A DNA stretch of 64,000 nucleotides from Nostoc sp. HK-01 (GTDB taxonomy: Bacteria; Cyanobacteriota; Cyanobacteriia; Cyanobacteriales; Nostocaceae), in NCBI GenBank assembly GCA_003990705.1, contig AP018318.1, positions 1,491,501 through 1,555,500 on the forward strand, given 5' to 3'. The notes below the pieces were generated by a model. The model had not been told where the DNA came from. It did not search any database and saw nothing but the letters and a program-made list of their open reading frames with translations. Within the stretch, counting starts at the first letter, position 1. Each line of letters starts with the position of its first letter. The translations under genes and the position numbers were made by a program. Of this stretch, positions 1-64,000 are shown in pieces.

Positions 1-1139
1 ATTTGCGCTCCCATACCATAGTCGCGCAGGTCGGCGGGAAATCCTAAACGCTCGTTGGCTTCTACTGTATCTAAACCCATATCCTGTAAGGAGTAGGCTT
101 TCAGTTTATTAATTAAGCCAATACCCCGACCTTCTTGACGCAGGTAAACAACGACACCTTGACCCGCACTTTCAATCATGTTTAAAGCAGCTTGTAACTG
201 CATTCGACAGTCACAACGCAAAGACCCCAAAGCATCACCAGTTAAACATTCTGAGTGCATCCGCACCATAACTGGTTCATCTTTAAAAGTGGCGGGGTCG
301 CCTTTGACAATAGCAACGTGTTCGCAATTGTCGAGGGTGTGGCGGTAAGCGTAAATTTTGAAATGACCGAATTGTGTGGGTAACTCGGCAATACTTTCGC
401 GGATCACGAGGCGATCGTGTTGCAGACGATAACTGATTAAGTCCGCAATACTGATAATTTTTAAATTGTAGTTTTTGGCGTACTCAATTAGCTGGGGTAG
501 CCGCGCCATTGAACCATCGGGGTTTTGGATTTCGCAAATCACCCCCGCTGGGTAAAGTCCAGCCAATCGAGATAAATCTACAGCCGCTTCTGTATGTCCG
601 GCGCGTTTGAGAACACCGCCTGCTTTGGCGCGAATGGGGAAAATATGCCCAGGACGACGTAAATCTAAAGGTGTGGTGGCGGGGTTGAGGGCAACTTGAA
701 TAGTCCGAGCGCGATCGTCTGCGGAAATGCCTGTGCTAACACCTAAATGAGGGCCAGCGTCGATACTAACTGTGAACGCAGTTTGGTTAGTGTCCGTAAT
801 GTTAGTTACCATCAAAGGTAAATCTAGCTCGTCGAGGCGAGCGCCTGTCATCGCTAGACAAATTAGCCCTCTTGCTTGCACCGCCATGAAATTGATCATG
901 TCAGGTGTGGCAAATTGAGCAGCACAAATCAAATCACCTTCATTTTCTCGATTTTCGTCATCAACCACCACAATGACGCGACCCGCTTTGAGATCTGCCA
1001 AAGCAGCATCAATCGAATCAAATTTAAAAGTTGGTTGAGCAGCATGATCAGTGGTTTCTCCTGCTGGAGGAGCTACACTCATTTGCGAGTTATCGCTCTC
1101 AGCTGGATTGCCATAAGACTGCCGTGTAGGTTTAGGCAT
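1..1139 (-). CDS. ribBA: Bifunctional riboflavin biosynthesis protein RibBA (3' end outside window)
   Basis: The RibB half makes 3,4-dihydroxy-2-butanone 4-phosphate from ribulose 5-phosphate, and the RibA half is GTP cyclohydrolase II. Both are entry steps of riboflavin synthesis in the cytoplasm. Reading the minus strand from the ATG at 1139, an approximately 35-residue polar leader precedes the RibB signature [10 protein letters not shown]. RibB then continues to about residue 240. The RibA zinc motif ([14 protein letters not shown]) and RQEGRGIGL follow. The frame is still open at base 1, just after [10 protein letters not shown], so the end of RibA and any C-terminal extension are missing. 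About 379 codons are present; fused RibBA proteins are usually 400-560 residues. The gene points away from argC across a 420-base spacer. Identification is firm; only the missing end is unknown. Confidence 0.95.
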
Positions 1140-1303
1140 TGACACAAAAGACTTCCAGTTAGTGATAGTAAATTTTTTTTAACAATTTCTATATTTTGAT
1201 TGTAACTCCTTTATACGGCGGAGAATACACTAGCAATGATTCGATAACATGGTCTAGTCTTTACCGTTAAAATTGGGATTTAGTCCAAAAAGCGAAGTCA
1301 TAG

Positions 1304-1450
1304 TTAGGACTTACCCACAGACAATCTCTGTGGCGACTGGGTATAAGGGGAAAAGATTTAGGGTGTAAGGGTTTTAGCTACATACACCCCTAAACCCCCC
1401 TTATACCATCCCAAAAACTTTGATTTTTCGTTTTTATGCGTAAGTCCTAA
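1304..1450. mobile_element. MITE-like palindromic element with TAG target duplication
   Basis: The ends are inverted repeats of 14 bases, TTAGGACTTACCCA at 1304 and TGCGTAAGTCCTAA ending at 1450, with one mismatch. The interior is also palindromic: GGGTATAAGGGG and TTTAGGGTGT on the left are mirrored by ACACCCCTAAA and CCTTATACC on the right. TAG flanks both sides (1301-1303 and 1451-1453), which looks like a target-site duplication. It has no coding capacity, so it would depend on a transposase elsewhere. A lone piece resembling one end (AGGACTTACG) occurs near 4191. The rest of the ribBA-argC spacer holds the heptamer repeat listed next and presumably both promoters, which I could not pinpoint. 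Confidence 0.65.
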
Positions 1451-1491
1451 TAGTGCTGAGTGCTGAGGTAACAAAGGAAAAATGACAAATA

Positions 1492-1519
1492 ACCATTGAC
1501 CATTGACTCTTGACCATTG
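1492..1519. repeat. Heptanucleotide tandem repeat, 4 units
   Basis: Four consecutive 7-base units lie here: ACCATTG, ACCATTG, ACTCTTG, ACCATTG. The array is about 40 bases upstream of the argC start. Short tandem heptamers of this kind are typical of filamentous cyanobacterial spacers. Confidence 0.7.
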
Positions 1520-1559
1520 ACTGATAAATTAATCAAAAGCGGATAAGGATTTCAGAATC

Positions 1560-2618
1560 ATGGGCAATTTTAGGCGCGTACCCGTTGGGATTGTTGGCGC
1601 GTCAGGCTATGGTGGAGTGCAGCTAGTTCGACTACTTATGGAACATCCAGAGGTGGAACTAGTTTATTTAGGCGGTGAGAGCAGTGCGGGGAAATCGTTT
1701 GGGGATCTTTACCCACATTTGGCTCATTTAGTAAATTTGCCAATAGAGGCGGTAGATCCAGAAGTTATGGCTCACCGCTGCGAAGTTGTGTTTTTATCTC
1801 TCCCAAATGGTCTGGCTTGCCAAATTGCACCGCAATTATTAGAAAAAGGATGTAAAGTACTGGATTTGAGTGCCGATTATCGATTTAGTAATCTGGCAAC
1901 TTATACCAGTTGGTATGGACAAGAAAGAAGCGATCGCACTGCGGCGGCTACAGCAGTTTATGGTTTACCGGAACTCTACCGCGATCGCATTAGCGAAGCC
2001 CAATTAGTAGGCTGTCCTGGCTGTTATCCTACTGCCAGCTTGTTAGCATTATCACCACTGTTAAAGCAAGGCTTGATTGTGCCAGAAACCGCCATTATCG
2101 ATGCCAAGTCTGGCACATCTGGCGGTGGGCGGCAAGCCAAAGTCAACTTATTACTTGCTGAAGCTGATAACTCCCTCGCTGCTTATGGTGTCGTTCGTCA
2201 CCGCCACACCCCAGAAATTGAGCAGATTTGTAGCGAATTAGCGGGTCATGAGGTGACTGTACAATTTACGCCCCACCTCATACCAATGGTGCGCGGTATT
2301 TTGGCGACTGTCTACGCCACACTCCGCGATCCCGGCTTGGCTAGAGATGATTTAATTACAATTTACAACGCTTTCTACCGTAACTCTCCTTGGGTAAAAG
2401 TTTGCCAAAGTGGTGTTTACCCCCAAACAAAATGGGCGTGCGGTAGCAATCTTTGCTTTATTGGTGTTGAAGTTGACCCGCGTACAGGTCGTGTAATTGT
2501 CATGTCAGCCATTGACAACTTGATTAAAGGACAAGCGGGTCAAGCCATTCAGTGTATGAACTTGATGCTGGGCTGGGAAGAAACCTTGGGTTTGCCCAAG
2601 TTGGGATTTTATCCCTAG
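1560..2618 (+). CDS. argC: N-acetyl-gamma-glutamyl-phosphate reductase
   Basis: ArgC reduces N-acetylglutamyl phosphate to the semialdehyde with NADPH, the third step of arginine synthesis. The 352-residue protein has the N-terminal nucleotide-binding glycine motif GASGYGG at about residues 13-19, the catalytic cysteine in [10 protein letters not shown] near residue 155, and the histidine-containing segment [10 protein letters not shown] near 215. The length fits the long bacterial ArgC class. The ATG at 1560 places the Rossmann strand close to the N-terminus, as expected. The gene runs alone and converges on eno, from which it is separated by a 15-bp stem. No other arginine genes are present. 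Confidence 0.96.
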
Positions 2619-2623
2619 AGGTT

Positions 2624-2669
2624 ACAGGTTACAGGTGACAGAAACTATTACCTATCACCTGTAACCTGT
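2624..2669. terminator. Bidirectional stem-loop between argC and eno
   Basis: A perfect 15-bp inverted repeat lies at 2624-2638 and 2655-2669 with a 16-base loop, between the stop codons of two convergent genes. There is no long U-tract on either side, so it may act as a roadblock or an mRNA 3' stabiliser rather than a classical intrinsic terminator. Confidence 0.6.
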
Positions 2670-2672
2670 CCC

Positions 2673-4288
<1,616 letters not shown>

Positions 4289-4975
4289 ATGAACGCAGCC
4301 GACGATAAAACGATTGTTCGTGAGTATTTCAATTCCACAGGGTTTGACCGCTGGAAGCGGATTTACGGTGATGGCGAAGTCAATAAAGTTCAGCTAGACA
4401 TTCGCTATGGTCATCAACAAACCGTAGATAAGGTTATCGGCTGGCTGAAAAATGATGGCAATTTATCTGAGCTATCAATCTGCGATGCTGGCTGTGGTGT
4501 AGGTAGTCTCAGCATTCCCTTAGCTACTGAAGGTGCTAAAGTTTATGCCAGTGATATTTCCGACAAAATGGTGGAAGAAGGTAAACAAAGAGCTTTAGAA
4601 GCTTTGGGAAATTCCACCAATCCTAGTTTTGCCGTCCAAGATTTAGAATCTTTAAGTGGCAACTACCACACCGTAATTTGCTTGGATGTTCTCATTCATT
4701 ACCCCCAAGACAAAGCCGATGAGATGATTTCTCATCTTTGTTCTTTGGCAGAATCACGGATAATCCTCAGTTTTGCACCCAAAACTTGCGCTCTCAGTCT
4801 CCTCAAAAAGATTGGCGGTTTCTTTCCAGGTGCCAGCAAGACTACTCGTGCTTATCTACACCGCGAAGCTGATGTGGTAAAGATTATCGAAAAAAATGGC
4901 TTTGCCGTCCAGCGTCAAGAAATGACCAAAACGCGCTTCTATTACTCCCGCTTACTGGAAGCTACACGGAAGTAA
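4289..4975 (+). CDS. chlM: Magnesium-protoporphyrin IX methyltransferase
   Basis: ChlM transfers a methyl group from S-adenosylmethionine to the C13 propionate of Mg-protoporphyrin IX, the step after Mg-chelatase in chlorophyll synthesis. The 228-residue protein opens with VREYFNSTGFDRWKRIYGD, a stretch typical of ChlM/BchM. It has a SAM-binding motif I (DAGCGVGSLSIPLA, about residues 66-79) and motif II (VYASDISDKMVEEG). The C-terminal FYYSRLLEA segment is also typical. It is followed by a clear intrinsic terminator and appears monocistronic. Its presence marks the organism as a chlorophyll producer. I am confident of the family and the substrate assignment. Confidence 0.95.
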   Translation: MNAADDKTIVREYFNSTGFDRWKRIYGDGEVNKVQLDIRYGHQQTVDKVIGWLKNDGNLSELSICDAGCGVGSLSIPLATEGAKVYASDISDKMVEEGKQRALEALGNSTNPSFAVQDLESLSGNYHTVICLDVLIHYPQDKADEMISHLCSLAESRIILSFAPKTCALSLLKKIGGFFPGASKTTRAYLHREADVVKIIEKNGFAVQRQEMTKTRFYYSRLLEATRK

Positions 4976-5031
4976 AAAGTGCTAAGTGCTGTTAGCGATA
5001 GCGGGGCGTTTAGCCCGTGCTGAGTTAAAAG

Positions 5032-5060
5032 ACCGCCTTTCCCTGGCGGTTTTTTATTTT
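5032..5060 (+). terminator. Intrinsic terminator after chlM
   Basis: The stem ACCGCC/GGCGGT (5032-5037 and 5045-5050) with a 7-base loop is followed directly by a T-rich run (TTTTTATTTT). It lies about 55 bases after the chlM stop. Confidence 0.85.
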
Positions 5061-5092
5061 ATAGCAGTAGGTAAGGTGCTTATTGCCTTGCT

Positions 5093-5129
5093 GTAGTCAT
5101 AAGTCAATTTAAAATTGACTTATGACTAC
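5093..5129. repeat. Perfect 18-bp inverted repeat containing the holB start codon
   Basis: Arms at 5093-5110 and 5112-5129 are exact reverse complements around a single central A. The holB ATG (5122-5124) lies inside the right arm, so transcripts starting upstream could fold the start codon into a very stable hairpin with almost no loop. Confidence 0.85.
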
Positions 5130-6090
5130 TAATTTATTTGCACAACTTGTTGGACAACAGCAAGCCATAGAATTACTGACTGAGGCTGTTAGGCAAAATA
5201 GAGTTGCGCCAGCTTATTTGTTTATTGGGACAGATGGTGTCGGCAGGAGTTTAGCTGCTCGGTGTTTTGTAGAATTATTATTTTCTGATACTGTCGAGGC
5301 GCGGTTGGTTGCATCTGTGCAGAATCGGGTGCGTCAAGGGAACCATCCTGATTTGTTATGGGTACAGCCAACATATCAATATCAAGGGCAAAGATTAACA
5401 GCCGCCGAAGCCGCCGAGAAAAAACTCAAGCGTAAAGCACCACCGTTAATTCGGTTAGAACAAATTCGAGAAATTACACAATTTCTCAGCCGTCCGCCTT
5501 TAGAAGCACCAAGAAATGTAGTGGTGCTAGAAGAAGCGCAAACAATGGCAGAAGCAGCGGCAAATGCTCTACTAAAAACTTTAGAGGAACCGGGACAAGC
5601 AACCATAATTTTAATTGCTCCTTCTCCTGAGTCTGTGTTGTCAACTTTGGTTTCGCGCTGTCAAAAAATTCCTTTTTATCGCTTAGATACAGCAGCTTTA
5701 ACTCAAGTATTGCTGCAAAAAAATCATCAAGAAGTTTTGCAGCATCCGGCTATTTTGAATATAGCAGGTGGCAGTCCAGGAAGTGCGATCGCTTGTTATG
5801 AACAATTACAAGTCATTCCCCCTGAGTTACTCACAAATTTAACCTCAGCCCCAAAATCTTCTCGTCATGCTTTAGAATTAGCTAAAAAAATTGACAAAGA
5901 TTTAGATACAGAATCACAACTGTGGTTAATTGATTATCTCCAACATTCTTATTGGCAACAGTGGCATCAATCGGGAATTGTTCATCAGTTAGAACAGGCA
6001 CGTAAAGCTCTTTTAGTTTATGCTCAACCGCGCTTGGTTTGGGAATGTACTTTATTATCTGTCTATCAACAATGCAATCTGCAAAACTAA
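5122..6090 (+). CDS. holB: DNA polymerase III delta' subunit
   Basis: Delta' is the stator of the clamp-loader complex that loads the sliding clamp at primer ends. The 322-residue protein begins FAQLVGQQQAIELLTEAV and has a P-loop-like segment GTDGVGRS at about residues 35-42 where the invariant lysine is arginine; delta' subunits commonly lack a working P-loop. The sensor region VVVLEEAQTMAEAAANALLKTLEEP and the SRCQKI segment are typical of DnaX/HolB proteins. No zinc-binding cysteine cluster of the DnaX type is visible. The start codon sits inside a perfect palindrome and no Shine-Dalgarno sequence is evident. The gene converges on a GlcG/HbpS-like gene with 5 bases between stops. Confidence 0.9.
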   Translation: MTTNLFAQLVGQQQAIELLTEAVRQNRVAPAYLFIGTDGVGRSLAARCFVELLFSDTVEARLVASVQNRVRQGNHPDLLWVQPTYQYQGQRLTAAEAAEKKLKRKAPPLIRLEQIREITQFLSRPPLEAPRNVVVLEEAQTMAEAAANALLKTLEEPGQATIILIAPSPESVLSTLVSRCQKIPFYRLDTAALTQVLLQKNHQEVLQHPAILNIAGGSPGSAIACYEQLQVIPPELLTNLTSAPKSSRHALELAKKIDKDLDTESQLWLIDYLQHSYWQQWHQSGIVHQLEQARKALLVYAQPRLVWECTLLSVYQQCNLQN

Positions 6091-6095
6091 GATGT

Positions 6096-6500
6096 TTAAA
6101 TCATTGCCAATGCCGCCTCTGCAATACTCTGATCTTGTATATAATTTCCTCCCGCAACACCAATTCCTCCAATGCAGTAAGCACCATCCATGATTGGAAA
6201 ACCTCCTGGAAAGATAAAAATATGAGGATCTTTCCATAGTGCATTACTCATATCTGAATCATTTTTTGCAATTTGAAACAGTATATGCGTCGGAGTTTTA
6301 AAATTACAAGCAGCAACAGCCTTTCGACGACTAGCATCATTAGCTGAGTAACTTGTGCCATCTAAACGCGTGAACGCAACCAAATGTCCACCTAAATCTA
6401 CAACTGATATGGCAACCGATAGTTTTTGTTTCTGAGCTTCATCAATTGCTGCAACTACTAATTTTTGTGCTTGGATATGACCAATTGAGTAATTATTCAT
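6096..6500 (-). CDS. GlcG/HbpS-family protein (DUF336)
   Basis: This is a 134-residue alpha/beta protein of the GlcG/HbpS family, whose members bind haem or sit in glycolate and other catabolic loci; the molecular role is usually unknown. Typical features are the start region IQAQKLVVAAIDEAQKQKL, VSVVDLGGHLVAFTRLDGT, the SRRKAVAACNF segment, and the glycine-rich end IGGIGVAGG. I place the start at 6500 because GAGAGGAG lies 6-7 bases upstream of that ATG. An upstream TTG at 6563 would add a poorly conserved leader. It converges with holB. No signal peptide is visible, so it is probably cytosolic. Confidence 0.8.
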   Translation of the reverse strand: MNNYSIGHIQAQKLVVAAIDEAQKQKLSVAISVVDLGGHLVAFTRLDGTSYSANDASRRKAVAACNFKTPTHILFQIAKNDSDMSNALWKDPHIFIFPGGFPIMDGAYCIGGIGVAGGNYIQDQSIAEAALAMI

Positions 6501-6625
6501 CACTCCTCTCTTTGGTTGAGATAACAGTGAAATTCCTTTTTTAGAATTACTCAACCCAGCCAATTAAGCCTGTCGTGCTAGTACGTTGGGTTGATGTAAT
6601 GATCAGTCTTTAAGCTGAAATGATA

Positions 6626-6994
6626 TCATGCCACAGGTTTTATCTTTTGCTTGATCGTCGAGCGTGGTTTTTTGCGGTTTGATTTGCGCGTTCCGCCAGC
6701 CATGCCATACTCATAACTATCTTTGCCAAAGCGAGATGCAACACTCACCAGCATTTGTTCTGAAAAGTCATTCAAGCCACGTTCTGATTCTAATAAAGCA
6801 TTCTGCGCTTTTTCTACCATGATTCGGGCTTGATTATAGGCGGCTAACTTCTCTCTTACGTCATAAATTTTCGTGTTGTAAGTAACGATTGAACACCCAT
6901 TGCCAAAGTCTAACTCAGGGTTAATTGCTTGTATTCCTTCAATCCGTCGTTCAGCCTTGGTAAGTGCGATGGAATTGCGTTTCCGTTGCGCCAT
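6626..6994 (-). CDS. Small basic protein of unknown function
   Basis: This predicted 122-residue protein is not one I recognise. It is rich in Lys and Arg at both ends (QRKRNS near the start; RKSNRKKPRSTIKQKIKP at the end). A central stretch of about 50 residues (REKLAAYNQARIMVEKAQNA and onward) looks like a helical hairpin or coiled coil. The ATG at 6994 is preferred over one at 7051 because CAGGAAA precedes it and the compact protein starts cleanly. The basic tail suggests nucleic-acid or ribosome contact, but this is inference. It stands alone, upstream of the 20-bp tandem repeat on the opposite side. Expression is unproven. Confidence 0.6.
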   Translation of the reverse strand: MAQRKRNSIALTKAERRIEGIQAINPELDFGNGCSIVTYNTKIYDVREKLAAYNQARIMVEKAQNALLESERGLNDFSEQMLVSVASRFGKDSYEYGMAGGTRKSNRKKPRSTIKQKIKPVA

Positions 6995-7160
6995 AAAGTT
7001 TTCCTGTTGAGAATCTACACGGAGTTTTTTAGATAACATTACTGTACGCAATAAATAGGTTTACTAGCTTGAGTAAAGCTACAGAACTTAGACTGCATTG
7101 GCATGAGTAAGCTAAGTAAATGCGAGTAATTTTGCTGAATTTTGGATAAAAAGTTTGGTA

Positions 7161-7320
7161 TATGACTCAGGAAGTTAATATATGAACCAGAAATCTAATT
7201 TGCAAATCACAAATTTAATTTGCGAATCAAAAATCTAATTTACGAGTCAGAAATTTGATTTACGAATCACAAATCTAATTTGTGAGTCAGAAATCTGATT
7301 TACGAGTCCAAAATCTAATT
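7161..7320. repeat. Exact-period 20-bp tandem repeat, 8 units
   Basis: Eight consecutive units of exactly 20 bases run from 7161 to 7320, with consensus close to TACGAATCAGAAATCTAATT. The first unit is the most diverged. Differences are mostly transitions (A/G, C/T), as expected for an ageing array. The array lies in the spacer between the small basic protein (minus strand) and the Tab2-like gene. The period is not a multiple of three and all frames are interrupted, so it is noncoding. Confidence 0.9.
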
Positions 7321-7461
7321 TAAATTTCAAAACCTTTACAAACCATACACCTTTACTCCCTCACACCCCTTTGTAATTGATGCTGGTTCCCCTGCTGCCC
7401 TAAGCCTCGTATGATCAAGATATCCGCAAAATATAAAGTCGCCAGATTTTCACGGCATAAC

Positions 7462-8325
7462 ATGAGCAGTATTTGGGAACTCGATTTTTACTCTCGTCCG
7501 ATTTTGGATGAAAATCAAAAAAAAGTTTGGGAAGTTGTAGTCTGCGAAAGTCCGTTGGATATTCGAGCGCAAACAGATTCGTTATTTCGCTATGCTCAAT
7601 ATTGTCCTAGCACCCAAGTCAATTCGGGCTGGTTGCGGACGGCGTTGCAGGAAGCCATTAACAAAGCCGGAGAAGCGCCCATTAAAATTCGCTTTTTCCG
7701 CCGCCAAATGAACAATATGATTACTAAGGCTTGCCAAGATTTGGGAATTCCGGCTCAACCTAGTCGCCGCACTTTGTTGCTAAACCAATGGCTACAACAG
7801 CGGATGGAGGAAGTTTATCCTCAAGAACCGGGTTATCAAGGCGGAAACAACCCTTCTGTGCGTTTAGACAGTCCTTTACCTCAGCGTTTACCTGATGCGT
7901 TAGAAGGACAGCAATGGGTGTTTGTCAGCTTATCAGCAGGGGAATTGGCAGAAATGCCAGAGTGGGATATTGGCTTTGGTGAAGCTTTTCCTTTAGAAAT
8001 GGCGCAATTATCTCCAGAGACTCGCATTCCGGGAGTTTTGATTTTCTCACCCAGGGCTTTACCTTTAGCTGGTTGGATGTCTGGTTTAGAGTTAGCTTTT
8101 TTAAGAGTTGATCAGAGTGTTGGTACAAGGTTAATTTTGGAGACTGGTGCTACAGAAAGTTGGATTGTGGCAAATATCAAAAATCCCCAACTTTTAGTAG
8201 AAGCTAAAGGTTTTGCCGAAGCTAAACAAAAAGCCAATGGAGTGCATTTTATTGGTGTACAGTCAAGTCCCCAAGCAGAATCTTTTGCGGGGTTTTGGTT
8301 GTTGCAAGAGGTGACTTTGCTGTAG
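7462..8325 (+). CDS. Tab2/Atab2-family RNA-binding protein (DUF1092)
   Basis: Tab2 of Chlamydomonas and ATAB2 of Arabidopsis bind RNA and are needed for translation or assembly of photosystem I reaction-centre proteins; cyanobacterial homologues are assumed to act similarly in the cytoplasm. The 287-residue protein starts with SSIWELDFYSRPILDENQKK, the family's hallmark N-terminus. FFRRQMNNMI and ACQDLGIPAQPSRRTLLLNQWL follow near residues 85-120, and the terminal segment QSSPQAESFAGFWLLQE is also typical. The ATG at 7462 is chosen because the family signature begins there; an ATG at 7411 would add 17 atypical residues. No clear ribosome-binding site is seen. No neighbour suggests an operon. 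Confidence 0.85.
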   Translation: MSSIWELDFYSRPILDENQKKVWEVVVCESPLDIRAQTDSLFRYAQYCPSTQVNSGWLRTALQEAINKAGEAPIKIRFFRRQMNNMITKACQDLGIPAQPSRRTLLLNQWLQQRMEEVYPQEPGYQGGNNPSVRLDSPLPQRLPDALEGQQWVFVSLSAGELAEMPEWDIGFGEAFPLEMAQLSPETRIPGVLIFSPRALPLAGWMSGLELAFLRVDQSVGTRLILETGATESWIVANIKNPQLLVEAKGFAEAKQKANGVHFIGVQSSPQAESFAGFWLLQEVTLL

Positions 8326-8472
8326 AACAGGTAAGAAAGACAAGGTGCAAGGAGCAAATACTCTCGCCTCTGCTCCCTGCACCCCGCACCCTGCCATTTT
8401 CTAGGTACAGACTTATACATACTGATGATTTTTGGGGAATTCTCTGCATTGATGGAACGCTGATAGATGTCC

Positions 8473-8569
8473 ATGATTTGGGATAATTATCTGCGTCCCT
8501 CTCCGTTGTCAAAAGCAAATTGCTGATTTGCGCGGATAGGCTCCAATGATTTGGGATAATTATCTGCGT
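8473..8569. repeat. Two direct copies of a 24-bp repeat
   Basis: The 24-base string beginning ATGATTTGGGATAATTAT occurs identically at 8473-8496 and 8546-8569 in the spacer between the Tab2-like gene and the PmbA-like gene. The spacer also holds CT-rich heptamer-like sequence at about 8365-8395. Its role is unknown; it may be a dispersed repeat. Confidence 0.75.
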
Positions 8570-8607
8570 TTGCTTGCAGTTCAAAATCCGAAATCCACAA
8601 TTCACCA

Positions 8608-9927
8608 ATGGTCATGGGTTCTGAAAATTTCTCACACGATACACTAGCAGAACAACTGCTGGAACTAGCCATTAAATCGGGAGCCGAAGCCGCTGAGGTG
8701 TATCAGTCGCATTCGCTTTCTCGTCCGGTTTTTTTTGAGGCTAACCGCCTTAAACAACTAGAAACCAGTCAATCGGAAGGTACAACGCTACGGTTATGGC
8801 GCAATGGTTGTCCAGGACTAACTGTTGCTTATGGTAATGTTTCACCCCAGGCGATGGTGGAACGGGCTTTAGCTTTGAGTGAACTAAATCCGCCAGAAAC
8901 AATCGAGTTGGTGAGTAACTCTAAGCCAGATTACCCAGACTTAGGGAAAAGTGTACCCATAGAAGTTTTAGTCAACTGGGGTAAAGAAGCGATCGCCATT
9001 ATCCGCGATACTTACCCAGATGTGCTATGCAACAGTGACTGGGAATGTGATGTGGAAACTACTAGACTTGTGAATAGTCAAGGTCTAGATTGTTACTACA
9101 CTGATACTACCCTGAGTTGTTATATGTCAGCCGAATGGGTCAGGGGTGATGATTTTTTGAGTGTTTCTGATGGTCAAACTCAACGCAATACTCTAGACCC
9201 AGAAAAGTTAGCTTATCAAATTTTACAAAGGTTAGTCTGGGCAAAAGAAAATGTTGCGCCCCCTAACGGTCGCATACCGGTTTTATTTACTTCTAAAGCA
9301 GCTGATATGCTGTGGGGAACTGCCCAAGCCGCTTTAAATGGTAAACGTGTGTTAGAAGCAGCTTCGCCTTGGGGAGAACGGATGAATCAACAAGTCGTTG
9401 CTCCTAATTTGACACTTTATCAAGACCCGGAAGCTGGCCCTTATAGTTGCCCTTTTGATGATGAAGGAACGCCGACAACAGCTTTAGTGTTTGTCAAAGA
9501 TGGCATATTACAGCATTTTTATGGCGATCGCACTACAGGCTATCAACTAGGTGTCGGCTCTACTGGTAATGGTTTTCGCCCTGGTTTAGGTAGCTATCCC
9601 ACTCCTGGGTTATTTAATTTCTTAATTCAGCCTGGTGCTGCACCACTGCGAGATTTAATTCGGCAATTAGATAACGGTCTAATTGTAGATCAAATGTTAG
9701 GTGGTAGCGGTGGTATTTCGGGAGACTTTTCCATCAACATTGATTTAGGCTACCGGGTGAAAAATGGTCAAGTTATTGGCCGTGTAAAAGACACGATGGT
9801 TGCAGGTAATGTGTACACAGCCTTAAAACACGTCGTAGAGTTGGGTAATGATGCGGATTGGAATGGTTCTTGTTATACCCCATCTTTAATAGTTGAAGGA
9901 CTATCTACCACCAGCAGAAATCATTAA
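8608..9927 (+). CDS. TldD/PmbA-family protein (PmbA/TldE-like)
   Basis: TldD and PmbA (TldE) form a heterodimeric peptidase that matures or degrades peptides in the cytosol; the zinc HExxxH motif belongs to TldD. This 439-residue protein has no HExxxH motif, so it resembles the PmbA/TldE partner. Typical segments are AAEVYQSHS near the N-terminus, ETSQSEGTTLRLWRNG, PFDDEGTPTTALVFVKDGIL near residue 290, and the C-terminal GGSGGISGDFSINI followed by GYRVKNGQVIGRVKDTMVAGN. Two ATG codons lie six bases apart (8608 and 8614), and either could start it. A methyltransferase-like gene starts 10 bases after its stop, suggesting co-transcription. No TldD partner is in this window. Confidence 0.88.
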   Translation: MVMGSENFSHDTLAEQLLELAIKSGAEAAEVYQSHSLSRPVFFEANRLKQLETSQSEGTTLRLWRNGCPGLTVAYGNVSPQAMVERALALSELNPPETIELVSNSKPDYPDLGKSVPIEVLVNWGKEAIAIIRDTYPDVLCNSDWECDVETTRLVNSQGLDCYYTDTTLSCYMSAEWVRGDDFLSVSDGQTQRNTLDPEKLAYQILQRLVWAKENVAPPNGRIPVLFTSKAADMLWGTAQAALNGKRVLEAASPWGERMNQQVVAPNLTLYQDPEAGPYSCPFDDEGTPTTALVFVKDGILQHFYGDRTTGYQLGVGSTGNGFRPGLGSYPTPGLFNFLIQPGAAPLRDLIRQLDNGLIVDQMLGGSGGISGDFSINIDLGYRVKNGQVIGRVKDTMVAGNVYTALKHVVELGNDADWNGSCYTPSLIVEGLSTTSRNH

Positions 9928-9936
9928 ATATTCAAT

Positions 9937-10650
9937 ATGACAAATTTTGTCAATCGCCCAAACGATGCTATTCAACTGGATAGAGTTGTATTTCTTGGTC
10001 GCACTTTATCAGAGTATGTGAAATTTTTTGACCTAGATTTATCGCAGTGGCAAAAAGCTAAAATTTTAGATTGTCCGGCTGGTGCAGCTGCGGTTGTGGC
10101 GGAATTGCATCAAATGGCTATTGATGCTGTTGCTGGTGATTTGTTGTTCAATTTAGATGAACCAACTTTAAGAGCAAAAGGACAAGCCGATTTAGCTCAT
10201 GTCTTGGAAACATTGGCTGATGTTACCCATAACTATAATTGGGATTTTTATCAAAATATTGCCAAATTAACTGAAGTTCGCCAGACTGCATTAGCAAAAT
10301 TTCTGGCAGATTATCCTAATGGTCGGACAACAGGACGTTATATTCAAACTGTATTACCAAAATTGCCTTTTAGCGATCGCAGCTTTGATTTAGTATTAAG
10401 CGCTCATTTTTTGTTTCTCTACAGCGATTGTTTTGATTATGCTTTTCATTGGCAAACAATTCTCGAACTTTATCGAGTTTGTTCTCAAGAAGTCAGAATC
10501 TATCCTCTACAAGGAAAGGATGCTCAAACATATCCTTTTTTGAAAAATTTAATAAATGACTTAAATCAAGCTGAAATTTCAGCAGAAATTGTGAATGTGC
10601 CTTGGGAATTTATTCAAGGAAGCAATCAGATGTTGCGTTTGTGGCGTTAG
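9937..10650 (+). CDS. Class I SAM-dependent methyltransferase-like protein
   Basis: This 237-residue cytosolic protein has a Rossmann-like core. AKILDCPAGAAAVVAEL at about residues 40-56 takes the place of the usual DxGxGxG SAM loop, and PFSDRSFDLVLSAHFLFLY near residue 145 matches motif IV/post-motif of small-molecule methyltransferases. The glycine-poor loop (CPAGAAA) is unusual but recurs in a cyanobacterial group of uncharacterised methyltransferases. The substrate is unknown. It follows the PmbA-like gene after 10 bases and is probably co-transcribed with it. A catalytically inactive relative cannot be excluded. Confidence 0.7.
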   Translation: MTNFVNRPNDAIQLDRVVFLGRTLSEYVKFFDLDLSQWQKAKILDCPAGAAAVVAELHQMAIDAVAGDLLFNLDEPTLRAKGQADLAHVLETLADVTHNYNWDFYQNIAKLTEVRQTALAKFLADYPNGRTTGRYIQTVLPKLPFSDRSFDLVLSAHFLFLYSDCFDYAFHWQTILELYRVCSQEVRIYPLQGKDAQTYPFLKNLINDLNQAEISAEIVNVPWEFIQGSNQMLRLWR

Positions 10651-10734
10651 CTAATCATCAGTAGGTGTCAAATTCCCTGTTCCCTTTTACGCTATAACTA
10701 TGAACAGGAATCATAAATAAAACCTAAATTTTAT

Positions 10735-13428
10735 ATGATGTCGCTTCCTGTTCTGAGTCAGCGCTTGCGTCATTTGTGGCAGCCAAGAAAAGGTTTAGCG
10801 ATCGCCGAAGCTTCTATAATCGGTCTTGTAGCGGCTTTATCTGCGGTATTCTTAAAAGTTGGATCGGGATGGTTAGGCGCATGGCGCGTTCATACATCCC
10901 ATATTTTCCCTGCATGGATAGCTTTACCAGTAGTTGGTTTAGCTTTTGGATATCTGGCTGGTTGGCTTGTACAGCGGTTAGCACCAGAAGCTTCTGGTAG
11001 TGGTATCCCGCAAGTCAAAGCTAACCTAGCCAATGTGCCAATCAAATTATCTTGGCGTGTGGCAGCTGTCAAGTTACTCAGTGCCATGATTGTGATTGGT
11101 TCAGGCATAACTTTAGGCAGACAAGGCCCTACTGTGCAAGTCGGCGCAAGTTTAGCCGCAGGAATGAGTCGCTTTGTGCCTACTTCCCCAGATCATCGGC
11201 GACAGATGATTGCAGCAGGTGCAGGTGCAGGTTTAGCAGCTGCGTTTAATGCGCCCCTGGCTGGTGTAATATTTATTGTTGAAGAATTACTGCAAGATTT
11301 ATCTGGGATAACTTTAGGAACCGCCATCATCGCTTCATTTATTGGCGGCGTAGTATCGCGGTTGTTGGGTGGTCGCAGTCTGCAATTAAATCTGCAAATG
11401 ATTCATTCTTCGAGTCAGTTTTCTCTGCCAGAACTTCCCTTTTTCTTAGTGTTGGGAATCTTAGCAGGTTTACTAGCTGCGTTATTTAATTATGGTTTAG
11501 TTTTTAGTATCAAATCTTATCAAAGATTACATATTAGTTTGCCATTAAAAGTTGCTTTAGCTGGATTTATTTCCGGAATAGTAGTAGCGATGCTTCCAGA
11601 GTATTTTCGGAATAATACTGGCTTAAGGGAGTATATCATTACTAGTGAATCTAGCGCTTCATTAGCAGCGATCGCATTTATTGCTCAGTTTATCCTGACT
11701 TTAATAGCCTTTGGTTCTGGTGCGCCGGGAGGATTATTTGCGCCTAGTCTGATTTTAGGTTCTTGCTTAGGACACGTTGTTGGTGTTTGGGAATCTCACT
11801 TGTTAGGTATTGGTTCTCTCCCTACCTATGCTTTAGCTGGTATGGGTGGATTTTTTAGTGCCGTTTCTAAAGTACCAATCACCGCAATTGTGATTGTCTT
11901 TGAAATGACAACCGATTTCAATCTAGTTTTACCTTTAATGATTGTGGCTGTAGTAGCTTACCTAGTTGCCGATAAGGTAATGCCTGGATCGCTGTACGAT
12001 AGACTTTTACAACTTAAAGGCATTACACTCAACAAAACAGCTTCATCTGAGGCTATTTTATCAAACTTAACGGCTAAAGATGTCATGCAAAAGCAGGTAG
12101 AAACCCTGGATGCAGACATGACCTTAGAAGAAGCCAAGCAAGCATTTTCTAGTTCACATCATCGGGGGTTTCCTGTCGTCAAAAATAATAAATTAGTAGG
12201 TATTGTTACGCAGTCAGATTTGACAAAAATCTCTAATCTGCATCTGCCAAATAATACTTTATTAAAGGAAATGATGACCTCTGCCCCGATAACAGTCACG
12301 CCTATACACAATTTGAGTAATGTGCTGTATTTACTTGACCGCTACCAAATCAGCCGTTTGCCAGTAGTGGAAGGGCGAAAACTCATTGGGATTATTACCC
12401 GTGCAGATATTATCCGTGCAGAAGCCGATCATCTCAATTGTGCAAATGCCATTTCCGGGCCACAACCAGAACCGTCTTATGTAGTTTACCAAACGCGATC
12501 GCCTAGTATTGGTAGAGGCAGATTATTAGTACCAGTAGCTAATCCCGAAACTACTACTACTTTATTGCAAATGGCCGCTGCTATTGCCCGCGATCGCCAC
12601 TATGAAATAGAGTGTGTTCAGATAATGTTAATATCACGCCACAGTTCCCCATGCGAAACCCCAGTCAGAACTGCCAAAAGTCGGCGCTTACTACGACAAG
12701 CTGAAGTCATGGCGAAAAAGTGGCGCATTCCCCTACATACACAAATTCGCGTTGCCCATGATCCTGCCCACGCTATTTTAGAAACAATCAAAGAGCGAGA
12801 TATAGACATGATTTTAATGGGCTGGAAAGGTAACACTTTCACCCCAGGCCGAATTTTTGGCAACATTGTCGACACCATAATTCGTCAAGCCACCTGTGAT
12901 GTAGTGCTAGTCAAGTTGGGACAAGAGTTAAAGGAACAGGGAAGCAAAAAGCAAGAAGAAAATATTACTGTAAGTTCTCTTCTCAGTCCCCTACCCCCTA
13001 CCGCCAATTCTTCATCTTCCCAATTCAACCGCTGGTTAGTCCCAATGGCAGGTGGCCCTAATTCTAAATTCGCGCTTAAATTGTTACCTGCATTATTAAC
13101 CTTGGCAAATGACCCAGAAATTCACCTAACGCAAGTATTCAAACCATCCGAGTTAAAACCGAATATGCAGGTTTTAGACCAAGCCATCCATCAACTGATG
13201 CGTCACCGTCAATTATCCAAAAGTGTATTTGTGGCTACACCAGTACAAGCTGATTCTGTTTCTGAGGGTGTGATTAACTTAGTGAAAAAAGAAGGCTTTG
13301 ATGTTGTAATTTTAGGTGCTACCCGCGAAGGCTTACTGCAACAAGCCATTCAAGGTAATATTCCCGAAGCGATCGCCTCTGGTGTAGAGAGTACAGTAAT
13401 CTTAGTACGTGGGGCAATTAATACTTAA
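10735..13428 (+). CDS. ClC chloride channel/transporter fused to two CBS and two USP domains
   Basis: This is an 897-residue membrane protein. Residues 1-430 form a ClC pore: GSGIPQ (selectivity Ser region) near 86, GRQGPTVQ at 128-135, the double glutamate in FIVEEL near 182, and GAPGGLFAPS near 330. Residues 444-566 are two CBS domains (DVMQKQVETL; MMTSAPITV), which usually bind adenine nucleotides. Residues 595-727 and 765-896 are two universal-stress-protein domains. In exchangers the motif is GREGP; here the external gating glutamate is replaced by Gln130 (codon CAA at 11122-11124), while the internal EE pair is retained. E-to-Q change at this site in E. coli ClC abolishes proton coupling, so a proton-uncoupled chloride pathway is predicted. 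The gene stands alone after the methyltransferase-like gene. Confidence 0.93.
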   Translation: MMSLPVLSQRLRHLWQPRKGLAIAEASIIGLVAALSAVFLKVGSGWLGAWRVHTSHIFPAWIALPVVGLAFGYLAGWLVQRLAPEASGSGIPQVKANLANVPIKLSWRVAAVKLLSAMIVIGSGITLGRQGPTVQVGASLAAGMSRFVPTSPDHRRQMIAAGAGAGLAAAFNAPLAGVIFIVEELLQDLSGITLGTAIIASFIGGVVSRLLGGRSLQLNLQMIHSSSQFSLPELPFFLVLGILAGLLAALFNYGLVFSIKSYQRLHISLPLKVALAGFISGIVVAMLPEYFRNNTGLREYIITSESSASLAAIAFIAQFILTLIAFGSGAPGGLFAPSLILGSCLGHVVGVWESHLLGIGSLPTYALAGMGGFFSAVSKVPITAIVIVFEMTTDFNLVLPLMIVAVVAYLVADKVMPGSLYDRLLQLKGITLNKTASSEAILSNLTAKDVMQKQVETLDADMTLEEAKQAFSSSHHRGFPVVKNNKLVGIVTQSDLTKISNLHLPNNTLLKEMMTSAPITVTPIHNLSNVLYLLDRYQISRLPVVEGRKLIGIITRADIIRAEADHLNCANAISGPQPEPSYVVYQTRSPSIGRGRLLVPVANPETTTTLLQMAAAIARDRHYEIECVQIMLISRHSSPCETPVRTAKSRRLLRQAEVMAKKWRIPLHTQIRVAHDPAHAILETIKERDIDMILMGWKGNTFTPGRIFGNIVDTIIRQATCDVVLVKLGQELKEQGSKKQEENITVSSLLSPLPPTANSSSSQFNRWLVPMAGGPNSKFALKLLPALLTLANDPEIHLTQVFKPSELKPNMQVLDQAIHQLMRHRQLSKSVFVATPVQADSVSEGVINLVKKEGFDVVILGATREGLLQQAIQGNIPEAIASGVESTVILVRGAINT

Positions 13429-13693
13429 AGAATACTTGGAAATTAAAAATTCATTATTTTAATTTATTTAAATAAAGTAATAGTAATTATCATAATTTTA
13501 TTAAGCAAATTCAATAACGAGATTCATCCATAAGCAATTTTCCCAAGACTATTTATCTAATTCCGTATTCTATTGAACTATTATTGTTTACAATCAGTTG
13601 CCTCTTTGGTATGAGGAGTAGCAGATAGGACGAGAGTAGGGTTGAAGATGTGTCTGTGAAACCAGACAACAACAAACAAGCAGGAGAATAATA

Positions 13694-14236
13694 ATGGTTA
13701 ACCTACAAGAGCGTCCCTCTGCTATTACCAAAATCACCAATCTTCAGGAAAAATTGCATTACGAACTCTGCGGTATGTATGACGCAGAATCTCGATTTTT
13801 AGAAGCTCAGCAAATGATGGTGCAATGTACTACAAATAAACAATTGCAGTCATTAATCGAAACTCACATTCGAGAGACTGAACAACAAATCAGAAACTTG
13901 GAGCAAGTTTTTAGTGCTATGGGACAACAACCAAAGCGGATTAATTCTGATGTTGCAGCAGCTTTCGTGAATGAAGGACAAAGGTGTTTATTGTTGACTA
14001 GTGATAATCCGAGTCTTTTAGATTTCACACTAGCAGGAGCATTAGCAAAAGTGGAAAATTTTGAGGTTATTTCCTATCAAGGTTTGATTACAGGTGCAGA
14101 ACACATAAAACAAAAAGAGGTAGTCAAATTACTGCAACAAAACTTGCAACAAGAACAGCAAACAGCGCAAAAAATTGAGCAGCATATACCACAGTTACTT
14201 CAAGAGGCAATTTCAACTACTACTAGTCGCAAGTAA
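13694..14236 (+). CDS. Ferritin-like DUF892 (YciF-type) protein
   Basis: This is a 180-residue all-helical protein of the DUF892/YciF group, related in fold to ferritin and rubrerythrin and often induced by stress. The four-helix layout is visible: LQEKLHYELCGMYDAESRFLE, MVQCTTNKQLQSLIETHIRETEQQIRNLEQVF, a central FTLAGALAKVENFEVISYQGLI, and a C-terminal QQNLQQEQQTAQKIEQ helix. Glu and His residues (HYEL, ETHIRETE, VENFE) could serve as di-metal ligands, as in relatives. AGGAG lies 8 bases before the ATG. A short hairpin (GTCTG/CAGAC) lies in the leader around 13652. Physiological function is unproven. It converges on the kinase-WD40 gene. Confidence 0.82.
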   Translation: MVNLQERPSAITKITNLQEKLHYELCGMYDAESRFLEAQQMMVQCTTNKQLQSLIETHIRETEQQIRNLEQVFSAMGQQPKRINSDVAAAFVNEGQRCLLLTSDNPSLLDFTLAGALAKVENFEVISYQGLITGAEHIKQKEVVKLLQQNLQQEQQTAQKIEQHIPQLLQEAISTTTSRK

Positions 14237-14255
14237 TTACGAATAGGAGTAATTA

Positions 14256-14283
14256 GTAGAGACGCGGAATTTCGTGTCTCTAC
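14256..14283. terminator. Palindrome between convergent DUF892 and kinase genes
   Basis: GTAGAGACGCG and CGTGTCTCTAC form an 11-bp stem with one G-U pair and a 6-base loop. The right arm contains the kinase stop codon. It could terminate both genes, and it also looks like a dispersed palindromic repeat. Confidence 0.55.
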
Positions 14284-16295
14284 TGCGATATTGGCCAAAT
14301 TTTGATGATATTCTCGGCACTACCACCACTAGCGATCGCTTTACCATCTGCACTAACAGCGACAGAATAAATATAGCCAGAATCGCGTTTCAATGTGCGA
14401 ATTTCTTGACCAGTAGTCGGATTCCACAATTTAATCGTATTATCACTACTACCACTTGCCAAAATAATACCGTTGGCAGTTTCTTTATAAGCGACGGAAT
14501 TGACTTTATCAGAATGCTGTTTCAGCGTGCGAATTGTCTCACCTGTTGCTAAATCCCAAAGTTTAAGTGTTTTATCTTTACTACCACTCGCCAGAGTTTT
14601 GCCATCGGGACTGAATGCTAGAGAAAGAATAAAGTCGGAATGGCCTTCGAGAGTGCGAATTTGTTTCCCAGTTGCCACATTCCAGAGTTTAATAGTTTTA
14701 TCCCAACTACCACTAGCGAGAGTTTTACCATCGGGACTGAAGGCTATGGTTGCAACAGCTTGGCTATGTCCCATAAAAGTGCGAATTAACTTCCCAGTTG
14801 TCAGGTTCCAGAGTTTGATTGTTTTATCTAAGCTACCACTAGCCAACGTTTTACCATCAGGACTAAAAGCCACAGATGCTACCCCATCAGTATGTCCTGT
14901 GAGTGTGCGAATTTCTTCGGTTGTCGCCAGATTCCACAGTTTAATTGTCTTATCTGCACTACTACTGGCAAGAATTTTACCATCAGGATGGAATGCGATC
15001 GCCCAAATCCATTTCAAGTGTCCTTTGAGGGTTTGAAGTTCTGTTCCCGTTGCTAGATTCCACAGTTTAATTGTCTTATCATCGCTACCACTAGCCAAAA
15101 TTTGCCCATTGGGTGCAAAAGCAACAGAATTAACATCACTCGCATGTCCCCTAAAAGTTTTAGGTTGTTCTGCACTTTCTGAGACTTCGGTAGTATTGAA
15201 CTTAGGTAAAGACTGAAAATACCAAATTCCGCCTAATCCCAAAAGTATAATGACAACATTGACAAGCAATAATTTTTGCAAATTGTCATTGATTTTGAGT
15301 GCAAATAACCGCTGATGAGTTCCTGGAACTGTAAGTAAAGTTGGCGCTGCTGTCAATAAGCTGGTTGATGTTGGAGATGCTAAAGATTGTTTTTTCAAGT
15401 CTTGGATGACTTGATCTGCTACTTGATAACGTTGGCGGATATCTGTTGTTAGGAGTTTATCTAAAACTTTACCTAACTTTGCACCTATGGTTATCCTACC
15501 CCTGTCTGTACTTGGTAGATATCTTCGCCAATATTTCACCCAACCATAGCCTTGCTGCATCCATAATTTTGACGGTGCATTTCTCGTCAGCAAATAAAAG
15601 CAAGTGACACCTAAACTATATAAATCACTGGCTGGGAAAGCTTGTCCATCCTGCATTTGTTCGATGGGAGTATAACCATGTGAGCCGATGGTTGTACCTA
15701 GTTTAGTCTGAACTGTGGCTGTTAATTGCTTAGATGCACCAAAATCAATTAAGACTAATTTGCCATCACTCTGACGACGAATTATATTTTGTGGTTTAAT
15801 ATCTCGATGAATTACGCCGCGATCGTGAATAAATTTCAGTACAGGGAGTAAATCGAGTAAAACTCTAATCACTTGAGTTTCGTTATAAGTTACTCCTTGA
15901 CGTAATTCCTCTAGTAAATTTTGTCCATCTATAAATTGTTGGACTAAAAATAAATAATTATCTTGCTCAAAATAAGCTAATAATGCAGGTATTTGCGGAT
16001 GTTCTCCTAAATGTTGCAATCGTTGCGCTTCGTCTTGAAATAATTTAATTGCTTTCTTGATAGCACCAGCTTCTTGAACTTTAGGTGCGAATTGTTTAAC
16101 TACACACCATTCATTGAGTTTATCTGCATCTTCCGCAAGATAGGTTCTGCCAAATCCGCCTTCATCTGATAATACTTTAATGACACGATAATGCCCTCTT
16201 AATAATCTTACTAATGGTGTATTGCAACTTTGACAATACTGGTTTGCATCAGAATTTAAAGGCTCAGGGCAATCGGGATTCAAGCAGCAGACCAT
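14280..16295 (-). CDS. Membrane-anchored Ser/Thr protein kinase with seven WD40 repeats
   Basis: This 671-residue Hanks-type kinase has an N-terminal zinc-ribbon-like cysteine cluster (Cys9, Cys21, Cys24 and neighbours). The kinase domain spans about residues 35-310, with the glycine loop EGGFGRTYLA, lysine in CVVKQF, HRDIKPQN and DFGASK, all intact, followed by a GSHGYTPIEQ activation segment. A hydrophobic helix at about 343-362 (NVVIILLGLGGIWYF) should anchor it in a membrane. Residues 375-671 hold seven WD40 repeats, most ending in DKTIKLWNLATG and varying little, which suggests recent internal duplication. The WD40 propeller would lie on the side opposite the kinase. Its ligand and substrate are unknown. 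The gene is monocistronic. Confidence 0.93.
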   Translation of the reverse strand: MVCCLNPDCPEPLNSDANQYCQSCNTPLVRLLRGHYRVIKVLSDEGGFGRTYLAEDADKLNEWCVVKQFAPKVQEAGAIKKAIKLFQDEAQRLQHLGEHPQIPALLAYFEQDNYLFLVQQFIDGQNLLEELRQGVTYNETQVIRVLLDLLPVLKFIHDRGVIHRDIKPQNIIRRQSDGKLVLIDFGASKQLTATVQTKLGTTIGSHGYTPIEQMQDGQAFPASDLYSLGVTCFYLLTRNAPSKLWMQQGYGWVKYWRRYLPSTDRGRITIGAKLGKVLDKLLTTDIRQRYQVADQVIQDLKKQSLASPTSTSLLTAAPTLLTVPGTHQRLFALKINDNLQKLLLVNVVIILLGLGGIWYFQSLPKFNTTEVSESAEQPKTFRGHASDVNSVAFAPNGQILASGSDDKTIKLWNLATGTELQTLKGHLKWIWAIAFHPDGKILASSSADKTIKLWNLATTEEIRTLTGHTDGVASVAFSPDGKTLASGSLDKTIKLWNLTTGKLIRTFMGHSQAVATIAFSPDGKTLASGSWDKTIKLWNVATGKQIRTLEGHSDFILSLAFSPDGKTLASGSKDKTLKLWDLATGETIRTLKQHSDKVNSVAYKETANGIILASGSSDNTIKLWNPTTGQEIRTLKRDSGYIYSVAVSADGKAIASGGSAENIIKIWPISQ

Positions 16296-16635
16296 ACTGG
16301 GAATCCATTATCTGTTTGTATATATGTTAGTTGATGACGTATTATTTCGCTATAAAGTTGCTAGAATTTCCCTAGAAACTAATTCATTAATATACACTTA
16401 TATTAGTGATTATAAATTCATGCTACCGTAATTTTATTGATTGTTGGTATTATTTTAAATACTGTTTATTATTTGTAATGTCTCAATTATATGTTCTCCA
16501 CATAGAACAAAAGCAGTGCTGAGTAATAACTGTGGCAAAAAAATATTAGTTATTTTTTATCATCATTATTTATTAAATAAAAATATCTATCTACAGGCAT
16601 AAAAAATCACAGAGAATTATCAAGAGGAGTGAACT
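16296..16635. other. AT-rich divergent spacer
   Basis: This 340-base AT-rich spacer lies between the kinase gene (minus) and the secreted PPC-type gene (plus). A GAGGAG motif precedes the plus-strand ATG. It contains a GTGCTGAGT heptamer-like remnant near 16516. I see no open reading frame or convincing operator. Confidence 0.4.
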
Positions 16636-17937
16636 ATGGCAGAAAAATTTAATCAGCAATCTCCCTTGCGGATGAAATTGAATTTACTTGTTTCTATTAG
16701 TAGTAGTTTAGCGATCGCCAGTCATATCCTACCCATCAGCGCTTTAGAAATCCCCACACTTCCTAGACAATTCCAACTTGCTAAAACCCCCGATGAACGC
16801 CAACCAGAAGCAGTACAACAAGGTATTGAGCAAATTCCGGCTGCGGAACCACCTGTAACTCCACAACCTAATCAATCTATTGATTCACCGTTACCACCGC
16901 GTGTCCCACCTCAAGAAACTAATTCAACTCCGCAACCAGCGCCTGAAAACTCTACACCGAGAGAAACCAACTCACCACAACCAGCACCTGCAAACTCTAC
17001 ACCGAGAGAAACCAACTCACCACAACCAGCGCCTACTAGATCTACTCCTAGACAAGCTACACCGAGAGAAACCAACTCACCACAACCAGCACCTACTAGA
17101 TCTACTCCTAGACAAACTAATCCCACACCGCAACCATCACAAACTCGTTCTACATCTACAACTCCAGGACGAAGACAAACACCAAACACTAATTCAGGTA
17201 GAACCAGAAACCAAAAACCCAGAGGCGTAGCTGCTGCATCCTCTGGAACACCTGCTTATAAAAAAATCAACTTTGTCGATATTGCTTTCGGGATTTTAGA
17301 TAAAAAAGATTTTCAAGCTCAAGGTAGACCATATCATTTCTACCAATTTGAGGGTAGAGAAAACCAACTGATTCAAATTCGGCTATTGGGTAGTGCAGAT
17401 CAACGACGTTCTAATAACTTAAGTTTACGTCCTTATATGTTTCTCCTCGACCCCAATAATAACGTTATCCTCAAAAGAGGCGGTGGAGAAACAGATAGAG
17501 ATGCTTTTATATTTGCGCGATTACCTGTAGCGGGTACATATACGATCGCAGTCACCAGTCAAAACCCAGGTGATACAGGCCGTTATAGTCTTGCTATCCG
17601 AGATGATAGAGCCAGCTATATTTTAGATGAATCTGGAGAACTGAGTCAGCAAAACTTAGTCCTCAAACAAAATGGTACACCTTATAATGTGACACAATTT
17701 CAAGGCACAAAAAATCAACTAGTGAGTATTCGTGTAGATAGTGTAAATGAAGAGTTTTCACCTTATATAGTTTTACTCAATTCTCAAGGACAGAGGATTG
17801 CTGCTAATAGCGATCGCGATGGTAAATATAGCGCCCTCATCGACCGAGCTAGATTACCTGAAGATGGTACTTATTATATAGTTGTGACTTCTAGTAATCC
17901 CACCCAACGTGGTAATTACCGATTAACTTTGTTTTAA
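16636..17937 (+). CDS. Secreted protein with Pro/Thr-rich repeats and two PPC-like beta domains
   Basis: This 433-residue protein has a likely signal peptide (hydrophobic run LLVSISSSLAIASHILPIS, about residues 16-36). Residues 75-200 are a low-complexity Pro/Thr/Gln/Ser/Asn linker built from short repeats such as TPRETNSPQPAP. Two similar domains follow, about residues 210-325 and 330-433. Each contains HFYQFEGRENQLIQIRL-like and GTYTIAVTSQNPGDTGRYSL-like strands, which match bacterial pre-peptidase C-terminal (PPC) beta-sandwich domains. No catalytic domain is present, so it may be an extracellular or outer-membrane-associated binding protein. The linker DNA contains direct repeats with 45- and 60-base spacing. 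GAGGAG precedes the ATG. Confidence 0.75.
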   Translation: MAEKFNQQSPLRMKLNLLVSISSSLAIASHILPISALEIPTLPRQFQLAKTPDERQPEAVQQGIEQIPAAEPPVTPQPNQSIDSPLPPRVPPQETNSTPQPAPENSTPRETNSPQPAPANSTPRETNSPQPAPTRSTPRQATPRETNSPQPAPTRSTPRQTNPTPQPSQTRSTSTTPGRRQTPNTNSGRTRNQKPRGVAAASSGTPAYKKINFVDIAFGILDKKDFQAQGRPYHFYQFEGRENQLIQIRLLGSADQRRSNNLSLRPYMFLLDPNNNVILKRGGGETDRDAFIFARLPVAGTYTIAVTSQNPGDTGRYSLAIRDDRASYILDESGELSQQNLVLKQNGTPYNVTQFQGTKNQLVSIRVDSVNEEFSPYIVLLNSQGQRIAANSDRDGKYSALIDRARLPEDGTYYIVVTSSNPTQRGNYRLTLF

Positions 17938-18228
17938 AAAAGTTTACAAAATCAAGGTTGACAATATCCCTTTTCTGTTGATTTAGTTAGCCACCATAAA
18001 CATTGTTATATTTTTTGGTAGTCCTTGGACTGCTAACACAACGTATACTGCGGCTGACATCGCATCAATTGGGGTAGAACACAGGAAAATGTTTTTAGTC
18101 TTTTGTTGGGGGTTTTGACTAACTGTATATATAGCAGAAGGCAGGAGGAAAAGTCTTATTATTCCTGGCATTCCAGCTTTCAAATTGTCCTAACATATCT
18201 GACTACTGCTATAAAAGCGAACTGTCTT

Positions 18229-18376
18229 ATACCATTTCACTAAATAAATGATACGAATAATTTCTCCTCCGCACCCCTGCTCCTCTGCCCACGCCAGTCG
18301 CTACAAGTCGGGAAACCCGCCCAACGCGCTGGCTCCCCTGCGGTCTATTTGTATCAAACTTAAAGTGAAACGGTAT
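18229..18376. mobile_element. Probable MITE-like element upstream of the glycan cluster
   Basis: The 148-base segment has imperfect terminal inverted repeats of about 31 bases, starting ATACCATTTCACT on the left and ending AGTGAAACGGTAT on the right, with about 23 of 31 positions matching. The interior carries a GC-rich stretch (18285-18350) unlike the AT-rich surroundings. No reading frame is present. The rest of the 754-base spacer 17938-18691 holds no gene I can support: the short open frames at 17983-18183 and 18391-18585 lack ribosome-binding sites and protein-like composition. Confidence 0.5.
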
Positions 18377-18617
18377 TACTCTGCGGGAAGGTGAAGCCTA
18401 CGCTTCTACAAGTTTTGGCGAAGGTATATATCTTGACAAGCCAAATAATCAAGCAATATCAATTATTCTCAAGAGTTTTATTGAGAAATATATCTACATA
18501 TTCAAATGTATTGATTTATAGACAGTTTTCAAACATAATTTTTTACTGTGCGATCGTTGCTTTTGTAAAACTTGAGATTTACTAGCAAATTTGCTTCATT
18601 AAAACTTTCATGTTCAG

Positions 18618-18660
18618 GTAAATTATTATACCTTATACTTTTCTGACTCCTGTTTATTTT
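18618..18660 (+). promoter_or_regulatory. Consensus NtcA class II promoter (GTAN8TAC-N23-TATTTT)
   Basis: GTA at 18618-18620 and TAC at 18629-18631 are separated by exactly 8 bases. After 23 bases comes TATTTT (18655-18660), which fits the TAN3T minus-10 box. This is the published architecture of promoters activated by the nitrogen regulator NtcA, which binds around -41.5. Transcription would start about 7 bases further on, giving a leader of roughly 25 bases before the wzm-like ATG at 18692. The match is seen in the sequence; regulation is inferred. Confidence 0.6.
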
Positions 18661-18691
18661 TCTGCTTTATTTTTGGTGTGGGTGCTTCAAG

Positions 18692-19498
18692 ATGTTCTGG
18701 CAATTAAAAGCGAGTTTGCAGCGATCGCACGTGCAGCATTACTGGGAATTGCTACAAGTATTAGTAGCAAGGAATTTAAATGTGCGTTACCGAGGCTCGT
18801 TTTTAGGAGTGTATTGGTCGCTGCTCAATCCACTACTAATGACAGGAGCATATACAGCAATTTTTGGTACGACTTTCGCTTCTTATTATGGCAATTCTAT
18901 TTTCAACTATGTGCTGGCAGTATTCACCGGACTGGTAGTAATTAACTTCTTCTCAGCATCTACAGGTCAAGCCTTATTGAGTGTAGTGAACAATGGGACG
19001 TTATTGAACAAAATTAATTTGCCAACTAGTGTTTTTCCGGTATCAATGGTTGTCGCAAATATCTTTCAGTTTGCAGTCGGAGTTTTTCCTTTACTAGCAT
19101 TAGTGACATTAATTAATTCCAAAAGCTTAGTCAATGTATTTTTGTTGTTGTTACCCTTACTAGCGCTGGTGCTTGTATGTATTGGAATTAGCTTGCTAGT
19201 GAGTGCTTTATTTGTATTTTTTAGAGATTTGCCTTATTTCTATGAATTGGTTGTTTCTCTACTTTGGTTAAGTAGCCCTATATTTTATCCAGTAGTAATT
19301 GTGCCAACAACAGTAAAGACATTTTTGGTACTGAATCCTTTGTTTCCAGTGATTGAAAGTATCCGTCAAATTTCTTTATCAGGAGCATTGCCAGAAGTTC
19401 ACTTAATTGTACACTCACTTTTAAGCGGAATTATTTTTTTGGCTCTAGGAATAACTTGCTTTCGCTGGTTGCGAACTTCATTTATGGATTTGCTGTAG
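18692..19498 (+). CDS. Polysaccharide export ABC transporter permease (Wzm-like)
   Basis: This 268-residue inner-membrane protein belongs to the ABC-2 polyol/polysaccharide exporter permeases (Wzm, RfbD, KpsM-like). The N-terminal segment VLVARNLNVRYRGSFLGVYWSLLNPL is the family signature. About six hydrophobic helices follow, including IFQFAVGVFPLLALVTLI and LLLLPLLALVLVCIGISLLVSAL. The conserved FRDLPYFYEL and SPIFYP segments are present. It would form the channel for a lipid-linked or nascent glycan. The ATPase gene starts at the base after its stop, so translation is likely coupled. It is the first gene behind the NtcA-type promoter. Substrate unknown. Confidence 0.9.
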   Translation: MFWQLKASLQRSHVQHYWELLQVLVARNLNVRYRGSFLGVYWSLLNPLLMTGAYTAIFGTTFASYYGNSIFNYVLAVFTGLVVINFFSASTGQALLSVVNNGTLLNKINLPTSVFPVSMVVANIFQFAVGVFPLLALVTLINSKSLVNVFLLLLPLLALVLVCIGISLLVSALFVFFRDLPYFYELVVSLLWLSSPIFYPVVIVPTTVKTFLVLNPLFPVIESIRQISLSGALPEVHLIVHSLLSGIIFLALGITCFRWLRTSFMDLL

Positions 19499-20239
19499 AT
19501 GGAAGTCATTCGTCTAAATCAAGTTTCTCTGTGGCGACGTACGCAAGAAGAGTTTTCTTATGACTTGAAGAAAACTATCTTGTCTTTTTTAGAAGGAAAG
19601 TATCGTTACCCTGCTAAAAAGTTGGTGCTAGATCGAATTGATTTAGTAGTGAAATCAGGAGAAAAAGTAGGAATTATTGGGGCGAATGGAGCAGGAAAAT
19701 CTACACTTTTGAAGCTAATCTGTGGAATTTTGCAGCCACAGCAGGGAGTTGTGCGAGTAAAAGGGAAAATTGCGCCATTAATTGAGTTAGGTGCAGGGTT
19801 CGATCCAGAAATTTCCGTGATGGCTAACATTATCTTTTATGGAGTAATGCTGGGATTTTCACGACAAGAAATGATGAAGAAAGCAGCATCAATTTTAGAG
19901 TTTGCTGAACTACAAGATTATTCCTTAGTACCAGTAAAAGTATTATCATCTGGTATGGTAGCACGGTTGGGTTTTGCGATCGCCACTGATGTACAGCCAG
20001 ATATTTTGATTCTTGATGAAGTACTATCTGTTGGGGATGAAAGTTTTAAGAATAAATGCAAGCGGCGAATTGAAAAGTTTTGGGCTGCGGATGCTACAGT
20101 TTTGCTAGTTTCTCATGATTTGGATTTTATCAGACAGTCATGTGAACAGGTAATTTGGTTGGATCAGGGAAAAGTGAAATTAATAGGAGATGCTAACCAC
20201 GTAATTGAAACATACCTCACAACTACAAAAAATTATTGA
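19499..20239 (+). CDS. Polysaccharide export ABC transporter ATPase (short Wzt-like)
   Basis: This 246-residue cytosolic ATPase is the partner of the preceding permease. Visible motifs are Walker A GANGAGKST at about residues 61-69, a Q-loop region ending in the LIELGAGFDPEISVMANI segment typical of Wzt/TagH, a signature-like VLSSGMVARLGFAI, Walker B ILILDEVLSVGDESF, and the switch histidine in LLVSHDLDFI. The protein stops shortly after the nucleotide-binding domain, so it lacks the C-terminal carbohydrate-binding domain of O-antigen Wzt proteins. By analogy with KpsT-type systems, export may not require recognition of a capped chain end. Stop and start codons abut with the permease. Confidence 0.9.
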   Translation: MEVIRLNQVSLWRRTQEEFSYDLKKTILSFLEGKYRYPAKKLVLDRIDLVVKSGEKVGIIGANGAGKSTLLKLICGILQPQQGVVRVKGKIAPLIELGAGFDPEISVMANIIFYGVMLGFSRQEMMKKAASILEFAELQDYSLVPVKVLSSGMVARLGFAIATDVQPDILILDEVLSVGDESFKNKCKRRIEKFWAADATVLLVSHDLDFIRQSCEQVIWLDQGKVKLIGDANHVIETYLTTTKNY

Positions 20240-20313
20240 AATAACAATATTGTTCTTGGAAATTGAGTATTTATAACGCCTTTAATCACTAGCTTAGAAA
20301 TTTAGCCAAATAC

Positions 20314-21615
20314 ATGAATAAATATCCATATAAAATTGCTTTTTTTTCTCCAGACTTAGAACAAGTAGTGCATCGGGGAATTGCAATTTATACAAAAATG
20401 CTTTTAAAATGCACTGACCGGCTAGGATATGCAAACTACTTAATTACAGGAGCAAAATGTACAAAAACTCATCCTTTAGTGCAGCAAATTCTTATTGAAA
20501 AGCATTTAGACAATCCGTCTCATCATCCTTCCGTCTCTAAGCTCATGGCTTATTGGCTTAAAAATCAGCTTGGTTTTTCACATTTAGTAAAAATAGAGCG
20601 TGAGCGAACTACAGAAACTAGCGATCGCATGACATTTTTGCATAACCTGAAGGGATTTTTAAATCAAAAATTGATTTATCAGCTAGTCCAAAATGTTCAA
20701 CCAAGACTGCTTAAAAACCCTTATAAACTCAATATTAGCCCCAACTTTAATATAGTATTTTCTACATCTCCCTCTAATATTCGTGTTCCCCGCCAAACTA
20801 AGCTTGTGCAAACACTTCATGATATTATTCCGATTACGCGAAATGATCACCCCGATAATACATTTATCTTTTATCGTCGAGTGCAGAATATGTTGCGTCA
20901 CTCAGATCTAGTTCTCAGCGTTTCTGAAACCTCACGTCGAGATATGTTGGCGATTTTTCCAGAATATGAACAGAAGATAGTCACAGTTTATGAACCACTA
21001 GCTGATCTGCCTTTGTTGGCTCTTAAACAAATAGATGAATCTCTAGTTTTAAATAAATATCAGATACAACGCCAAAACTACTTATTATTTATTAGTTCTT
21101 TAGAAAAACGTAAAAATGTTTTTCGGATGACTGAAGCTTATTTAGGAGTACAAGAAAAAGTTGGCTTACCTTTAATAATTATCGGAGAAAAAGATGTAGG
21201 TAATTCAGAAATTATCCCATTACTAAATTCGCTAAATTGTAAAAATAAAATTAGGTATTTAGGCTATATTTCTAATGTGGAAAAATTTATCTTATTAAGA
21301 AATGCCTTAGCTTTTATTTTTCCTTCACTGTATGAAGGATTTGGATTACCGCCTTTAGAAGCAATGCAAGTAGGATGTCCTGTTTTGGCATCTCAAGCAG
21401 GTTCACTTCCAGAAGTTTGTGCTGATGCTGCATTGTATATAGAAGATCCTCTGAGTACTTTAAGTATTGCTCAAGGAATCTTAAAAATAGTCAAAAACCA
21501 AGCACTACGACAGGAACTTAGTATGAAAGGATACATTAGAGCTAGTGAATTTAGCTTTGGCAAATATCAACAAAGGCTGAGTGAAATTCTAGAAAATTTG
21601 TTGTTTAGATACTAA
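20314..21615 (+). CDS. Glycosyltransferase, GT4-like
   Basis: This 433-residue GT-B-fold enzyme is likely to transfer a sugar from a nucleotide donor during glycan assembly at the cytoplasmic face. The C-terminal half has the family 4 features: ISSLEKRKNVFRMTEAYLGV near residue 260, a GYISNVEKFILLRNALAFIFPSLYEGFGLPPLEAM segment with the EX7E-type motif (E at the start of EGFG and E of LEAM), then GCPVLASQAGSLPEVCADAALYI. The N-terminal half is diverged, with HDIIPITR near residue 169. Donor and acceptor cannot be told. It lies 74 bases after the ATPase and is probably in the same transcript. Confidence 0.85.
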   Translation: MNKYPYKIAFFSPDLEQVVHRGIAIYTKMLLKCTDRLGYANYLITGAKCTKTHPLVQQILIEKHLDNPSHHPSVSKLMAYWLKNQLGFSHLVKIERERTTETSDRMTFLHNLKGFLNQKLIYQLVQNVQPRLLKNPYKLNISPNFNIVFSTSPSNIRVPRQTKLVQTLHDIIPITRNDHPDNTFIFYRRVQNMLRHSDLVLSVSETSRRDMLAIFPEYEQKIVTVYEPLADLPLLALKQIDESLVLNKYQIQRQNYLLFISSLEKRKNVFRMTEAYLGVQEKVGLPLIIIGEKDVGNSEIIPLLNSLNCKNKIRYLGYISNVEKFILLRNALAFIFPSLYEGFGLPPLEAMQVGCPVLASQAGSLPEVCADAALYIEDPLSTLSIAQGILKIVKNQALRQELSMKGYIRASEFSFGKYQQRLSEILENLLFRY

Positions 21616-21699
21616 GCTATTTCAAGTTTATTAAATAGGTAAGCATTAATAAACAAAAAGTTTATCGATAGTGATATTAAATATTTATAATGTTTTCTA

Positions 21700-22746
21700 A
21701 TGAGAGTTGTAGTTGCTAGAACTTGTATTCCATTTGTTTTTGGCGGTGCGGAAATCCTTGCTGAAGAATTAATAAATGCTCTTCAAACTGCTGGTCATTT
21801 AGTCGATACTATTAATATTCCATTTACCAATTATTCACCGGAGAAGCTTTTAGATAATATTCTAGCTTGTCGATTATTAGAAGTAAGTCGTCCTGGAAAA
21901 CAAGATATTGATCGCTTAATAGCTCTTAATTTTCCTGCTTACTTGATTCCTCATCCAAATAAAGTTATTTGGTTAATTCATCAATATCGAGCAGCTTACG
22001 ATATGTGGGATACACCTTTAAGCCACTTACAGCAAGTATCTAACAATTTACAGATTAGAGCCGCAGTTTATCGGGCTGACCAAAACGCATTTTTAGAGAG
22101 CCGACAAATTTATACAATTTCTCGTAATGTTTCTCGCAGATTAAGTGTGTTTAATCACTTAGATTGCGAGTATTTATACCATCCTCCGCGAAATGCAGAT
22201 CAGTTTTATTGTGATATTCCTAGAGATTATATTTTCTTCCCAAGTCGAATTACACAAATTAAGCGTCAAGAGCTAATTATTCAAGCTTTGTCATGGACGC
22301 AACAGCCCGTCAAAGTCCTGTTCGCTGGAACTGCTGATGTTGATGACTATATAAAAACCTTAGAAATTTTAGCTGAAAAATTGCAAGTTAGCGATCGCGC
22401 CATATTTCTTGGCAGAATTAGTGAGTCGGAAAAAATTCAATATTACGCCAAGTCTAGAGGGGTTGTTTATCCTCCAGTAGATGAAGATTATGGTTATGTC
22501 ACCCTAGAAGCAATGCTATCTGCAAAACCTGTCATTACCTGTACAGATTCAGGAGAACCTGTAGAGTTCGTGCATTCAGGAGAAACTGGTTGGGTAGTAG
22601 AACCAACTCCACAAGCACTGGCAGATGCAATGGATAAACTCTGGGTTAATGCTCATCAAGCAGCCCAAATGGGTCAACAAGCTCGTGAAAAATACAAAAG
22701 TTTAAATATTGATTGGGTAACTGTTGTACAGAAGTTATTGAAATAA
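21700..22746 (+). CDS. Glycosyltransferase, GT4-like
   Basis: This 348-residue GT-B enzyme begins VVVARTCIPFVFGGAEILAEEL, the classical acceptor-side GT4 N-terminus with the GGAE loop. The donor-side domain has FPSRITQIKRQELIIQAL near residue 180, then VVYPPVDEDYGYVTLEAMLSAKPVITCTDSGEPVEFV near 265, in which D/E-x7-E (DEDYGYVTLE) is the catalytic motif. It likely adds one sugar to the glycan of this cluster; specificity is not visible. The next glycosyltransferase starts 2 bases after its stop, implying coupled translation. Confidence 0.87.
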   Translation: MRVVVARTCIPFVFGGAEILAEELINALQTAGHLVDTINIPFTNYSPEKLLDNILACRLLEVSRPGKQDIDRLIALNFPAYLIPHPNKVIWLIHQYRAAYDMWDTPLSHLQQVSNNLQIRAAVYRADQNAFLESRQIYTISRNVSRRLSVFNHLDCEYLYHPPRNADQFYCDIPRDYIFFPSRITQIKRQELIIQALSWTQQPVKVLFAGTADVDDYIKTLEILAEKLQVSDRAIFLGRISESEKIQYYAKSRGVVYPPVDEDYGYVTLEAMLSAKPVITCTDSGEPVEFVHSGETGWVVEPTPQALADAMDKLWVNAHQAAQMGQQAREKYKSLNIDWVTVVQKLLK

Positions 22747-22748
22747 AG

Positions 22749-24101
22749 ATGCAAACACAACTACTTATAAAGAAAAATGATTCATACAATTTAAAAATTA
22801 ACTGGTTCTCTCCTATACCGCCAGCACCCACAGGCATAGCAGATTACACAATCGGACTGGTAAAAGAGCTTAGTAAGTTTCTAGAAGTAACAATTTGGAC
22901 AGAACAACAAGTTTACGAGCCAGAAATTACCCATTATGCGATTGTAAAAACTTATGATTTCTCTTGCTTCCCTTGGGCGGAATTGCATGAAGCTGACTTA
23001 AATATTTACCACATAGCAAATAATCCAGATTTTCATACAAATATCTGGCAAGTGAGTCAGCAATATCCTGGACTAGTGGTTCTTCATGATGCAAAACTTC
23101 ATCACTTATTTAGTGGAATATATCGAGATAAATGGCACGACCAAAAAACTTATTTACAATTAATATCTTATTACTATGGTGAGACAGGAAAAAGACTAGC
23201 TGATATATTTTTGGATGGACAAATCTCTATTGAGTGGATGTCTGAAAACTTTCCTCTGACAGAATTAGCAGTTGCAGGATCTATAGCAGTTGTTGTTCAT
23301 AACTCAGAAACAGCACAAAATATACAAAATAAATTACATATACCTGTTCATTATTTGCCACTTTGTTATAACTTCACGTATTTACCTAGCTCTGTTACTG
23401 ATCGAATTCTTGAACTTCCATATCAATTAATTACTTTTGGGCATTTAGGGTTAAATCGACGTATAGAGCAGGTATTAAAAGCATTACAAACTCTACCCCA
23501 ACAAAAAGATTTCCATTGGCATATTTATGGTAGTATTTGGGACAAAAAATATTTCCAAAAACAAATCTGCACATTAGGATTACAGAATCACGTTAGTGTT
23601 CATGGATTTGTACCAGATCAAGTTTTGCATGAAGCGTTAAGTCAAGCTCATCTGGCAATTAACCTCCGCTATCCATCTATGGGAGAAGCATCAGGATCTC
23701 AGCTATGGATTTGGCAACACGCTTTGCCTAGCCTAGTCACAGATATCAGTTGGTATCACTCTTTACCATCTGATACAGTCGCTAAAGTGCGTCTAGAGTG
23801 TGAAATTCAAGATATTCAAACTCATTTACAGAACTTTCATACTAACCCCGATGCTTTTATGGCAATGGGTTTAAGAGGAAAAGCATTACTAGAAAAGCAG
23901 CACTTGCCATCAACTTATGCAAAACAACTTGTGCAAATTATCTCCACAATGACTGTATCTTATCGGTTATCTTCTAATCCCATTGTGCAAGACTATTTTG
24001 TCAAAAAAGTTGGTGAGGAGTTTCCAGAACTTTCCACAAATCTTTGGCTGCATTCAAATGTCGATGGAATTAACCAGGCAATCCGTTTTATTACTTCTTA
24101 A
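22749..24101 (+). CDS. Glycosyltransferase, GT4-like
   Basis: This 450-residue GT-B enzyme begins with INWFSPIPPAPTGIADYTIGLVKEL near residue 16, the N-terminal loop of GT4 enzymes that recur in cyanobacterial polysaccharide clusters. LITFGHLGLNRRIEQVLKAL opens the donor domain, and INLRYPSMGEASGSQLWIWQHALPSLV contains the E-rich active-site segment. The ATG at 22749 is chosen because it follows the previous stop by 2 bases and removes an atypical 12-residue leader. No ribosome-binding site is obvious, which fits coupled re-initiation. Substrate unknown. Confidence 0.84.
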   Translation: MQTQLLIKKNDSYNLKINWFSPIPPAPTGIADYTIGLVKELSKFLEVTIWTEQQVYEPEITHYAIVKTYDFSCFPWAELHEADLNIYHIANNPDFHTNIWQVSQQYPGLVVLHDAKLHHLFSGIYRDKWHDQKTYLQLISYYYGETGKRLADIFLDGQISIEWMSENFPLTELAVAGSIAVVVHNSETAQNIQNKLHIPVHYLPLCYNFTYLPSSVTDRILELPYQLITFGHLGLNRRIEQVLKALQTLPQQKDFHWHIYGSIWDKKYFQKQICTLGLQNHVSVHGFVPDQVLHEALSQAHLAINLRYPSMGEASGSQLWIWQHALPSLVTDISWYHSLPSDTVAKVRLECEIQDIQTHLQNFHTNPDAFMAMGLRGKALLEKQHLPSTYAKQLVQIISTMTVSYRLSSNPIVQDYFVKKVGEEFPELSTNLWLHSNVDGINQAIRFITS

Positions 24102-24178
24102 ATTTTATTTTGATTTCCTTGGTATTCAGTAATTTTAAGAAGTACAGTTCCTCGTGTAGATAAAAGTTTGTTTATTAT

Positions 24179-25483
24179 ATGTTTTCTGAAAAAAATATAA
24201 AAATTGCAAAGTATTTAGCTATTTTTCTCAACAATATTGATAATATTAACATCCAAAAAGCACTTGATGAATTACAGATTTATAGCTTTCAAGGTATCCG
24301 CCAAATTTCAGATGAAGTGTTTGCGAATCATCAATATTTATCAACTTTTATCAATAATGTTCAGAACTATATTCAATCAACTAATTTGATTGAAGAAGAC
24401 TCAGAAATTGCCTGCGATTTTTTTATTACTTTTTTATACAACATATTTTTAAGTAGAAATCCAGAGAATCAATTTGTTATTCAGCCTTGTGCTGAGATAA
24501 CTATTAAACAAAAAATATGGGATTTTTTCCACTCACAAGAGTTTTTAGAAAAAACCGCAAAATCCTTAAGAATTGAATACAAATACCCAAATTATAATAA
24601 GGAAAATATACTGCTTATAGGTAATTGTCAAGCAGAAGAATTATTTAAAATATTGAGTATCTTTCAAGATAAGTTTAATATTTTTGTTTTATGTGTAAAT
24701 TATGAATTAAGTCAATCATTTCAAGATACTACTTTCGTAGAAAGTCTGACTCAAAGATATAAATTTATTCTTACTCAAGAACTTTTTGATGAGAAAACAT
24801 TTGGCAAGCTAATAACAGCCAATCTTCGCAGTCTAGCGCCAGAAAAAGTTATCATTTTACCAAATATTTATTTTCGAGGTCTTCATCCTGACCTAGTTGG
24901 TTATAAATTGTATTCATCTCCTTTTATTGATCATCACTCAAGCATTGCTTTCAAGCTTCATTATGATAAAATAACGGCAAAATCTAATGATAATTTATCC
25001 AAAAATATTAAGGGATGTATTGATTCGCTAAAAAAAGAGCAGATATTTATGAATTCTTTTTTAGAGTTAATCAAGAGGGATAAGCGATGGGATGTTAAAA
25101 TATTTGATTTTATTAATAACAATTTACTATTTTTGCCGCTATTACTAACTTTTAGTCATCCTACAAATTTATTAATAACTGAGATTGCTAAAAGAATTAT
25201 TAACTATTTAGAAATAAATGATAATAAATATTCTTTACCTAGCTCAGAATTTATTGTCACTGATTGGATAAATGCGCCTATTTGGCCTATCTATGATGAA
25301 ATACAGAAATATTTTAGCTTACAATATAACACTCCCAAAATATTTCAGTGTAAAGGTTTATACAAATATGGTTTAACTATTGAAGAGTTCATTAATCTTA
25401 GTATGGATAAATATAGCGAAATTGAAGACGAAGAATTTATTCCTGTATACAATGAACTAGGAATTGCGGAAAATTTTTACTAA
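24179..25483 (+). CDS. WcbI-like polysaccharide modification protein with an N-terminal helical domain
   Basis: This 434-residue protein resembles WcbI, a CoA-binding, SGNH-like presumed acetyltransferase of capsule clusters. Matching features are ILLIGNCQAEEL with Gly148-Asn149-Cys150-Gln151, PNIYFRGLHPDL with His236, and FSHPTNLL with His327. These positions in sequence recall the GNCQ...HPD...HPxN pattern of WcbI. The first 130 residues are helical. One stretch there (CDFFITFLYNIFLSRNPENQ, then IWDFFHSQEFLEKT) recalls DUF4214 modules found in glycan-active proteins. The gene is clearly more AT-rich than the housekeeping genes. It would decorate the exported glycan, probably by O-acylation; that role is inferred. 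Confidence 0.65.
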   Translation: MFSEKNIKIAKYLAIFLNNIDNINIQKALDELQIYSFQGIRQISDEVFANHQYLSTFINNVQNYIQSTNLIEEDSEIACDFFITFLYNIFLSRNPENQFVIQPCAEITIKQKIWDFFHSQEFLEKTAKSLRIEYKYPNYNKENILLIGNCQAEELFKILSIFQDKFNIFVLCVNYELSQSFQDTTFVESLTQRYKFILTQELFDEKTFGKLITANLRSLAPEKVIILPNIYFRGLHPDLVGYKLYSSPFIDHHSSIAFKLHYDKITAKSNDNLSKNIKGCIDSLKKEQIFMNSFLELIKRDKRWDVKIFDFINNNLLFLPLLLTFSHPTNLLITEIAKRIINYLEINDNKYSLPSSEFIVTDWINAPIWPIYDEIQKYFSLQYNTPKIFQCKGLYKYGLTIEEFINLSMDKYSEIEDEEFIPVYNELGIAENFY

Positions 25484-25681
25484 AGTAAGTCTGTTAGCAC
25501 TGTGGTTAAATTCTGGTCACTAATATAGAATTTTACGATCCTAACAAGCAAGCTGATCCTGATTCAACTGCCACTTGACTCATGTATGTTGAAAGCCTAA
25601 ATAATCAGGCGATCGCTTTTATTTTGAGTACTTATAGCAATTCTATTTGATTTGTGAATATCTAAAGAATAGTAATAAAAT

Positions 25682-26179
25682 ATGCTATCCCAACATGAAA
25701 CAGATATTTTTGCGACATTAATTGAAAATTACAGTATGGCAGGAGAATATCTTTTAGAAGAGTCCAGTTCTGTGATTACTAAAACTAGTCTTAAGGATAT
25801 TACTTGGGAAAATCTGCGGATAAAAGAAACAGAGATGTATGGTATGAGAATTTTAGGTTTTCCTGATCTCCAAAAAGAGACTTTTGATAATTGGATATCG
25901 ATTAACAGCCAACCTTCCTTATTAAGTTCATGGATTAACAATCCCAAAGTGAATCTACTGTCTCGCACAGAGTATCACAACCTTTTCAATCAATATGATC
26001 ATAGATGGTCTATGTTCTATACATTAACTCGTCCAGGTTTTTCGGATGATTTTTCTCAAGCGTTAATTCAGCTGACTGCTTTTTGTCCCATAACACCACA
26101 ATATGGCAATTTGCTATATATGGAAAGAACTAGCAATAAATGGGAAACTAAATTAGATTATGGGCTATTTAATCAATAG
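25682..26179 (+). CDS. Protein of unknown function in the glycan cluster
   Basis: This 165-residue soluble protein is not one I recognise. It has no signal peptide or membrane segment. Features include a helical start (HETDIFATLIENYSMAGEYLLEES), a mixed middle rich in Trp and aromatic residues (WENLRIKETEMYGMRILGFPDLQ), and a C-terminal part with RPGFSDDFSQALIQLTAFCP. Codon use looks like its neighbours, and the phosphatase-like gene starts 15 bases after its stop, so the two are probably co-transcribed. A 198-base spacer separates it from the WcbI-like gene, so it may have its own promoter. Real expression is likely but unproven. Confidence 0.6.
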   Translation: MLSQHETDIFATLIENYSMAGEYLLEESSSVITKTSLKDITWENLRIKETEMYGMRILGFPDLQKETFDNWISINSQPSLLSSWINNPKVNLLSRTEYHNLFNQYDHRWSMFYTLTRPGFSDDFSQALIQLTAFCPITPQYGNLLYMERTSNKWETKLDYGLFNQ

Positions 26180-26194
26180 AGATTTAAAAGATTT

Positions 26195-26656
26195 ATGTCT
26201 GTTAAAAATCATCTCGCAGAAATATATAACTTCCTCCAAATATCAGATGCAATTGCCACTTCAGGACAACCAACTGCCGAACAATTTACAGCCATCAAAG
26301 CAGCAGGCTATCAACTAATAGTTAATCTAGCGTTACCAACATCAAGTAATGCTTTACCTAATGAACAAGAAATTGTCGAATCTCAAGAAATGCAATATGT
26401 ACACATTCCAGTATTGTGGGAAAATCCGACGCTGGAAGATGTGACAAAGTTTTTTGGTGTAATGGAAACAAATTCAGATAAGAAAATTTTTGTTCACTGC
26501 GCTGCTAATATGAGAGTTTCGGCTTTTATGTATCTTTTTCGCCGCATACATCAAGGGTTGAATAATGCAGCAGCCGAACAAGATTTACATAAAATTTGGG
26601 TTCCGAATGAAGTATGGCAGAAATTTATCGAAGAAGTATTAAATATCTATCAATAA
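26195..26656 (+). CDS. Protein tyrosine phosphatase-like protein with a shortened P-loop
   Basis: This 153-residue protein belongs to the dual-specificity/DUF442-like phosphatase families. ISDAIATSGQPTAEQFTAIKAAGYQLIVNLAL at the N-terminus is the usual opening. The active-site loop is VHCAANMRVSAF with Cys102 and Arg107. That is C-X4-R, one residue shorter than the classical C-X5-R, but matches the short loop of the DUF442 group. It probably acts on phosphotyrosine or a related phosphoester in the cytosol. Placed at the end of a glycan export cluster, it could counter a tyrosine kinase of the polysaccharide co-polymerase type, but no such kinase is in the window. Confidence 0.8.
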   Translation: MSVKNHLAEIYNFLQISDAIATSGQPTAEQFTAIKAAGYQLIVNLALPTSSNALPNEQEIVESQEMQYVHIPVLWENPTLEDVTKFFGVMETNSDKKIFVHCAANMRVSAFMYLFRRIHQGLNNAAAEQDLHKIWVPNEVWQKFIEEVLNIYQ

Positions 26657-26731
26657 AAGTCAGAAAAACTAACGTGAGAAATACTCTGTGTCTCTCTGCG
26701 TTAACCTTAGCGCACCTCTGCGTTAAAAAAC

Positions 26732-27577
26732 TTATTTCTGATTCACATTTGGCATCAAAACCCCATGTTTGGGACTAAATAACAATGCCAAAAGAAATAA
26801 TCCTGATACTACCAAAACAATCGCCGGGCCAGAAGGCAAATTATAAAAGTAGCTGAGATACATCCCACTAATACTGGAAAATACACCAATTATTGCACCA
26901 ATAATCATCACTTCGTGTAAGCGTTTGACCAATAAATATGCAGTTGCACCGGGGGTAATTAACAGCGATAGGACTAAAATTACACCGACAGCTTTCATAC
27001 TGGCAACAATTGTTAAAGCAATCAGCAACATTAAACCAAAGTTTAGCCGATTGACTGGTAAACCTGCGGCTTGAGCGCCTAAAGGGTCAAAGGTGTAAAA
27101 TAAAAGTTCTTTGTATATTAAAATAACTACTACTAAAACAATCGTGGCAATGATGGCTGTATCTCGCACTTCGTCAACGGTAACACCGAGAATATTGCCA
27201 AAAAGAAAGTGATTCAGATCGATTTTATTATCTTTTTGAACCACTGTAATTAAAGTGATCCCAAGGGCGAAGAATGCAGAAAAAACTATACCCATTGCTG
27301 CATCTTCTTTGATTGGCGATCGCGTCCTAATCCAGGCGATCGCCATTGTACTTAAAACCCCGGCGATAAATGCGCCAACAAAGATATTTGCGCCTATCAT
27401 GAAGGCGATCGCTAATCCTGGTAAAACAGAATGACTGATAGCATCACCCAGCAGTGCGAGTCGTTGCACCATTAAGTAACTACCCACAACTGCACACAAC
27501 AAACCAACTAAAATTGCAATGATGAGCGATCGCTGCATAAAGCCATATTGTAATGGCTCAATTAGTGCTTCTAGCAT
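26732..27577 (-). CDS. mntB: Manganese/zinc-type ABC transporter permease
   Basis: This 281-residue inner-membrane protein of the ABC-3 family imports divalent metal. It has about eight hydrophobic helices, with the family segments GLLCAVVGSYLMVQRLALLGDAISHSVLPGLAI at residues 19-51, IVFSAFFALGITLI, and the coupling-helix region FDPLGAQAAGLPV near residue 170. It follows the ATPase gene with a 32-base gap on the same strand. I use mntB because the substrate-binding protein of the locus has Mn-type ligands. Zinc or iron transport remains possible. Confidence 0.82.
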   Translation of the reverse strand: MLEALIEPLQYGFMQRSLIIAILVGLLCAVVGSYLMVQRLALLGDAISHSVLPGLAIAFMIGANIFVGAFIAGVLSTMAIAWIRTRSPIKEDAAMGIVFSAFFALGITLITVVQKDNKIDLNHFLFGNILGVTVDEVRDTAIIATIVLVVVILIYKELLFYTFDPLGAQAAGLPVNRLNFGLMLLIALTIVASMKAVGVILVLSLLITPGATAYLLVKRLHEVMIIGAIIGVFSSISGMYLSYFYNLPSGPAIVLVVSGLFLLALLFSPKHGVLMPNVNQK

Positions 27578-27609
27578 AGATATTGATTTACATGAACCGC
27601 CAAGAGTTA

Positions 27610-28434
27610 TTAAGCTGCGTCGGAGAAGTAGATAACTTTACCGCCGTAAGCCAGATGTAGGTTTTGTTCTGTGAGGACTTGTTGTCTGGAACCTGTGGCG
27701 ACTAATTCGCGGTTGAGTAAAATCAAGTCATCAAAGTGGGTGATGGATTCGCCTAAGTCGTGGTTGACGACTAGGACGATTTTGTTTTCGGCGGCGAGTT
27801 CTTGGAAGACTTCAAAAATTACCGCTTGGGTTTTTTGATCAATCCCTACCAATGGTTCATCAAAACAGAAGATGTCTGCTTGTTGTGTCAAGGCGCGAGC
27901 TAAAAAGACTCGTTGTTGTTGTCCTCCTGATAATTGTCCGATGGGGCGATCGCGAAATTCACTCATCCCCACTCTTTCTAAGGCGCTGTTGGCAATTTGG
28001 CGACTAACTCCCGAAAAGCTACGCAACCAACCTGTTTTCTTCACCCGTCCCATCATCACGACATCCCAAACTGTGGCGGGATAAGTCCAATCAATTTGGC
28101 TACGTTGAGGTACATAAGCAACTTTTGACCTCTGCTGCATCAAGGGTTGGTTTTGGTACTTCACCACACCACTACTAACAGGAACCAAGCCCAACATTCC
28201 CTTCATCAGCGTACTTTTACCAGCACCATTCGGGCCAAAAATCCCTGTCAATCTTCCTGGTTTGATCACACAGTTAATATCCCTCAAGGCTTCTTGAGTC
28301 CGGTAATGTACTCCCAAGTGGGCAATAGAAATTGCATCTGTGGAATTCATATCAATAGCTTTGATATACGATGCAGAACGTTCACCAATTTTCCGGGTAT
28401 GTCCCAAGTTGGCGTAAAAAGAAACGTTTTCCAT
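27610..28434 (-). CDS. mntA: Manganese/zinc-type ABC transporter ATP-binding protein
   Basis: This 274-residue cytosolic ATPase has Walker A GPNGAGKST near residue 67, a Q-loop segment VAYVPQRSQIDWTYPATVWDVV that is typical of metal-ion ABC-3 importers, signature LSGGQQQRV, Walker B IFCFDEPLVGID and the switch histidine VVNHD. The 27-residue leader before the ABC domain is longer than usual, so an internal ATG at 28350 is an alternative start. Neither has a strong ribosome-binding site. The gene is divergent from the binding-protein gene, with an 89-base shared promoter region. Confidence 0.85.
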   Translation of the reverse strand: MENVSFYANLGHTRKIGERSASYIKAIDMNSTDAISIAHLGVHYRTQEALRDINCVIKPGRLTGIFGPNGAGKSTLMKGMLGLVPVSSGVVKYQNQPLMQQRSKVAYVPQRSQIDWTYPATVWDVVMMGRVKKTGWLRSFSGVSRQIANSALERVGMSEFRDRPIGQLSGGQQQRVFLARALTQQADIFCFDEPLVGIDQKTQAVIFEVFQELAAENKIVLVVNHDLGESITHFDDLILLNRELVATGSRQQVLTEQNLHLAYGGKVIYFSDAA

Positions 28435-28523
28435 AAGGGTATTTTCATATTTATTACTTGAGCTTACTACAAAAATGAGAAAAATATGAAAAAATCTATA
28501 ATAAGCAGTAATGTTACAGATAA

Positions 28524-29585
28524 ATGAGTGTAATACCTGAGATAGAGGGCGTTCTCGTCCAACAAAAGTCCACCATCCCTAGAAGGAAACCAGAAATTTT
28601 TAGCTTGATTTTTGGGCTGTGTGTGGGAATGCTTTTACCATTGACTATGTTTAGTTGTAGTCAAAACAGCACCAACTCCACAACTGCCAAAGGTAGTGAG
28701 AAACCGTCGGTTGTAGCCACTAGCACCATCATTGCAGACTTAACCCAAGAGGTTGGCGGCGACGAAATTCAACTCAAGGGAATACTCCAACCTGGTGCTG
28801 ATCCTCATGTTTATGAACCAGTTCCTGCAGATAGTCGGTTTTTGGAAAAAGCTGACTTGATTTTGTATAACGGTTACAACTTAGAACCAGGTCTAATTAA
28901 GTTAATGAATGCGGCGGGAAAAGGACGTAAAGTCGCCGTAGGTGAAATAGTAAAACCTTTGGAATTAGATAAAGGTAAAGGTGAAATCGTACCAGATCCC
29001 CACGTTTGGGGAAGTGCGGAAAATGCAGCCGCAATGGTAAACGTAATTCGAGATGCTTTGATAGAGTTATCGCCAGCCGATAAAGAAAAGTTTACGCAAA
29101 ATGCTGCACAACTAACTGCTGAATTAAAACAACTGCATATATGGATAAATCAACAAATTCAAACTATTCCGCCAGATAAACGCCGACTCATTACCACCCA
29201 TGATGCTTTTCAATATTATGGACATGCTTACAAAATTGCGATCGCCGGTACTTTAATTGGCATCAGCACCGAAGAACAGCCCAGCGCCCAAACTGTCCAA
29301 AGATTGGTAGAATCAGTGAAAAAAACAGGTGTCCCCGCAATTTTTGCCGAAACTACAATTAATCCCACCTTAATTAAAACTGTAGCTCAAGAAGCTGGTG
29401 TAAAACTAGCACCACATCAACTCTACTCTGATTCAATTGGCGCAAAAGGTAGTGATGGTGAAACATACATCAAAATGATGGAGGCAAATACACGCGCCAT
29501 TGTTGAAGCTTTGGGCGGTAAATATACACCATTTCAACTGATAAAGACAACTGCAACTAAACAACAGCAACCTGTCGATAAGTAG
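28524..29585 (+). CDS. mntC: Manganese/zinc-type ABC transporter substrate-binding lipoprotein
   Basis: This 353-residue cluster A-I binding protein has a lipobox-like LPLTMFSC ending near Cys45, preceded by a basic and hydrophobic stretch, so it is probably a lipoprotein on the periplasmic side. Four metal ligands typical of the family are visible: His in DPHVYEP, His in DPHVWGS, Glu in IFAETTIN, and Asp in LYSDSIG. The His-His-Glu-Asp set, and the absence of a His-rich loop, favour manganese over zinc (as in MntC/PsaA against ZnuA). It is transcribed divergently from the ATPase-permease pair. Confidence 0.87.
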   Translation: MSVIPEIEGVLVQQKSTIPRRKPEIFSLIFGLCVGMLLPLTMFSCSQNSTNSTTAKGSEKPSVVATSTIIADLTQEVGGDEIQLKGILQPGADPHVYEPVPADSRFLEKADLILYNGYNLEPGLIKLMNAAGKGRKVAVGEIVKPLELDKGKGEIVPDPHVWGSAENAAAMVNVIRDALIELSPADKEKFTQNAAQLTAELKQLHIWINQQIQTIPPDKRRLITTHDAFQYYGHAYKIAIAGTLIGISTEEQPSAQTVQRLVESVKKTGVPAIFAETTINPTLIKTVAQEAGVKLAPHQLYSDSIGAKGSDGETYIKMMEANTRAIVEALGGKYTPFQLIKTTATKQQQPVDK

Positions 29586-29769
29586 TAGTGAGAAATTATT
29601 GGGCTATTTCTGAAGAAAGAGGTAAAATTTTATCTATCAAAGCTAATATATAACTCCAGATATGTAACTTTTAATTTCATCAGAAACTCTCTCTGAGGAA
29701 AGAATTAATCATGGCTGCAATTTTATAAATTAAGTTAGTAAATACATAGTTTTAATTTGTGAAATAGCC

Positions 29770-30129
29770 ATGACTAAAGAACTAGAAAATCAAAATAATC
29801 AACCAGAAAATAACCAAGCAGAAATTGAACAGCCTGTTAGCAAAGATTGGCATTCTCGCGAAGAACCAACAGCTAAAGAAAGAAACTTAACAGCAAATCC
29901 AGGAGACAGAATCTCAGATAAACCTGAATCTGTTGAAGAAAAAGCAAAACAAGTTGCTGTTGATTCACCAGATATTACGGGCGACCATATTACAGTTCCC
30001 ACATACTTTGTTGTGGAAGAACCCGATGGTGAGAAAAAAGCACTGCACCATGTTAAGGATGCGGAAGAAATTTCTGATGTAATTCGTCAAGCCAGAGTTG
30101 ACGAAAACGGTAATCGGATTTGGTGGTAA
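29770..30129 (+). CDS. Small acidic, probably disordered protein of unknown function
   Basis: This 119-residue hydrophilic protein is not one I recognise. The first 70 residues are rich in Glu, Asn, Gln, Pro and Lys (NQNNQPENNQAEIEQP), predicted unstructured. The last 45 residues (ITVPTYFVVEEPDGEKKALHHVKDAEEISDVIRQ) look like a small folded alpha/beta segment. No signal peptide. A strong terminator follows 48 bases after the stop, which supports it being a real transcription unit. It could be a stress-type hydrophilin, but I have no evidence. Confidence 0.55.
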   Translation: MTKELENQNNQPENNQAEIEQPVSKDWHSREEPTAKERNLTANPGDRISDKPESVEEKAKQVAVDSPDITGDHITVPTYFVVEEPDGEKKALHHVKDAEEISDVIRQARVDENGNRIWW

Positions 30130-30177
30130 TAGTTGACTCTGTTAATGTTAACTAGATAGAGACTAAAAATGAGGCTT

Positions 30178-30219
30178 AGATCCCCGACTTCTTTAAGAAG
30201 TCGGGGATCTTGTTGTTTA
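30178..30219. terminator. Strong hairpin terminator between convergent genes
   Basis: A perfect 14-bp stem (30178-30191 with 30197-30210) with a TTTAA loop is followed by TTGTTGTTT. It lies between the small acidic gene and the RND pump gene, which converge. The palindrome also resembles a repeat used as a terminator elsewhere in Nostoc-type genomes. Confidence 0.8.
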
Positions 30220-30244
30220 CAAATGATTTAGGACTGCTATAGTT

Positions 30245-33200
30245 TTACACTGCATGAGAATCTGGTTGTTTGCGCCATTGGCGTTTTTTCATAAAGCTTT
30301 GCCAACTTTCCATGTATGTATAAAACACAGGTGTTAAATACAATGTGAGAAATTGGGAAAACAGCAATCCCCCAACCACGGCTAAACCAAGGGGACGGCG
30401 TGTATCTCCGCCTGCACCCAAGCCCAGGGCGATGGGTAAAGTTCCCATCAAAGCGGCCATTGTGGTCATCATAATGGGGCGAAACCTGACGACACAAGCC
30501 TCATAGATAGCATCGTATGGAGTTTTACCGCTTTGTCGGGCTTCTATGGCAAAGTCAACCATCATAATGCCGTTTTTCTTCACAATTCCAATCAGCAGGA
30601 TGATGCCAACAAAGGCGTAAATATTCAAATCAACTTGGAATAACAACAAGGTTAACAACGCCCCAAATCCAGCGGAAGGCAAACTAGAAAGAATTGTCAA
30701 AGGGTGAATAAAGTTCTCATAGAGAATTCCCAACACAATATAAATTACTAAAACCGCCACCAATAGCAATAATCCCAACCCTTGTAAGGAAGACTGGAAT
30801 GCTTGTGCAGAACCTTGGAAACCTGTAGTGATACTGGCGGGTAATGTTTGACGGGCAATTTGTTCAATTTTCTCTGTGACGCTACCAAGAGATACACCGG
30901 GTTTGAGGTTAAAAGAAATAGTTACAGAAGCTAACTGTCCTGAGTGGTTGATAGTTAAAGGCCCCACACCTTTAGAGATGCTGGCTACTGCATTTAATGG
31001 CACTAGCTGTCCAGTCGGGGAGTGAATTGACAGCAATTCTAAAGCACTGGGGTCTCCCTGATATTTGGGTTCGACTCCCATAATTACTTGATATTGACTA
31101 TCTGAAGCGTAGATTGTGGAAACTTGTCGTGTACCGTAGGCATTACTCAGGGCTGTTTCGATTTGTTCGGCTGTTAGCCCCATAGATGCAGCTTGATCAC
31201 GGTTGATGTCAACTTGCACTTGGGGATTTTTGATTTGTAGGTCACTATTGACATCTTGTAAATCAGGTAGCCCCCGGAGTTTTTCTTCTAAAGTTGGCGC
31301 ATATTGATATAACTCTTGAATATTCGGACTTTGTAATGAGAATTGATATTGGGCTTTGCTTTGTTGTCCGCCAATATTAATCGCCGGTGGGTTTTGTAAG
31401 AAAACCTTCATTCCAGGAATACGTGATAGTTTTGGGCGCAGTTCTTGGACAATTTCATCAGCACTCAATTTACGTTCTTCGCGGGGTTTGAGACTAATAA
31501 ATAAGCGCCCAGTATTACTAGAAGAATTTGCCCCCCCTGCGCCGACGCTAGAGTTAATCGCCGCAATGTTGGGGTCACGATCTGCGATCGCCGCTACTGC
31601 CTGTTGATGTTTTACCATCTCATCAAAGGAGATATCTTCGGCGGCTTGGGTGGATGCGGTGATTTGTCCCACATCCGCAGTCGGAATAAAGCCTTTCGGC
31701 ACAACCATAAATAAATAAACTGTGGCAACAACAATTGCTCCAGAGATAAACATTGTCGTGCGATGATATTTGAGCGATCGCTTTAAACTCCACTCATAGC
31801 CACCCAAGATGACATCGAAAAATTTTTCGGAAGTATTATAAAGTCCCCGGTTAAATCTTTGGATTTTACCTTTTAAACCTTTTCTCACTGGTTCTCCTTC
31901 ATCTGCTTGCTGGTGATGAGGTGGAAGCAAGAAGCGAGAACACAGCATTGGGGTTAAACTCAGAGAAATTATTCCCGATACCAAAATCGCCACGCTGATA
32001 GTCACAGCAAACTCGCGGAACAATCGCCCCAAAATTCCGCCCATAAACAGTACCGGAATAAACACGGCGACTAAAGAAATAGTCATGGACAAAATTGTAA
32101 AGCCAATTTCCCGTGAGCCATTCAACGCAGCTTCTAAACGATTTTCACCCATCTCCATGTGACGGACGATATTTTCTAGCATCACTACCGCATCATCCAC
32201 CACGAAACCGACGGAAAGAGTCAACGCCATTAGTGAAAGGTTATCGAGGGAGAAGCCCAGCAGTAACATCACGCCAAAGGTGGCAACTAAAGATAGCGGT
32301 ACTGCCAAACTGGGAATAATCGTTGCTCGTAGGTTGCGAAGAAATAGGAAAATTACTAACACAACCAAACCAATAGTCAGTAACAGCGTAAACTGTACAT
32401 CATCAACCGACTCGCGGATGGCTTGGGAGCGATCGTAGAGAATTTCCATATTCACGGCTGCGGGGATTTGTTCGCGGAATTTCGGCAGCAGTTTTTTAAT
32501 CGCTTCCACGACTTCGACAGTATTAGTTCCTGGTTGCTTTTGAATTGCTAAAACAATTGCCCTTACACCAGAATTAGATGTTTTGTTCCGCTTTTCTGTC
32601 TTGGTAAAATACCAACTCGCAACTTTGTCATTTTCTACACTATCTAAGACTTGGGCAATTTCTCCGAGTTGGACTGGCGCACCGCCTTGATAGCTGACAA
32701 TTAAGGAACGATAGGCAGCCGCATCATTAAGTTGTCCGTTGGCTTGGATTGTATAATTTTGTTCTTGACCGTAAAGTGTCCCCGTAGGTATGTTGGCATT
32801 ACCTTTACTAATGGCATCGGCAACTTCATCAACTCCTATACCTTTGGCACTGAGAGATTCGGGGTCAAGCAAAACTCTGACGGCGTACTTTTGCGAACCG
32901 TAGACTTGCACCTGCGCCACCCCGTTAACCATTGATAAACGTTGTGCTAGTTGTGTTTCTGCATACTTGTCTACTGTGGACAGTGGCAGCACAGCAGAAT
33001 TCAGCGATATGTAGAGAATAGGCTGATCTGCTGGGTTTACCTTGCGATAGGATGGGGGGCTGGGCATATCCGCAGGTAATTGCCGCGTGGCTTTGGCGAT
33101 CGCAGCCTGCACATCTTGGGCTGCGCCATCGATATCTCGACTCAAGTCAAATTGCAGTGTTACCTGACTACTGCCCAAAGAACTAGTAGAGTTCATCGAA

Positions 33201-33433
33201 CTCAAGCCAGCAATACTCGAAAATTGCGCTTCTAGTGGTGTCGCCACCGATGCCGCCATTGTCTCTGGATTCGCCCCAGGCAAGTTAGCACTCACCTGAA
33301 TTGTGGGAAAATCCACATTCGGCAAGTCACTCACAGGTAACATTCGGTAACTCATCAGCCCGAAAATCAAAACGCCAACCATTACCAAAGTCGTCATGAT
33401 TGGGCGACGAATAAATAACTCGGAAATATTCAT
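30245..33433 (-). CDS. RND-type efflux pump inner-membrane subunit (HAE-1/AcrB-like)
   Basis: This 1062-residue protein pumps drugs or amphiphiles from the periplasm and membrane, driven by protons, with a fusion protein and an outer-membrane channel. The start ISELFIRRPIMTTLVMVGVL matches AcrB/MdtB. Twelve transmembrane helices and two large periplasmic loops fit the length. The proton-relay Asp pair is present in GFVVDDAVVMLENIVRHMEMG near residue 408, and the relay Lys in GIVKKNGIMMVDFAIEARQ. The repeated halves begin LPVSDLPNVDFPTIQV and VVPKGFIPTADVGQI. It follows its fusion-protein gene on the same strand with a 67-base gap. No outer-membrane TolC-type gene is adjacent. Substrate unknown. 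Confidence 0.95.
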   Translation of the reverse strand: MNISELFIRRPIMTTLVMVGVLIFGLMSYRMLPVSDLPNVDFPTIQVSANLPGANPETMAASVATPLEAQFSSIAGLSSMNSTSSLGSSQVTLQFDLSRDIDGAAQDVQAAIAKATRQLPADMPSPPSYRKVNPADQPILYISLNSAVLPLSTVDKYAETQLAQRLSMVNGVAQVQVYGSQKYAVRVLLDPESLSAKGIGVDEVADAISKGNANIPTGTLYGQEQNYTIQANGQLNDAAAYRSLIVSYQGGAPVQLGEIAQVLDSVENDKVASWYFTKTEKRNKTSNSGVRAIVLAIQKQPGTNTVEVVEAIKKLLPKFREQIPAAVNMEILYDRSQAIRESVDDVQFTLLLTIGLVVLVIFLFLRNLRATIIPSLAVPLSLVATFGVMLLLGFSLDNLSLMALTLSVGFVVDDAVVMLENIVRHMEMGENRLEAALNGSREIGFTILSMTISLVAVFIPVLFMGGILGRLFREFAVTISVAILVSGIISLSLTPMLCSRFLLPPHHQQADEGEPVRKGLKGKIQRFNRGLYNTSEKFFDVILGGYEWSLKRSLKYHRTTMFISGAIVVATVYLFMVVPKGFIPTADVGQITASTQAAEDISFDEMVKHQQAVAAIADRDPNIAAINSSVGAGGANSSSNTGRLFISLKPREERKLSADEIVQELRPKLSRIPGMKVFLQNPPAINIGGQQSKAQYQFSLQSPNIQELYQYAPTLEEKLRGLPDLQDVNSDLQIKNPQVQVDINRDQAASMGLTAEQIETALSNAYGTRQVSTIYASDSQYQVIMGVEPKYQGDPSALELLSIHSPTGQLVPLNAVASISKGVGPLTINHSGQLASVTISFNLKPGVSLGSVTEKIEQIARQTLPASITTGFQGSAQAFQSSLQGLGLLLLVAVLVIYIVLGILYENFIHPLTILSSLPSAGFGALLTLLLFQVDLNIYAFVGIILLIGIVKKNGIMMVDFAIEARQSGKTPYDAIYEACVVRFRPIMMTTMAALMGTLPIALGLGAGGDTRRPLGLAVVGGLLFSQFLTLYLTPVFYTYMESWQSFMKKRQWRKQPDSHAV

Positions 33434-33500
33434 AGATTTTCCTATTTTTTATAGCCAAGAGCATCTGGATAGAAAGTAAGAATGTCAGTAAGAGTAATTT

Positions 33501-34928
33501 TTACCTTCTGCCTGCTGCCTCCTGCCCTCTGCCTTCTGACTCCTGCCCCCTGCCTCCTCCTAATCCCTGCTTAACTTGCACTCCTGCCCCAGGTACAAGG
33601 TTGAATTGGCCGTCGATGACTACTTGTTCACCTGGTTTGATGCCTTGAGCGATCGCAGTTTCATTATTGACTGCATCTCCCACAACTACAGGGCGCATTT
33701 CTACTGTGTTATCAGGTTTAACAACATACACAAATTGCTGTTGCTGTCCAGCTTGAATGGCTTTGGTTGGTACAGTCACAGCATTGGGTATCTCAGATAA
33801 TTTCAGAACGACATTGACAAATTGCCCTGGTAACAATCGCTCGTCGTTATTACTAAATGTGCCTTTGAGTTGAATTGTGCCAGTTTGAGTATTTACACCA
33901 CTGTCAACAAAGGTGAGATAACCATGTACAGGATTCCCTGAATCTTTGGGGGGGATGACATCAACTTCTAATTTGTGGTTGCTGGTGTACTTTTTCAAGT
34001 CTGGCAACATTCGCTGGGGAATCGAGAAGTTAACATAAATCGGGCGAATCTGGCTGATGGTAATTAAGGGATCTGTGGAATTAGCAGTCACTAAATTACC
34101 TTGATTTAGCTTGAGACTACCCGTGCGCCCGGTAATTGGCGAATAAATAGAACTATAAGAAAGCTGGACTTTAGCATTATCAATTGCGGCTTCGTCTGCG
34201 ACTACTGCGGCTTGGACATTTTTTACATCTGCCTTAGCGGCTTCTACTGCTGCTTGGGCGTTAGCTACTGCATCTTGGTCTGCTTTGACTGTTGCTGTTT
34301 GAGCAATGGCACTTGTTTGGTATTGTTCAGACTGCTCTTTACTAATCGCACCTTGTTGCAGTAACCCCGCATAGCGTTGTGCCTGGACATTGGCATTATT
34401 CGCCTGGGCTACATCTTTTAAGACTGTGGCTTTGGCTTGGTTAACTTGAGCGATCGCTTTGTTAACATTAGCCTCGGACTGCTTGACTAATGCCTGATCT
34501 TTGGCTTTGGCCGCCATTGCTTGCATCAGGGCTGCTTGCTGGGGACGGGAATCGATCTGAAACAGCAAATCCCCCTTTTTCACGTTCTGTCCTTGGCGGA
34601 AATACACCCCTGTTAACTGTCCCCCAATCTGTGACTTGACAGAAACAGTTGAATATGCTTCTACTGTACCTGTAGCCTTGATGAAAATTGGGATTGTTTT
34701 TTGAGTAGCAGTGGCCACCATGACAGGAACAGGCCGTTTTTTACCGGAATCTTTTCCTGTTGATTGAGCTTCGGAAGCTCGACCACAAGCCGAACACAAA
34801 TAAGCCAAACTTAATATTAATAACCATAACTGCCTTGTAGGCAGCCAGTTGCGATCGCTAAAACTATTGGGTAAAATTTCCAACACAGGATTTGTAATCA
34901 AAACAGAAGCTAAACGGCTCATATTCAC
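33501..34928 (-). CDS. RND efflux membrane fusion protein
   Basis: This 475-residue periplasmic adaptor has a lipoprotein-like N-terminus (hydrophobic run LWLLILSLAYLCSAC, Cys near residue 48), the lipoyl-like strand VEAYSTVSVKSQIGGQLTGVYFRQGQNVKKGDLLFQID near 88-125, and a long Ala/Gln-rich alpha-hairpin (about 130-245) that docks to the outer-membrane channel. The beta-barrel domain has SPITGRTGSLKLNQGNLV. The last 17 residues (GRGQESEGRGQEAAGRR) are low-complexity and are encoded by heptamer repeats, not by normal coding sequence. The gene starts the operon with the RND pump. The gap upstream to the Ycf23 gene is 281 bases. Confidence 0.93.
   Translation of the reverse strand: MNMSRLASVLITNPVLEILPNSFSDRNWLPTRQLWLLILSLAYLCSACGRASEAQSTGKDSGKKRPVPVMVATATQKTIPIFIKATGTVEAYSTVSVKSQIGGQLTGVYFRQGQNVKKGDLLFQIDSRPQQAALMQAMAAKAKDQALVKQSEANVNKAIAQVNQAKATVLKDVAQANNANVQAQRYAGLLQQGAISKEQSEQYQTSAIAQTATVKADQDAVANAQAAVEAAKADVKNVQAAVVADEAAIDNAKVQLSYSSIYSPITGRTGSLKLNQGNLVTANSTDPLITISQIRPIYVNFSIPQRMLPDLKKYTSNHKLEVDVIPPKDSGNPVHGYLTFVDSGVNTQTGTIQLKGTFSNNDERLLPGQFVNVVLKLSEIPNAVTVPTKAIQAGQQQQFVYVVKPDNTVEMRPVVVGDAVNNETAIAQGIKPGEQVVIDGQFNLVPGAGVQVKQGLGGGRGQESEGRGQEAAGRR
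33504..33559. repeat. CT-rich heptanucleotide repeat inside the 3' end of the fusion-protein gene
   Basis: About eight 7-base units such as CTTCTGC, CTCCTGC and CCCCTGC follow each other. Three units make 21 bases, so translation on the minus strand gives a 7-residue period (GRGQESE, GRGQEAA). The array lies within the last codons of the fusion-protein gene, whose stop lies within it. Confidence 0.8.
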
Positions 34929-35209
34929 ACAGAGTGGCTGGTGTTTTCCGCAAAAATGTTTAGTTTATTAGTTAAGCTCTATGTTAGTTTATCTAAAGAT
35001 TAGAATGCTAACAATTTATCCTAAGTAATAGCCTAGTGGTAAGTATTGAAATTTTCCAGACATTTGGAAAGTGAATATAGATAGATTTTTTCTCCCCTGC
35101 ACCCTTACTCAACATCTAAAATTCTGTCTTGAACCGCTGACTACCCCCTAGCCGCAAACGCTCAGTAGTGTAAAAATATTCCTACCTTCGTAGCTCCAAA
35201 AAACGAACT

Positions 35210-35956
35210 ATGACCATAAATTCTGCACTGCAACGTGCATTTACCAACCGCAGCGTTCTGAAAGTTATTAGTGGTTTGCATAACTTTGACCGCGATCGCG
35301 TGGCTACTATTATTAAAGCTGCTGAAATTGGTGGCGCGACCTTTGTTGATATCGCTGCTGATCCGGCAATAGTCGCAATGGCGAAAAGCTTGATTAATTT
35401 ACCAGTGTGTGTATCAGCAGTTGAACCAGAAAAATTTGTGCAAGCTGTAGCAGCTGGCGCAGACTTGATTGAAATTGGTAATTTTGATTCTTTCTACGCG
35501 CAAGGACGCAGATTTGAAGCTGAGGAAGTTTTAGCCTTGACTCAGCAAACCCGCGCACTTTTACCAGAAATCACCTTATCTGTGACAGTTCCTCACATTC
35601 TGGAACTAGATCAGCAAGTACAACTAGCAGAAGAACTCGTTAAAGCTGGTGCTGACATCATCCAAACCGAAGGCGGAACCAGCAGCCAACCTGCTCACTC
35701 TGGCACTTTGGGATTAATTGAAAAAGCTGCTCCCACCTTGGCAGCAGCTTATGAAATTTCTCGCGCTGTATCTGTACCAGTATTATGCGCTTCCGGTATT
35801 TCTAACGTTACTGCACCTTTAGCGATGGCGGCTGGTGCTGCTGGTGTTGGTGTTGGTTCTGCCATCAACCAACTCAACAGCGAAATCGCCATGATTGCTG
35901 CTGTACGTGGTTTAGTAGAAGCATTAGCAACTGCCAACAACCGCGCAGTTGTCTAA
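35210..35956 (+). CDS. Ycf23-like protein (DUF561)
   Basis: This 248-residue TIM-barrel-like protein belongs to a family conserved in cyanobacteria and encoded in some plastid genomes as ycf23. Features are LKVISGLHNFDRDRVATIIKAAEIGGATFVDIAADP at residues 17-52, AGADLIEIGNFDSFYAQGRRF near 84-104, AGADIIQTEGG near 148 and VPVLCASGISNVTAPLAMAAGAAGVGVGSAI near 185-215. The barrel-end phosphate-binding glycine motifs suggest a phosphorylated ligand, but function is unknown. The gene is alone and followed by a palindrome-rich segment that may terminate it. Confidence 0.88.
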   Translation: MTINSALQRAFTNRSVLKVISGLHNFDRDRVATIIKAAEIGGATFVDIAADPAIVAMAKSLINLPVCVSAVEPEKFVQAVAAGADLIEIGNFDSFYAQGRRFEAEEVLALTQQTRALLPEITLSVTVPHILELDQQVQLAEELVKAGADIIQTEGGTSSQPAHSGTLGLIEKAAPTLAAAYEISRAVSVPVLCASGISNVTAPLAMAAGAAGVGVGSAINQLNSEIAMIAAVRGLVEALATANNRAVV

Positions 35957-36010
35957 GGAGTAGGGAGTAGTAAATCAATAATTCTCAGTTTACCGTTATG
36001 AGTTTTTGTT

Positions 36011-36092
36011 GATCCCCCCAACCCCCCTTAAAAAGGGGGGCTATTTTTTCGTTTACCCCCTTAAAAAGGGGGTCGCCGCAGGCGGGGGGATC
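36011..36092. repeat. Nested G/C-run palindrome with GATC ends
   Basis: The segment begins GATCCCCCC and ends GGGGGGATC. Inside are two hairpins, CCCCCCTTAAAAAGGGGGG (36022-36040) and CCCCCTTAAAAAGGGGG. The first hairpin is followed by CTATTTTTT, so it could terminate the Ycf23 gene. It resembles a dispersed element rather than a plain terminator. Confidence 0.7.
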
Positions 36093-36176
36093 TTAATCTG
36101 GGATGAGCCAACTTTATATTTGAAAAGTATTGATGACTAGTACATTACTTCCCCAACTCCCGATTCCCCACTCCCC

Positions 36177-37325
36177 TTAAACCAAACAATCCTTCAGTGC
36201 ATAAATCACCTGGTCTTGCTGCTGGGTTGTAAGTTCAGGGAACATTGGCAAAGATAAAACCTCATGACAGGTTTGCTCAGCTACTGGCAATTGCCCTGAT
36301 TGATAACCCAAATGTTGATAAACTGGCTGTAAATGCAGTGGATAAGGGTAGTAAACCATTGAATTTATACCCCGTTCTTGCAATTGATTTTTTACCCAAT
36401 CGCGCCGCGAAGCACTAGCACCATTGCGTGATTCACTAACTACACGAATTGTGAATTGATTCCAGACACTCTCGCCGCCAGGAAGTTCTTCAGGGACAAC
36501 AATTCCCGGAAGTTGGCTGAGGAACTGTTGGTAGTAAGATGCGATCGCTTGTCTCTTTTGATTCCAATTATCAAGATAACGCAGCTTAATTTGCAAAATT
36601 GCGGCTTGAATGGCATCTAAGCGGCTATTTACGCCAACTTCCTCGTAGTAATAGCGATTTCGTTGCCCATGCTCCTTAATTACCCGCATCTTCGCTGCTA
36701 ACTCTGGATCATTAGTTGTAATTGCCCCACCATCGCCACAACCGCCGAGATTCTTGGTAGGGTAAAAACTAAAGCAACCAATATGCCCTATGCTGCCAAC
36801 TTTTTGATTATCCCAAACTGCACCTGTAGATTGAGCGCAATCTTCAATTATGGCTAAATTGTGAGTATTGGCGATCGCCATTAACTCTGTCATATCCACA
36901 GGCTGTCCGAATAAATGCACCGGAATAATCGCCTTGGTTTTGGGTGTAATCGCCCCAGCTATTTGCCGCAAATCTAAGTTAAATGTATTAATATCTATAT
37001 CCACAAATACAGGCTTGGCTCCTACAGAGCTGATCACCTCAGCCGTCGCAATAAAGGTAAACGGTGTTGTAATCACCTCATCGCCTGCACCAATTTCTAA
37101 AGCTCGTAGCGCTAAGTAGAGTGCATCAGTTCCAGAGTTACAAGCTATACAATTAGTAACACCATGATAGTCAGCAAATTGTTGCTCAAAGCTTTCAATT
37201 ATGGGGCCACCAATATAACGCCCGGAAGACAAAACTTCTAGCACTGCTGCACTCACTTCTGCTTCGATAGTGACGTATTGCTGCTTGATATCAAAGGCAG
37301 GAACAGAATTTACGCTTTGGAACAT
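36177..37325 (-). CDS. DegT/DnrJ/EryC1/StrS-family aminotransferase
   Basis: This 382-residue PLP enzyme is of the type that aminates nucleotide-linked keto-sugars. It has VLSSGRYIGGPIIESFEQQFADY near residue 30, CNSGTDALYLALRALEIGAGDEVITTPFTF near residue 60, EDCAQSTGAVWDNQKVG, and the PLP-lysine segment CFSFYPTKNLGGCGDGGAI near 185. Complete length. It stands alone in opposite orientation to the 18-26 kb glycan cluster; any link is speculative. The preceding 415-base spacer (37326-37740) separates it from a permease gene. Confidence 0.92.
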   Translation of the reverse strand: MFQSVNSVPAFDIKQQYVTIEAEVSAAVLEVLSSGRYIGGPIIESFEQQFADYHGVTNCIACNSGTDALYLALRALEIGAGDEVITTPFTFIATAEVISSVGAKPVFVDIDINTFNLDLRQIAGAITPKTKAIIPVHLFGQPVDMTELMAIANTHNLAIIEDCAQSTGAVWDNQKVGSIGHIGCFSFYPTKNLGGCGDGGAITTNDPELAAKMRVIKEHGQRNRYYYEEVGVNSRLDAIQAAILQIKLRYLDNWNQKRQAIASYYQQFLSQLPGIVVPEELPGGESVWNQFTIRVVSESRNGASASRRDWVKNQLQERGINSMVYYPYPLHLQPVYQHLGYQSGQLPVAEQTCHEVLSLPMFPELTTQQQDQVIYALKDCLV

Positions 37326-37740
37326 GAGTTTTTATGTTATTTGAAGATACAAAGGATGCACTTCGACAGTAGACTTTAGCTGCTTGAATTTTCATCAAAC
37401 AGTTGGCTAATAGACTGTCTCCCCGGATACGCATCAAAAAGGGTGGTTACTGAAATTATTGTATGGGCAAAAATATCATACTAATTCGTAATTTGTAATT
37501 TGTAATTTGTAATTAGGCCACTCTCAAAAAGTGTCAATATACATGACTTATAGGGAGTCATTTTATGAAATTGATCAAAACCTCACGCAAAGATGATAGA
37601 GAATTATTCTGTTTAGCAGACATAACCTGATTCATATAACAGATCTGAGGTGGATACTCTCTCTGTACTTGAATAATTGAAATTCAACTCTCAAGTATGT
37701 AAGCTGTTGTGATCAGACAATTCCAGGAGGTGAAAAAACT
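37326..37740. other. Spacer with heptamer array and strong ribosome-binding site
   Basis: This 415-base region holds a TAATTTG heptamer array (about 37488-37515) and, at 37725-37733, AGGAGGTGA, an almost complete anti-16S match that supports the GTG start of the FetB-like gene at 37741. I see no other reading frame. A GTGTCAATATACATGAC segment follows the array. No clear promoter boxes. Confidence 0.5.
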
Positions 37741-38517
37741 GTGCCGGATTTAATCAAACTAGATTTAGCTGATTTAGCCTTGGCTGTGGGGTTAATGGCG
37801 ATCGCCATTGGTTTATCCGCCTGGGAAAAATTAGGATTAGAGTTAAATTTGGCAATTGCAACTGGCAGAACCATCTTACAGCTGCTGGTATTGGGGTACG
37901 TTTTCGATTTCATCTTTGCCGTAAATAATGCTTGGGCGGTTTTGGGAATTGTAGCAATTATGCTGACAATGGGAGCGATTGTCGCCCGCAACCGAATCAG
38001 CCAGAAAATTCCCTTAGTATTACCTGTGGTTTGGGGAGCAATTTTAGTAAGTACCGCCTTCACGCTCTTTTACACCAACTTCTTGATTCTCCAACCAGAT
38101 AGATGGTACGAAGCAAAGTATATGATTCCCTTTGCTGGGATGATTATTGGTAACGCAATGAATGCAGCAGCGATCGCCGGTGAACGTCTGGTTAGTACAG
38201 TAAATAATTCCGCTGGGGAAATTGAAACTCACTTAAGTTTAGGCGCAACGCCGCAACAAGCTGTCAGTCAGTACCGCCGAGAAGCCATTCGCGCCGCATT
38301 CCTTCCTACCATCAATCAAATGATGCTCATTGGTATGGCTACCCTTCCCAGTATTACCGCTGGACAGTTATTAGGCGGTGTGAACCCTTTAGATGCTGTC
38401 TCTTATGAGATTTTAATTGTGTTTATGGTTGCTGTGGCAAACTTACTGACGACAATTTTAGTTACAAGGGGTTTGTGTCGTCAGTTTTTTAACTCAGCGG
38501 CGCAGTTAATTAGATAA
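37741..38517 (+). CDS. FetB/UPF0014-family ABC transporter permease
   Basis: This 258-residue membrane protein resembles FetB (YbbM), the permease of an E. coli iron-efflux type ABC system with FetA. It has about seven hydrophobic helices, with LALAVGLMAIAIGLSAWEKLGLE, a basic cytoplasmic loop ARNRISQKI, PFAGMIIGNAMNAAAIAGERL near residue 140, and the loop EIETHLSLGATPQQAVSQYRREAIRAAFLPTINQM near 160-195, which is the likely ATPase-coupling segment. Start is GTG with a very strong AGGAGG 10 bases upstream. No ATPase gene of FetA type lies beside it, so the partner must be elsewhere. Substrate is inferred from family only. Confidence 0.85.
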   Translation: MPDLIKLDLADLALAVGLMAIAIGLSAWEKLGLELNLAIATGRTILQLLVLGYVFDFIFAVNNAWAVLGIVAIMLTMGAIVARNRISQKIPLVLPVVWGAILVSTAFTLFYTNFLILQPDRWYEAKYMIPFAGMIIGNAMNAAAIAGERLVSTVNNSAGEIETHLSLGATPQQAVSQYRREAIRAAFLPTINQMMLIGMATLPSITAGQLLGGVNPLDAVSYEILIVFMVAVANLLTTILVTRGLCRQFFNSAAQLIR

Positions 38518-38714
38518 TTGTGGACAACAAAAGTACTGTGATACGTTGACTTGCAAAATCCCAGCATCAGGCTGAAAATTCTGTTTTGAAGAAGAAGTCT
38601 TTATTTTTTGTCTTCTCTCGCAGGGGAGAGGACTGATTTATCTCTAGTGTGAGAGTATGCGATCGCTTGCTGATCAAAAAGCAACTCAGTTATTCAGACA
38701 ATATTCAAGCAAAG

Positions 38715-38822
38715 CTAAGTATCTTGATCCGAAATCAATTTTTGGACTGCTTGCATCAGTTCTGCTTCAGTGCATTGATATAAATCCCGCAGTATCCCCG
38801 CCAAGAAACTAGCTAACGCTCT
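38715..38822 (-). pseudogene. Possible short coding remnant
   Basis: On the minus strand a frame of 35 codons reads ALASFLAGILRDLYQCTEAE and onward, ending LISDQDT and a TAG, with a stop just before it. It looks protein-like (amphipathic helices) but has no ATG or ribosome-binding site. It sits in the 319-base spacer between the FetB-like gene and a small plus-strand gene. It may be the end of a decayed gene or a very small protein starting at TTG. I see nothing else in this spacer. Confidence 0.25.
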
Positions 38823-38836
38823 TCATTAGACTGCTT

Positions 38837-39094
38837 ATGGATAGATTAATCATGCCACACAACAGCGATGACAAAGATTTCTCCTCAGAAACGCAGACTC
38901 AGGTATTTGCTTACAAAGAACGGCTAAATTCTTGGATTGTTGCGCGGTTATTTCCAGATATGCAAAGGGTAACAGTTGCGAGATTTCGCAGCCGTTCTGA
39001 TGCAGATGGTCATGTACAAAGTTTACGTCAACTTATGCCGGAAGCTAATTTTGTCGTGGTGTTTGATTGTCCCCGTCAGAAAGTAGCCATTTAA
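38837..39094 (+). CDS. Small protein of unknown function
   Basis: This 85-residue protein is not one I recognise. Its core (YKERLNSWIVARLFPDMQRVTVARFRSRSDADGHVQSLRQLMPEANFVVVFD) looks like a compact alpha/beta fold with an amphipathic central helix. A second ATG at 38852 (MPHNSDD) is an alternative start. The length and clean start suggest a real gene of the kind common in cyanobacteria. The downstream 5-oxoprolinase gene is convergent, with 40 bases between stops. Confidence 0.55.
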   Translation: MDRLIMPHNSDDKDFSSETQTQVFAYKERLNSWIVARLFPDMQRVTVARFRSRSDADGHVQSLRQLMPEANFVVVFDCPRQKVAI

Positions 39095-39134
39095 ATTTTA
39101 GGAGAGGCGATCGCCTGAATCGTCCTCTCATTCA

Positions 39135-42100
39135 TTAATAATTAATATTATCAGCAAAACCATAACCACCACCGCCGGGTGTCTCAATTACAAATACATC
39201 ACCAATATTCATTTCCACCACAGCTTTACTACCTAAATCCTCAACTGTTCCATCACATCTTTCCACATAATTTTTTCCTAATTTTCCAGCTTCACCACCA
39301 GATAAACCAAAAGGTGCAACTACACGATGATTTGATAAGATTGCTGCGGTCATCGGTTCCAAAAAACGCAAGCGGCGAATAACACCATTTCCGCCATAAT
39401 GATGGCCTTTACCACCACTATTTTTACGAATAGCAAAATTTTCTAACACAATTGGAAAACGCCATTCTAATACTTCTGGATCTGTCAGACGCGAATTAGT
39501 CATGTGTGTTTGCACTGCATCTGTACCAGCAAAATTTGCACCTGCACCAGAACCACCACAGATTGTTTCATAATATTGATAGCATTCATTCCCAAAGGTA
39601 AAATTATTCATTGTGCCTTGAGAAGCCGCTAAAACCCCCAACGCGCCATATAAAGCATCGGTAATTGCTTGGGAAGTTTCCACGTTTCCCGCCACCACAG
39701 CCGCTGGGTAACGAGGATTTAACATACAACCTTCAGGAATGTTAATTTCTAAAGGTTTCAGACAACCAGCATTTAAAGGAATATCATCATTAACTAATGT
39801 ACGGAAAACGTATAGAACTGCGGCTTTGCAAACTGCTGCTGGAGCATTAAAATTATTATTTATCTGCTGATTGGAAGTGCCTATAAAATCAATTTTAGCG
39901 CTGCGGTTTTCTCGGTTAATGGTAATTGCAACTTGAATCATACTACCATTATCTAAGGCATAACGGAAACTGCCATCTTGCAAAACTTCGATGACACGCC
40001 GTACAGATTCTTCGGCATTGTCTTGCACAAAAATCATGTAAGCTTGTACAGTTTCTAACCCATAGTGTTCTACCATTTTCAACAATTCTTGCACACCGCG
40101 TTCGTTAGCAGCAATTTGTGCTTGTAAATCTGCTAAGTTTTGGGTAACATTGCGTGCAGGATAAGGTTCACTTATAAGCAAATTTACTAATTCTGCTTCG
40201 CGGAATTGGCCTGCTGCAACTAACTGAACATTATCGATTAATATGCCTTCTTCTACCACATTTGTACTATTGGGTGGCATTGAACCGGGAGTAATACCGC
40301 CGATATCTGCATGGTGTCCCCGTGAGGCGACGTAGAATAGTGGAGAGTCGGGAGTACTGAGTGTTAAATCGGGGAAGACTGGAGTGATAACGGTAATATC
40401 TGGTAAGTGAGTCCCGCCGTTATAGGGGTTATTAGAGACAAATACATCACCAGCTTTGATGGTGTCACCATAATTAGTAATTAAAGCTTGTACACTTTCA
40501 CTCATCGAACCCAAATGCACAGGAATGTGAGGCGCATTCGCTACCAATTGACCAAAGCCATCAAAAATTGCACAGGAGAAATCTAGCCTTTCTTTGATGT
40601 TTACAGAAGAACTGGTATTTTGTAAGGTTATACCCATTTGTTCTGCGATCGCCCGAAACAAATTATTAAAAATCTCCAGCATAACGGGATCTGATTTTTG
40701 TCCTACCCTGCGAGAAGCTGCTAACGCGTCTAGGTCATTTGTCCGTTGTCCGTTGTTGTCTGCAACACCAACCACAGACAACACAAGATGATTGCGTGTA
40801 GTTAATTCCGCTTGCCAATGGGGTTCAATGACATTTGTACCCGTCGTCTCTACAATAATGGCTGGGCCTGCGATACAATCTCCTGGTTGTAAATCTTGGC
40901 GTTGGTACACTGGTGTCGTTTGCCATGTACCAGCCGTATACATCTTTACAGTAGCTACTGCTACGGGTTCCTTCCCGTTTTTACGTGCAATTACAGCTTC
41001 TTCCGGCGCATCATGTTTCGCAACCACCTCAACCGCCACAGCTTCCACAATCAACTGCTTTTCAGCAGCAATAAACCCATAACGCTGACGATGTAACTCC
41101 TCAAACTGCCGCTGCATCATTACCACATCAGCAAAATCCACAATCAAAGGCGCATCCGTTCCCTCATATCTAAGATGCACTTTGCGATAAACCTCTGTCT
41201 TGGCGCTCTCTGCGTCTTGGCGGTTCGTTTCTCCCACCAAAGCTACAAACTCTGACTCCAACTCCGCCAATAAACCCTCATCCAAAACCGCTTCCACCGA
41301 CTTTTCCAGAATTCCCCTGACATCTGCCAAACCCATACCATAAGCAGACAACACCCCCGCGAATGGATGGATAAATACCTGCTTCATCCCCAAAGCATCA
41401 GCAATTAAACAAGCGTGTTGCCCACCAGCACCACCAAAACAGCATAAAGTATACTCTGACACATCATAACCACGCTGGAGAGAGATTTTTTTGATAGCGT
41501 TTGCCATTTTATCAACTGCGATCGCCAAAAAACCCGTAGCGACTTCTTCCGGTGTTCTCCCATCCCCAATTTCCCTCGTTAATTGCCGAAACTTATGCTG
41601 CACAACCTCTACATCCAAGGGTAAATCCCCATTCACCCCGAATATCTTAGGGAAAAATTCTGGTTGCAACTTACCCACCATCACGTTGCAGTCAGTTACC
41701 GTCAACCTTCCGCCCTTGGAATAAGCCGCTGGGCCTGGATTTGCTCCCGCAGATTCCGGCCCCACCCGATAGCGAGAACCATCAAACTGCACAATCGAAC
41801 CACCACCAGCCGCAACTGTGTGAATTGCCATCATCGGTGTTCGCAGACGCACTCCGGCGACTTCTGTTTCAAAGGTGCGTTCATACTCGCCATTGTAATG
41901 CGCCACATCAGTTGATGTACCGCCCATATCAAAGCTGATAATCTTGTCAAATCCAGCCATAACGCTTGTCTGGACTGCTCCAACTATCCCACCAGCCGGC
42001 CCAGATAAAATGCTGTCTTTACCTTGAAAGTTCTCTGCATTCGCTAGTCCGCCGTTGGATTGCATGAACATTAGTTTTGTGGTTTGTTCGTTATTGAGTT

Positions 42101-42803
42101 GATGCGAGACTTGATCAACATATCGCCGCAAAATCGGTGATAAATAAGCGTCAACAACCGTCGTATCACCCCGACTAACTAATTTCATTAAAGGGCTGAC
42201 TTTGTGAGATATGGAAACTTGAGTAAAGCCAATACTTTTGGCTAAAGTGGCAACTTGTTGTTCATGGGTGGTGTAGCGGTAGCCGTGCATAAAAACAATC
42301 GCACAGCAACGAATCCCATCATTGTATGCTGCTTGTAATTGCGGACGAACTGCATCGATATTCAAAGGTATTAATTCCTCACCTTGGGCGCTGTAACGTT
42401 CATCGACTTCAATTACTTTTTCGTACAGCATTTCTGGTAAAATTATCTCAAGGGCGAAGATATCGGGGCGGTTTTGATAACCGATACGTAAAGCATCCCG
42501 AAATCCTTGAGTAATTACTAAAACAGTGCGATCGCCTTTTCTCTCTAATAAAGCATTTGTCGCCACAGTTGTTCCCATTTTCACCGCCGCAATGCGATCG
42601 CCTGGAATTGACGCATCAGCCGCAATTCCCAGCAGTTCCCGAATTCCTTGCACTGCTGCATCGGTGTAGCGTTCAGGATTTTCTGACAGCAGCTTGTGAA
42701 TTACCAAATCCCCATCAGGACGCTTCGCCACAATATCGGTGAACGTCCCGCCTCTGTCAATCCAGAATTCCCAACGCGCCGAAGATGATAATGCCCCAGT
42801 CAT
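39135..42803 (-). CDS. 5-oxoprolinase / hydantoinase-type fusion protein
   Basis: This 1222-residue cytosolic enzyme is of the type that hydrolyses 5-oxoproline to glutamate with ATP, part of glutathione turnover. Residues 1-690 match the HyuA half ([29 protein letters not shown] near the start, [39 protein letters not shown]). Residues 710-1220 match the HyuB half ([80 protein letters not shown]). The fusion order and length match eukaryotic and bacterial OPLAH. Some bacterial relatives act on hydantoins, so the exact substrate is likely but not certain. Confidence 0.9.
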
Positions 42804-42904
42804 AGTAAATTCCTCTATGCCGATTTTGCTACTGCCAAGGTTATGATTTTTAAGTTATCAGATAGTTACTTGCTTGGTTCGCTGAAGATTTTTAGGGGAA
42901 TTGC

Positions 42905-43816
42905 ATGGCAGTTGAAAAAATCAGTTGGTCTAAAATGGCTTTTCAGATGAAAGGCTCGGTGATATCTTCAATTTATCCACGAGTTTTTTGGTGTGGCTTT
43001 TTTGGTGTTGTAATTTCTATTTTTTATTATTTTAAATTACCTGTATCTCAACCAATTTTAGGAAATGTTATTCCCAGTATTGTCTTAGGTTTATTATTAG
43101 TTTTTCGGACAAATACTGCTTATGATCGGTTTTGGGAAGGTAGAAAAGCTTGGGGATCTATAGTCAACACTGTACGTAATTTAGCCCGACAAATTTGGGT
43201 ATCTATTGACGAAGTATCTCCAGAAGATAGAGAACATAAAGTTGCTGCCTTACGTTTATTAGTAGCCTTTGCAGTTACAACTAAATTGCATTTAAGAGAA
43301 GAAAAAATTAACAGTGAACTAGAAGAATTAATTCCCACATCTAAGTATATAAAATTGCAGACGATGAACCATCCACCTTTAGAGGTTGCTTTTTGGATTG
43401 GTGACTATTTACAACAACAGTATGACCGCAAATGCTTAAATAGCTACCAATTGACTAGTCTGCAAGAACTATTAAATAATTTAGTCGATAATTTAGGCTC
43501 TTGCGAACGGATTTTAAGAACTCCTATGCCTCTAGCTTATGCCATACATCTCAAGCAATTATTGTTGTTGTATTGCTGCTTATTGCCCTTTCAAATGGTA
43601 GAAACTTTAGGATGGTGGACAGGCTTAATTGTCTCTTTAATTAGTTTTACCTTGTTTGGCATTGAAGCTATCGGCTTGGAAATCGAAAATCCCTTTGGTT
43701 ATGATGCCAATGACTTACCACTAGATGCAATTTGCAACACCATGAAACGCAATATTGATGATTTAATTAGTTTGCCGCCAAATGTGCGATCGCTTCCAGA
43801 TAACATCGCCATTTAA
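42905..43816 (+). CDS. Bestrophin-like anion channel family protein
   Basis: This 303-residue membrane protein belongs to the bestrophin/UPF0187 family. Bestrophins form pentameric anion channels, and chloroplast members adjust the thylakoid proton motive force. Visible signatures are SIVLGLLLVFRTNTAYDRFWEGRKAWGSIVN at about residues 59-90 and LPLDAICNTMKRNIDDLI near the C-terminus. Hydrophobic helices are VFWCGFFGVVISIFYYF near residue 30 and LLLYCCLLPFQMVETLGWWTGLIVSLISFTLFGIEAIGL near 215-255. The localisation (plasma or thylakoid membrane) is not visible. It converges on the M28 peptidase gene with 3 bases between stops. Confidence 0.88.
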   Translation: MAVEKISWSKMAFQMKGSVISSIYPRVFWCGFFGVVISIFYYFKLPVSQPILGNVIPSIVLGLLLVFRTNTAYDRFWEGRKAWGSIVNTVRNLARQIWVSIDEVSPEDREHKVAALRLLVAFAVTTKLHLREEKINSELEELIPTSKYIKLQTMNHPPLEVAFWIGDYLQQQYDRKCLNSYQLTSLQELLNNLVDNLGSCERILRTPMPLAYAIHLKQLLLLYCCLLPFQMVETLGWWTGLIVSLISFTLFGIEAIGLEIENPFGYDANDLPLDAICNTMKRNIDDLISLPPNVRSLPDNIAI

Positions 43817-43819
43817 AGA

Positions 43820-44728
43820 CTAAGCTAACCGTCTAATTCCCTGTTCTAAACCTTGGCAAACACTTGTCAGAAAATCTAAATCTAGACTGGCAATATTATC
43901 ACTAGGTTTGTGATAATTGGGATTCCGTAAAAATGCCGTATCTGTCACCATAATTGCTGGATAGCCCAAATCCCAAAAAGGTGCATGATCACTAAGTCTG
44001 GTTTGAGGTACGATTAAGCCTCGGTTGGGTACTGGTAGCCATTGACTGGGTAAACCTGCTTTGCGAATATTCCGGCTGAGACTGATTAAATCCCGAATTG
44101 TCCGCAAATTCCCAATTAAAGCAATAAAATCACCCTGATTTGGATAAAATTTCTCCAACGGACGGGGATAAGCCTGAGAACCTGGGGTAGAGTTGCAATA
44201 ACCCAGCATTTCCAGAGAAATCATTAAGCGGAGTGATTGCTGTTGTTGATGCAATAAACTTGCATATTCAGTACTGCCTAGTAAGCCATATTCTTCCATA
44301 TCAAAAGCTACTAGCCGCAAGGGATATTTAGCAGGTTCCGCTGCAAATTTCCGCGCTAATTCTAATAATACCGCTACACCTGTAGCATTATCATCTGCCC
44401 CTGGTGTTCCCGGCACAGCATCATAGTGCGCCCCAATCAAAATTGGGGGTAAATCTTGGTGCTTCCCTATTGTTTGACTTGATAAATTTAAAATCAGGTT
44501 GTTGCAGGTTTTCCCTCTCACGACAAAGGTGTGGATTTCCACACTTCCCCATTGTGCTAATTCTTGACGAATGTATTCTTGGACAAAGAAATGTCCTGCT
44601 GTGGCGAAGAAAGGATCGCGTTCTCTGGCGATTTCATACAGATGAATTCGTAATTGCTCTTGTAAATTCAAAGCTTGCAAGTGTTCTTCAAATAAACTTC
44701 TGAGTATCAGGAGTAAGTCAACAATCAA
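43820..44728 (-). CDS. M28-family zinc aminopeptidase-like protein
   Basis: This 302-residue protein is of the M28 metallopeptidase family. The di-zinc ligands are visible: His and Asp in IGAHYDAVPGTPGADDNATG near residue 95-115, the catalytic and bridging Glu pair in FDMEEYGLLGS near 145, Asp in the following strand, and the C-terminal His of NPNYHKPSDN near 280. No secretion signal is obvious. The start is uncertain: the longest frame begins with TTG at 44728 (hydrophobic VDLLLILRSLF), while family members usually begin near EQLRIHLYEIARERDPF about 20 residues later, where only TTG codons are available. Substrate unknown. Confidence 0.83.
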   Translation of the reverse strand: MIVDLLLILRSLFEEHLQALNLQEQLRIHLYEIARERDPFFATAGHFFVQEYIRQELAQWGSVEIHTFVVRGKTCNNLILNLSSQTIGKHQDLPPILIGAHYDAVPGTPGADDNATGVAVLLELARKFAAEPAKYPLRLVAFDMEEYGLLGSTEYASLLHQQQQSLRLMISLEMLGYCNSTPGSQAYPRPLEKFYPNQGDFIALIGNLRTIRDLISLSRNIRKAGLPSQWLPVPNRGLIVPQTRLSDHAPFWDLGYPAIMVTDTAFLRNPNYHKPSDNIASLDLDFLTSVCQGLEQGIRRLA

Positions 44729-44867
44729 TGAAAAAAGGGTGGATTACCCAACTTAAAGCGCTGATAAAGTAGAGTTTTTCGACTATAGAGATTTAGAGCT
44801 ACTTAGACATACTCAGCATTGTGAATGCTATCCTAGTTTTGCAACTAGCTCCTTAACCTTAAATTTA

Positions 44868-44936
44868 TTCAACTTTTGCCTTAATTGACTATTATACCAT
44901 TGAGGTGTTTTCCACTAATAGCTTCATGCTATTGGT
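44868..44936 (+). promoter_or_regulatory. Possible dnaK promoter and leader hairpin
   Basis: TTCAAC (44868-44873) and TATTAT (44890-44895), 16 bases apart, could be minus-35/minus-10 boxes. Downstream, ACTAATAGC (44914-44922) and GCTATTGGT (44928-44936) form a 9-bp stem with one G-U pair and a 5-base loop in the presumed dnaK leader. This is not the CIRCE element (TTAGCACTC-N9-GAGTGCTAA). The stem may affect mRNA stability or heat regulation, but this is unproven. Confidence 0.35.
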
Positions 44937-44995
44937 AGTCCTGGCCAATCATAATAAATTAATAGATATAAGACACACTAGGAGAAGAGTAACGC

Positions 44996-47077
44996 ATGGG
45001 CAAGGTAGTCGGCATCGACTTGGGTACAACCAACTCAGTAGTCGCCGTGATGGAGGGTGGCAAGCCGGTGGTGATTGCCAATGCAGAAGGAATGCGAACA
45101 ACACCCTCCGTAGTTGGTTTCAGCAAAGATGGTGAGAGAGTGGTTGGGCAAATGGCACGACGGCAAACCGTCCTCAACCCGCAAAATACTTTTTTTGCAG
45201 TCAAACGCTTCATTGGACGAAAGTATGGTGAACTCAGCCCAGATTCTAAGCGTGTGCCATACACCATCCGCAAAGACGAAATCGGGAATATCAAAATTGC
45301 TTGTCCGCGCTTGAGTAAAGATTTTGCCCCCGAAGAAATTTCCGCAATGGTACTCAAGAAATTAGCCGATGATGCCAGCCGTTATTTAGGGGAACCAGTT
45401 ACAGGCGCAGTTTTGACAGTTCCTGCTTATTTTAACGATTCTCAAAGACAGGCAACCCGTGATGCTGGCAGAATTGCCGGCTTAGAAGTGTTGCGAATTC
45501 TCAACGAACCCACTGCGGCTTCTTTAGCTTACGGTTTAGATAGAGGTGACACCGAAACCATCTTAGTCTTTGACTTGGGTGGTGGAACTTTTGACGTATC
45601 CATTTTAGATGTTGGCGATGGGGTATTTGAAGTTAAAGCCACCAGTGGTGATACCCAACTGGGTGGAAATGACTTTGATAAAAAGATAGTGGATTGGTTA
45701 GCCGAGCAATTTTTAGAAACCGAAGGTGTAGACTTAAGACGCGATCGCCAAGCTCTACAACGTTTAATGGAAGCCGCAGAAAAAGCTAAAATTGAATTAT
45801 CTGCTGTGAGCATCACGGATATCAATTTGCCCTTCATCACCGCCACAGAAGACGGGCCAAAACATATCGAAACTCGTCTGACGCGTTCTCAATTTGAAGG
45901 TTTGTGTAGTGATTTAGTCGGACGCGTCCGCACACCAGTCAAAAGGGCATTAAAAGATGCTGGACTTAGGCCAGAAGATATCGAAGAAGTTGTGTTAGTT
46001 GGTGGTTCGACAAGAATCCCCATGATTAAGCAACTAGTCCGTGACTTAATTGGCATTGAACCTAACGAAAATGTTAACCCTGATGAAGTCGTCGCCGTTG
46101 GTGCAGCCATTCAAGCAGGTATCCTCGCCGGCGAACTGAAGGATTTGCTGTTGTTGGATGTCACACCTTTATCTTTGGGATTGGAAACTATCGGCGGTGT
46201 GATGAAAAAACTCATTCCCCGTAATACAACCATCCCAGTCCGCCGTTCAGATATCTTCTCCACCTCGGAAAATAACCAAAATACCGTGGAAATTCACGTA
46301 GTGCAAGGTGAGAGGGAAATGGCTGGAGATAACAAATCTCTGGGACGTTTCAAGCTGTATGGCATTCCTCCAGCCCCGCGCGGCATTCCCCAAGTCCAGG
46401 TATCCTTTGATATTGATGCCAACGGGATTTTACAGGTAACAGCCTTAGATAGAACAACAGGCAGGGAACAAAGTATCACTATTCAAGGTGCTTCCACCTT
46501 AAGTGAATCAGAAATTAATCGGATGATTCAGGACGCGCAAAAATACGCTGATGTCGATCGCGAACGCAAAGAACGAGTCGAAAAGCGTACCCGTTCCGAA
46601 GCATTGATTTTACAAGCAGAACGACAACTGCGAGAAGTAGCCCTAGAATTTGGTATGCAATTTGCCCGCAGTCGTCGCCAACGCATTGATAATATCAGCC
46701 GCGAACTCAAGGAGAGTTTACAAGCCAACGACGATCGCGGTATTGATCAAGCCTACGCTGACTTGCAAGATGCCCTTTATGAACTAAACCGAGAAGTCCG
46801 CCAGTATTATGCTGAAGACGAAGACGATGACTTGTTCGGCACAATTAAAGAAATCTTTACAGGAGGCGGCGATAAAGAAAGAGAACGGGAACCTGATTAC
46901 TACCGAGATAATTACCGCGATCGCGATTCCTATAACAGCAGAGACTACGGTAGAGAAAATGGCAGAGATTATGGTAGAGACAGCCGTTCTTCAGCCTATG
47001 ACAGTCGCCCATCTCGCCGCACATCCCGCCCTAGTTATCAAGATAATTGGGATGAAAATGACGATGATTGGTTGTAA
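44996..47077 (+). CDS. dnaK: Hsp70 chaperone DnaK with a charged C-terminal tail
   Basis: This 693-residue Hsp70 has the ATPase domain ([19 protein letters not shown] at the start, [42 protein letters not shown]), the linker [18 protein letters not shown] near 383, the substrate-binding domain and a lid. The last 60 residues are an Arg/Asp/Tyr repeat-rich tail ([20 protein letters not shown]) instead of the usual G/P-rich EEVD-like end. This identifies it as one of the multiple cyanobacterial DnaK paralogues, not the sole housekeeping copy. AGGAG precedes the ATG. A DnaJ gene follows 272 bases later. Confidence 0.93.
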
Positions 47078-47250
47078 TACTGCCCTTATATGGCAACAAC
47101 CACCGTTACTAAGGTGAGAAATTTGATTCAAAATACGGATTTAGCCATTGGTGATAAGTAATAAGTAATGAGTCAATAGTATTAAGTAGGTAGACATAAT
47201 TAAATATAAAATGCCAACCTGTGAAACCCTATCACATACTAGCTTTTACC

Positions 47251-47278
47251 TTCTGCCTCCTGCTTCCTGTCTCCTGCC
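47251..47278. repeat. CT-rich heptanucleotide repeat, 4 units
   Basis: Four 7-base units lie here (TTCTGCC, TCCTGCT, TCCTGTC, TCCTGCC), related to the array at 33504-33559. An 8-base repeat (ATCTAAAA, three copies) follows near 47315. Both lie between dnaK and dnaJ, with nothing else in the spacer. Confidence 0.7.
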
Positions 47279-47349
47279 TTATACATACTGATTACTTAAT
47301 AATTATTACCAACATCTAAAATCTAAAATCTAAATTTAAATAACTGACT

Positions 47350-48345
47350 ATGCAAAATTTGCAGAATTTCCGCGATTACTACGAGATTTTAGGAGTAGAT
47401 AAAGATGCCTCTAATGAAGAAATTAAAAAGAACTATCGGCGATTAGCTAGACAATATCACCCTGACTTGAATCCAGGAAATAAAGCCGCTGAAGAAAAAT
47501 TTAAAGATATTGGCGAAGCTTACGAAGTGCTTTCCGACACAGCCAAAAGAGCGCAATACGACCAGTTTAGCCGCTATTGGAAGCAAAAAGGCTTTGCTGG
47601 GAACAAACAAACGCCAAAAACCAAAGGCTGGGGAGAACGTCCAAGCGATCGCAGCAATGGCAATCAAGTAGACCCCAGTCAATTTGCTAATTTTGAAGAC
47701 TTTATCAATCAAGTTGTAGGTGTTGGTAGTCGCCAAGATACCAGAAATGGCAGTACTACAAAAACCGATCCGTTTCGTTCGCCGAACAGCAGAGTTCAAT
47801 ATACAGTTCCTAAAAATCCGCCAAAACCAGCCCGGCGAGATATTGAAGCTCGATTAACCTTACCATTAGAAAAAGCTTATCAAGGTGGTAACGAGCGCAT
47901 TCGTTTAGAAGATGGGCGATCGCTAGAAGTAACAATGCCTCCAGCTATGGTTACAGGTCAGAGTATCCGCCTAAAAAACCAAGGTATCAGCGGTGGCGAC
48001 TTATACCTAAAAATTACTGTCGAGCCACATCCCTTATTTAAATTAGAAGGCGCAAACATAGCCTGTCAAGTACCCGTAACTCCCAGTGAAGCAGTTCTCG
48101 GCGGATCTGTAGAAGCACCTACCCTTGATGGCCCTGTGAAAATGACCATCCCCCCAGGTGTTAGGTCTGGTCAAAGATTCCGATTGGCAAATAAAGGCTA
48201 TCCTACCGACAACGGCAAACGCGGCGATCAATTGGTGGAGATTCAGATAATTACACCAAAAAATATTAGCCCCGAAGAAAAAGAACTTTACGAAAAAATT
48301 CGGCAAATTGAAACCTTTAAACCCCGCGCTGATTTACTAGGTTAG
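47350..48345 (+). CDS. DnaJ/CbpA-type co-chaperone
   Basis: This 331-residue J-protein has an N-terminal J domain ([35 protein letters not shown], with HPD near residue 36-38), a Gly/Asn-containing linker, and a DnaJ C-terminal peptide-binding region beginning [20 protein letters not shown] near 160. The CxxCxGxG zinc fingers of classical DnaJ are absent, so it is type II/CbpA-like. It would stimulate the ATPase of the adjacent DnaK. The 3' neighbour is a decayed nuclease on the opposite strand. Confidence 0.9.
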
Positions 48346-48363
48346 GGTTTTCTACTCACAAAC

Positions 48364-48760
48364 TTATAAAAGTTGTTGCAGTTCCTCAATAGTGTTAACA
48401 GTTCTAATTGCTTGTTGAATAGCTTTTAATCGCTGTAAATCACTAATTTGGGAAATATTTGGCATCAACTCTGACCCAGCATTGCCGAATTTAATTTCCA
48501 AGGCCAGTTCAATCCCGGAAAATAATTCCTCCCGTCGACCATGTTCTTCACCCCGCGCCTCGCCTTCGCGTAAAATTTCTTGATACCAAGGTGACTCACG
48601 TAACACAGCCATATCCCACCTCATAATTTCTTGAACTAACGCGCTTTCTAAAACAAACGTAGCAAAAAAAAGCCAAGACTGTTTCTAATTGGTTTAGCTG
48701 TTCATCAGCACGGAGAATTCGTAATGCTTCTCGAATTATCGACACTATTACTAATAAGAT
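48364..48760 (-). pseudogene. Rpn-family (PD-(D/E)XK) nuclease remnant, truncated and frameshifted
   Basis: The 86 residues from 48624 to 48364 (RWDMAVLRESPWYQEILREG ... IRTVNTIEELQQLL) match the C-terminal end of Rpn/DUF4351 proteins, including DNA-mobility nucleases common in cyanobacteria. A second minus-strand frame upstream (REALRILRADEQLNQLETVLAFF) continues the same protein but is out of frame by one base. The break is at a run of eight T (48664-48671 plus strand A run); seven would restore the frame and give the expected LAFFATFVLESALVQEIM. No N-terminal nuclease domain precedes it. The element is thus a dead remnant, unless the run is a sequencing error or slippery site. Confidence 0.75.
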
Positions 48761-48814
48761 TTAATTAATGAATTAAAGAAAAATACAGTGCTGAATAAAG
48801 AATCTGACTTCAAT

Positions 48815-49117
48815 ATGGCTTTTGAATTGTTCGTAAATGACTTGGAACAATCGTTAAAAATTATCTGGGATAAATATAGGGCAAACCCAACATTAGGGAA
48901 CTGGATTAATAGTGCTAATCCCAATTTTAGTTATATTGTAGAAGAGAAAGCAAAGCAATTATCAAATACTTATGGTACAAATGGAGACTGGGTATCAGTC
49001 TGGATGGATCAAGTACGTTTAGTTGCTAGAAATCAAGAAGGTACTGAAAGACCTGGCACTTATTATGAGGTCATGGAAGTTGTTAGTGCCTGGAAATATT
49101 ATTTGCCAGAGTCTTAA
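48815..49117 (+). CDS. Small protein of unknown function
   Basis: This 100-residue hydrophilic protein is not one I recognise. Features are a helical start (AFELFVNDLEQSLKIIWDKYRANPTLGNW) and a Trp-rich middle (NGDWVSVWMDQVRLVARN), ending VVSAWKYYLPES. Start at the ATG 48815 is preferred to a GTG at 48788, which overlaps a GTGCTGAAT heptamer-like repeat. No ribosome-binding site is clear. Its neighbour on the left is the decayed nuclease, so it could be a surviving piece of a lost module. Confidence 0.5.
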   Translation: MAFELFVNDLEQSLKIIWDKYRANPTLGNWINSANPNFSYIVEEKAKQLSNTYGTNGDWVSVWMDQVRLVARNQEGTERPGTYYEVMEVVSAWKYYLPES

Positions 49118-49409
49118 GTAATTTTATTTTTAGAGACAGTAAACCCATAGCAATTCCATAGTTGTTTGTAACTTTCTGTTCCTAAACAAAAAATTTAATT
49201 TCTATGATGCCTTTGATACAAGAAATGGCAGTAGCTTCAAGTTGTGCTTCCTCTAGTACTACACTTTTGATGAGTAGGCCATTATGAAAATATCATTTGC
49301 AGGTGCGATCGCCCACAATCGCTTGAAAGTCTAATGATTTTTCCATCTGTAGAATAGGCTGGCAGGTTTACAATATGATAAAAAACTTGATCGCCAACCT
49401 CAAACAGCC

Positions 49410-49973
49410 GTGAATCAAAATGGGGCCATGCCACAAAGTAGTGAAACCTCCTACTACTCGCTGCTAGGACTGCATCCCTCAGCATCGGTGATTGATATTC
49501 GCCGTGCTTATCGGGAACTAAGCAAGCGCTATCATCCTGACACTACAGAATTACCTGCTACCCTTGCTACAGCTAAATTTCAGCAAATTAATGAAGCTTA
49601 TGCCACTTTAAGCCATCCAGAAAGGCGACTCAGCTATGACTTGAAAATTGGCTATTCTCGCTTTGGCGTAATTCAAGCACCTGCGGATTTGCATCGTCCT
49701 GTGCGTTATTCTTATGATTACTCTAAATCAGCTTACCTCGATGCCAGCGATCGCCCGCTTTCTTCTGGCGAAATCTTCGCTTTATTTATCCTGGGACTGA
49801 CCTTTGTCGGATGTTTATTACTAGCACTGGCGATTGGATTTGCTCGTGGTGAAGCTGCTTTTCAAACCCAATCTCCTCTACTTACCCCCAAAGTCGAGAA
49901 GCATATTTCTTATGTATCCCAATTAACTAGTTCTGGAGAGTCTCAAAACTATAACTTTTCCATATTCAAATAA
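49410..49973 (+). CDS. J-domain protein with a C-terminal membrane helix
   Basis: This 187-residue protein has an N-terminal J domain (SYYSLLGLHPSASVIDIRRAYRELSKRYHPDTTEL, HPD present) and a single hydrophobic helix near residues 121-145 (FALFILGLTFVGCLLLALAIGFARG). It should recruit an Hsp70, perhaps the DnaK above, to a membrane. Start is GTG at 49410; an in-frame ATG at 49428 is an alternative. The DUF3143 gene begins 31 bases after its stop, so the two may be co-transcribed. Confidence 0.85.
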   Translation: MNQNGAMPQSSETSYYSLLGLHPSASVIDIRRAYRELSKRYHPDTTELPATLATAKFQQINEAYATLSHPERRLSYDLKIGYSRFGVIQAPADLHRPVRYSYDYSKSAYLDASDRPLSSGEIFALFILGLTFVGCLLLALAIGFARGEAAFQTQSPLLTPKVEKHISYVSQLTSSGESQNYNFSIFK

Positions 49974-50004
49974 ACAGTTTCCTACCTCAAAATCTCAAAT
50001 TATT

Positions 50005-50277
50005 ATGTCTATTCTGCCAGCAGATACCCCTTTATATAATCATCCTCTGCCACAAATTGAGCAATGGTTAAAAGACCAAGGCTGTCAACAAGATGAAACA
50101 CAACGTCATTGTTGGCGTGTGCAAAGACCCGATTGGCAAGCTGAACTTTGGCTAGATATTGAGCAAATTGTAGTTAGATATCTTGAGGCTGGAGACAATC
50201 AACAAGACATCCAACGCTCCTTCAAGTATTCTCTTAGCCGTGAAGATATAGAACAAGCTGTGTTTTCTGGCCCTTAA
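50005..50277 (+). CDS. DUF3143 protein
   Basis: This is a 90-residue cytosolic protein of the DUF3143 family, mostly from cyanobacteria. The family features are PLYNHPLPQIEQWLKDQGCQQ at the start, a central WRVQRPDWQAELWLDIEQIVVRYL, and a C-terminal FKYSLSREDIEQAVFSGP. It has two Cys-free halves rich in Trp. Function unknown. It follows the membrane J-protein gene closely, suggesting a common transcript. Confidence 0.82.
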   Translation: MSILPADTPLYNHPLPQIEQWLKDQGCQQDETQRHCWRVQRPDWQAELWLDIEQIVVRYLEAGDNQQDIQRSFKYSLSREDIEQAVFSGP

Positions 50278-50333
50278 AAGGTCGAAGTCTCAAGGGTAAA
50301 GTATGAAAAAGGATGAAATTTATATTTCAGATT

Positions 50334-51083
50334 TTAGACTTTGCCAAATCTCCGATCTCGTTGCTGATATGCACATAAAGCCCGGTGAAACTCAGCGCGG
50401 TCGAAATCAGGCCAAAGAGTCTCAGTGATGTAAATTTCCCCGTAAGCCATTTGCCAGAGGAGAAAATTGGAAAGGCGCATTTCCCCGCTAGTACGAATTA
50501 ATAAATCAGGGTCATCAATTCCAGCAGTGTAAAGATGGCTTTCAAATACTGATTCATCAATTTCATCTGGTTTGAGGATACCTTGCTGAACTTTTTGGGC
50601 GATCGCGCGGCAAGCTTGTAAAATTTCTTGCCGTCCGCCATAATTAGTTGCCACAGAAAACTTAATACTGCGATTATTCTTAGTGGCTTCCATTGAGCGG
50701 GTAATTTCATCTTGCAGCGATCGCGGTAAAGCCTGCAAATTTCCCACAAACTGAATTTGCACATTTTCCTCAACCATTTCCCGCAGTTCTTGACGTAAAA
50801 CTACTTGGAATAAAGTCATCAAAAAATCTACTTCTTCCTGCGGCCTTTTCCAATTTTCTGTAGAAAAAGCATAAGCTGTCAGTGCCTCAATTCCCCAGTC
50901 TTTGCAACAACGCAGCAAGTCTTTCAAAGCATCAACACCACGCTTATGACCCATGATTCGCGGCAAACCTTGAAGTTTAGCCCATCGACCATTGCCATCC
51001 ATAATCACCGCAACGTGTTTGGGCAGTAGTTCCCGGTTCAAGTCGGGAGGCAAATATAGCAGTTCAGTTTGTTGTACAGTCAT
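50334..51083 (-). CDS. uppS: Isoprenyl transferase (undecaprenyl pyrophosphate synthase type)
   Basis: UppS makes the C55 lipid carrier for peptidoglycan and glycan export by adding isopentenyl units in cis. The 249-residue protein shows [31 protein letters not shown] near residue 23-53 (the pyrophosphate-binding Asp and Gly motif), [12 protein letters not shown], and [28 protein letters not shown] near 193, all highly conserved. It overlaps the 3' end of the upstream gene by 4 bases (ATGA), so translation is coupled to cdaA. The product is a cytosolic membrane-associated enzyme. Confidence 0.96.
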
Positions 51084-52003
51084 TTTTTATCTCGAGAAGC
51101 GGTCGATGGTAATCCAAGTAAACGTGAAACTAGTACCAGTGCTTTACTACCAATCTGACGCACCCAGCTTAACAGACCAGGAGCCACTGCTTCCCGATCT
51201 ACAGTTGGAGATAAGCGAGCCTCTAAGGACTCTTTGAGTTTTCTAATGGTCAGTGGTCTATTTAGGGTTCCCCGTTCCGCTAGGGAAATAGAACCCGTTT
51301 CTTCTGATACAACTACACAAATACAATTTTCGACCCGCTCAGTAATTCCCATTGCTGCCCGATGGCGTGTACCCAACTGGCGCGAGGCTGTGCGTCCCGA
51401 AAGTGGTAAAATTATACCTGATGATACGATTCTTGAGCCGCGAATCAAAGTCGCCCCATCATGTAACAAAGTTTTCGGCTGAAAAATTGTTTGTATAAGT
51501 TCCTTAGAGACTTCAGCATTCAGCTTAACTCCAGGCACAGAAAAATCTCGCTCGTCAATTGGGCCAGTGGTTTCCAAAATTAGCAAAGCTCCTATTCGGT
51601 TTTTTGAAAGTTCTTTAACCGCATCCACAATTTCATCAATCACACTATCAGATTTGGGGATGGACAAACTGGATGTTTGAAATAACTGGCGTATTTCTCC
51701 ACGGCCTAATTGTTCCAAAAATCTCCGAAATTCTGATTGTAGGGCTACCGCCATCGCCACAGCACAACCAATCACTAATTTTTCTAGGACAAAATTTAGC
51801 AGGGGTAAGCCCAATCTACCGCTGATTGCCGATGCCAGCATTAAAATAATAAATCCTCGCACCATCCAAAGTGTCCGGCGCTCGCTAATAATAACTAGTA
51901 TCATGTACGTCAGCGCCAGCACTAATACAATATCCAGAGTCCCAAGTAGCAAGGACTGCGACCATCCTAGGTTTGTCAGCCAATGCTTTGACCAATCTCT
52001 CAT
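51080..52003 (-). CDS. cdaA: Diadenylate cyclase (CdaA-type)
   Basis: This 307-residue membrane protein makes c-di-AMP from two ATP molecules. The first 85 residues hold about three hydrophobic helices ([42 protein letters not shown]). The DAC domain follows, with [15 protein letters not shown] near residue 178 and [10 protein letters not shown] near 208, the conserved DGA and RHR motifs. The C-terminal 60 residues are a variable tail. It overlaps uppS by 4 bases in an operon. The pairing suggests coordination of c-di-AMP with cell-envelope lipid supply, although the biochemical link is inferred. Confidence 0.93.
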
Positions 52004-52039
52004 GACATCTGGATTATCTTTCTGTCTCTAATACGATAT

Positions 52040-52106
52040 GTCATTAGTCATTTGTCATCTGTCATTAGTTTTTTTTACAAAGGACTAATGACTAAAGACT
52101 AATGAC
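52040..52106. repeat. Heptamer-based inverted repeat at the lysA 3' end
   Basis: The left arm (52040-52069) is made of GTCATTA/GTCATTT/GTCATCT heptamers. The right arm (52084-52106) is made of ACTAATG/ACTAAAG units, its approximate reverse complement. The loop carries eight T residues, which could act as a terminator for lysA. The lysA stop codon lies in the right arm. Confidence 0.75.
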
Positions 52107-53502
52107 TACTTTTGAGTCTCTCTGGTAGGCAATCTTGCCGAATCAAATCTTGATAAGTTTCGCGCTGCAAAATCAAATTTGCTTCGCCATTAGCCACTAC
52201 TACTGCTGCTGGACGGGGTAAGCGGTTGTAGTTAGATGCCATACTGTAATTGTAAGCACCAGTTGCCATAACCACTAGGATATCGCCTGGTTCAGTTTTT
52301 GGTAGTTGGGCATTCTTAATTAGGATATCTCCTGATTCGCAATGTTTACCAGCTACTGTGACTGTTTGTGTAATCGGAGCCAACATTTTATTAGCAACTA
52401 CAGCCCGATAAACTGACTGGTAAGTGATTGGTCGGGGATTATCAGACATTCCACCATCAACAGATAGGTAGGTACGAATTTCTGGGACTATTTTGGTTGC
52501 ACCAATGGTATAGGCAGTTACACAAGATGTCGCAATCAGCGATCGCCCTGGTTCACATAATAGCTTTGGTAAAGGCAAATTTTCGGCTGCACAAGTTTCT
52601 TGAAGAACTTCACAAATTACCTTTACCCAATCTTCAATACTTGGGGGATCATCTGATTCTGTATAACAAATACCTAACCCACCACCAATATTGAGTTCGG
52701 TTAAATTTAAACCATACTTAGCAGTATCTCGGAACCATTGCACCATCACCGAGGCTAAGTCTCGATGGGGTTGCAGTTCAAAAATTTGCGAACCAATATG
52801 CGCGTGCAAGCCTATACAGTTCAAGGAAGGTTGCTTGCTAACAAAGGTAAACACTTCATCTAAATCGTTGGGGTCAAAGCCAAATTTACTATCTAAGTGT
52901 CCTGTGCGAATATATTCGTGGGTGTGGCATTCAATCCCAGGAGTTAACCGCAGCATGATGCGGACTGGGTGGGTGTTTTGGGTCAATTCCACCAAATTGT
53001 GTAATTCTTGCCAGTTATCAACGACAATCGTCACACCAGATTCAATTGCTAAAACTAGCTCTGAATGGGATTTATTATTGCCGTGGAGGTAAATTTTCTC
53101 AGGACTAACGCCAGCAGTTAAAGCTGTGTAGAGTTCACCGCCAGAAACAACATCAATTCCCAAGCCTTCTGAGGCAGCGATCGCACAAACAGCTAGACAA
53201 TTCCATGCTTTGGAAGCGTACAATACTTGAGCTTCACCTTGGTAGTATTGCTTAAACGCATCTCGGTATTGCCGACAAGCCGAACGGAGAGTGTCTTCAT
53301 CTAAAATATATAAAGGCGAACCAAACTGCTGAACTAGGGTTGTGACATCACACCCACCAATTTCCAGGCAGTCATCACTATTAACTTTGGCCGTTAAAGG
53401 TAATAGTTCCTGGTTAGGCGAAATAGTTTCGTTTGGGTTGCGCTTTTGAGGCAAATACTGAGTTCCAGTATGTTGAACCTCAGTGGGGTGAGTCGATACC
53501 AT
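52099..53502 (-). CDS. lysA: Diaminopimelate decarboxylase
   Basis: LysA converts meso-diaminopimelate to lysine, using PLP. The 467-residue protein has an N-terminal leader of about 50 residues, then FGSPLYILDEDTLRSACRQYRDAF, PLP lysine in LYASKAWNCLAV near residue 96, HIGSQIFELQPH, NIGGGLGICY, CEPGRSLIATSC near 320 and GAYNYSMASNYNRLPRP near 427. It is cytosolic and complete. The last codons and the stop overlap a heptamer inverted repeat. Its upstream neighbour, rimI, is divergent. Confidence 0.95.
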   Translation of the reverse strand: MVSTHPTEVQHTGTQYLPQKRNPNETISPNQELLPLTAKVNSDDCLEIGGCDVTTLVQQFGSPLYILDEDTLRSACRQYRDAFKQYYQGEAQVLYASKAWNCLAVCAIAASEGLGIDVVSGGELYTALTAGVSPEKIYLHGNNKSHSELVLAIESGVTIVVDNWQELHNLVELTQNTHPVRIMLRLTPGIECHTHEYIRTGHLDSKFGFDPNDLDEVFTFVSKQPSLNCIGLHAHIGSQIFELQPHRDLASVMVQWFRDTAKYGLNLTELNIGGGLGICYTESDDPPSIEDWVKVICEVLQETCAAENLPLPKLLCEPGRSLIATSCVTAYTIGATKIVPEIRTYLSVDGGMSDNPRPITYQSVYRAVVANKMLAPITQTVTVAGKHCESGDILIKNAQLPKTEPGDILVVMATGAYNYSMASNYNRLPRPAAVVVANGEANLILQRETYQDLIRQDCLPERLKSSH

Positions 53503-53696
53503 AACTATATAGATTGTCCTTGTTCAAATTAAGGGCGTGAGGAAGTATCCCGATTTTCAGTTTACCAACACAGTGCTGAGTGCTGAGTAAAGTAAAAAGT
53601 CCGAGAAAACTTCGCATAGGCATAAATCAACTACCACGTCAGAGTGGTCTTTAAACTCAACATTCAGCACCTTCAACTCAGCATTTTGAATAAATT

Positions 53697-54245
53697 GTGA
53701 TTTCATCAGACTTACAATTGCGATCGCTCACAACCAATGATCTAAGTGCAATCCTCGAACTTGATCAAGCTTGTTTTGGTGGTCTTTGGACAATGGATGG
53801 CTACCAACGAGAGTTGGACAGTCCCAACAGCGAATTACTTGGGTTATTTGCACCATTGTCTAGTATTCAACTTTTGGGGATGGGTTGCTTTTGGTCGATT
53901 GTAGACGAAGCCCACATTACAATTTTGGCAATTCATCCCCAATATCACCGTCAAGGTTTGGGACAGGCTTTATTGTATGCTCTCTTGAAGACAGCTGGCG
54001 ATCGCGGTTTAGAGCGAGCCACCCTCGAAGTTAGAGCTTCTAACCTTGCTGCTATATCCTTATATCAGAAATTTGGCTTTAAAACCGCTGGGTTACGACG
54101 GCGTTATTACAAAGATAATGGCGAGGATGCCCTAATTCTTTGGTTATCAGAGTTGCAGCATCCAAAGTTTCAAACAACTTTAGACAACTGGCACACTACT
54201 GTTAGCAAACAGTTGAATCAATTCTCTTGGCAGTTGATTAATTAG
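53697..54245 (+). CDS. rimI: Ribosomal protein S18-alanine N-acetyltransferase (RimI-like)
   Basis: This 182-residue GNAT enzyme transfers acetyl from acetyl-CoA to the N-terminal alanine of ribosomal protein S18 or to related substrates. Signature segments are ILELDQACFGGLW near residue 18, ITILAIHPQYHRQGLGQALLYALL (V/IxxxxxRxxGxG/A acetyl-CoA motif), and TLEVRASNLAAISLYQKFGFKTAGLRRRYY. The GTG start at 53697 has no strong ribosome-binding site. The C-terminal 35 residues extend past the usual RimI length. It is divergent from lysA. The GNAT fold is certain; the S18 substrate is inferred from similarity. Confidence 0.85.
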   Translation: MISSDLQLRSLTTNDLSAILELDQACFGGLWTMDGYQRELDSPNSELLGLFAPLSSIQLLGMGCFWSIVDEAHITILAIHPQYHRQGLGQALLYALLKTAGDRGLERATLEVRASNLAAISLYQKFGFKTAGLRRRYYKDNGEDALILWLSELQHPKFQTTLDNWHTTVSKQLNQFSWQLIN

Positions 54246-54805
54246 CCGAAAAGAGAGATTAAGAGGCTGGTATTTTTGCTCAGTCATCAGTACTTTCTTC
54301 TGCGAATTCTTCACAAGATCACCTCACAACCAAATATGAAAAGCTTTCTTTTCTAGTAGCGGGATCAGAGAAAGCACTGGAACTAAAACAGCTAATGACA
54401 AAGGTCAAAGGACAAATCACCTTTCACAACCAAGAAAAAATGAACTTTTACACTTGTTAATTCATTAGAATATTTAATAAATATAATTTTTCTGTTTTAA
54501 ATAAAAAATATATTTGAGAAAATTTTGACATCTACAGTCAAAGTATGCTAATAATTAATATTTGTGACTGGTAAAAATTAATTTACAATCATCACGGCTA
54601 ACTATTTACAAGCCAAGCTGAAAAGCTAGTAAATCAAAGCTCCTCAAGTCAGTAGCCGTAGCAAAATTCATCAACAGTTGACAAATCCACCCATCAATTT
54701 GATTAGTCTTCCTTGGATGTTGATTATCTGTGATACAGGCACCCAAAACCTTAGCCTGTGCTAAAATCAGCGTACCGGCACGACGCAGGTGATGGGAAAA
54801 ATGCC
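54246..54805 (+). promoter_or_regulatory. Long clpC upstream spacer with a possible promoter
   Basis: This 560-base AT-rich region holds no gene I can support. At 54525-54530 TTGACA is followed after 18 bases by TAATAA (54549-54554), a possible promoter, which would give a leader of about 245 bases to clpC. The leader could carry regulation, but no riboswitch or CtsR-like repeat is obvious. Confidence 0.3.
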
Positions 54806-57277
54806 ATGTTTGAACGCTTCACAGAAAAAGCCATTAAGGTAATCATGCTGGCCCAAGAAGAGGCCCGCCGTTTAGGTCACAACTTTGTGGGAACCGAGCA
54901 GATCCTCTTGGGTCTGATTGGGGAAGGCACAGGAGTTGCGGCCAAGGTGCTGAAATCAATGGGTGTCAATCTCAAAGATGCCCGTATTGAAGTAGAAAAA
55001 ATTATAGGCCGGGGTTCAGGCTTTGTGGCCGTGGAAATTCCGTTTACGCCACGGGCAAAGCGGGTTCTGGAACTATCCCTAGAAGAAGCGCGCCAATTAG
55101 GGCATAACTACATTGGCACCGAGCATCTGCTGTTGGGCCTGATCCGGGAAGGGGAAGGTGTAGCAGCCAGGGTGCTAGAAAACCTCGGGGTGGATCTATC
55201 TAAGGTAAGAACCCAAGTCATCCGAATGCTGGGAGAAACAGCAGAGGTTTCGGCGACCGGGCAATCGGGACGCACTAAGACTCCTACCTTGGATGAATTC
55301 GGCTCGAACCTAACCCAGATGGCGACGGACAATAAACTTGATCCAGTCGTAGGACGCGCGAAAGAAATTGAGCGCGTGATTCAAATCTTGGGTCGCCGGA
55401 CAAAAAATAACCCAGTGCTGATTGGTGAACCAGGGGTTGGTAAAACAGCGATCGCTGAAGGTTTGGCGAGCCGCATTGCTAACAAAGATGTCCCCGACAT
55501 CCTGGAAGACAAGCGTGTAGTCACACTAGATATTGGTTTGCTGGTAGCAGGTACCAAATACCGGGGTGAATTTGAAGAACGCCTGAAAAAAATCATGGAC
55601 GAAATTCGCTCTGCGGGTAACGTCATTCTCGTGATTGATGAGGTACACACCCTAATTGGTGCAGGTGCAGCCGAAGGTGCAATCGACGCAGCAAATATCC
55701 TCAAGCCAGCCTTGGCCAGAGGTGAATTGCAGTGTATCGGTGCCACCACCCTCGACGAATACCGCAAACACATCGAGCGCGATGCAGCCTTAGAACGCCG
55801 CTTCCAACCAGTAATGGTAGGTGAGCCATCAGTTGATGAAACTATAGAAATATTGCATGGATTGCGCGATCGCTACGAGCAACATCACAAGTTGAAAATT
55901 TCTGATGAAGCTTTGATTGCAGCAGCGAAATTGTCTGACCGTTATATCAGCGATCGCTACTTGCCAGATAAAGCCATCGACTTGATTGATGAAGCAGGTT
56001 CGCGCGTGCGGTTAATCAACTCCCAACTGCCCCCCGCAGCCAAAGAGTTAGATAAAGAACTGCGCCAAATCTTAAAAGAAAAAGATGATGCCGTGCGTTC
56101 CCAAGACTTTGACAGAGCCGGGGAACTGCGCGATCGGGAAATGGAAATCAAAGCCGAAATCCGGGCGATCGCTCAAAGCAAAACCAACGGTGCAAGTGGT
56201 GACGGTGTAGAACCAGTTGTTACCGAAGAAGACATTGCTCACATCGTTGCTTCCTGGACAGGTGTACCAGTCAACAAGCTCACCGAGTCTGAATCCGAGA
56301 AGCTGCTGCACATGGAAGACACCTTGCATCAGCGATTAATCGGACAAGAAGACGCAGTGAAAGCAGTTTCACGGGCAATCCGTCGGGCGCGTGTCGGTTT
56401 GAAGAATCCTAATCGACCCATCGCCAGCTTTATCTTCTCCGGGCCAACTGGGGTAGGTAAAACTGAGTTAGCAAAATCCTTGGCTTCTTACTTCTTCGGT
56501 TCCGAAGAAGCAATGATCCGCCTGGATATGTCGGAATATATGGAACGCCACACCGTCAGCAAACTGATTGGTTCGCCTCCAGGTTACGTTGGTTATAACG
56601 AAGGCGGTCAATTAACCGAAGCTGTGCGCCGTCGTCCATATACCGTGGTGCTGTTCGACGAAATCGAAAAAGCCCACCCCGATGTCTTCAATATGCTGCT
56701 GCAAATTTTAGAAGACGGTCGGTTAACTGATGCTAAAGGTCGCACCGTTGACTTCAAGAACACCTTGCTGATTTTGACATCCAACATCGGTTCCAAGGTA
56801 ATTGAAAAAGGGGCTTCCACCATCGGCTTTGAATTTAATGAAGATGCTGGTGAATCGCAGTATAACCGCATTAAAACTCTGGTTAACGAAGAACTCAAAC
56901 AGTACTTCCGCCCAGAATTCCTCAACCGTTTGGATGAAATTATCGTCTTCCGTCAACTCAACCGCGAAGAAGTCACCCAAATCGCCGACATCATGCTTAA
57001 AGAAGTGTTTGGTCGCCTGACAGAAAAAGGCATCACCTTAGAAGTCACCGAACGCTTCAAAGACAGGCTCATCCAAGAAGGTTACAGCCCCAGCTACGGT
57101 GCAAGACCGTTGCGTCGGGCAATTATGCGCTTGTTAGAAGATAGCCTCGCAGAAGAAATTCTGTCTGGTCGCATCAAAGATGGCGATACAGCCGTTGTTG
57201 ATGTCGATGAAAATGGCAATGTGCAAGTCAGTTCTCAACAGCGCCGGGAATTGTTACCTCAAGGAATTGAGTCGTAA
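54806..57277 (+). CDS. clpC: Clp protease ATP-binding subunit ClpC
   Basis: This 823-residue AAA+ unfoldase feeds proteins to ClpP-type protease or remodels them. Two N-terminal repeats (about residues 1-75 and 80-150) start [28 protein letters not shown]. The first ATPase domain has GEPGVGKT and [19 protein letters not shown]-like segment ([13 protein letters not shown]) lies near residue 430. The second ATPase domain has [32 protein letters not shown] and [13 protein letters not shown]. The start is ATG 54806, MFERFTEKA being the family N-terminus; an upstream ATG at 54758 would add 16 atypical residues. A strong terminator follows. Confidence 0.95.
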
Positions 57278-57317
57278 TTAAAATTTGGGATTCAGTCTCA
57301 AGTAAATATTAGAAAAC

Positions 57318-57349
57318 GGTAGAGTATTAATTGCTCTACCATTTTTTGT
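57318..57349 (+). terminator. Intrinsic terminator after clpC
   Basis: GGTAGAG and CTCTACC (57318-57324 and 57334-57340) with a 9-base loop are followed by ATTTTTTG. It lies about 40 bases after the clpC stop. Confidence 0.85.
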
Positions 57350-57512
57350 TTAGATATTGAAGTATACACAGACTAATAAACTAAGTGAGAAAGTTCGTTT
57401 TAGGTTAGGCTTCATTATCTAATAATTTCTTCCTTGCTGAACTAAGAGATAAAAAGTACACTAGTGAAAATTATTCTGTCTAATTTAAATTATCAACAAT
57501 ATTTATTTTTAT

Positions 57513-58748
57513 ATGAGTCAACTAGATGAAGCATTACGTAAATTTGAAGCTATTGAAGCAAATTTAGTGAAGCTTGAAAACCTATGGGATTTGTTACAAA
57601 AAAATATACCTCAAGGTATTGTATTTGGAGCAAATCCTGTTTACGAGGATGCTTTGCGTTCATATGAGCGTATGCTCACAGGACTGCCATTGATTGATGG
57701 GTGGAAACCAAAAACAATACCTTATGATCTAGATAAGATAGCCCAAAATCGTTTAGATGCACATGAAATTGGAGAACTAACAATTCAAATTGAAGTAGAT
57801 CGTCAAATTGAGCAACCCGGTAAAGAATTAAGAGAATATAGATTTAAATTCGATCAAAAACGGCGACAACTTATTCAAGATAAAATTGTGCAATTGTCTA
57901 ATGAAATAGATGAACTGTTAGCAAAACTTCAAGAAAAGTATCCTATTGATTATAGCGATAGAGTTGATATTTACGATGAAGAAGATGTTAAAAGATGGGA
58001 CGAAATAATTCGCAACACACGTAAAGATTTAGATTGGCATTTAATTCGAGCGAACATAAAAAAAATAGATGTATTACTCGGTAATAGTGTAAATCGTCCT
58101 CAACGTTGGAATGATATGGAACGTCATCTTTCATATGCACAAATTAATGATTTAAGAGATATTATCCTTTATGATTGGCCATCTGTGAAAGCAGGAATTA
58201 AAGAATCTCTGTATACCTCTAATGAACCAATTCCAGTAGATATTCAAGATTTAAGTGAACTTGTTGCCTCAAAACCTTCAGGCAATATTATTACTAAATT
58301 AAAGTGGGAAAACCTTTTGCCTACAGATTTTGAACGTTTAATATTTAATTTAGTTAATTTAGAACAGAGTTATGAAAACGCTGAATGGTTAATGCACACA
58401 AATGCCCCGGATCGGGGACGTGATGTGTCTGTTTATCGAGTTTATCAAGATCCATTGAGTGGAGTAATACGTCAAAGAATTATTATTCAGTGTAAGCATT
58501 GGCTTAATAAAAGTATTTCTTTAACAGATATTAGTTCGCTAAAAGACCAGGTAAAACTTTGGGAACCGCCTCGAATAAATATTTTAATTATTGCTACATC
58601 AGGGCGTTTTACAGCTGATGCTGTTGACTATGTTGAGCAACATAACCAATTAGACTCCGCAATGAAAATAGAGTTATGGGCAGAAAGTCGTCTAGAAACT
58701 ATCCTAGCTTCTAATCCGGCCTTAGTTGCTGAGTTTGGTTTGAGATAA
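57513..58748 (+). CDS. Mrr-like restriction endonuclease with an N-terminal coiled-coil domain
   Basis: This 411-residue protein ends in a PD-(D/E)XK nuclease of the Mrr_cat type. Features are LPTDFERLIFNLVN near residue 269 (the helix of FExLxxxL), the DRGRDVSVYR segment with Asp304, and IIIQCKHW with Gln326 and Lys328, a D...QxK active site. Residues 130-170 (EYRFKFDQKRRQLIQDKIVQLSNEIDELLAKLQ) form a coiled coil, and the first 120 residues are unknown. No methyltransferase lies near, so it is an orphan, perhaps acting on modified or foreign DNA as Mrr does. The gene is much more AT-rich than clpC, suggesting recent gain. Confidence 0.82.
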   Translation: MSQLDEALRKFEAIEANLVKLENLWDLLQKNIPQGIVFGANPVYEDALRSYERMLTGLPLIDGWKPKTIPYDLDKIAQNRLDAHEIGELTIQIEVDRQIEQPGKELREYRFKFDQKRRQLIQDKIVQLSNEIDELLAKLQEKYPIDYSDRVDIYDEEDVKRWDEIIRNTRKDLDWHLIRANIKKIDVLLGNSVNRPQRWNDMERHLSYAQINDLRDIILYDWPSVKAGIKESLYTSNEPIPVDIQDLSELVASKPSGNIITKLKWENLLPTDFERLIFNLVNLEQSYENAEWLMHTNAPDRGRDVSVYRVYQDPLSGVIRQRIIIQCKHWLNKSISLTDISSLKDQVKLWEPPRINILIIATSGRFTADAVDYVEQHNQLDSAMKIELWAESRLETILASNPALVAEFGLR

Positions 58749-58950
58749 GAGCTAGAGAAGAATTACAGACAGTCTCATTCAGTTATATTTTCTAGTAATA
58801 ATTATGAGACAGCTAAATTGTGGTTATTAGAAGATGAGTCTGAATCAAGTGAAGGTAGATTATTGGCTAATGAATTATTATAATTGGAGCGATCACGCAT
58901 AAGATTCTTATAAGTTACGATAAACACAAGCCAGCTATTATTGTTAATTT

Positions 58951-59169
58951 ATGGAAATATCAAAATTTACTTCTGAGATAGAAAATACACCAATTGAGAC
59001 AAAAGCCATATCCGTAAAACCTCAAACCATCAACAGACGCGAGTTTATGAAGTTGTCATTAGAAGAAAGACGACGCATATTAGCAGAACAAGCCGAACGA
59101 ATGTTACTACATTACGAACAAAATAAAGAATGGCAAGAATTAGAGACAGGAGACTTGCTTGACTACTAG
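58951..59169 (+). CDS. Antitoxin-like protein of a MazEF/PemIK-type pair
   Basis: This 72-residue protein precedes a MazF-type toxin gene and overlaps it by 11 bases. Its N-terminal half is polar. The C-terminal half (FMKLSLEERRRILAEQAERMLLHYEQNKEWQELETGDLLDY) is acidic and helical, the type of tail that wraps a MazF active site. The DNA-binding N-terminus of classical MazE is not evident. It would neutralise the RNase toxin in the cytoplasm. Assignment depends on position rather than on a strong motif. Confidence 0.7.
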   Translation: MEISKFTSEIENTPIETKAISVKPQTINRREFMKLSLEERRRILAEQAERMLLHYEQNKEWQELETGDLLDY

Positions 59170-59521
59170 CTCTTCTACACCTAGACGGGGTGATATTTGG
59201 CTGGTTAATTTTGACCCAACACTAGGAGCAGAAATCAAAAAAATTAGACCTGCTGTGGTGGTCAGTTCTGATGGTGTTGGTCAATTACCAATTAAATTAA
59301 TTGCACCTATCACAGACTGGAAAGAATACTACGCTGGTAATATATGGCACGTCAAACTTGAACCAGACACAACTAATAATTTGACAAAAGTTTCTGCTGT
59401 CGATGTTTTACAATTGCGCGGTATGGATGTGCAAAGATTAATCCGCAAAATTGGAGAATGTTCGAGCGAAATTATGGAAGAAATAGCTACTGCTATTGCT
59501 GCGGTAGTTGAATATTTTTGA
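59159..59521 (+). CDS. MazF/PemK-family toxin (endoribonuclease)
   Basis: This 120-residue protein has the PemK/MazF signature RRGDIWLVNFDPTLGAEIKKIRPAVVVSSD at residues 9-38 (the RPxVVV motif), then KLIAPIT and the TKVSAVDVLQLRGMDV strand (Ser/Thr and Asp of the active site). It is predicted to cut single-stranded mRNA. It starts at TTG 59159, inside the antitoxin gene, so translation is coupled to it. No transposase or mobile boundary is visible, but it lies next to the orphan Mrr-type endonuclease. Confidence 0.9.
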   Translation: MTTSSSTPRRGDIWLVNFDPTLGAEIKKIRPAVVVSSDGVGQLPIKLIAPITDWKEYYAGNIWHVKLEPDTTNNLTKVSAVDVLQLRGMDVQRLIRKIGECSSEIMEEIATAIAAVVEYF

Positions 59522-59750
59522 TCAACATTTCTTTTTTATCTCAGCATTTTGTGATTATTCTAACTGGAGCGATCGCCTAAAATATTCTGGCGTTGCTGAA
59601 TAAAGGGATTAAGTTCTTGCGTGTTTGAGGCGATCGCATCATTTTCGTCTCAACTCGCTGGAGTGATTTCCGTATTTTGTTGTAGAGAATTGGTATAACA
59701 GCATCTTAAATTGGTAAAATTCAGGTTCAGAGAGAAGAGAATATTCCAAC

Positions 59751-60485
59751 ATGGTAGCCGCCCATACAGATTTAAATATTGCTGCTATAGAAGCAGAATA
59801 TAGTCAAAAGTCACCAAGAGAAATTCTGAAATTGGCTTTGGATACTTTTGACAATATGGCAATTTCCTTCAGTGGTGCTGAAGATGTTGTTTTAATTGAT
59901 ATTGCTTCCAAAATCACCAAAAACTTCCGGGTTTTTACCCTCGATACCGGGCGCTTACACCCTGAAACATACCAGTTCTTGGATAAAGTTAGAGAACATT
60001 ATGGCATTAAGTTAGAAGTAATGTTCCCCGATGCCGCAGAAGTACAAGCCTTGGTAGAAGAAAAAGGATTATTCAGCTTTTATCAAGATGGGCATAAAGA
60101 ATGCTGTGCTGTTCGTAAAGTTAGACCATTACGCCGCAAGCTAAATACTCTTGATGCTTGGGTGACAGGACAGCGTAAAGACCAAAGTCCCAGCACACGC
60201 AACCATATTCCTGTAATTGAACTTGATACCGCATTTTCTACCGAAGACCATCAGTTAATTAAGTTCAACCCCTTAGCCAACTGGTCTTCCGCCCAAGTGT
60301 GGGAATATATTCGCGCTTTAGATGTACCTTACAACAAATTACACGAGCGCGGTTTTATCAGTATTGGTTGCGAACCCTGTACCAGACCTGTTTTACCAAA
60401 CCAGCATGAACGTGAAGGTCGCTGGTGGTGGGAAGAAGCTACGGCTAAAGAGTGCGGTCTGCACCTAGGGAACTTACAAAAATAG
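59751..60485 (+). CDS. cysH: Phosphoadenylyl/adenylyl-sulfate reductase, iron-sulfur type
   Basis: CysH reduces activated sulfate to sulfite in assimilation. The 244-residue protein has the PP-loop [16 protein letters not shown] near residue 40, [18 protein letters not shown], and the active-site ECGLHLGN at the C-terminus. It also has two cysteine pairs, KECCAVRKV near 122 and GCEPCTRPV near 205, that ligate a 4Fe-4S cluster in the adenylyl-sulfate (APS) reductase subgroup. E. coli-type PAPS reductases lack these. APS is therefore the likely substrate. Its promoter would lie in the 229-base spacer after the toxin gene. Confidence 0.9.
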
Positions 60486-60564
60486 TAAGTGAAGCCACAC
60501 TGTAGGGGCGCAAGTCCTTGCGCTGAGGTGCATCCCAGTTTTGATTTAGCAACGAGATAATAAC

Positions 60565-60617
60565 TGTCATTGCGTATCCCCTACGCGAATGGGAAGGCTA
60601 ACGCCTACGCAATGACA
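60565..60617. repeat. Perfect 12-bp inverted repeat element
   Basis: TGTCATTGCGTA (60565-60576) and TACGCAATGACA (60606-60617) are exact reverse complements. They enclose a GC-rich loop with further palindromy (CCTACGC, GCCTACG). It lies in the 314-base spacer after cysH, a typical dispersed palindrome. I see no gene in that spacer. Confidence 0.75.
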
Positions 60618-60799
60618 TTCAAAAAAGTGAGATGTTCCCGTTACTAAATACTCAAATTATCTCAGAGTCAGACAGCTAAGTCTGTCTATTTTCAGATAAT
60701 GCTATTACCTGTTGATGTTAGGTACATAACCCAGCATAGGAAACTTTTTGTAATTAGTCCTGTCTGTAAAACTAATACATTAGTTTATCAGGAATTTAT

Positions 60800-61738
60800 A
60801 TGCGATCGCCTATCGTAATCGGTACAGGATTACTTGTATCTTTAATTTTTAATGCCCAAGTTTTAGCGCAGTCTACAGTACAGTTACCACAACTAACTGC
60901 ACAGAACTCTTCACAACAAATCTTCAATAAAAATACTAAAAAGCTGCGTTCAGGTATTATTACTCTGCAAAGAACTGCGTGTTTTGGTGCTTGCCCAATT
61001 TATAAAATTACTATATTTCCTGATGGTAGAGTTGTCTACGAAGGAGAGCGTTTTGTGAAAGTTGTAGGTAAGCGAACTGCTAAAATTAGTCCGCAAGCTG
61101 TGAGAAGATTAGTTGCAGAATTTGATAAGGTTAATTATTTCTCTTTACCCAGTAATTATCAAGGTGGGCCTACAGATTTACCTTCAGCAATTACTTCTCT
61201 CACTCTTGGTAGACAGCAAAAAACTGTAAATCATTATTTCGGTTCACCTAACGCGCCGCAAGCACTAACAGCCTTAGAAAATAAAATAGATGCTGTTGTC
61301 AATTCTCAGCGCTGGATTGGATCAAAAAATGAACAAACACCAAATCCAAATGACTCAAATTCCACGCAACTAAAAGTTAACCGTCAATTGTGGAATCAGC
61401 AAAGGTTGACTAATTATCGCTTTACATTTAGCAGGAGTTGTTTTTGCGTACCTAAAGCAACTCAGCCAGTAGTCATTACAGTCCGGAATGGTCAAGTTGC
61501 TTCTATTACGCCTGTCAACAACAATGAACCAGTTGATGCAGAATTATTCCGACAATATAATTCAATTCCGAAACTGTTTGGGATAATTGACGACGCGATC
61601 GCCAAAAAAGCATCTAGTCTCACCATCAAATATGATCCTAAATTTGGCTACCCAACCCAAATCAATATTGATTACAACCAACAAGTTGCTGATGAAGAAC
61701 TATATCTCAGCATTAGTAATCTAGAACCATTGAAGTAA
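60800..61738 (+). CDS. Exported two-domain protein (DUF6438-like plus DUF6174-like)
   Basis: This 312-residue protein has a likely signal peptide (IGTGLLVSLIFNAQVLAQ, cleavage near AQS). Residues 48-165 match the DUF6438 type (TLQRTACFGACPIYKITIFPDGRVVYEG), with a Cys pair CFGAC. Residues 190-312 match the DUF6174 type (LWNQQRLTNYRFTFSRSCFCVP, VVITVRNGQVASI, SSLTIKYDPKFGYPTQINIDYN), with a second Cys pair CFC. Both domains are of unknown function and probably periplasmic. It stands alone; the start codon overlaps a HIP1 octamer (ATGCGATCGCC). Confidence 0.78.
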   Translation: MRSPIVIGTGLLVSLIFNAQVLAQSTVQLPQLTAQNSSQQIFNKNTKKLRSGIITLQRTACFGACPIYKITIFPDGRVVYEGERFVKVVGKRTAKISPQAVRRLVAEFDKVNYFSLPSNYQGGPTDLPSAITSLTLGRQQKTVNHYFGSPNAPQALTALENKIDAVVNSQRWIGSKNEQTPNPNDSNSTQLKVNRQLWNQQRLTNYRFTFSRSCFCVPKATQPVVITVRNGQVASITPVNNNEPVDAELFRQYNSIPKLFGIIDDAIAKKASSLTIKYDPKFGYPTQINIDYNQQVADEELYLSISNLEPLK

Positions 61739-61824
61739 GGTCTTGCACAGAGTAAATTATCTGTTGAGACTGGATATAGGAGTATAGGGGTTCTGCATCC
61801 CTACACTCTGCTCTTATGATCATT

Positions 61825-61855
61825 AGGGACGTAAATTTATACGTCCCTTTTATTT
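61825..61855 (+). terminator. Intrinsic terminator after the exported protein gene
   Basis: AGGGACGTA (61825-61833) pairs with TACGTCCCT (61840-61848) over a 6-base loop, followed by TTTTATTTT. The rest of the 342-base spacer to the TspO-like start shows no gene. Confidence 0.85.
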
Positions 61856-62080
61856 TGCAATCAAGCCTGGATAAACGGAAATATCTCTGAGCGATTGGTC
61901 ATAATTCCAGGTAAGTGTGCATAAATAGTCAAATCCTCTCCCCTGCTGTCTAAATGATAAGCCTTTAACCGGACACGATATCAGACTCAGGGATGATGAG
62001 TATTGAGTGGCTAGATTGACAAAATCACACTATAAATGGTCATATCTCAGCGATATGCAGTAATTACAAGGAATAAGGTC

Positions 62081-62554
62081 ATGATTAAATCATGGATGAT
62101 AATTGGGGGCGTGGCAATATTGGTTGCTTTGGGTGCTAATTTAATTCAGCCGCGCGATCGCCAGTGGTTCAAGCGCTTACAAAGACCGAGATGGCTAACT
62201 TTTGAAGCAGCAATTCCTATTATCTGGAGTGTGATTTTTATTTGTGGTGCTTGGTCGGCTTATATTGTCTGGGAAACTAACCCAGGAAGCAGGGCCACTT
62301 GGTTGTTGATGAGTTTATATTTAATTTTAGAAATTGCTATTATTGCCTATACACCTGTGATGTTTTGGCTGCGGAGTCTTCAAGCCGGCACAATTATCGG
62401 TGGTGCAGGTTTTATTATTGGAATTATATTAACTCTTGCTGTCTTACCTGTTTCTGGTTGGGCAGCATTGTTATTAGTACCCTTTCTACTTTGGAGTCCC
62501 ATTGGTACTTATACTACTTGGGAGATGATCAATCTTAATCCTCAAGATGCCTAA
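62081..62554 (+). CDS. TspO/MBR-family membrane protein
   Basis: This 157-residue protein with five predicted helices resembles TspO (translocator protein/tryptophan-rich sensory protein), a family that binds porphyrins, haem and sterols. Visible helices include IIGGVAILVALGANLI near the start, FEAAIPIIWSVIFICGAWSAYIVW, and a C-terminal VSGWAALLLVPFLLWSPIGTYTTW. Trp residues are scattered. The ATG at 62081, 15 codons inside the longest frame, is chosen because AAGGA and AAGG precede it. Some typical TspO positions are not clear, so the family call is tentative. Confidence 0.65.
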   Translation: MIKSWMIIGGVAILVALGANLIQPRDRQWFKRLQRPRWLTFEAAIPIIWSVIFICGAWSAYIVWETNPGSRATWLLMSLYLILEIAIIAYTPVMFWLRSLQAGTIIGGAGFIIGIILTLAVLPVSGWAALLLVPFLLWSPIGTYTTWEMINLNPQDA

Positions 62555-62752
62555 GTATAAATGCTCTCAAAAAAATTAGGCAGGAATCTGTGCGTAAAAT
62601 CGTAGCTTTTGCTCGTGAGGATGGGATTAAACTACAGTTAAAGTGAGTCATTTACTCCGATATTCTAGTTTAACTGAGTACTTGACTAAAAATGCCCACC
62701 CTCCTTAATTAATAGTATAAATATTCAAGAAAAACTAAAATAAATCTTAATA

Positions 62753-63673
62753 ATGCCCTACCTGACTACCGCCAATAAAATTTATCAAATCATTGCTGAA
62801 TATACCAAGGCTAAAACCATCTGCATAGATACAGAAGTAGCTGACTATAACAGCCGTAAGCCCAGATTATCGCTGATTCAAGTATTAGATGATCCTGAAG
62901 ATATGAGTGGCGATCGCGTTTTCCTTTTGGATGTCCTAGATCAGCCTGATTTGGTAGCTAATTTTATTGAGCAAATTATGGTCAATCCAGATATAGAAAA
63001 AGTATTTCATAATGCAAGTTATGATGTAAAATTCCTCGGCAATAAAAAAGCTGAAAATATTACTTGTACGTTAGAACTAGCGAAAAAAATACCTTACTAT
63101 CTTTTGCCAGTACCTAACTATCAACTAAAAACTCTAGCGACTGTTTTGTGTAACTTTCACTATATTGATAAACAAGCACAAACTAGCGATTGGGGACAAA
63201 GACCTTTAACAGAAGAACAAATAGATTACGCTTATCTCGACTGCATTTATCTTGCTCAAGTGCATAAACGTTTGTTAGAATTACAATTAGCAGGTAATCC
63301 GCATCCAGAAGCAGAAGATTTAATAGCTCTCAATGTAAGATATACACAAATAGAAGAGCAGTGGAAGCTATTAAATTCTGAATTTGAGCATTTGCAAGAG
63401 CGAATTAAAAAAGCTATGCAGGCTCAAAATGTATCAGAAACATCTTTCTTTAAGTTGACTGCTTATGAACGTAAAACCGTAAAAGCACAGTTTTTAGAAC
63501 TGGCAAGACTGGTACAAAGTCAAGGATTAAATTTTGATTTTCCGATTACCTTAACTCAGAAGCTACAGAAAGATTTAGGTGAAAATTTAGAACAATTATC
63601 TGTAGAAATAGATACATCTAATTCTTTGAGACTAACTCCTAAAAATCAGGAAAGTAATAGTGAGGATGAGTAA
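62753..63673 (+). CDS. RNase D-like 3'-5' exonuclease
   Basis: This 306-residue protein is a DEDDy-type exonuclease. The active-site acidic residues are visible in CIDTEVADYNSRKPRLSLIQV (DxE) near residue 25, FHNASYDVKFLG near 95 and the terminal YAYLDCIYLAQVHKRLL (Y...D) near 170. Residues 195-306 are a helical C-terminal segment with a coiled region (YTQIEEQWKLLNSEFEHLQERIKKAM). It could mature tRNA or trim RNA, although the HRDC domain of classical RNase D is not recognisable. Its promoter would lie in the 198-base spacer after the TspO-like gene. Confidence 0.85.
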   Translation: MPYLTTANKIYQIIAEYTKAKTICIDTEVADYNSRKPRLSLIQVLDDPEDMSGDRVFLLDVLDQPDLVANFIEQIMVNPDIEKVFHNASYDVKFLGNKKAENITCTLELAKKIPYYLLPVPNYQLKTLATVLCNFHYIDKQAQTSDWGQRPLTEEQIDYAYLDCIYLAQVHKRLLELQLAGNPHPEAEDLIALNVRYTQIEEQWKLLNSEFEHLQERIKKAMQAQNVSETSFFKLTAYERKTVKAQFLELARLVQSQGLNFDFPITLTQKLQKDLGENLEQLSVEIDTSNSLRLTPKNQESNSEDE

Positions 63674-63918
63674 AGTAGAGCGCTAACTTTCACATAATTA
63701 TTATTAATAATAACATTTTTAAGTATAATTAATTACTCTTAAATCACCCCATAGAAGACAAAAAGTTAATAAATTTCCCGGTTAAGTCCAGAGATAACCG
63801 TTATTAAACCTAGGGAATATCAGTAAAGTGTGTTAATTGACATTACACATCTAAATTCCAAAATTAATTAAATCGGGTGCTAATTAAATCTAGGTGGAAT
63901 GCTGGTGGAAAGCAACTT

Positions 63919-64000
63919 ATGAAGCTGCGGTTATGGGAGCAAAAGCGGGTGAAGGTGAAAAAAACATTGACTATAGTTGTGCTGACTGTCTTGAGTGCAA
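63919..64000 (+). CDS. Start of a further gene, probably exported (3' end outside window)
   Basis: From the ATG at 63919 an open frame runs to the window edge, reading MKLRLWEQKRVKVKKTLTIVVLTVLSA. The basic start followed by a hydrophobic run looks like a signal peptide or a membrane anchor. A GTG further in is an alternative start. Only 27 codons are visible, so the product is unknown. GTATAATTAATTAC, a GTAN8TAC match, lies 183 bases upstream at 63723-63736, without a matching minus-10 box. Confidence 0.4.
   Translation, partial: MKLRLWEQKRVKVKKTLTIVVLTVLSA

What the first reader, a model, noticed from the sequence alone, without database searches (positions are those of the whole stretch)
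18618..26656. Nitrogen-regulated glycan assembly and export cluster
A full NtcA class II architecture, GTAN8TAC (18618-18631), 23 bases, TATTTT (18655-18660), lies 32 bases before the first gene of a block with Wzm and Wzt-like exporter genes, three glycosyltransferases, a WcbI-like protein, an unknown gene and a phosphatase-like gene. The first five genes abut or lie within 85 bases of each other. Together this predicts a glycan made when combined nitrogen is scarce, perhaps a heterocyst-envelope or other starvation coat. The promoter match is seen directly; the regulation and function are inferred. By chance GTAN8TAC is expected several times in 64 kb, but the right spacing and position make this one stand out.
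Basis: partly seen in the sequence, partly recalled or inferred. Interest (0 to 1): 0.75.

Follow-up and report, generated by a model that had tools for sequence, protein, structure and literature searches.

The report
Inserted glycan cassette, unproven NtcA promoter
A six-gene cassette for making and exporting a cell-surface sugar polymer has been inserted into a conserved stretch of a Nostoc-type genome; it carries a plausible but poorly conserved binding site for the nitrogen regulator NtcA, so the proposed nitrogen-controlled heterocyst coat is possible but not shown.

Summary
The motif is real: GTAAATTATTATAC (18618-18631), 23 bases, TATTTT (18655-18660), ATG at 18692. It scores inside the range of ChIP-bound NtcA sites (32nd percentile of 22 leave-one-out sites). 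About a third of such full matches upstream of genes in the sampled genome are expected by chance.

The eight-gene block is not one unit. A 7.7 kb insert (about 17972-25658: wzm, wzt, three glycosyltransferases, WcbI-like) interrupts a conserved order PPC protein - unknown gene - phosphatase - znuB. Four same-genus genomes show PPC directly followed by the unknown gene. The unknown gene and the phosphatase are old neighbours, not glycan genes.

The cassette's gt2 occurs in 4 of 11 same-genus genomes, at two places, although all 11 carry HetR. One of the three relatives keeps GTAN8TAC, with a 21-base spacer and TATTTC; the other two lack it. Upstream of 79 wzm relatives the site is no commoner than chance, while 46 share an ordinary -10-like box.

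Best reading: a variable Wzm/Wzt surface-glycan cassette that changed place within the genus; NtcA control is possible only in the window/G008 lineage. A conserved heterocyst-envelope role is unlikely.

The parts
17972..25658 (.). Inserted segment carrying the glycan cassette; interrupts the PPC - unknown gene interval
   Evidence: Homology to the uninterrupted site in G004, G005, G007, G009 ends at 17966-17971 and resumes at 25659-25664
18130..18213 (.). Dispersed repeat of about 80 bp inside the insert's left end, many copies in the genome
   Evidence: query 171-254
18225..18380 (.). Second dispersed repeat, in pieces; approximate limits
   Evidence: query about 266-421
18440..18593 (+). Block homologous to the upstream region and first codons of a small gene found beside the Rubisco-activase gene (rca) in relatives; upstream of wzm in all four cassette carriers
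18511..18539 (+). Rival promoter TTGATT-17-CATAAT, kept (TTAATT in L034) upstream of all four copies
18618..18631 (+). NtcA-like site GTAAATTATTATAC
18655..18660 (+). -10-like TATTTT, 23 bases downstream of the NtcA-like site
18692..19498 (+). wzm: ABC-2 polysaccharide export permease
   Evidence: Pfam PF01061 2.6e-13; PDB 6m96/6oih permease about 3e-16
19499..20239 (+). wzt: export ATPase of 246 aa, no long C-terminal extension
   Evidence: best PDB 6amx 8.1e-49, RfbE 9qfx 8.7e-47
20314..21615 (+). gt1: glycosyltransferase (Glycos_transf_1)
   Evidence: PF00534 3.1e-28
21700..22746 (+). gt2: glycosyltransferase (Glycos_transf_1)
   Evidence: PF00534 9.6e-25
22749..24101 (+). gt3: glycosyltransferase (Glycos_transf_1); the listed ORF starts at TTG 22713, ATG 22749 is preferred here
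   Evidence: PF00534 9.1e-10; start seen
24179..25483 (+). wcbI-like protein; in G008 only residues 1-171 are matched
   Evidence: PF18588 6.1e-21; PDB 4bqn 0.0022
25589..25636 (+). Right-end piece matching the start of the same small-gene upstream block (own copy beside ftsH)
   Evidence: Local alignment score 34.0; 0 of 300 base shuffles reach it, maximum 17.5
25682..26179 (+). Unknown gene: native flank, not part of the cassette
   Evidence: Beside PPC, ptp or znuB without the cassette in L168-L172
26195..26656 (+). DSP-PTPase-like gene: native flank, not part of the cassette
   Evidence: PF22741 1.5e-11

Best explanation
A variable surface-glycan cassette (wzm-wzt-gt1-gt2-gt3-wcbI) lies inserted between a PPC-domain protein gene and an unknown gene; the insertion is shown by the uninterrupted site in relatives, and the right junction shared with G008 points to one event in their common ancestor. 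By established knowledge of the Wzm/Wzt pathway, the three glycosyltransferases would build a glycan on a lipid carrier in the cytoplasm, the WcbI-like protein would modify it (possibly by acyl transfer), and Wzm/Wzt would export it as O-antigen, capsule or released polysaccharide (inferred). The cassette sits after rca in two other genomes of the genus, and in the window it carries at both ends sequence of a small gene that lies beside rca in relatives, so it most likely moved from an rca-type place and its upstream region was rebuilt (inferred). Transcription starts either from the NtcA-like class II promoter (18618-18660), possible only in the window/G008 lineage, or from the distal TTGATT-17-CATAAT shared by all four. 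I give the NtcA promoter being functional about 0.35 and an obligate heterocyst-envelope role about 0.05.
For: Uninterrupted site in G004, G005, G007, G009. Right junction shared with G008 and cassette beside rca in G001 and G010. Small-gene sequence at both ends of the insert. 4 of 11 same-genus genomes carry gt2 at E <= 1e-100, 11 of 11 carry HetR_C. No stops in the aligned stretches; dN/dS 0.09-0.28 in the 17 of 18 gene pairs that could be aligned. Exporter and enzyme families. Upstream of wzm in the 79 named loci kept by a capped search (79 distinct of 152 found), 6 have GTAN8TAC within 300 bases and 1 the full form, against about 9 and 3 if the rates held there. 46 of 79 have a -10-like box at -58..-38, against 5.8 on average in bins further upstream.
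Against: dS between the window and G010/G001 cassettes (0.30-0.42) is close to that of core genes (0.36-0.62), so old presence with losses and relocation is as possible as recent transfer. Between the window and G008 the cassette dS (0.25-0.35) is not lower than that of core genes (0.14-0.31), which fits a single shared insertion only loosely. The left border in G008 is not the same: window 17957-18368 has no match there. GTAN8TAC is kept 13 of 14 in G008 amid a poorly kept spacer and 5' flank, which hints at constraint on the site. No polymerase, chain-starting enzyme or sugar-precursor gene was recognised in the cassette, so the product is unnamed.
Confidence: 0.75

Rival explanations
1. One reading: a true NtcA class II promoter drives the cassette when combined nitrogen is scarce and the glycan is a starvation or heterocyst coat.
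For: Correct spacing (23; 22-23 in hetC, glnA RNAI and nirA as printed in Table 2). Core plus downstream score 9.64 bits: 7 of 22 leave-one-out bound sites score no higher, and only 21% of 414 genomic GTAN8TAC score as high. Full architecture enriched threefold over controls. Site kept 13/14 in G008. NtcA binds glycan genes elsewhere: all4432 (inside the gene) and alr5307 are in the top ChIP list.
Against: Site absent in L033 and L034; in G008 the spacer is 21 and the box TATTTC. Scored with both flanks the site gets 0.09 bits, below the median (2.11) of 207 genomic GTAN8TAC. Cassette gene gt2 absent at E <= 1e-100 from 7 of 11 HetR-bearing same-genus genomes.
Confidence: 0.3
2. The motif is a chance match and the cassette is transcribed constitutively from the distal TTGATT-17-CATAAT captured from the small gene that lies beside rca in relatives.
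For: Hexamers and 17-base spacing present in all four cassette carriers (TTAATT in L034), 150-152 bases before the start in the window and G008, 213-214 in L033 and L034. The block is homologous to the upstream region of an intact gene.
Against: Promoter-like matches are fewer than in shuffles of the region (21 against 35.5), so a match means little. It implies a leader of about 145 bases. In G005 and G009 the small gene lacks the -35 part of the block. The block may be kept simply because it is young.
Confidence: 0.45
3. The eight genes form one conserved functional operon including the unknown gene and the phosphatase.
For: Same strand; 15-base gap between the last two genes.
Against: Insertion junction at about 25659. 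The unknown gene (with the phosphatase in four of the five) lies beside znuB in G003, G004, G005, G007, G009, none of which has gt2. Two further genomes with the unknown gene, G025 and G032, were not examined for neighbours.
Confidence: 0.03

Closest known systems
ABC-transporter-dependent (Wzm/Wzt) O-antigen and capsule clusters of cyanobacteria, reviewed in PMC4390846 (passages read)
   Same: wzm-wzt pair heading a run of glycosyltransferases; wzt within 100 bases after wzm in 69 of 79 named relatives, with differing genes behind
   Different: No chain-starting, polymerase or precursor gene recognised in the cassette; WcbI-like gene added
alr4485-alr4494 cell-surface cluster of Nostoc PCC 7120, rich in phage-resistance mutations (PMC10811720 section 11 and passages; PMC12507012 section 23 and passages)
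   Same: Glycosyltransferase-rich, mostly non-core, described there as shaped by lateral transfer; surface function
   Different: Not compared gene by gene here; a link of this cassette to phage is untested
NtcA class II promoters (PMC3898017: section 6, part 1 of section 11, and passages)
   Same: GTAN8TAC, 22-23 bases, TAN3T
   Different: Lacks the TACA and A-rich flank of most printed top sites; full form not kept in relatives with the same cassette
WcbI (PMC4104973, title and start of abstract in the listing only)
   Same: Pfam WcbI domain match over residues 144-348
   Different: 434 aa with an extra N-terminal part; only a weak PDB match (E 0.0022)

Membership tests
NtcA class II activated promoter | GTAN8TAC site | tested here: met
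   18618-18631
NtcA class II activated promoter | TAN3T box about 22-23 bases downstream | tested here: met
   TATTTT after 23 bases
NtcA class II activated promoter | Score comparable with ChIP-bound sites | tested here: inconclusive
   32nd percentile with downstream flank; poor when both flanks are scored
NtcA class II activated promoter | Conservation in orthologous clusters | tested here: not met
   GTAN8TAC in 1 of 3 relatives, full architecture in 0 of 3
NtcA class II activated promoter | NtcA binding and start site | not testable with these tools
   Needs EMSA, ChIP or dRNA-seq
Wzm/Wzt polysaccharide exporter | ABC-2 permease and cognate ATPase in tandem | tested here: met
   adjacent in 69 of 79 named relatives
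Wzm/Wzt polysaccharide exporter | Glycosyltransferases alongside | tested here: met
   Three Glycos_transf_1 proteins
Heterocyst-envelope polysaccharide genes | General presence in heterocyst formers of the genus | tested here: not met
   gt2 orthologue in 4 of 11, HetR_C in 11 of 11
Heterocyst-envelope polysaccharide genes | Relation to the known HEP-island genes | not tested
   The known hep genes were not searched in this genome
Heterocyst-envelope polysaccharide genes | Mutant unable to fix nitrogen in air | not testable with these tools
   No mutant data

The most novel reading that the evidence does not exclude
In the window/G008 lineage only, the move of a surface-glycan cassette rebuilt its promoter and placed it under NtcA, so that the cell's surface coat, and with it perhaps its phage receptor, changes with nitrogen supply in these strains and not in relatives that hold the same genes.
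Probability: 0.25. Interest if true: 0.5.

Novelty: new member of a known kind. Interest (0 to 1): 0.27.

Why it matters
If NtcA control is real it would give a natural comparison: the same glycan cassette with and without a nitrogen-responsive promoter in neighbouring species. That would bear on the reported link between nitrogen supply, surface glycans and phage resistance in Nostoc (PMC12507012). If not, it is an ordinary variable surface-polysaccharide island, and a caution against reading regulation from one motif match.

Tried and rejected
Rejected: the eight-gene unit; a conserved heterocyst role. A plasmid copy was sought and not found: one 37-base match only. No Rfam family reached its threshold in 17800-26800. 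A repeat search of 17930-18700 gave one inverted pair with 601 bases between its arms and no direct repeat; insertion-sequence genes at the borders were not searched for as such. An NtcA matrix with both flanks was judged unfair because the printed sites lack upstream flanks; the core plus downstream version with leave-one-out is the one relied on, and both are reported. The -10-like pattern was chosen after viewing the sequences, so its count is descriptive; a stricter pattern matched 13 of 79. No structure prediction was run: for the unknown gene a single sequence gives poor models. A PDB search with it gave nothing below E 0.1. A paper search on O-antigen islands and cyanophages in Nostoc was seen as a listing only.
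Full report
Observation. Nineteen GTAN8TAC occur in the window against a mean of 10.8 in 100 shuffles, 3 of which reach 19. The background was measured on 864 kb of the same genome: the window plus 40 stretches of 20 kb from its largest contig, out of 7.52 Mb. Genes were modelled crudely as ORFs of 90 aa or more. In 555 upstream segments GTAN8TAC alone is not clearly enriched: 52, against a mean of 41.7 and range of 20-63 for 23 control palindromes. The complete architecture is: 17 against a control mean of 5.7 and maximum of 10. Roughly one in three such matches is thus expected by chance.

Quality of the site. From the 40 top ChIP-seq sites printed in PMC3898017 I built a matrix. With the core and six downstream bases, the window site scores 9.64 bits. 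Seven of 22 left-out bound sites score no higher, and 21% of 414 genomic GTAN8TAC (both orientations) score as high. Scored with both flanks it gets only 0.09 bits, below the median of 207 genomic GTAN8TAC, because it lacks the TACA and A-rich flank. Of 27 GTN10AC matches in the window with TAN3T 20-25 bases downstream it scores second; the first lies inside the unknown gene, on the other strand.

What the block is. Pfam and PDB searches support an ABC-2 permease, a Wzt-type ATPase without a long C-terminal extension, three Glycos_transf_1 glycosyltransferases, a WcbI-domain protein, an unknown protein and a DSP-PTPase. In G004, G005, G007 and G009 the PPC-domain gene is followed directly by the unknown gene, in three of these four then by the phosphatase, and then by znuB. 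In G010 the order is PPC - phosphatase - znuB and in G002 PPC - znuB, also without the cassette at this place; in G001, G003 and G006 no PPC gene was matched in the stretch fetched. Window homology to the uninterrupted site stops at 17966-17971 and resumes at 25659-25664. The left border cuts an inverted repeat that follows the PPC gene in the relatives (seen by eye). The unknown gene and the phosphatase are thus old neighbours of znuB. G008 shares the right junction, but its left border differs (window 17957-18368 has no match there), and it has lost the 3' part of wcbI, nearly all of the unknown gene and the phosphatase.

Where else it occurs. Of the 11 same-genus genomes held, 4 have a gt2 orthologue at E <= 1e-100: the window's, G008, G001 and G010. 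All 11 have HetR_C. More distant gt2 relatives (43-56%) occur in G035, G042, G046, G048 and G059, and L049 has wzm, wzt and relatives of gt2 (58%) and gt3 (47%), so the enzyme set is not confined to the genus. There the cassette follows rca, a Rubisco-activase gene. G001's contig ends before wcbI could be seen. In G010 a small gene with a homologous upstream block stands after wcbI, and a truncated copy of that block precedes wzm. The window's upstream block 18440-18593 is the same truncated copy, and the genome's full small gene lies beside ftsH. The right end of the window's insert, 25589-25636, also matches that block: score 34.0, against a maximum of 17.5 in 300 base shuffles. Both ends of the insert thus carry small-gene sequence, and the simplest history is a move from an rca-type place. 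Synonymous divergence (cassette 0.30-0.42, core genes 0.36-0.62, for G010 and G001; cassette 0.25-0.35, core 0.14-0.31, for G008) does not tell transfer from old presence with losses. dN/dS of 0.09-0.28 in 17 gene pairs shows purifying selection.

Conservation of the promoter. In G008 the site reads GTAAAGTATTATAC, 13 of 14 kept, while the spacer and 5' flank around it are poorly kept. This is a point in favour of constraint. But the spacer is 21 and the box TATTTC, so TAN3T is lost. In L033 and L034 there is no GTAN8TAC within 400 bases. Among the 27 wzm loci at about 57% identity or more, L001, L004, L012 and L017 have GTAN8TAC, start codons being uncertain in some; L017 also has a full match. 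Among the 79 named loci, 6 have GTAN8TAC within 300 bases (about 9 expected if the rate held in them) and 1 has the full form (about 3 expected). Instead 46 of 79 share a -10-like box 38-58 bases before the start, against 5.8 in bins further upstream (pattern chosen after viewing). None of the four cassette carriers has it. All four keep TTGATT (TTAATT in L034)-17-CATAAT, 150-152 bases before the start in the window and G008 and 213-214 in L033 and L034.

Mechanism. Shown: insertion, gene families, purifying selection, motif. Inferred: a lipid-linked glycan is built by the three enzymes, perhaps modified by the WcbI-like protein, and exported by Wzm/Wzt to the surface. The alr4485-alr4494 surface cluster of Nostoc PCC 7120 is mostly non-core, and mutations in it accompany phage resistance (PMC10811720, PMC12507012). 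That function is a lead here, not a test. NtcA control is possible in the window/G008 lineage (about 0.35). NtcA is known to bind some glycan genes in PCC 7120, so the idea has precedent. The heterocyst-envelope reading conflicts with patchy presence; the known hep genes were not searched here.

Verdict. The motif is a fair match and the cassette is real, but the eight-gene unit, the conservation of the promoter and the heterocyst role do not hold. It is an ordinary kind of system with one testable regulatory question. The names wzm, wzt, wcbI, rca, ftsH and znu follow from the family matches; the gene names gt1-gt3, unk and ptp are mine.

Noticed in passing
17960-18445: Two dispersed repeats (about 80 bp, and a second in pieces) with many copies in the genome; one search listed 50 matches, the query itself included.
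   Followed up: partly
25682-26656: An unknown gene and a DSP-PTPase gene form a pair next to znuB in G003, G005, G007 and G009 (unknown gene alone in G004); no Pfam hit for the unknown protein.
   Followed up: partly
L112 14483-15171: In G008 the cassette's wcbI is matched only to residue 171 and most of the unknown gene and the phosphatase are missing, leaving the right junction intact.
   Followed up: yes
L034 15431-16702; L033 11668-12972: An extra gene on the opposite strand lies after gt3 (in L034 between gt3 and wcbI); the L034 copy has DUF4214 and methyltransferase matches. It is absent from the window's cassette.
   Followed up: partly
upstream of wzm in L033-L111: Many of the wzm relatives share a proximal leader resembling TAGTATAAAATGCGCGAATAACTTGCC...GTGTGTGGTGG before the start codon; its -10-like part is not shared by the window's clade.
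   Followed up: partly
25772 (- strand): A GTN10AC-TAN3T match scoring as well as the reported site (9.72 bits) lies inside the unknown gene on the opposite strand, which shows how easily such matches arise.
   Followed up: no
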